Shown here: positions 1-21,441 of the stretch, piece after piece
Layout: each line of letters starts with the position of its first letter
Position numbering within the stretch: position 1 is the first letter of the stretch
DNA from: a virus
IMG/VR virus record: IMGVR_UViG_3300003319_000251
Location: 1 to 21,441 of that record
Strand: one strand, 5' to 3'
Length of the DNA stretch: 21,441 bases
Notes under the pieces: model-generated
The model's database searches: none
Seen by the model: the letters and a program-made list of their open reading frames with translations, nothing else
What the model was told of the DNA's origin: nothing
Position numbers and translations under genes: made by a program

Positions 1-21
1 CTCAGCAGAAAGGACCAAACG

Positions 22-885
22 GTGGCTAAGAGTTGGGAGCGAAGGACTGGTGAAGGCGCTGTCGCCTTCAGCGGTTTTCAGACTTACATATACATGGGTC
101 CGGAGCGAACCATCGCGGCGGTGGCCGCTCAAGTGGGAGTGAAGGAGTCCACCGTTCGGCAGTGGTCGGCCAAGTTTGATTGGGTGGAGCGGTCAAAAGA
201 TTGGGACGGTTTTCTCGCTGAGATTCAGCAGAAAAAAGCTCAAAAGATACTTGAGGAAGACGCGGTCAAATGGGCCAGGCGTCGAGTAGACCTGAGAGAG
301 CAAGAATTCACATTGGCTGAAAAATTAATGGAGAGGGCCAATGACATTCTAAAGATGCCGCTCACTCAGGAGATCATCAAGGGCACCAAGAAAGTAATGG
401 TTGAAGTTGATGGTGAGGAGCACGAAGTGGAGGTTGACACCGTCACCATCATTCAGCCAGTCAAGGTCACCTTTAGAGACGCTGCCACCATGGCAGAGAT
501 TGCTAGCAAGATGCTCCGACTCTCTGCCGAGATGGAGACCAGCAGAAGCAAGGTTGACGTGACCGTCACCAGCGATGCTGAGCGATTGGAAAAGGCCAAG
601 AAAGCGTTGGAGGTGATCAGAGATCAGATGTTTGCGGCCCTTCGCAGTGAGCGTCCACACCTCACTCCTCAGGAAATCATGCAGGAACTGGTTGAGTGGG
701 TGGCTGACGACTGGCATGTTCAGCCGGAGTTGCTGTTGGAGACCAACCAGCGCAGTGCGAGCGCTGAAAGTGACGTTGACGCAGACACCAGAGAAGGTGG
801 TGAGGACGGCCCTGTCACAGTCGACGGGACCATTGTGACTTCAGGAGAAGACTACGACAATCTGGAGGACGGCACGGTACAGTGA
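22..885 (+). CDS. terS: Terminase small subunit
   Basis: This 287-residue protein is probably the DNA-recognition subunit of the packaging motor, which binds the phage packaging site and loads the large subunit. Residues about 30-60 (around IAAVAAQVGVKESTVRQWSA) look like a helix-turn-helix of the type seen at the N-terminus of many small terminases, followed by a Trp-rich segment (WVERSKDWD). The middle is helical and charged, as expected for an oligomerisation region, and the last ~40 residues are acidic. The start is GTG with an AAAGGA ribosome site just upstream. It overlaps the large subunit gene by four bases (GTGA), so the two are likely translationally coupled. The assignment rests on the HTH pattern plus position directly before a clear large terminase gene. 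Confidence 0.85.
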   Translation: MAKSWERRTGEGAVAFSGFQTYIYMGPERTIAAVAAQVGVKESTVRQWSAKFDWVERSKDWDGFLAEIQQKKAQKILEEDAVKWARRRVDLREQEFTLAEKLMERANDILKMPLTQEIIKGTKKVMVEVDGEEHEVEVDTVTIIQPVKVTFRDAATMAEIASKMLRLSAEMETSRSKVDVTVTSDAERLEKAKKALEVIRDQMFAALRSERPHLTPQEIMQELVEWVADDWHVQPELLLETNQRSASAESDVDADTREGGEDGPVTVDGTIVTSGEDYDNLEDGTVQ

Positions 886-2429
886 GCTCCAACTTAAGAG
901 AGCGGGTGAGAGCAAAGAATAAGTCCATACAAATGGGCTCTCCCGTGCAGGAGTCTCTTTGGCCTTCCGTTTTCCTCAACAGAGAGCGGAAGAACCAGTA
1001 CCATCCTCACAATCACAGGGAAGAGGTGTTCGTTTACACCGATGGTCCCCGTTATGGATTGCTCAAAGGTGGAGAAGGATCTGGAAAGAGCACCGCGGGA
1101 GTGATCAAAACCCTCAATCGTTTGCGCCGCGGTATGGACGGGATCATGGTCTCCCCAGACTTTCCCCACTTCAAGAAGAGCCTTTGGCCAGAGTTCAGGA
1201 GGTGGTGTCCACTCAAAGTCGTTGTCAAAGAGCAGAGGCACCGACTATCGCCCACCTGGGATCCGGGTGGTTTTTTCCCGCTCCACTTCTACAACGAACT
1301 TGGAGGCATCTCCACTCTGTACTGCGGGGGAATCGAGGATCCAACTGGCTGGGAAGGTCCAAACGTCTCTTTTGCCCACTTTGATGAGGCGAGGCGCCAC
1401 TCAAATGCTGAGGCCCTCAAGACGCTGGACGGCCGTGTCCGTATTCCGGGACCAAACGGTGAGCCCTGTCAAATATGGCTCACCACCACTCCCAGGAAAC
1501 ACTGGCTCTACGATTATTTTGGAGGAGTGGAGCCGGGAGAGGAGCCGGCCATGCAGCCGGACGATCCCAAGTTGGAGTTCAAGAAGCTGGCTTCCGTGCT
1601 CACCTTGTACACGGCTGAGAACGAAAAGAACCTGGAGCTAAATTACGTCTCCAACAGGAGAAAGTCGCTCACCGAGGCGGAGGCCAGGGTGCTTCTCGAA
1701 GCCGCTTGGGAGGACATCAGCGACTCGGAGCCGTTTCTTCCCTCGATCCTCTGGTGGTCCCCCGGATGTCTTGACCAGGAAATGCCTCCTCCAACCATAA
1801 ATGACGCTCTGGTGGTCGCTCTGGACGCCGGAATCAATAACGACTCGTTTGGATTGATTGCCGTGTCAGCCCACCCCACCAAGTCCGGCGCTCTGGCGGT
1901 GCAGGCCGTTCACGAGTGGAACCCAAAAAAGGTGCCGGAAGACTACTTGGTGGTCACTGGAAAGACCAAGTCGCTTGACTTTAGGAAAATACGCGAAGAG
2001 ATAGAGGAGCTCATTGACAACTGGAATGTCATCAAGCTGGTCTATGACCGGACCGAGCTCCACCTCATGGCTCAGGACCTGAGCGCGAAGGTGCTGACGG
2101 AGACGTTTTCCCAACAGACGGAACGGCAGATTGCTGACAAACAGTTGTTGGATCTTATTCGAGAGAGGCGCGTGTGGCATCGTGGTGAGGAGGAGCTTCA
2201 AAAGCACCTCGCTAACGCCAATCGTAAGCCGGATGGGGACAGAAAAATACGCATCGTCAAGCGAGAAGACCATTTGAAAATTGACTTGGCCGTGTGCTTG
2301 TCCATGGCCTGTCACGCTATCCTGGAGTTTGTGCCCAACGCCGCTCCCGGATACGTCGCCACTGGTTCGGCGTTGAGCGGCAACGCGGTTGAGCAGTTGT
2401 TTGAGCTTATTTCGACCGCATCGAATTGA
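882..2429 (+). CDS. terL: Terminase large subunit (ATPase-nuclease)
   Basis: This 515-residue protein is the motor that pumps DNA into the prohead and cuts the concatemer. The N-terminal ATPase shows a Walker A loop GGEGSGKST (residues 63-71), a Walker B ending FAHFDEA with D168 and E169, and a coupling motif TTTP (201-204). The C-terminal RNase H-like nuclease shows three acidic positions in the expected order: D315 (VVALDAGINND), D389 (KLVYDR) and D468 (HLKIDLAV). Length is normal for the family. The start is GTG, overlapping the small-subunit stop codon. All catalytic motifs are intact, so the protein should be active. The mode of packaging (cos or headful) cannot be read from this window. 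Confidence 0.96.
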   Translation: MSSNLRERVRAKNKSIQMGSPVQESLWPSVFLNRERKNQYHPHNHREEVFVYTDGPRYGLLKGGEGSGKSTAGVIKTLNRLRRGMDGIMVSPDFPHFKKSLWPEFRRWCPLKVVVKEQRHRLSPTWDPGGFFPLHFYNELGGISTLYCGGIEDPTGWEGPNVSFAHFDEARRHSNAEALKTLDGRVRIPGPNGEPCQIWLTTTPRKHWLYDYFGGVEPGEEPAMQPDDPKLEFKKLASVLTLYTAENEKNLELNYVSNRRKSLTEAEARVLLEAAWEDISDSEPFLPSILWWSPGCLDQEMPPPTINDALVVALDAGINNDSFGLIAVSAHPTKSGALAVQAVHEWNPKKVPEDYLVVTGKTKSLDFRKIREEIEELIDNWNVIKLVYDRTELHLMAQDLSAKVLTETFSQQTERQIADKQLLDLIRERRVWHRGEEELQKHLANANRKPDGDRKIRIVKREDHLKIDLAVCLSMACHAILEFVPNAAPGYVATGSALSGNAVEQLFELISTASN

Positions 2430-2434
2430 GGAGG
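2429..2434 (+). promoter_or_regulatory. Start-deciding ribosome binding site
   Basis: A full AGGAGG Shine-Dalgarno sequence overlaps the terminase stop codon and sits six bases before a GTG at 2441. A TTG at 2426 in the same frame lies upstream of this site and would put the ribosome site inside the coding region, so the GTG is the better start. Confidence 0.8.
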
Positions 2435-2440
2435 TGCTAC

Positions 2441-3028
2441 GTGGGACACCACGATTTTACGGAAGAAGAACGTGAGCGATACCGAGAATTGTCAAAACAG
2501 TACGGCGACAAGAATGACCACTTTCAAAAGGTTCTCATGGCTGGAAAGTGGGGGGACCGAGATGAGGGAGTGAAACGGTGCTGGTACTGTGGCAGTTTGG
2601 AGCCGGTGGAGATGCTCTCCCTGTTTCAAGCCGGAAGGGTGGTCCGCTACTCCGGCTCCGATTGGAAGTATGGGTATCCACACAAGTTTTACCTGGATAT
2701 TGACTCCGGTAAACCGGCCGTCACTTATTACGTGATAAACGACGAGCGAGTCACCAAAGAGGAGTACGACAAAGCCATGGCTGACTCCAACTACAGGTGC
2801 AGACCTGGAGGTGGCAGATCAATGGGCTCTGGTCACGAGCGAGGGACCGGATTGATTTACGCCAAGTTCTACACCGAGCACCTCAAGGACGTGGAAGACA
2901 AGGAGCTCTTCACTCGAGTCACCCAGATGATCTATGAAAAATTCCGCATCAACTTCGGAATTCAAGACGGCAAGCTCATGTACTCGGCCCCTTGTCACGG
3001 GTATCAGGCTTCCGGAGGCAGGCCATGA
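2441..3028 (+). CDS. Conserved-type phage protein with CxxC motif, unknown function
   Basis: This soluble protein of 195 residues starts at the GTG placed six bases after AGGAGG. Near residue 47 it carries CWYCGSLEP, followed by a segment ending PHKFYLDI. That combination (a C-x-Y-C-G-S block, then a His-Lys-Phe-Tyr block) is familiar from small head-region proteins of many phages. The two close cysteines could be half of a zinc site, and the protein has further cysteines near residue 113 (YRCRPGGG) and near the C-terminus (PCHG). The N-terminus is highly charged (EEERERYREL). The gene sits between terminase and portal, and its stop overlaps the next start by four bases (ATGA), so it belongs to the packaging operon. 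No enzymatic function can be assigned. Confidence 0.75.
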   Translation: MGHHDFTEEERERYRELSKQYGDKNDHFQKVLMAGKWGDRDEGVKRCWYCGSLEPVEMLSLFQAGRVVRYSGSDWKYGYPHKFYLDIDSGKPAVTYYVINDERVTKEEYDKAMADSNYRCRPGGGRSMGSGHERGTGLIYAKFYTEHLKDVEDKELFTRVTQMIYEKFRINFGIQDGKLMYSAPCHGYQASGGRP

Positions 3029-3303
3029 CACTGCGGGTTGAAGGGGTCGGTCATGTCGCCATGAATGGGCCCACCTCTGGTCCAGTTCAAATGCTCTTCA
3101 AGGACGGGGAGCACACCATCAACGAGGCGATGGTCGCCCATCTCGGGGGAACAGAGGCGGTGCTGGAGTTTAGGGACAAGTGCGCCCAAGTCACGTACCA
3201 GGAGTTCGTGTCCGGTTTTTGGAAGTTGTTGGAAAAAACCAAGGTCAACGAAATGATGCGGGGATACATTTCATCGCACTTTCGTGTTGGGAGGCCGCTG
3301 TGA
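3025..3303 (+). CDS. Small hypothetical protein
   Basis: This 92-residue protein is not recognised. I chose the ATG because GGAGG at 3014-3018 lies six bases upstream of it; a TTG at 2992 in the same frame precedes that site. The N-terminus looks beta-like (MTLRVEGVGHVAMNG) and the C-terminal half helical (EFVSGFWKLLEKTKVNEMM), ending in a basic HFRVGRPL tail. It overlaps its upstream neighbour by ATGA and its downstream neighbour by GTGA, so all three small genes are probably translated in a coupled way. No cysteine or catalytic pattern stands out. Confidence 0.6.
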   Translation: MTLRVEGVGHVAMNGPTSGPVQMLFKDGEHTINEAMVAHLGGTEAVLEFRDKCAQVTYQEFVSGFWKLLEKTKVNEMMRGYISSHFRVGRPL

Positions 3304-3554
3304 TTGACCACCTCATCTTCGTACTTATCGGCATCACGTTGTGGTTCATGCTGGGGGTTTTTTACACCTGCTGGGTGGCGGTGTTTAAGCCGGCAACATT
3401 GGTTCGGAATGAAAAGTTTCGCTATGACCTCGCCTTTGCCACCACCCTGTTGTGGTTTCCCTCGCTGGTGTTTCAGTTGGTGAAACTGGCTCTCTCAATT
3501 CCCGCCAGGATCGCTCTAAAAGGGGCAAAAACCGTCAAGTTGATCGCCGGATGA
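3300..3554 (+). CDS. Small membrane protein, two predicted transmembrane helices
   Basis: This is an 84-residue integral membrane protein. It starts at a GTG overlapping the previous stop (GTGA), five bases after GGGAGG at 3289-3294. The first hydrophobic segment begins almost at the N-terminus (HLIFVLIGITLWFMLGVFY) and the second lies near the middle (FATTLLWFPSLVFQLVKLAL). They are joined by a short basic loop (RNEKFRYD), and the tail is basic (RIALKGAKTVK). Size and topology would suit a holin-like protein, but position inside the packaging module, away from any endolysin in view, makes that only one option. A membrane-associated assembly or superinfection role is equally possible. An in-frame reading upstream of the GTG lies inside the previous gene and has no ribosome site. 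Confidence 0.65.
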   Translation: MIDHLIFVLIGITLWFMLGVFYTCWVAVFKPATLVRNEKFRYDLAFATTLLWFPSLVFQLVKLALSIPARIALKGAKTVKLIAG

Positions 3555-3586
3555 GATAGTAGAACAAGACCCCGGAGACTATACGA

Positions 3587-4951
3587 TTGAACATTGTTGA
3601 TCTCATAGCCGAAGCGATCACCTTGAACCCCAAGTCAATGCGTGACGCCGTCACCACGGGAGAGATCACTGCCGCCAGCTCCCAGCAGGTGGGCGTGATT
3701 CACAGTGACACCAAAGCTGTCAAGAAGTCCGGCGTGAAGCAGTGGCGACTTTACGCCGAGCACTCTTGGGCCGTTCGCACCGCGCTTGACATCCACAGAA
3801 ACTTCACCACTTTGGTGGTTCCCGCAGTGGTGCCGGTGGATCCCAAGAAACCAATGGACGAGAAGGTCAAGACGGCTATTGAGGACTTGTTCTCCAAGCG
3901 CATGAGCAACGGCGATTCCTACGCAGAGGTCAAAGAGCAAATGGTTGAGGACTACTTTGTTCTCAGTCATGGATTCGCTGAGCTCTGGCTTCAAAGGGAC
4001 GCCAAACCGTACAACATCACCCCTTTGAACGCCGCCAACATAGGGTTCTTATCGAATTGGGATGGCACCAGGCTGGATTCTCCTAGGTACGCCGAGTTTG
4101 ACTCATCCACCTCGCGGGTGAAGCGCTACCTGGGCGACCAGCACGTGATGAACATTACCAATCGTAAAAGGAGCTATGACAAACTCGGTCTTTCTCATGT
4201 TGAAGTGCTTGATATGGCTGTCCAAGGTCTCCTCGCCGGGGATGACCACCTTCTCCATGAACTCCGTTATCCCTCAGCCAGCGGCGCGCTCAGCCTGGGT
4301 GAGGGTACCACTCCCGCCACCGCGGATGAGGTGCGCGCCAAGATCGCGGCGGCCGCCAAATGGGCGTTTGTGGTCATCTCGGGAAGCAAAGACCCGAAGT
4401 TTATCCCTTTCAAGCCGAAAGACCTTAAGCAGTTAGACAAGCAGCTCTGGTTCGTGAGAGAGGTGTGCGCCCTCTTTGGTCTCCCCATCACCGCTTTGGC
4501 CCAATCAGCTGACTCCACTCGCGCCAACACCGTGGCGCTGTTAGACCAGATGGGTGAGGGACTCAAGGACACCATCGTCCGAATCAGAAAGATGGAGAAC
4601 CAGTACATCGTTCCCACCTATGGGGATCCGAAAAAGCACAACTGTCGCATTGACTATCCAATACTCAATCAGAAGGACGCCTTGAAGCAAGCGGAGCTCA
4701 CCGCCATCCAGATGGCCAAGCAGCCGTACATCACCATCAATGAGGCGAGGAGAGACGCTGGCAAGGAGCCATTGGATCTCAAGATTGCGGACGACGTGCT
4801 TCTGAACAGCTCGGTTGGACTGGTGCCACTCACGGTTCTCAATAATCAGGTCTACAACAATCCAGGCGGTGAAGAGCCCAACAAACCCAACCCTGACAGT
4901 GAGACGGTTCCGGATGAAGAGGATGATGGGAAAAGTGCCAAAAAGCACTAA
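3587..4951 (+). CDS. Portal protein
   Basis: This 454-residue protein is the dodecameric portal at the unique capsid vertex, through which terminase packages DNA and to which the neck attaches. Evidence includes length, place between terminase and protease, and portal-type segments: an N-terminal alpha/beta region, the helical stem region around GLSHVEVLDMAVQGLLAGDDH (residues 201-221), the FVREVCALFGLPITALA block (289-305), and a helical crown with QAELTAIQMAKQPYITINEARRDAG-like sequence. The C-terminus is acidic and Pro/Asn-rich, probably disordered. The start is a TTG; GGAG at 3574-3577 lies nine bases upstream and no better start is near. The fold family appears to be the HK97/SPP1 portal type, assigned by pattern rather than by search. 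Confidence 0.9.
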   Translation: MNIVDLIAEAITLNPKSMRDAVTTGEITAASSQQVGVIHSDTKAVKKSGVKQWRLYAEHSWAVRTALDIHRNFTTLVVPAVVPVDPKKPMDEKVKTAIEDLFSKRMSNGDSYAEVKEQMVEDYFVLSHGFAELWLQRDAKPYNITPLNAANIGFLSNWDGTRLDSPRYAEFDSSTSRVKRYLGDQHVMNITNRKRSYDKLGLSHVEVLDMAVQGLLAGDDHLLHELRYPSASGALSLGEGTTPATADEVRAKIAAAAKWAFVVISGSKDPKFIPFKPKDLKQLDKQLWFVREVCALFGLPITALAQSADSTRANTVALLDQMGEGLKDTIVRIRKMENQYIVPTYGDPKKHNCRIDYPILNQKDALKQAELTAIQMAKQPYITINEARRDAGKEPLDLKIADDVLLNSSVGLVPLTVLNNQVYNNPGGEEPNKPNPDSETVPDEEDDGKSAKKH

Positions 4952-4981
4952 ATCATTTTTCATAGATAGGATTTTCGACTT

Positions 4982-6667
4982 ATGACCACAAAAACCCAAA
5001 CTGAGATGCTGGCGGAGATCAAGGGCGAACTTGACACCGATCTCTTGCCCAAGTTTAAGTTTGTCACGGACCTTCCCATGCGATCCCTTCGCTTCGGTGA
5101 AACGGAGCCAGCCCCCGAAGACACTGAGTGGGCCGCGCAGGGACTTCGCATTTTTGAGGTCAAACAAAACGACGCCCGCGCTTCGGATGGCAAAAAGCGC
5201 GTGAGGCTCACGGCCTCTTCAAACGCCTTTGACCTCGTCAACGACGTGATGTCAAAGAACGCTTTGGAGCGCATGAAGGGCGCTGCCGTTGGCACCACCA
5301 TCTTCCTGAATCACGAGGCCTACGTGCCGGAGTCAGTGTTTGGCGCGGTTGAGGCCACTGAGTTCGTGACTCGCACCTTTAAGGTGCAAAGCGCGGAAGG
5401 AAAGATGGTCTCTGTCAAAGTGATGTGCTTGGACTTTGACGTGGTTGTCACTGAGAAGAACCCCCGTGCCATCCTAACCTGGGAGCAGATCGATGAGGGT
5501 ATCGTCAAGCTCGGCGCCTCTGTCACCATCGCCATCGTGGACAAGTCATCCGCCTCCGGAGGTGGAAGGCAAATCGACGACGTTATCTACCTGGAGACCT
5601 CCATCGTCGGTATTCCGTGCAATCAAACGGCCTGGGTGCAACATGTTAAGTCCAAGTCCTGGGTCCACCAGGCCAAGAGTGTGCTGCGTGAGCGCGACAA
5701 GCTCACACTTCCTCCCATAGTTCCGAGTGAGAGCAAGACCGTGACTGTGGAGGAGATCGTTGAAGAAGGAGAAACCCTGAAAAACCTGGGCAAAACCCCG
5801 GCCCCGGAGGCGGAAGAAACCGCTCCTCCTCCGCCTCCGGATGGTGACCAAAACGAGGCAAAATCGCTATCGAGCGATCCCAGTGATAAAAGGGTGAGGA
5901 GTTTCGCCAAGCGGTTCACGAAAAAGGAGCGACAGCAACACATGTCGGAAAAACTTCGAAAGCGCATCGCGGAGGCCTCCACACCGAAGGAGGCCAAGGA
6001 CATTTTCTCGGAGGCTCTTCAAGAGCATTTCGAAAATCCCTGGCTTTACGTTTATCTCATGGAAGATTGCTTGGTGGAGCTGATGTACTTCAACTCCAAC
6101 ATGTCGGCTGAGGACAAAGTCACGGCCGCCAAAGACATGTTCGCGTCCTTCCAGAGCAAGATGATGGAGGTGTTGTCGGCTTACTTCTCAGATGACGAGG
6201 ATGAGAAGTCCGTGGCCATGCGAAAGGCGGTAGACTTCGCCATGGTCAATTACATTCAGACGGCCATGAAAGAGGGTCGTCGAAACAACAAAGAAGACCA
6301 GGCCGCCGTCCAGGAAATGCACCGCCTCTGCTGCTCGCTGGGAGCGGAATGCGGTGACAGTTCCAAATCAGCCACCGCGCCTCCTGTCACCGATCCGGAT
6401 GAGACGGATGAGGAGAAGAGCGCCGGAGCTAACATCGCAAACATTGATGAGGCCGTCAAAGCGAAGAAGAAAGCGCTTCGCGAGGCCTTGGCCCAGCAAA
6501 AGACTTTGGTCGATGAGAAGGCCGCGGAAATTGAGAGGTTGACCGCGGAGAAGAAGCAGTTGGAAGAAGACGTCGCCTTCTGGAAAGCAGGAGCTGAGTC
6601 CGCCACCGCACAAGCCGAGGAGCTGTTGAAGCAACCGGCCCCGCGCCCGGGCGCCAGCGTCTCCTAG
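4982..6667 (+). CDS. Prohead protease fused to scaffold-like C-terminal region
   Basis: This 561-residue protein combines a head maturation protease (about residues 55-225) with a long helical region that resembles a scaffold. The protease part matches the S78 (HK97 gp4-type) pattern: a candidate triad of H111 (FLNHE), S180 (KLGASVTIAIVD) and E205 (YLETSIVGIPCN). A proline-rich linker follows (residues 273-287, with a run of six prolines), then a helical domain (321-455) and a coiled coil (about 489-551, rich in Lys, Glu and Ala). In related phages the protease processes scaffold and capsid N-termini inside the prohead and then digests itself. The gene ends 53 bases before the capsid gene. 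The start ATG has only a weak ribosome site (AGG at 4968-4970, 11 bases away). Confidence 0.85.
   Translation: MTTKTQTEMLAEIKGELDTDLLPKFKFVTDLPMRSLRFGETEPAPEDTEWAAQGLRIFEVKQNDARASDGKKRVRLTASSNAFDLVNDVMSKNALERMKGAAVGTTIFLNHEAYVPESVFGAVEATEFVTRTFKVQSAEGKMVSVKVMCLDFDVVVTEKNPRAILTWEQIDEGIVKLGASVTIAIVDKSSASGGGRQIDDVIYLETSIVGIPCNQTAWVQHVKSKSWVHQAKSVLRERDKLTLPPIVPSESKTVTVEEIVEEGETLKNLGKTPAPEAEETAPPPPPDGDQNEAKSLSSDPSDKRVRSFAKRFTKKERQQHMSEKLRKRIAEASTPKEAKDIFSEALQEHFENPWLYVYLMEDCLVELMYFNSNMSAEDKVTAAKDMFASFQSKMMEVLSAYFSDDEDEKSVAMRKAVDFAMVNYIQTAMKEGRRNNKEDQAAVQEMHRLCCSLGAECGDSSKSATAPPVTDPDETDEEKSAGANIANIDEAVKAKKKALREALAQQKTLVDEKAAEIERLTAEKKQLEEDVAFWKAGAESATAQAEELLKQPAPRPGASVS
5942..6667 (+). CDS. Possible nested scaffold protein (internal in-frame start)
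   Basis: An AAGGAG at 5924-5929 lies 12 bases before an in-frame ATG that is codon 321 of the protease-scaffold gene. Initiation there would give a free 241-residue protein starting MSEKLRKRIAE. It would hold exactly the helical domain and C-terminal coiled coil and lack the whole protease and the proline linker. Phage lambda makes its scaffold Nu3 from such an internal start inside the protease gene C, and this arrangement looks analogous. The 12-base spacing is longer than ideal, so this is a plausible inference, not an established product. Confidence 0.4.
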   Translation: MSEKLRKRIAEASTPKEAKDIFSEALQEHFENPWLYVYLMEDCLVELMYFNSNMSAEDKVTAAKDMFASFQSKMMEVLSAYFSDDEDEKSVAMRKAVDFAMVNYIQTAMKEGRRNNKEDQAAVQEMHRLCCSLGAECGDSSKSATAPPVTDPDETDEEKSAGANIANIDEAVKAKKKALREALAQQKTLVDEKAAEIERLTAEKKQLEEDVAFWKAGAESATAQAEELLKQPAPRPGASVS

Positions 6668-6720
6668 CGTCCTCCGATGAGGCAAGCGAACTTAAACCCC
6701 CTTTCCACGAGGAGAAACTG

Positions 6721-8262
6721 ATGCCTGACGAAAACGTTGAGACAACCGAGACGGGCACGGCGGATAAGGAGAGCCTTATCGCCCGACTTGAGAAAATCGC
6801 CAAGGGGACTCAGGCCGGTCAGCAAGCGGCCGCCGCAGGAGGCGGAACCGCGAAAGCTGGCGACCCCGTGTCCATTCACGCCAAAACCGAAGACGGAGAC
6901 GACACGGTAGATCACGTTGACCCCCTCCGTAAGAACTTTGAATCGGTGGCTAAGTTCCACCGCGACTTCAAGCACTTTGGATCAGAGAAGGCTCTCGAGG
7001 ATCCGGTCTCTTACCTGAGAGAAACGTACGTCGACATGAAAGGTCGCCGTCGGTACAAGGTGAGCAACGCCGAGCTTGAGACGGCCATTCAGATCCTTTT
7101 GCATCAGGGCGCAGCCACGGCCACCAAGCAGGGTCAGGGCACTCCCTTTGTGCAGTGGAAGAACCGTCACGGTGCCGGACAGGCCATCGAGCAGGGTTTT
7201 GAACTCGGACTCCAGAAGGGACTCTTCCCGGATGCGAGTTCATTGAGCAAAGCTCTTGAGACCGGCGGTGGTCTCACATCCGGTGGTCCACTCATCCGCA
7301 CGGACATCGACCCACTCCTCCGAGAGGCGTACCTTCGCAAGTTTCCTTTGGGAGACATGATTCGTCGTTTCCCGGCCAACGGTTTGGTGCACACATACGA
7401 CCAGCGCACCTCCGTGGGAACGGCCTCGACGGTCACGGAAATGGGCGACTTGGCGGCCACGGAGTCACAGTCAACTTACGTCCGCAAGGCGAACTCAAAC
7501 ATCGCCGTGTTGGCGACCCGCAGGCAGATTTCGCTCAAGCTCCAGTACGCTGTGGCGCAGAGCGGAATGAGTTTCGACCTGTCGGGATCTCAGAACCTGG
7601 AAGTCATTGGAGCTTTGACGGCGATCGCCCGTCTCAATCAGGCTCTCATTTGCCAGGGCAACTACACCACCAACACCGGCACTCTCAACAACGAGGACGG
7701 ACTCTGGGACAACACCACCTATGACGGCCTCAGGACCATCCTGAAGGCGGCCGGCACCTCCATCACCAAGTCAGCCTCTGACTCATATCTGCGCACCATC
7801 AACCGCGCAGTGGGCCAGGTGGTCAACTCTGGTGGAGACACGGACGACCTGATGATCCTGCTCTCACTGGGCGCCAAGGTGGACGTTGAGGATGAGCTCC
7901 TCAATTTCCTGCGCATCGTGAACGCCACCCCCGGCGGCGGTATTCCGACCAACCTCACCTCCAGCGGAATCCTGACCGTAGCCGACACCGTTCAAAAGCT
8001 GATGGCCGTTCCGGCTTCGGCTCAGAACGAGGGAATCGGCTTTTACGACCTGTCGGGAACCAGCGTTGAGGACATGTACGTGATTGATCCGAACGGGATG
8101 GGCCTCGCCTATCTCGGTTCGCCTCAACCCGCCATCCTCGAGTTGCCGGTGGGCTTCAACAACGCGCTCTCGAACGTGTACATCCCGTTCCTGATGAATG
8201 GACTGTGCGTGTTCGTGACCTCGTTCCATCGCAAGATCAGGATCCCCACGCAGACCCTGTAA
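6721..8262 (+). CDS. Major capsid protein (HK97 fold)
   Basis: This 513-residue protein is the shell-forming subunit. It has an N-terminal region of about 175 residues that is low-complexity, then helical and charged, as expected for a delta-domain that the upstream protease may remove. This is followed by the typical start of the mature HK97-type core, GGGLTSGGPLIRTD (residues 182-195). Later segments include the helix-rich spine region around QISLKLQYAVAQSG and the A-domain-like C-terminal half. The ATG is preceded by GAGGAG with six bases between GGAG and the start. It follows the protease-scaffold gene directly, the usual order. The cleavage site cannot be placed with certainty; the stretch just before residue 182 is the natural candidate. 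Confidence 0.92.
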   Translation: MPDENVETTETGTADKESLIARLEKIAKGTQAGQQAAAAGGGTAKAGDPVSIHAKTEDGDDTVDHVDPLRKNFESVAKFHRDFKHFGSEKALEDPVSYLRETYVDMKGRRRYKVSNAELETAIQILLHQGAATATKQGQGTPFVQWKNRHGAGQAIEQGFELGLQKGLFPDASSLSKALETGGGLTSGGPLIRTDIDPLLREAYLRKFPLGDMIRRFPANGLVHTYDQRTSVGTASTVTEMGDLAATESQSTYVRKANSNIAVLATRRQISLKLQYAVAQSGMSFDLSGSQNLEVIGALTAIARLNQALICQGNYTTNTGTLNNEDGLWDNTTYDGLRTILKAAGTSITKSASDSYLRTINRAVGQVVNSGGDTDDLMILLSLGAKVDVEDELLNFLRIVNATPGGGIPTNLTSSGILTVADTVQKLMAVPASAQNEGIGFYDLSGTSVEDMYVIDPNGMGLAYLGSPQPAILELPVGFNNALSNVYIPFLMNGLCVFVTSFHRKIRIPTQTL

Positions 8263-8279
8263 GGTGATCCGTTAACCCT

Positions 8280-8313
8280 AGCTGCGGCGGCGTCATGAGG
8301 CGCCGCCAAAGCT
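8280..8313 (+). other. GC-rich hairpin after the capsid gene
   Basis: A perfect seven-pair stem (8286-8292 with 8301-8307, GGCGGCG against CGCCGCC) has an eight-base loop. Outer AGCT tetramers at 8280-8283 and 8310-8313 can extend it across a 2x2 internal loop. It sits 17 bases after the capsid stop. There is no U-tract, so it is not a standard intrinsic terminator. It may stabilise the 3' end of the capsid message or slow transcription. Confidence 0.5.
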
Positions 8314-8332
8314 ACAAACTTTGGAGAGTTCA

Positions 8333-8590
8333 ATGCCAAGTCAAGAGCCATCACCGAACACCCGGTCAAGCAGCCAAGTTGATCTGGAAATGAAGTCCGG
8401 AGTAATCAAAGTCAGCTCGGAGGCGAAGACACACCTCCGCGTCAATGGTCTTCGAGGCTCCTACAAAAACGTCAGGTTCGACGACAACTTCCTGTCAACT
8501 GGGCCGGTTTCCAATGATGTGGAGCAGGAGCTCACGGAGATGTTTGGTGAACACGTGGAGCGGGTAGCCGCCCCCAAACCCAGCAAGTAA
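8333..8590 (+). CDS. Small hypothetical protein after the capsid gene
   Basis: This 85-residue protein of unknown role starts at the ATG six bases after GGAG (8323-8326); a TTG at 8321 in frame overlaps that site and is less likely. The first ~15 residues are Ser/Pro-rich and probably flexible. The middle is beta-like (SGVIKVSS, HLRVNGL, KNVRFDDNF). The end has a short acidic helix (VEQELTEMFGEHVERV) and a basic tail. It is flanked on both sides by hairpin-containing gaps. Position suggests a small head component such as a minor decoration or head completion protein, but nothing in the sequence proves it. Confidence 0.6.
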   Translation: MPSQEPSPNTRSSSQVDLEMKSGVIKVSSEAKTHLRVNGLRGSYKNVRFDDNFLSTGPVSNDVEQELTEMFGEHVERVAAPKPSK

Positions 8591-8593
8591 CAA

Positions 8594-8633
8594 TCCGATC
8601 CAAGCATCGGAGTTGAGGCTCGACAGTAGAGCC
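8594..8633 (+). other. Two tandem small hairpins in a gap
   Basis: Two short hairpins fill most of this 60-base gap. The first pairs TCCGAT (8594-8599) with ATCGGA (8606-8611) around a six-base loop. The second pairs GGCTC (8617-8621) with GAGCC (8629-8633) around a seven-base loop. No U-tract follows. They end shortly before the ribosome site of the next gene and could affect message stability or translation. Confidence 0.35.
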
Positions 8634-8650
8634 GGAATGAGGAGAGCACG

Positions 8651-9241
8651 ATGCCAAGACATTCTTTTTACCACCGCAACGCCAGGGTTGAGGGCACCCT
8701 CACCCTGAAGAATCCCCCCTTGACTGAGGCCGGTGTTGGCGCCAAGGCCGGCACTGGCGTCTCAGTCGTGGAGCAAGGGGATGGACTCCTTCACAAGACT
8801 ATCTTTACTCTCGTCAACGTGGTAGTCGCCATGGTGGACGCCACCACCAACGGTTCTCAAGGATCACAAAAGATCTATGACTTTCCCGAGGGACTTATCA
8901 ACATCCTCGGCGCGAGCATGAGCTTGAGCATCGCTCGAGTGGGCACCAACCTTGCGGCCGGAGCCGCCATAGTGGCAGCCATTGGAACGGTCGCTCCCGC
9001 CGCCGATGCCACCCTGACCAGCACGGAGGCTAACATCATTCCCTCCACGGCCGCGACGCTGACGGCCGGAGCCGGAGCCCCCAAAGGCAAGAGCACCGCG
9101 GGGTCTACGCTGGACGGCACCACCACTGCTATTGACGCTCTGTTGAACTTTGCCGTTCCGGACGCCGACAGCGCCGGCAACGACTCTCTGGTGGTCAACG
9201 GCACCATCACCATCGTGTGGGCACAGCTCGGTGACGTATAA
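8651..9241 (+). CDS. Putative virion surface/structural protein
   Basis: This 196-residue protein is rich in Ala, Gly, Thr and Val. It starts at an ATG with GGAG six bases upstream. It contains KIYDFPEGLINILGA (residues 74-88) after a Gly/Ser/Gln turn. That pattern (a strand with FxLxxVxVxxxDA, then GSQKIYDFPEG, then an aliphatic strand) recalls structural proteins encoded next to capsid genes in several environmental phages. The lack of charged helices and the regular beta-like alternation suggest a beta-sandwich coat or decoration protein. No signal peptide or catalytic motif is visible. The hydrophobic stretch AAGAAIVAAIGTVAPAA is Ala-rich and more likely packed within the fold than membrane-spanning. 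I am confident it is a gene; the virion role is inferred from context and composition. Confidence 0.65.
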   Translation: MPRHSFYHRNARVEGTLTLKNPPLTEAGVGAKAGTGVSVVEQGDGLLHKTIFTLVNVVVAMVDATTNGSQGSQKIYDFPEGLINILGASMSLSIARVGTNLAAGAAIVAAIGTVAPAADATLTSTEANIIPSTAATLTAGAGAPKGKSTAGSTLDGTTTAIDALLNFAVPDADSAGNDSLVVNGTITIVWAQLGDV

Positions 9242-9291
9242 GGGCTGACTTGAGTAAATCCATTTTTTTAGTTTGTTAAGGAGACACCACA

Positions 9292-9702
9292 ATGACTAAC
9301 AATGTTCCTGACAATTTCGTAAACGCCAAGAAGAGCCCCATCACTGAGAAAGTCGCCCTCGGCGCGCTGGACACTGGTGGAGGCATTCTTTCATGGGCCA
9401 ATCCCGAGGATGGGGACATCCTGATCCTGGGATTGGAGATCGACATCACTACGGTGGCCACAGCCGCGTGCTCGGCCGATTTTGGCACAACGCCAACCAG
9501 CGCCACCACCTCCAGCGACAATTTGATCGACGGCCAGGACATGAACGGAGCCACAGGACAGTTCAACAACATGGACAACAAAGGCACCAACGGTAAGTTC
9601 CGTCAGCGTCTCGCCCAAGGCAAGTGGATCACGGGATCCAGGGTCTCAGGCGCGGCGGCCGGCCTCGTTGGATGGGCCTACATCACCTATCGCAAGCTCT
9701 AA
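9292..9702 (+). CDS. Putative small virion (decoration-type) protein
   Basis: This 136-residue protein starts with an ATG after AAGGAG. It is mostly beta-like and Gly/Thr/Ala-rich. Notable segments are an aliphatic strand (DILILGLEIDITTVAT), an Asn/Asp/Gly-rich loop in the middle, and a C-terminal WITGSRVSGAAAGLVGWAYITYRKL. It lies in a row of similar small beta-rich genes following the capsid gene, which fits a decoration or spike component made in many copies. The 50-base gap before it is T-rich (a run of seven T at 9264-9270), but no hairpin precedes the T-run. No family could be named with confidence. Confidence 0.6.
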   Translation: MTNNVPDNFVNAKKSPITEKVALGALDTGGGILSWANPEDGDILILGLEIDITTVATAACSADFGTTPTSATTSSDNLIDGQDMNGATGQFNNMDNKGTNGKFRQRLAQGKWITGSRVSGAAAGLVGWAYITYRKL

Positions 9703-9717
9703 GAGGAGACTTGATCG

Positions 9718-9978
9718 ATGAAGTTTGGACCACAAGCCCTGCTGGCGAATCAGGCGGCGCCCACTAACGGCGCCGCCATCACGCCATCCGACACCGTTGA
9801 CCTTCCCAACGCCGCCACCAAGGGAATTTGGGTGGGAGGCACTGGAGCCATCAAGGTGGACATGCTGGACTCTGGCACCGTGACGTTCAACGCCGTGCCA
9901 GTAGGCTTGCTTCGCATTCAGGTCAAGCGTGTTTGGTCCACCGGAACAACCGCCACGAACTTATTGGCGCTTTATTAG
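9718..9978 (+). CDS. Head spike base-like protein (RcGTA Rcc01079 type)
   Basis: This 86-residue beta-rich protein has the layout I associate with the head spike base of the Rhodobacter capsulatus gene transfer agent and many phage relatives. It shows a TPSDTVDLPNAATKGIWVGG segment, a central strand ending VTFNAVPVG, and a C-terminal VWSTGTTATNLLALY block (Thr-Gly-Thr, then an aliphatic end). In that particle the base sits on the capsid and holds a spike fibre. The ATG follows a GAGGAG-type site with a normal gap. The similarity is by memory of the family pattern and should be checked by profile search. If right, one of the neighbouring beta-rich genes probably encodes the attached fibre. Confidence 0.6.
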   Translation: MKFGPQALLANQAAPTNGAAITPSDTVDLPNAATKGIWVGGTGAIKVDMLDSGTVTFNAVPVGLLRIQVKRVWSTGTTATNLLALY

Positions 9979-9992
9979 TGATAAGGAGCGAC

Positions 9993-10562
9993 ATGGAGAC
10001 TCTTCAAAGGCCTTCCGGCAACGTCATAGTTCAGCGGGACTTGGCGCTCAGCATTCGTCAGCTCTTTCAGGACGCCCGCTTAGAAAGACAGGCGCGGGAG
10101 CACTTTGAGCGCACCGGACAACGCACCATCATGGGCGGCGCCGCTGGAGCGTGGACGTTCACCAACACCGGTCGCACCTCACTTTTGAACGGCACTTTCG
10201 ACATTGACTCCGACTCCTGGAAGATGGCGCTGTTTTTGAGCACCTCCAACATCGGGGCCTCGTCAACCACTTACGCTGGCCTGACGAACGAGCACTCAAA
10301 TGCCAATGGATACACCACCGGTGGCATCGCTGTCACTTTGACGCTCGCTGGCACCACCACGGTCACGGTGGACATTTCAAGCGACCCGGTCTGGACGGCC
10401 AGCGGAGGTTCAATTACGGCCAGGTTCGCGGTCATTTATGAGGTGAGTGGAAACGTGCTGTGCTATTGCCTTTTGGACTCCACTCCCGCTGATGTGACCA
10501 CCACTGACGGAAACACCTTCACGGTTCAGATAAACGCCTCCGGCGTGTTCACCCTGACCTAA
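9993..10562 (+). CDS. Putative virion structural protein (beta-rich)
   Basis: This protein of 189 residues starts at the ATG directly after AAGGAG (9983-9988). A longer reading upstream in the same frame would lie inside the previous gene and lacks a ribosome site. An N-terminal helical segment (QRDLALSIRQLFQDARLERQ) is followed by a beta domain. The domain has features common in phage structural proteins: WKMALFLSTSN, LTNEHSNANGYTTGG, a Thr/Val strand pair ending DPVWTASGG, then FAVIYEV and CYCLLDSTPADVTTTDGNTF near the C-terminus. The helix may anchor it to the capsid or spike base encoded just upstream (15 bases away), with the beta domain facing out. That makes it a candidate spike or fibre partner. 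Confidence 0.65.
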   Translation: METLQRPSGNVIVQRDLALSIRQLFQDARLERQAREHFERTGQRTIMGGAAGAWTFTNTGRTSLLNGTFDIDSDSWKMALFLSTSNIGASSTTYAGLTNEHSNANGYTTGGIAVTLTLAGTTTVTVDISSDPVWTASGGSITARFAVIYEVSGNVLCYCLLDSTPADVTTTDGNTFTVQINASGVFTLT

Positions 10563-10585
10563 TCTGAGGTAAGGAGCCTAAGCAC

Positions 10586-10909
10586 ATGAGAACAGCGGCG
10601 ATGGCCGAAATGATCAAGCTCGCGGAAGGGGACACCACTCCCTTCAACAGTTTGGTTCGAGAGTCGATTGAAGACGGAATGGTGATCGGGTCAGTTCTGA
10701 AGGAGAAGTTGGGAGCCGCTGGATACTCAGTGGAGACCAAGCCTGGAGAAAAGCACGGCTTCTTCGTGGACATCAAAAAGGACGGCAACTTGGTCGGCTT
10801 TGCCTTTGCCCACTCGGAGAGTGAGGCTGTAAAACAGGCGGTGTTGGCGGAGATGAGACAAGCGGGGTCCGTCACGATAGAGATCACTGAGGACGTTGCC
10901 ACTTCATGA
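10586..10909 (+). CDS. Hypothetical protein, alpha/beta
   Basis: This 107-residue protein follows an AAGGAG site. The N-terminal half is helical (AEMIKLAEG, SIEDGMVIGSVLKEKLGAAG). The second half reads as strand-strand-helix (YSVETKP, GFFVDIKKDGNLVGFAFA, then SESEAVKQAVLAEMRQAG), giving a small alpha/beta fold. Its stop overlaps the next start (ATGA). It is unlike the beta-rich virion proteins around it, so it may be an assembly factor or a non-structural protein. No motif identifies a function. Confidence 0.6.
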   Translation: MRTAAMAEMIKLAEGDTTPFNSLVRESIEDGMVIGSVLKEKLGAAGYSVETKPGEKHGFFVDIKKDGNLVGFAFAHSESEAVKQAVLAEMRQAGSVTIEITEDVATS

Positions 10910-11139
10910 GCTCTCAGCTTCAAATACAGGTGACCAGGGAGCAGTTGCCTGATAGGTACAAGGAGATACTTCAACAAAATCCTCTCTTGGCCAGAACAGA
11001 GGTGGAGACCAAGCTGATTGGATGGACCGATGAAGAGGTGCGCACGCTTCAGCTGCTTTTGGCCTGCGCCAGCAACGCCAGCCTGACTCAGCGACTTTTA
11101 GAGTTGGAGAGGTCACTGGGTGCGTCAAAAGTAGCGTGA
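10906..11139 (+). CDS. Small hypothetical helical protein
   Basis: This 77-residue, mainly helical protein overlaps its upstream neighbour by ATGA, which suggests coupled translation of the pair. The N-terminus reads LQIQVTREQLPDRYKEILQQNP, and the C-terminal part (EEVRTLQLLLACASNASLTQRLLELERSLG) has heptad-like leucines and could form a short coiled coil. It ends 70 bases before the start of the large repeat protein. It could be a chaperone or adaptor for that fibre-like protein, by analogy with small chaperones next to phage fibre genes, but this is a guess from position. Confidence 0.5.
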   Translation: MSSQLQIQVTREQLPDRYKEILQQNPLLARTEVETKLIGWTDEEVRTLQLLLACASNASLTQRLLELERSLGASKVA

Positions 11140-11164
11140 TCGACCATTAAAGAGGCACTGATGC

Positions 11165-11188
11165 GGCACCGGTTCACTTCCCGGTGCC
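11165..11188 (+). other. GC-rich hairpin before the repeat-protein gene
   Basis: A perfect eight-pair stem (GGCACCGG at 11165-11172 with CCGGTGCC at 11181-11188) closes an eight-base loop. It is followed by CGTTTAG, a poor U-tract. It fills the gap before the 702-codon gene and stops ten bases short of its ribosome site. It could be a weak terminator or a translation-modulating structure. Confidence 0.5.
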
Positions 11189-11209
11189 CGTTTAGTAAAG
11201 GGAGACTGA

Positions 11210-13318
11210 TTGAGTTTAACTGGCACAAATCGCGGATCTGGCTCCACCAACACCGCTGGTCAGAACACTTTGGTGATCAGTCCCAATGCCAATTTGTCAG
11301 TTGGGTCACTGATCATTCTCGCGATAGCCTACGACAACTCTGGTACCGCCGGGGCCGACCCATATTCGGACACCACTGACAATGCCTCCGGGGTGACCAA
11401 CACTTGGACCTCTCGTCAGAACCCTCTCAATGATCCGGGAAACGCCAGTGCTGGACACTGCTTGCGTATCATCACCTGCCGATTGCGCAGTGCGGTTTTG
11501 ACCAGCAACTCCATCACCATTTCCTTTGGTGGAAGGACCACTGTGGCGCGATCGTGGACAATCACTGAGATCACCGCGGCCAACGGGTTTGGAGCGGTGT
11601 TCATTGCTGGAGGCTCCACCACGGGTTCATCCACCACTCCAAGCATTACCTCGGGATCAATCACCAGTGGGGACCTGATATTCGCTGCCATGGGCGCTGA
11701 GGGCAACGCCGCCATCACTGCGGACTCGGACACTTCCAACGGCAGCTGGTCCACTCAACAAACATCCGGTGTTGGCACCACTACTGGTGGATCTGAGGTG
11801 GCGTCTCAGTTTAAGGTCGTGACTGGCACCGCCACTCAAACGTACAACTTGACTATCACATCTGCTGACTGGTGCATCGCCTGGATTCAAGTGAGAGAGG
11901 TGGCGGACACCACAGTTACCCCGGGAGCCCTCTCTTTGGCCACCATGGCTTGGTCTCCGGTTTTGAGAAAGGCGGTGATTCCCCCGGTTAAGGCGTTGGC
12001 CACCAGCGCTTTTGCTCCAAAGCTGGCGACCGCGGTGATACCTCCAAAGCTGTCGCTCAACACCTCAGCTTTCGCCCCTATGTTGCCGAGGAAAGTGGTG
12101 CCCAATGTCAACGCTTTTATGACAAACTCGTTTGCTCCCACGGTGCAGGTCGCTTCCTCTATCGTTGTAACCCCTGGCGTACTAAGCATGTCCTTGACTC
12201 GGTTTGCTCCGGTGTTGGCGACCAAAACGACTCCCGGGGTCAAATCATTGAGCCTTACGGTGTTCTCACCAGAGCTCGCGTCAGCAGTTATTCCATCCAA
12301 GTTGTCCTTATCATTGGCGGGGTTCACTGTCGCGGCGTTGACCCCGGTGAAGTCGTTACCAGGAACTCGGCCATTGTCTTTAAGCACGCTGGCACCATCC
12401 ACAAAAGTTGGATTGATTTCTGTTCCGGTGACCCTGTCCATGTCGCTGAGCGTGTTTGCACCTTTGCTTCGATCAGCCATCATCGTACCCGTGAAGGCGC
12501 TTTCCATTAACACCTTTGCGCCCCCGCTGCGCAATTCCATTGTTACTTCAGTGGGAGCTCTGTCTTTGTCGGTGTTTTCACCTTCAGCGCTGACCCCGGT
12601 TCAGGTTTCTCCTCCTCAGCGCTCACTCACCATAACAGCGCTTGTTCCCAAACTACTCAACGCGACGATACCATCGACTAGCTCACTCAGCGTCACGGGT
12701 TTTGCTCCAGCGTTGCCGGCCTCAGTCACTCCAATAACTGGGGCACTGGTGACCACTGGATTTTCTCCCACGGTGGATAACGGAGGGGGATCTCCCAGCC
12801 CACCGACGACTAATCTGAGTTTGACTTCACACGCGCCATCGGCGCACATCGATAGTCACGTCACTCCACCGGCCGGCTCTTTAACGCTGACGCCTTTTGC
12901 TCCAAAGCTCTCATTTTCTTTGGCGATTGGTTTTGCAAGCCTTACCATCACCGGCCTGCAACCCGTGATGCGTCAGGACATGACAGTGCGGCCGGGCTTG
13001 TCATCTCTGAGTCTTATTGGATTTCAAGCGGTGTTGCGCGCTGGCATTACGGTGTCGACTTCCCCGCTCACTTTGCAGATGTTTCGCCCAGTCTTAAACA
13101 GTAATGTGACAGTTCCCTTTGTATCCCTGAGCCTTACTTTTTATGTGCCAACAATCATTCCGAATGGTGAACAGGCCCCCATCACCATCCCGGCTCCTGT
13201 TGGAAAAAGTGTTTCAACGTCCAGCTCTTTAAGTGAAGCCGGCAGAACGTCTAGCTCTTTAAGCGCTGCCGGGACATTCAGTGCTTTAACTAGTGATGGG
13301 AAAACGCAGCGAGGTTGA
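11210..13318 (+). CDS. Large repeat-containing virion or fibre protein
   Basis: This 702-residue protein starts at TTG, five bases after GGAG (11201-11204). Residues 1-230 look like a globular beta-sandwich (strands such as GSLIILAIAYD, SITISFGG, YNLTITS). Residues about 235-650 are some 20 imperfect repeats of about 20 residues, with the pattern S/A-L-S/T-L-x-x-x-F-A/S-P-x-L, each separated by a V-x-P-type turn; this suggests a beta-solenoid or stacked beta-hairpin shaft. Residues 669-698 are a Ser-rich ten-residue tandem repeat (SSSLSEAG, SSSLSAAG). The protein lacks long helices, cysteines are nearly absent after residue 230, and no hydrolase motif is seen. Position between head-surface genes and the head-tail adaptor favours a capsid or neck fibre; a tail-fibre role is less likely this far upstream of the tail genes. 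Confidence 0.8.
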   Translation: MSLTGTNRGSGSTNTAGQNTLVISPNANLSVGSLIILAIAYDNSGTAGADPYSDTTDNASGVTNTWTSRQNPLNDPGNASAGHCLRIITCRLRSAVLTSNSITISFGGRTTVARSWTITEITAANGFGAVFIAGGSTTGSSTTPSITSGSITSGDLIFAAMGAEGNAAITADSDTSNGSWSTQQTSGVGTTTGGSEVASQFKVVTGTATQTYNLTITSADWCIAWIQVREVADTTVTPGALSLATMAWSPVLRKAVIPPVKALATSAFAPKLATAVIPPKLSLNTSAFAPMLPRKVVPNVNAFMTNSFAPTVQVASSIVVTPGVLSMSLTRFAPVLATKTTPGVKSLSLTVFSPELASAVIPSKLSLSLAGFTVAALTPVKSLPGTRPLSLSTLAPSTKVGLISVPVTLSMSLSVFAPLLRSAIIVPVKALSINTFAPPLRNSIVTSVGALSLSVFSPSALTPVQVSPPQRSLTITALVPKLLNATIPSTSSLSVTGFAPALPASVTPITGALVTTGFSPTVDNGGGSPSPPTTNLSLTSHAPSAHIDSHVTPPAGSLTLTPFAPKLSFSLAIGFASLTITGLQPVMRQDMTVRPGLSSLSLIGFQAVLRAGITVSTSPLTLQMFRPVLNSNVTVPFVSLSLTFYVPTIIPNGEQAPITIPAPVGKSVSTSSSLSEAGRTSSSLSAAGTFSALTSDGKTQRG
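11912..13159 (+). repeat. About 20 coding repeats of ~60-72 bases (FAP repeat)
   Basis: The repeats are seen at protein level. Cores include LSLNTSAFAPML (from residue 281), LSMSLTRFAPVL (325), LSMSLSVFAPLL (409), SLSVTGFAPAL (492), SLTLTPFAPKL (557) and SLSLTFYVPTI (639). Spacing is mostly 20-24 residues, averaging about 21 over 19 intervals. The DNA of the copies has diverged, so the array is old rather than a recent tandem expansion, and the later copies lose the FAP core first (FQAVL, FRPVL). Confidence 0.85.
13216..13275 (+). repeat. Tandem 30-base repeat in the repeat-protein C-terminus
   Basis: Two adjacent 30-base units (13216-13245 and 13246-13275) share the run AGCTCTTTAAG and most other positions. 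A third, degenerate unit follows (FSALTSDGK). They encode TSSSLSEAGR then TSSSLSAAGT. High nucleotide similarity suggests a more recent duplication than the main FAP repeats. Confidence 0.75.
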
Positions 13319-13323
13319 CTACG

Positions 13324-13671
13324 ATGACCATTGATTTTTTTATCACCAAGGGTAACAGGCTTCCTTCTATACAGGATAGCTTGAAAGACGCTCAGGGGGC
13401 GCCTCTCGATTTGAGTGGTCCGGCCGTCACGGGGGTTACCTTCTCGATGAGGGACTTCGCCACTGACACTCTTCAAATAAATGAAGCCGCCGCGGTCATA
13501 GTTGCTCCCTCCACCAGCGGAATAGTTCGGTACGACTGGTCGGTGGATGACGCTGATTTGGAGGCTGGCTTTTATCGGGCACGGTGGACCGTTCAGTACC
13601 AGGGTGGTAAATCTTTGGACATTCCAAATGATGGACACATCACTGTTAAGATAAGTTCACCACTTGCGTGA
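13324..13671 (+). CDS. BppU-like Ig-fold phage protein
   Basis: This protein of 115 residues has the pattern typical of the N-terminal domain of BppU-type baseplate upper proteins and of small stand-alone relatives in phage head-neck regions. It reads FFITKGNRLPSIQDSLKDAQGAPLDLSG, a VTFSMRD strand, then GIVRYDWSVDDADLEAGFYRARWTVQYQGGK and a final strand DGHITVKIS. It is probably a small beta-sandwich on the virion. I chose the ATG, nine bases after GAGG (13311-13314); the in-frame TTG at 13315 directly abuts that site. It follows the repeat protein by five bases, so the two are probably co-translated and may act together. Confidence 0.7.
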   Translation: MTIDFFITKGNRLPSIQDSLKDAQGAPLDLSGPAVTGVTFSMRDFATDTLQINEAAAVIVAPSTSGIVRYDWSVDDADLEAGFYRARWTVQYQGGKSLDIPNDGHITVKISSPLA

Positions 13672-13688
13672 GTTTAAGGAGTTGAACT

Positions 13689-14372
13689 GTGCCGCTTCAA
13701 AATCACCCGGACTTCGGTCCCTTGTACCTTGATCCCAATGCCTTTGTCTCGGCGGCCGCCATGTTTGGGGTGGAAAAGGCCCTTCCCGACGACTTGGGAC
13801 TGATTCAGTCGTTTTTGGCCTCGGCCTCCCGCTGGATTGAAGCGCAAACTGGAAAAGTCTACGTGCCAGAGCTCGACACGGTTGAGCAGCACCGCTGGGA
13901 TCCGGTCACTCGAAGAATAACGGTCAACAATCCCCCGGTGCTGTCCGTGAGCAGCTACAAGGTGTTCACCGGCGCTGACACGTTCGCCACGTTTCAGAGT
14001 AACACTCTCGTGATCAACAACCAGGAAAACTACGTGGAGCTCACTGCCATGGCCGCTGTTGGCAACCTGACGCCGGGACTGTTGACACTGGGTTTGACAG
14101 AGCCGTTTGTGGAGATCACTTACAAGAGCTTCAACAGCGTCAAGTTCAACATCAAACTGGCCACGGGGTATGTGGCGGCGAGGATGATGAACAGCGCCTT
14201 GGTCGAGGGGCAGATACCCTTTGGAATCAAGAGCATCAAGATTGGTAGTTCGGCGCAGATCACCAGGAATGAGCCGGAAACCGGGTTTTATCAAAACCAG
14301 CTCGCCTTGGCCAACATGCCCGCTGAGGTTCACATCCTTTTAAGCGGAGAGAGGACGATAGGTGTCGCGTAA
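13689..14372 (+). CDS. Head-tail adaptor (neck) protein
   Basis: This 227-residue protein probably forms the ring under the portal (gp6/gp15-like adaptor). Evidence is its place as first neck gene and segments typical of this group: an N-terminal helical part with DDLGLIQSFLASASRWIEAQTG, a strand block with RRITVNNPPVLSVSSYKVF, and a C-terminal helical part with ATGYVAARMMNSALVEGQIPFGIKSIKIG. The start is GTG, seven bases after AAGGAG. It is followed two bases later by the next neck gene. Confidence 0.75.
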   Translation: MPLQNHPDFGPLYLDPNAFVSAAAMFGVEKALPDDLGLIQSFLASASRWIEAQTGKVYVPELDTVEQHRWDPVTRRITVNNPPVLSVSSYKVFTGADTFATFQSNTLVINNQENYVELTAMAAVGNLTPGLLTLGLTEPFVEITYKSFNSVKFNIKLATGYVAARMMNSALVEGQIPFGIKSIKIGSSAQITRNEPETGFYQNQLALANMPAEVHILLSGERTIGVA

Positions 14373-14374
14373 CC

Positions 14375-14776
14375 ATGGGCTCTCTATTCGACCTATCAAA
14401 CTCGTTTGTGGACGTCATCATTGACCAGTTTGTGGACGTCTGCGATGTGATTGACCAGAGAGAGGTGCAAAACTCTCGCGGTCAATTGGCGCCCGATCCG
14501 GCCAGTCCGGTGGTGGCTTCCAATGTCCCCTGTTTTTATGAGCGCTATGGCAACCGAAGGTTTGAGCAGTTGTCGCAAGCTCAGGTGATTTCCGCCTCCG
14601 TGAGTCACCGCATACTTTTGAGAGTCACGTCAGACACGATGAAGATCAAGGACAACTTCATCATCAAGGTGAAGGCCAGAGGTGATCGTCCGGAGCTCAC
14701 CTTCATCGACCTTCAGCGGTTGGATGAGTCACTGAGCCCGCTCCTGATCGTGGGAGCCAACTTGAGTAACCAGTGA
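14375..14776 (+). CDS. Head closure / head-tail stopper-like protein
   Basis: This 133-residue protein is in the position and size range of SPP1 gp16-type stoppers, which plug the neck until the tail docks. It reads as a small beta barrel: DVCDVIDQREVQNSRGQL, then VPCFYERYG, a strand rich in Val/Ser (QVISASVSHRILLRV), and DNFIIKVKARGDRPELTFIDLQRL. The pattern (a tag-like 'ID..EVQNSRGQ' followed by a strand with HRILLR) is common in stoppers. No strong ribosome site precedes the ATG, so coupling to the gene ending two bases upstream is likely. Confidence 0.7.
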   Translation: MGSLFDLSNSFVDVIIDQFVDVCDVIDQREVQNSRGQLAPDPASPVVASNVPCFYERYGNRRFEQLSQAQVISASVSHRILLRVTSDTMKIKDNFIIKVKARGDRPELTFIDLQRLDESLSPLLIVGANLSNQ

Positions 14777-14781
14777 GATGA

Positions 14782-15174
14782 ATGGCCAGGCAGTACGCAA
14801 AACTGGATTTGAGCAAGCTCCAGCGTTTCGTGGCGGGGCTGCAAAAAGACGTCATCAAGACGGTCAACGAGGTGGCCGAGCACACCCAAGACATAGCCGT
14901 GCAGCTCGCGCCAGAAGAGACCGGATTTCTCAAGCAAAACATCAAGATCACCAAGCGGGCCACCCTCTCGGACCCCACCGCCATAGTGAGCAGCCTGGCT
15001 CGATACAGCCGGTTCGTGGAGCACGGCACGGTAAATATGGATCCGATCCCTTACATGTACCCTGCTAAGTTGCTGGGGGAGGTGGAGCTGGAGAACCGGT
15101 TGGGGGCGCTGGTCAAGGGTTGGGGCACCGGACGCGCCAGGGTGCTGGTAGACCCCGGGGAGATATTGGTCTAG
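14782..15174 (+). CDS. HK97 gp10-like tail/neck protein
   Basis: This 130-residue protein matches the HK97 gp10 family pattern. It has an N-terminal helix (LQRFVAGLQKDVIKTVNEVAEHTQDIAVQLAP), the turn EETGFLKQNIKI, a strand with AIVSSLARYSRFVEHGTV, and a MYPA.L segment. The APEETGxLxxxI and YxxFVEHGT blocks are the most diagnostic. These proteins sit at the head-tail joint or help complete the tail end. The ATG lies five bases after the preceding stop. Confidence is high in the family and moderate in the exact role. Confidence 0.85.
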   Translation: MARQYAKLDLSKLQRFVAGLQKDVIKTVNEVAEHTQDIAVQLAPEETGFLKQNIKITKRATLSDPTAIVSSLARYSRFVEHGTVNMDPIPYMYPAKLLGEVELENRLGALVKGWGTGRARVLVDPGEILV

Positions 15175-15185
15175 AGAGGCGATAG

Positions 15186-15620
15186 ATGGGCACAGAAGTC
15201 CAAGAAGCAAAAACGTGGGTTTATAACCTTTTGAAGGATGACGTGACCTTACAGGGACTCCTGGGTGGCCTGCCGGTCCGTGTCTACGTTGACCGAGCGT
15301 CCAGAGAGTTGGGTTTTCCTTATGTGGTGATAAATCACATGGGGAGCATCGACCGTAGAGGGGTCGGCAAAAACAGGATGCTGAGCAGAACCGATCTCCA
15401 GGTAAAGGTCGTTTCAGAGGGAGTGCCCAGTGAGAACGCCATCAACGCCAGTAAGCGGGTCGATGAGCTGCTGGAGGATCAGGTAAAGGTCGCCTTCGGC
15501 GGCTACTATTTCACTCCACACCGAATAGCAGAGATCGACATGCCGGAGTACGATCAGTCCCAAAACCGGTTTCAGAACCTGGGCGGCATATACCGAGTTT
15601 GGATCTCCAAAACTCCGTAA
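15186..15620 (+). CDS. Tail terminator / tail completion protein
   Basis: This 144-residue protein lies between the gp10-like gene and the tail tube, the standard position of the tail terminator that caps the tube and joins it to the neck. Features fit the gp17/DUF3168-like group: an N-terminal helix (EAKTWVYNLLKDD), then PVRVYVDRASRELGFPYVVINHMG, a strand LQVKVVSEG, a helix with NASKRVDELLEDQ, and a C-terminal GGIYRVWISKTP. The ATG is preceded by GAGAGG. The gene is followed by the longest gap in the window. Confidence 0.75.
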   Translation: MGTEVQEAKTWVYNLLKDDVTLQGLLGGLPVRVYVDRASRELGFPYVVINHMGSIDRRGVGKNRMLSRTDLQVKVVSEGVPSENAINASKRVDELLEDQVKVAFGGYYFTPHRIAEIDMPEYDQSQNRFQNLGGIYRVWISKTP

Positions 15621-15729
15621 AATCACTAAATTCCGCAATTGAATAATTATCGCTTCACAACGTTTCGGCTTTTTTGCCTTCACGAACTTGGTGAAGGTTA
15701 GGTTTAGAACAACTGTGGAGGTGCTTTTT
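15621..15729 (+). other. Longest intergenic gap; AT-rich with a weak hairpin
   Basis: This 109-base gap starts AT-rich (around 15626-15650), unlike its surroundings. It holds a seven-pair hairpin (CCTTCAC at 15677-15683 with GTGAAGG at 15691-15697, seven-base loop) with a run of six T before it, not after. It ends in a strong GGAGG ribosome site at 15717-15721. A promoter for the tail genes could lie here, but I see no convincing -10/-35 pair. Confidence 0.35.
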
Positions 15730-15936
15730 ATGAAGCTCAGCGGACTTCACGTTCGAGTGGAGAGACGTCCGAACTCCATGAGCGAGGTGTTCATCACTGG
15801 AGGAGATCCATACGTGAACCTTTGTCTCATCCTGCCCCAATCCAGCGTGGGCAGCCTGGAGTCTGGTGCTTGCACACTGGAGATAACTCCGGACGAGAAA
15901 GCGGCCCCGGTCGAAAAGACTGAGAAGGCCAAGTAA
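15730..15936 (+). CDS. Small hypothetical protein before the tail tube
   Basis: This 68-residue protein starts at the ATG eight bases after GGAGG. A TTG at 15688 in frame would start inside the hairpin and before the ribosome site, so is less likely. It reads as short strands (LHVRVERRPN, VFITGG, VNLCLILP, CTLEITP) and ends in a Lys/Glu tail that is probably disordered. It may be a minor tail or neck component or an assembly helper. No family was recognised. Confidence 0.6.
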   Translation: MKLSGLHVRVERRPNSMSEVFITGGDPYVNLCLILPQSSVGSLESGACTLEITPDEKAAPVEKTEKAK

Positions 15937-15991
15937 TCAACCATGAAGGCGGCGCTCCTGCGCCTCTTCTCCACGGTAGGAGGGAGTAATC

Positions 15992-16981
15992 ATGGGAAGA
16001 CCGATAGTAAACAGAGTAGTTCAGGTCGGTGTAGAAACGGTTCCCGGCACTCCGGTGCCAGCGAACAAGTCTCTCCCACTGACCAGCATTGAGCTCCAGC
16101 GAGAGCTCACAGTCAAGCAATATCGCGCCCTCGGTTTCAAGGGACAAACGGCCTTCAAGGTTACGCAGGACTACTCCAGCGGTACCATGAGTGGTCCCTT
16201 CAACTACACCGAGATCGTTTATCCGCTGGCCACAATGGTTCAGCCGGTGATCACCACGCCCACCAACGGAGTGCTCACCAGAGATTGGCTCTTCACGGTC
16301 AAGGCGCAAGGCGCCGACACCTTCAAGACGCTGACCATTCAGGAAGGCGATGGAGACGCCGCCAGTCAAACGGCGCAGTCGATCTTCACTCAGTTGGGAC
16401 TCGACATCAAAGAGGACGAGGCCGTGCTGAGCGGAAAGATACTCTCCAAGAACATGACCTCGGTCTCTTTGACCGGCTCTCCCACGGCCATCGCTCAGTT
16501 GCCGATTGGTCCGCGAGAGATCGACGTGTTTATGGACCCCATCGGAGGCACCATCGGCACCACCAAGGTGACCGACGCCTACATGGCTCAGTTCGGAATT
16601 GACAACAAACAGGTGGCGAAGTGGGTTCTCAACACCTCGGAGGCCTCATACAAGGAGCCGATTGAGGTTGTTCCCACCATGAGCGGTCTCATGTGCACGG
16701 AGCACAACGCTCAGTCACGCGCTTTTTTCAACGCCATCACCGCCGTTAACAACCCGTATTACTTGATCCGCATCAAGGCCACCGGTCCTCAGATCGAGGC
16801 CGTCACCCCCACCTACTTTTATCAGGCGCAGATCGACTTCGTGTCACAGATCATCGCCACCAAGCAGGAAGACGCCGGCGGTGTCTGGGGATACTCATAC
16901 ACCTTGGTCCCGGCCTATCACCCAACGTTTGGTAACAAACTGTTTGAGGCCCTGATCAGGACCACCTTGACCGCGCTGTAA
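15992..16981 (+). CDS. Major tail tube protein
   Basis: This 329-residue protein probably polymerises into the tail tube. It starts with an ATG after a strong AGGAGGGAG site, consistent with high expression. The N-terminus (VQVGVETVPGTPVPANKSLPLTSIELQ) is the pattern often seen at the start of large tube proteins of siphoviruses. A central domain with long strands and a C-terminal YSYTLVPAYHPTFGNKLFEALIRT follow. It sits between the tail terminator region and the tail chaperone gene, the canonical place. The 55-base gap before it contains a weak hairpin (about 15945-15969). Length exceeds the simple ~200-residue tubes, so an inserted surface domain is possible. Confidence 0.85.
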   Translation: MGRPIVNRVVQVGVETVPGTPVPANKSLPLTSIELQRELTVKQYRALGFKGQTAFKVTQDYSSGTMSGPFNYTEIVYPLATMVQPVITTPTNGVLTRDWLFTVKAQGADTFKTLTIQEGDGDAASQTAQSIFTQLGLDIKEDEAVLSGKILSKNMTSVSLTGSPTAIAQLPIGPREIDVFMDPIGGTIGTTKVTDAYMAQFGIDNKQVAKWVLNTSEASYKEPIEVVPTMSGLMCTEHNAQSRAFFNAITAVNNPYYLIRIKATGPQIEAVTPTYFYQAQIDFVSQIIATKQEDAGGVWGYSYTLVPAYHPTFGNKLFEALIRTTLTAL

Positions 16982-16993
16982 AGCGAGAGGCAC

Positions 16994-17680
16994 ATGGACG
17001 CACAAAAGTCAGTAACATCCTTCAGTGAGCTCATAGAGACCCACACCTTTAATCGAGGCAAGGGGTCTCTGGAGCTCGACATCGACATTGACGCTTTCAC
17101 GGAAGACTACTTCCGTGGAGTTGGACGCCGTCAAAAGGCGAGGTACCGAGAGCGTCTGGAAAAAGCCCTTCGGGAGGAGCAAGACAAGCGTCTTGCCGCT
17201 CAGCAAAAAATTGAGGCGGAGTCCCTGGCAGCCTTGGGCACCGAGGACAATCCCTACAACGATGACTCTCCTCAGATCAGCCCCGGAGAGGTGCCATTGG
17301 CGCCAGCCTCCGCGGTCACTCCCGAGGTGACGCTCGAAAACATTGATGAGGCGATGGCCGCTGTTGACCAGATTTGGGAGAACACCGCCATCTACGTGGA
17401 AGATCAAAAACTTCTGCGCATTGACATGTTGCTGGGCGGTGATGAGGCGGGGACTGGAGTGTTACGGGCGTGGGACGCAAAGCACGACGACGGCACCCCG
17501 GCGCCACTCAACAAGACCACTCTCATGAAGTTCTCTCACAAAGCAATAGAGGAACTTTGGAACTTCTGCAAGGACAAAGCGAAGACGGTTAAAAAAAAGG
17601 AAGAGCTGGACGAGCTGGAGGAGATGGTCCTGCCAGAGAGTGGACAGCAGGGGACGTTCTCCAGATCAGCCGTTGGTTAA
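16994..17680 (+). CDS. Tail assembly chaperone, short form (gpG-like)
   Basis: This 228-residue soluble chaperone lies between tail tube and tape measure, where lambda-like and many other phages encode gpG and gpGT, which bind the tape measure and guide tube assembly. It is helical and highly charged (for example RRQKARYRERLEKALREEQDKRL), with a Pro-rich middle (about 95-110). The C-terminal part is Lys/Glu-rich (KTVKKKEELDELEEM). The A-run at 17591-17598, in codons 200-202, is the frameshift site that gives the long form. After it the zero frame continues only 26 codons to the stop. Confidence 0.85.
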   Translation: MDAQKSVTSFSELIETHTFNRGKGSLELDIDIDAFTEDYFRGVGRRQKARYRERLEKALREEQDKRLAAQQKIEAESLAALGTEDNPYNDDSPQISPGEVPLAPASAVTPEVTLENIDEAMAAVDQIWENTAIYVEDQKLLRIDMLLGGDEAGTGVLRAWDAKHDDGTPAPLNKTTLMKFSHKAIEELWNFCKDKAKTVKKKEELDELEEMVLPESGQQGTFSRSAVG

Positions 17681-17886
17681 GAGGCGCGAGGAGCGGACGC
17701 CCCCCTTACGCTGGTCCACACAAAATCGCCAAGGCTCTGGGCGTCAAAGTTTGGGAGCTTAGGAAGGTGGCGTATCACTACATTGATGAGGCCACCGTCA
17801 TGCTTGAGGGCGAATATGACGCCCGACGCGAGCTCTGTCGACAGTACAAGGTGACCCCAGAGAAAATAATTTTTCCGGAGTACTAA
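16994..17886 (+). CDS. Tail assembly chaperone, long frameshift form (gpGT-like)
   Basis: The -1 frame is open from just after a TAA at 17590-17592 to a TAA at 17884-17886 and has no useful start codon of its own. If ribosomes read codons up to 17599 and then slip back one base on A AAA AAG, the product is 297 residues: 202 shared plus 95 new. The new part ends in a protein-like domain (PPYAGPHKIAKALGV, KVWELRKVAYHYIDEA, EGEYDARRELCRQYKVTPEK). The frame direction, the slippery heptamer, and the place before the tape measure all match the G/GT system of tailed phages. Without the slip, 17681-17886 would be an unexplained gap. Confidence 0.85.
17593..17599 (+). promoter_or_regulatory. Programmed -1 frameshift site (A AAA AAG)
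   Basis: The heptamer is in the correct zero frame (codons AAA AAG) and is the same slippery sequence as in E. coli dnaX. A hairpin at 17615-17636 (CTGGAGGA against TCCT-CCAG with one bulged G, five-base loop) starts 15 bases downstream, somewhat farther than usual. An AAGGA at 17570-17574 lies 18 bases upstream. The heptamer and frames are seen; the stimulating roles of hairpin and AAGGA are inferred. Confidence 0.85.
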
Positions 17887-17889
17887 ACC

Positions 17890-20800
17890 GTGGCCGACGA
17901 GACTGGTGGAGACATTGGAAATCTCGAGATAGCTCTCACCGCCAACCCGGAGGGAGTTAAGAAGGGTGCCAAGGAAGCGTCCGACGCCATGGAGAAGGCG
18001 GCGGATATTTCCGAGGCCGCGGCCGCCCGTATCGCCAAAGCCATGGGAAGCTCCAAAGAGCAGGCCCGGGCGTTTTACGCCGAGCAAAAGGCTCTTGGCA
18101 GTGAGCTCAGCGGATACAAGATGGCAGAGGCCATCAACGACAGCACGGCTGCGCTTAAGAACCGCACGGTAGAACAGAACATAGCTGCCGCCTCCAATCA
18201 AAAACTCATTCAATCAAACAAGGAAGTCACTCACAGTTTCTCCGAGGGAGTGAAAGAGCAGGAGGCCTCCAGAAGCAAGGCCAACAAAGACTTCAGCAAA
18301 AAACAAGAAGAGATCAATAAGGCCTACGTTCAGGACGCCAAGCAGACCAGGACGCAAGTGATCAAAGAAGAAAACTTGGCCTGGTCTCAGCGAATGGCCG
18401 CGCAAAAATCGGCCGGGGACCTTTACGTTCACCACGCGGAAACCACGGCCAAGCGTACGCTGGCTGTGCAGAAAGGAGCTGAAAAAGAAGGCGAAGAGAT
18501 AGTACGCCAATTTAACGATCGACGCATGAGGTCCTTCTCTGCCACGGCGGATCGTCTGGCTCGAGAAATGGGATCCAACAAAATTGGAACCAAGGCCGCT
18601 GCGGACATCAAGGCTCTTCAAGGGGCTCACGCTGGCTTAACGGGAGCCATCCTCAACTCTGAGAGAGCGATGCTCGGATGGAAGGTCGCCGCCAGGACTA
18701 TGGGCAATGAGATCGGCAACCTCATTCCCGGCATGAACACCTTGGGCAGGGAAATGGGTTACGTGCTGTCCAGCACCAGTGGTATGACTGCGGCCTTGAG
18801 CAGCGGGATCATTCCAGTGGTGGCCATCACAGGAGCATTGATAGCGTTGATTGGCGCTGGTCCAGCTGCCGCCGCCGCTCTGTACTACGTGGCGAACAGC
18901 GCCGCGGAGTTTGGTGAGAAGATGTTCACCATGCGGGCGGAGTCCGGTCTGACCATCGACAACATTTTGGCCATCCAGGCTGTGGCGCCGGCCGCGGGAA
19001 GCACGGTTGAAAAACTCAATCAATCACTCAAGATGATGCAGAGGAGGATCACGGAGGCCAACGAAGGTGGCACTAGTCCCCTCTCCAAATACTTGAGACA
19101 GCTCAACTTCGACGTTGAGGACAACAACAAGGCCATCGCCCAGGTCATCTCGTACCTCGCCCAGTTCGAGGCCGGTGCCAAGCGCACCACAGAGGCTATT
19201 CGCATATTCGGCCGCTCGGGTGAAGAGTGGGCCACCATCACAGACCTTATGAAAGGTGATCTCCAGGGCTTCACCAATGAAATGAAGAAGCTCGGAATCA
19301 CCATGGGCGAGGAAGGCGTCGACGCTTCGAGAAAGTTCATTGTTCAGCAGAGACTCCTGGCTCTTCAATTCGACATACTTAAGTTCAAAATCGGTCAGTC
19401 GGCTTTTCCAATCGTCCAGAAATGGTTGTTGGAGATCTCTCAATGGTTGGCCAAGCATCAGGGGGAAATTCAAGGTTGGGCCGAGAGCTTTGTGGCCGCC
19501 GCCAAGCGAATGGCGGACGAGTTCATGAACTCCGGTATCTTGGACGGTCTGAAAGAGATGGTCCAATGGTTTAACGAGAACAAGGACGCCATCGCTGACA
19601 CCGCCAAAATGGCCGGTGACCTGTTCAGCATACTGCTCAAAATCTCCTCAATCCTCAACACCCCGGCGCGCTGGGTTATTAGCATTGTCGCGAACATCGT
19701 TGGTGGGGCCGGACCGATCATCGCCGACATTTGGAACGGAGTGAAGGGAGATTTCACTGGAGAGACTCTGTCGCCCACCGAGCAGGGCAAGATGCAGAGA
19801 GCCGGTGTTCCCCGTGATAAGTGGACCAGGGATGAGTACAGGAGAAAGTTTGGTGACGGTCCTCGCAACATCATGGAGCCAAAGTATGACCCGTTTCCAA
19901 AGGTGACGGACAACCTTGGCAAACTTCCTGGGCCGCCAAAAGATGAGAGCATTGAGGTCGTGAATCCAAGTGACATTCAATGGCCCGTCGCCAAGCCGGA
20001 AAAGGGGAGGAGCGCCACCTGGCCCACCAAGGAAAAGCGCGGAGGCGGCCATAAAGGGGAGGATCCGGCTAAGATCGCCACCCGTTTAGCAGAAATAGAA
20101 CTTCGCGTCACTCTTGAAAATCTCAAAGCGCAGGAAGACGCCCTCGATTTTAGCTTAAAGCGACGAACAACCTCTCTGGAGAAGTTCACCAGTGACGCCA
20201 TCGCTCTGGAGATCAAGCGCAACCAGGCCACCATGGGATCCAGGAGTAAAACGGTCGATGGCAAGACCGTTGAGGGCACTGGACTGTTAGGAGAGCTGGA
20301 AGAGGCGGAGAGAATCAAAAAACCTGGTGAGCGTCAGGTCAAAGTCGCGGAGATCAACGCTCGCATCAACGAGGAAAAAATACGCTCTGTCAAGGCTGTG
20401 CGAGACATCATTGAGAAGTTGAATGAGGATCAACTTGACAGGGATCGCACCTTTGAAAACATGCGCTTCTCTATATTTGAGATAGGCGCTCGCCGTCGTA
20501 TGAGTCAGGCCAAGTCCGACGCTGACGCCGGTCTCCGCACCCAGGAGTCCGTAGCCCAACAAGAGTTGGACCTCATCCACACCACCTTTGCCAAGCGAAT
20601 GGACCTGATGCGCTCGGAGGAGGCGAGAGCTGGACAGAACCAAGCGGAGATAGCCAGAATCAGGGGAGAGATGGGCAAGGCCGAGGCCCAGTATGGAGCC
20701 GACGTTGATGAGGCTCAGCGCAAAGTGAAGGCGGCGCGCGTGGCGGATGTTGAGTCGGTGCTGGACCACGAGAGAACCATGGAGCAGTCCCTCTCCAACA

Positions 20801-21441
20801 GGACTGACATGCTGCGAGAGATAACCTCGCTGGAGCTCGAGATGTATGAGCTCGTGGGCACCTACAGCAAGCGCGCCATTCTGGAGCGAGCCAAGTTGGA
20901 GGAGGCTGCTGAAAGGGACAGGGAGCAGCGCTCAGCCAGTGAATTGGAGCGTGAGAAGCGGCGTCTTAGAGCCAGAGCCGATGCGGGTATCATAAACGCC
21001 AAGTACGCCGCTGAGCAAATAGAGGCCATTGACAAAGAGATTGAGGCTATTCACGGCAGCAGCAACGCGCGCATCAAATTGATTCACGCCAAGGCCGGCC
21101 AGGAAATCGTGGAGCAGTGGAAACAGGTCGCCTCCGACATCAGTGAGGTGATAACCTCCCTGTCGTCCGGTGGTTGGAAAGGCATGTTTGACAGCCTACT
21201 CCAAGTGGTGAGGGGGGTGGAGAAGGAGCTCTGGAACACGGCCCTGTTGAAGATACTTTCGCCACACGCTCCCAATCAAGGAAGCAGTGCCGGAGGTTTG
21301 GTCGGCCTCATCACCAACAAGATACTTGGGAGCGTTGGCCTTGGAAGGCAAGGGGCGCCTCAAGGACCAGACGTCGCTATCACCAGCAACACCACGGCTA
21401 CGACCGCCAATACCCTTGCGCTGCAAAACTTGACCATGACC
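17890..21441 (+). CDS. Tail tape measure protein, partial (3' end beyond window)
   Basis: This reading frame is open from a GTG to the last base (1184 codons, no stop). GGAG at 17877-17880 lies nine bases before the GTG, three bases after the chaperone stop. The protein sets tail length and is threaded through the tube. The N-terminal ~300 residues are helical and Ala/Lys/Glu-rich. Residues 298-340 are hydrophobic (SSGIIPVVAITGALIALIGAG), as in many tape measures that insert in the host membrane. A segment around 437-470 (IRIFGRSGEEWATITDLMKGD) is the familiar tape-measure motif with FG..G. A Pro/Lys linker (about 678-726) precedes a long coiled coil (about 727-1077). The end in view (GGWKGMFDSLLQVVRGVEKELW) recalls lambda-type tape measure C-termini. 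Confidence 0.92.
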   Translation, partial: MADETGGDIGNLEIALTANPEGVKKGAKEASDAMEKAADISEAAAARIAKAMGSSKEQARAFYAEQKALGSELSGYKMAEAINDSTAALKNRTVEQNIAAASNQKLIQSNKEVTHSFSEGVKEQEASRSKANKDFSKKQEEINKAYVQDAKQTRTQVIKEENLAWSQRMAAQKSAGDLYVHHAETTAKRTLAVQKGAEKEGEEIVRQFNDRRMRSFSATADRLAREMGSNKIGTKAAADIKALQGAHAGLTGAILNSERAMLGWKVAARTMGNEIGNLIPGMNTLGREMGYVLSSTSGMTAALSSGIIPVVAITGALIALIGAGPAAAAALYYVANSAAEFGEKMFTMRAESGLTIDNILAIQAVAPAAGSTVEKLNQSLKMMQRRITEANEGGTSPLSKYLRQLNFDVEDNNKAIAQVISYLAQFEAGAKRTTEAIRIFGRSGEEWATITDLMKGDLQGFTNEMKKLGITMGEEGVDASRKFIVQQRLLALQFDILKFKIGQSAFPIVQKWLLEISQWLAKHQGEIQGWAESFVAAAKRMADEFMNSGILDGLKEMVQWFNENKDAIADTAKMAGDLFSILLKISSILNTPARWVISIVANIVGGAGPIIADIWNGVKGDFTGETLSPTEQGKMQRAGVPRDKWTRDEYRRKFGDGPRNIMEPKYDPFPKVTDNLGKLPGPPKDESIEVVNPSDIQWPVAKPEKGRSATWPTKEKRGGGHKGEDPAKIATRLAEIELRVTLENLKAQEDALDFSLKRRTTSLEKFTSDAIALEIKRNQATMGSRSKTVDGKTVEGTGLLGELEEAERIKKPGERQVKVAEINARINEEKIRSVKAVRDIIEKLNEDQLDRDRTFENMRFSIFEIGARRRMSQAKSDADAGLRTQESVAQQELDLIHTTFAKRMDLMRSEEARAGQNQAEIARIRGEMGKAEAQYGADVDEAQRKVKAARVADVESVLDHERTMEQSLSNRTDMLREITSLELEMYELVGTYSKRAILERAKLEEAAERDREQRSASELEREKRRLRARADAGIINAKYAAEQIEAIDKEIEAIHGSSNARIKLIHAKAGQEIVEQWKQVASDISEVITSLSSGGWKGMFDSLLQVVRGVEKELWNTALLKILSPHAPNQGSSAGGLVGLITNKILGSVGLGRQGAPQGPDVAITSNTTATTANTLALQNLTMT

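Follow-up and report, generated by a model that had tools for sequence, protein, structure and literature searches.

To our knowledge, the head filaments and capsid fibres that have been seen in phage micrographs are mostly without an assigned protein. The closest described candidate is gp76 of Caulobacter phage phiCbK, a 2,799-aa protein with a lectin-like domain whose gene lies among the head genes, just after the capsid genes and directly after gp75. This protein was proposed by the authors of the genome as the most probable head-filament protein, and was undetected in virions (PMC3556154). A second described system is found in mycobacteriophages Douge and Claus, in which BppU, a two-domain protein of the virion surface, attaches to mycobacterial glycans by means of a carbohydrate-binding module (PMC13033339, PMC13252515). 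For phage Omega, virion mass spectrometry lists gp40, gp43 and gp44 (PMC3706429).

The window analysed here (the whole 21,441-nucleotide stretch of viral DNA) contains a gene, at 11210..13318 on the plus strand, encoding a 702-aa protein with a long array of repeats anchored on F-A-P (FAP array). The phiCbK gp75-gp76 pair resembles this locus in that a phrog_644 gene (gp75, with 43.6 bits versus 8.7 for the best of 500 shuffles) is followed immediately, within the head-gene region, by the gene of a long surface protein with repeats; the window likewise presents a phrog_644 gene upstream of its array gene and a location among head genes. The two differ in their repeats. Those of gp76 are Gly-rich, of about 24 residues and of the form GAIGTIVVTPP, whereas the window array contains 21 Gly in 435 residues and lacks, as judged by composition and Pfam, the phiCbK-type trait of Gly-rich repeats with a concanavalin-like domain. 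The C-terminal repeats of gp76 scored 21.0 bits against the FAP repeats (shuffles at most 12.7), but hhalign failed to support the match, and the likeness is one in kind.

Related repeats were found in mycobacteriophages. The minor tail proteins MooMoo gp20, Jabbawokkie gp28, Courthouse gp38 (repeat array E 3e-10) and prophiGD17-2 gp100 combine related repeats with a beta domain and are encoded beside a phrog_644 gene. In contrast to the window protein, their order is reversed, with N-terminal repeats and a C-terminal beta domain, their repeats are mostly fewer, and their genes lie at the end of the tail operon. No match was returned for MooMoo gp20 against PDB sequences. BppU of Douge and Claus offers a functional parallel only, its N-terminal domain being a compact Ig-like ring domain with no repeat array, and Pfam searches detected no BppU_N domain in the window array protein. 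The linkage of FAP arrays to a phrog_644 gene is what is new here, and no description of such a two-gene module was found in the searched literature.

The array protein and the FAP-repeat family

The array gene opens with a TTG start codon preceded by a ribosome-binding site (GGGAG at 11200-11204, five bases before the TTG), and the N-termini of its homologues align to the same residue. The open frame encodes an N-terminal beta domain (11210..11914, residues 1-235) that is a swappable module, an array of FAP units (11915..13165) and a Ser-rich C-terminal tail (13166..13318), all on the plus strand. A reading of the DNA letters and their translations (hereafter the sequence-only reading) had proposed a beta domain of some 230 residues, some 20 repeats and a Ser-rich tail, and this description held, with a domain of about 235 residues, exactly 20 units and the tail in place.

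The units span residues 236-652 and follow the consensus V-T-P-x-x-x-S-L-S-L-T-x-F-A-P-x-L-x-x-x, with F anchors at residues 248, 268, 288, 308, 332, 352, 372, 394, 416 and 436 (units 1-10) and 456, 478, 498, 518, 541, 563, 583, 605, 625 and 645 (units 11-20). In two units the anchor is degenerate, reading FTV at 372 and FQA at 605. Neighbouring units are 20 residues apart except where 2, 3 or 4 residues are inserted, in every case at one fixed turn. Compared with 500 shuffles, the autocorrelation of the protein gives z = 12.3 at lag 20, and there are additional peaks at lags 40, 42, 62 and 64. The units share a mean identity of 30% and no tandem repeat was found over the array at the DNA level, which argues for an old array, not a recent duplication. 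At the DNA level, 13216-13272 comprises 1.9 copies of a 30-bp repeat, which encodes a 10-residue repeat in the tail. Array proteins often finish in this way, with a second repeat that is shorter (about 10 residues) and has a very different composition (window 13166-13318; L008, L066, L085 and L098).

Searches of the window protein against Pfam, PHROGs, NCBIfam and PDB sequences gave no match at curated or significant score, and array fragments returned nothing beyond scattered weak matches to curated families. The beta-flower family (PF21786) did not match the window protein in Pfam at E < 1; among the scanned relatives L132 alone matches it, over part of its array (E 6e-11). PDB searches with the protein, an alignment of the N-terminal domain and the array profile yielded nothing credible, and tblastn searches of named phages with the window protein and a consensus array also returned nothing, in a program whose low-complexity filter may mask such arrays. 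Relatives were sought in IMG/VR with a DNA pattern that required three FAP codons spaced as in the repeats, followed by translation and an HMM test, which kept true arrays at no fewer than 24 of at least 213 loci; many other loci were discarded as Pro-rich, Arg-rich or out-of-frame repeats.

A family HMM from which the window's own units had been left out scored the window protein at 171.8 bits (E 7.6e-53). Because the E-values of this short-repeat HMM lack a composition correction, controls were added, and both the reversed window protein and the best of 100 shuffles scored 13.8 bits. At least 79 distinct array ORFs were collected, with arrays ranging from a few to about 31 units. The statement in the sequence-only reading that other phage proteins have similar repeats was borne out, and the repeat count in related phages that it suggested as a check gave the range above. 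On sequence grounds, the window protein is a member of a widespread, unnamed family of FAP-repeat arrays. In L115:4115-6226, L049 and L113, globular domains of lectin-like appearance seem, by eye, to be inserted within the arrays.

Linkage of FAP arrays to phrog_644

The phrog_644 protein of the window (9975..10562, plus strand; phrog_644 E 7.4e-28, with the domain starting at about 10140) is encoded by the third gene upstream of the array gene, on the same strand and 648 bases away, within the 3 kb limit (<3 kb) used to define the module. Two small genes lie between them on the same plus strand. The first (10586..10909) has a similar 103-aa gene in the same place in L076, as seen in a side-by-side reading, and the second (10906..11139) gave no significant PHROG or Pfam match. 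The window phrog_644 protein is 78-87% identical to most phrog_644 neighbours of other FAP arrays, and 62-68% identical to the mycobacteriophage proteins (three tested).

Among the matches listed, a phrog_644 gene was located upstream and on the same strand in 17 of 24 FAP loci and in none of 189 other scan loci. Of the seven FAP loci that showed no phrog_644 gene, L066 extends for about 1 kb upstream and the other six for less than 200 bases. The ascertainment bias of a scan that starts from FAP arrays was addressed by a reverse search starting from phrog_644 alone. A FAP array was found nearby in 74 of 91 phrog_644 loci and in 1 of 26 control loci fetched via other genes (p = 3e-13), with the qualification that some contigs are common to both searches and the two tests are not fully independent. 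FAP-like arrays are also apparent by eye in the phrog_644 loci L304, L306 and L332. FAP-array genes hence travel with a phrog_644 gene.

A search with the mycobacteriophage phrog_644 protein identified 267 phage records, including 30 of Caulobacter phages, phiCbK among them, and in genome contigs the pair was found in Mycolicibacterium houstonense and Mycobacterium aquaticum, as well as in Nitrospiraceae and Calditrichia MAGs. Matches of phrog_644 to antibodies in the PDB were at chance level and were set aside. Downstream of the pair, genes of HNH families turn up repeatedly, and genes that look endonuclease-like by eye adjoin the phrog_644 gene or the array gene in L109:5856-6353 and L122:10299-10925. 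These neighbours are a possible clue to the mobility of the pair.

Gene settings and the site on the virion

Upstream of the array gene, the window presents terL, portal, protease-like and capsid-like genes, and downstream of it genes for a head-tail adaptor, Neck1, terminator and tape measure, in agreement with the head-neck setting that had been claimed for it. The basis of the capsid and protease calls is gene position together with a capsid-like relative (33% identity) in L003, with no PHROG hit behind them; L003 itself has no array and was dropped from the synteny comparison as too distant. For a small ORF of the head region (9718-9978), located among head-surface genes, the match is phrog_12296 (E 3.7e-18), a family annotated as tail fiber protein. 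Directly downstream of the array, a plus-strand gene (13324..13671) encodes a protein of about 115 aa that is Ig/BppU_N-like on a local profile, and L066, L076 and L087 have similar genes after their arrays. The matches of its relatives to BppU_N are weak (E 0.007 and 0.034, below the Pfam cut-off), and the BppU_N label was rejected as too weakly grounded to count as evidence.

In other metagenomic phages, the neighbours of the pair are for the most part genes for terminase, portal, protease, capsid and neck proteins, and in some cases for tape measures. In Brevundimonas phage Bambus and Roseobacter phage CRP-901, the gene next after the phrog_644 partner is a lectin-like or 'tail fiber' gene. 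Taken with the phiCbK arrangement, the reading that we favour, with a probability of roughly two in three, is that the array protein is a virion-surface adhesion fibre that, paired with the phrog_644 protein as a two-gene module, is most likely carried on the head or neck of the window phage and contacts glycans. In this proposal, the N-terminal carbohydrate-binding-like beta domain would be displayed on a shaft of 20 FAP units, which would stack into a beta-solenoid or similar beta shaft and carry the binding domain away from the particle. Contact of the fibre with glycans of the host or the environment would be an initial, reversible step, and the phrog_644 protein most likely docks or caps the fibre, or aids its assembly. 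A glycan ligand is suggested by analogy with lectin-like partners and with the BppU modules of Douge and Claus.

The best-surviving alternative, which we consider doubtful and yet worth serious attention, is that the protein belongs to the tail, as a fibre or a tail-tip accessory, and that its gene is placed in the head-neck part of a late operon only by chance. In mycobacteriophages the related pair is found within the minor tail genes; in Jabbawokkie, MooMoo, prophiGD17-2, Hannaconda and Courthouse it closes the tail operon, with the lysin genes next. Gordonia phage Gibbles likewise has a related pair within its minor tail genes, followed closely by the lysis genes. Alteromonas phage R9Y2 encodes a more loosely similar repeat protein after its tail fibre gene, and in L234, L236 and L237 the N-terminal domain is joined to parts that look tail-hub-like by eye. 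In addition, L132:5236-9468 encodes, in one frame, a FAP array with a Gly-rich N-terminus and a T4 gp15 tail-sheath stabiliser (Pfam E 3e-56); the window protein shares the array with this fusion and differs in being devoid of the stabiliser domain. Against a tail location, the module is encoded among head genes in the phiCbK group and at the majority of metagenomic FAP loci. Given that the same module is found elsewhere in other phages, gene position alone is no proof of a site on the virion. The capsid or neck location put forward by the sequence-only reading hence stays plausible, on the basis of the metagenomic flanks and of synteny with phiCbK gp76, whereas its argument from gene position is weakened. 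The C-terminal location of the known virion domain of L132 suggests that, in an adhesion fibre of this type, the Ser-rich C-terminus would probably be the virion end; in the mycobacteriophage proteins the two parts are arranged the other way round.

More tentatively, and at somewhat less than even odds, phrog_644 and a repeat-array fibre may constitute a general transferable adhesion cassette, mounted on capsid vertex, neck, sheath or tail tip, with phrog_644 as the constant docking partner; the head filament of phiCbK and numerous minor tail proteins of mycobacteriophages would then be versions of it. Adhesion fibres of phages are already known; the module would be more than a further instance if it underlay both head filaments of the phiCbK type and the fibres encoded in tail operons. 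If the cassette is carried on heads in some phages and on tails in others, adhesion devices would be exchangeable between parts of the virion. Hundreds of phages, phiCbK and many mycobacteriophages that can be cultured among them, have putative repeat-array fibres marked by phrog_644, which provides a sequence handle that makes the identity of fibre builders directly testable in laboratory strains.

The predicted shaft and the N-terminal domain

In a full-length AlphaFold model, the N-terminal domain formed beta-strands with pLDDT of about 60-80, and the repeats were poorly modelled (pLDDT 40-55). A six-repeat model based on 60 aligned fragments produced a stacked solenoid (pLDDT 70.2, pTM 0.56), with each unit contributing one strand of 7-9 residues and one short strand. 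The structure prediction suggested earlier thus gave a regular stack for six repeats and strands for the N-terminal domain, without extending this confidence to the full-length array, and the two strands foreseen per repeat were recovered in unequal form. The six-repeat model resembles right-handed beta-helices, such as the CBA120 TSP1 tailspike (2.8 A over 124 residues, Z 6.7), with other low-rmsd matches to a bactofilin (2.8 A over 90 residues) and an ice-binding protein (3.2 A over 110). Foldseek searches with this model returned nothing significant, the best E-values being 1.2 in the PDB and 0.14 in a viral library. A parallel beta-solenoid is hence a likely, if unproven, fold for the FAP repeats. 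Coils in beta-solenoids rise by about 4.8 A, and 20 coils would yield a shaft near 10 nm if the solenoid model is right. The rigid beta shaft proposed by the sequence-only reading agrees with this model as regards the beta fold, at moderate confidence, and its rigidity is only suggested.

Adenovirus-type beta-spirals are built from repeats of 15-20 residues with alternating hydrophobics and a Pro/Gly turn. The FAP repeats fit this pattern and the array is poorly modelled in the full-length monomer, so that the shaft could instead be a homotrimeric beta-spiral of the adenovirus-fibre type. We consider this unlikely in place of a monomeric solenoid, as a monomer with a 60-row alignment gives a stacked solenoid at pLDDT 70 and the array profile finds no fibre shaft among PDB sequences.

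Searches with the N-terminal domain gave no significant match to a carbohydrate-binding family, and a weak jelly-roll-like structural similarity (Z 6.6). In the full-length structure search the low-confidence repeats aligned to unrelated solenoids, and only the weak jelly-roll-like matches of the N-terminal domain were used. The domain has 25 relatives; L079/L232, L002 and L222-L246 are among the loci related through it. It recurs with FAP arrays in L079/L232 and L248, stands alone in L002 as a 245-aa ORF with 50% identity, and precedes other repeats of similar length in L226, L229, L243 and others. A homology of the domain to the beta domains of L056 and L109 found no support in hhalign, and the C-terminal domains of the mycobacteriophage proteins were compared with it in an alignment by eye only. 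Conversely, FAP arrays are joined to other N-termini, with a lectin-like Laminin_G_3-like domain common to the array proteins of L076 and L098. Judging from these alignments, the N-terminal parts of FAP-array proteins are exchangeable.

A beta-rich protein built of repeats and joined to a globular domain, with relatives that carry a lectin-like domain (Laminin_G_3 in L076), supports the idea of a fibre advanced in the sequence-only reading. That the protein is instead a capsid decoration or neck stabiliser without receptor binding, with repeats serving as a spacer under weak selection, is improbable: its gene adjoins other small head-surface genes, repeat identity is low (30%) and arrays differ in length, with anything between a few and about 31 units, but the exchange of N-terminal domains, Laminin_G_3 included, is the pattern expected of an adhesin, and the candidate counterpart in phiCbK belongs to a flagellum-binding filament.

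A few genes before the stand-alone copy of the N-terminal domain, L002:1826-6052 encodes a phage protein of 1,408 aa that consists largely of GSSGSSGT repeats. In L226, L229-L231, L235, L240 and L243, the N-terminal domain family precedes several different arrays of 18-26-residue repeats, as if one adhesin head had been combined with many shaft types.
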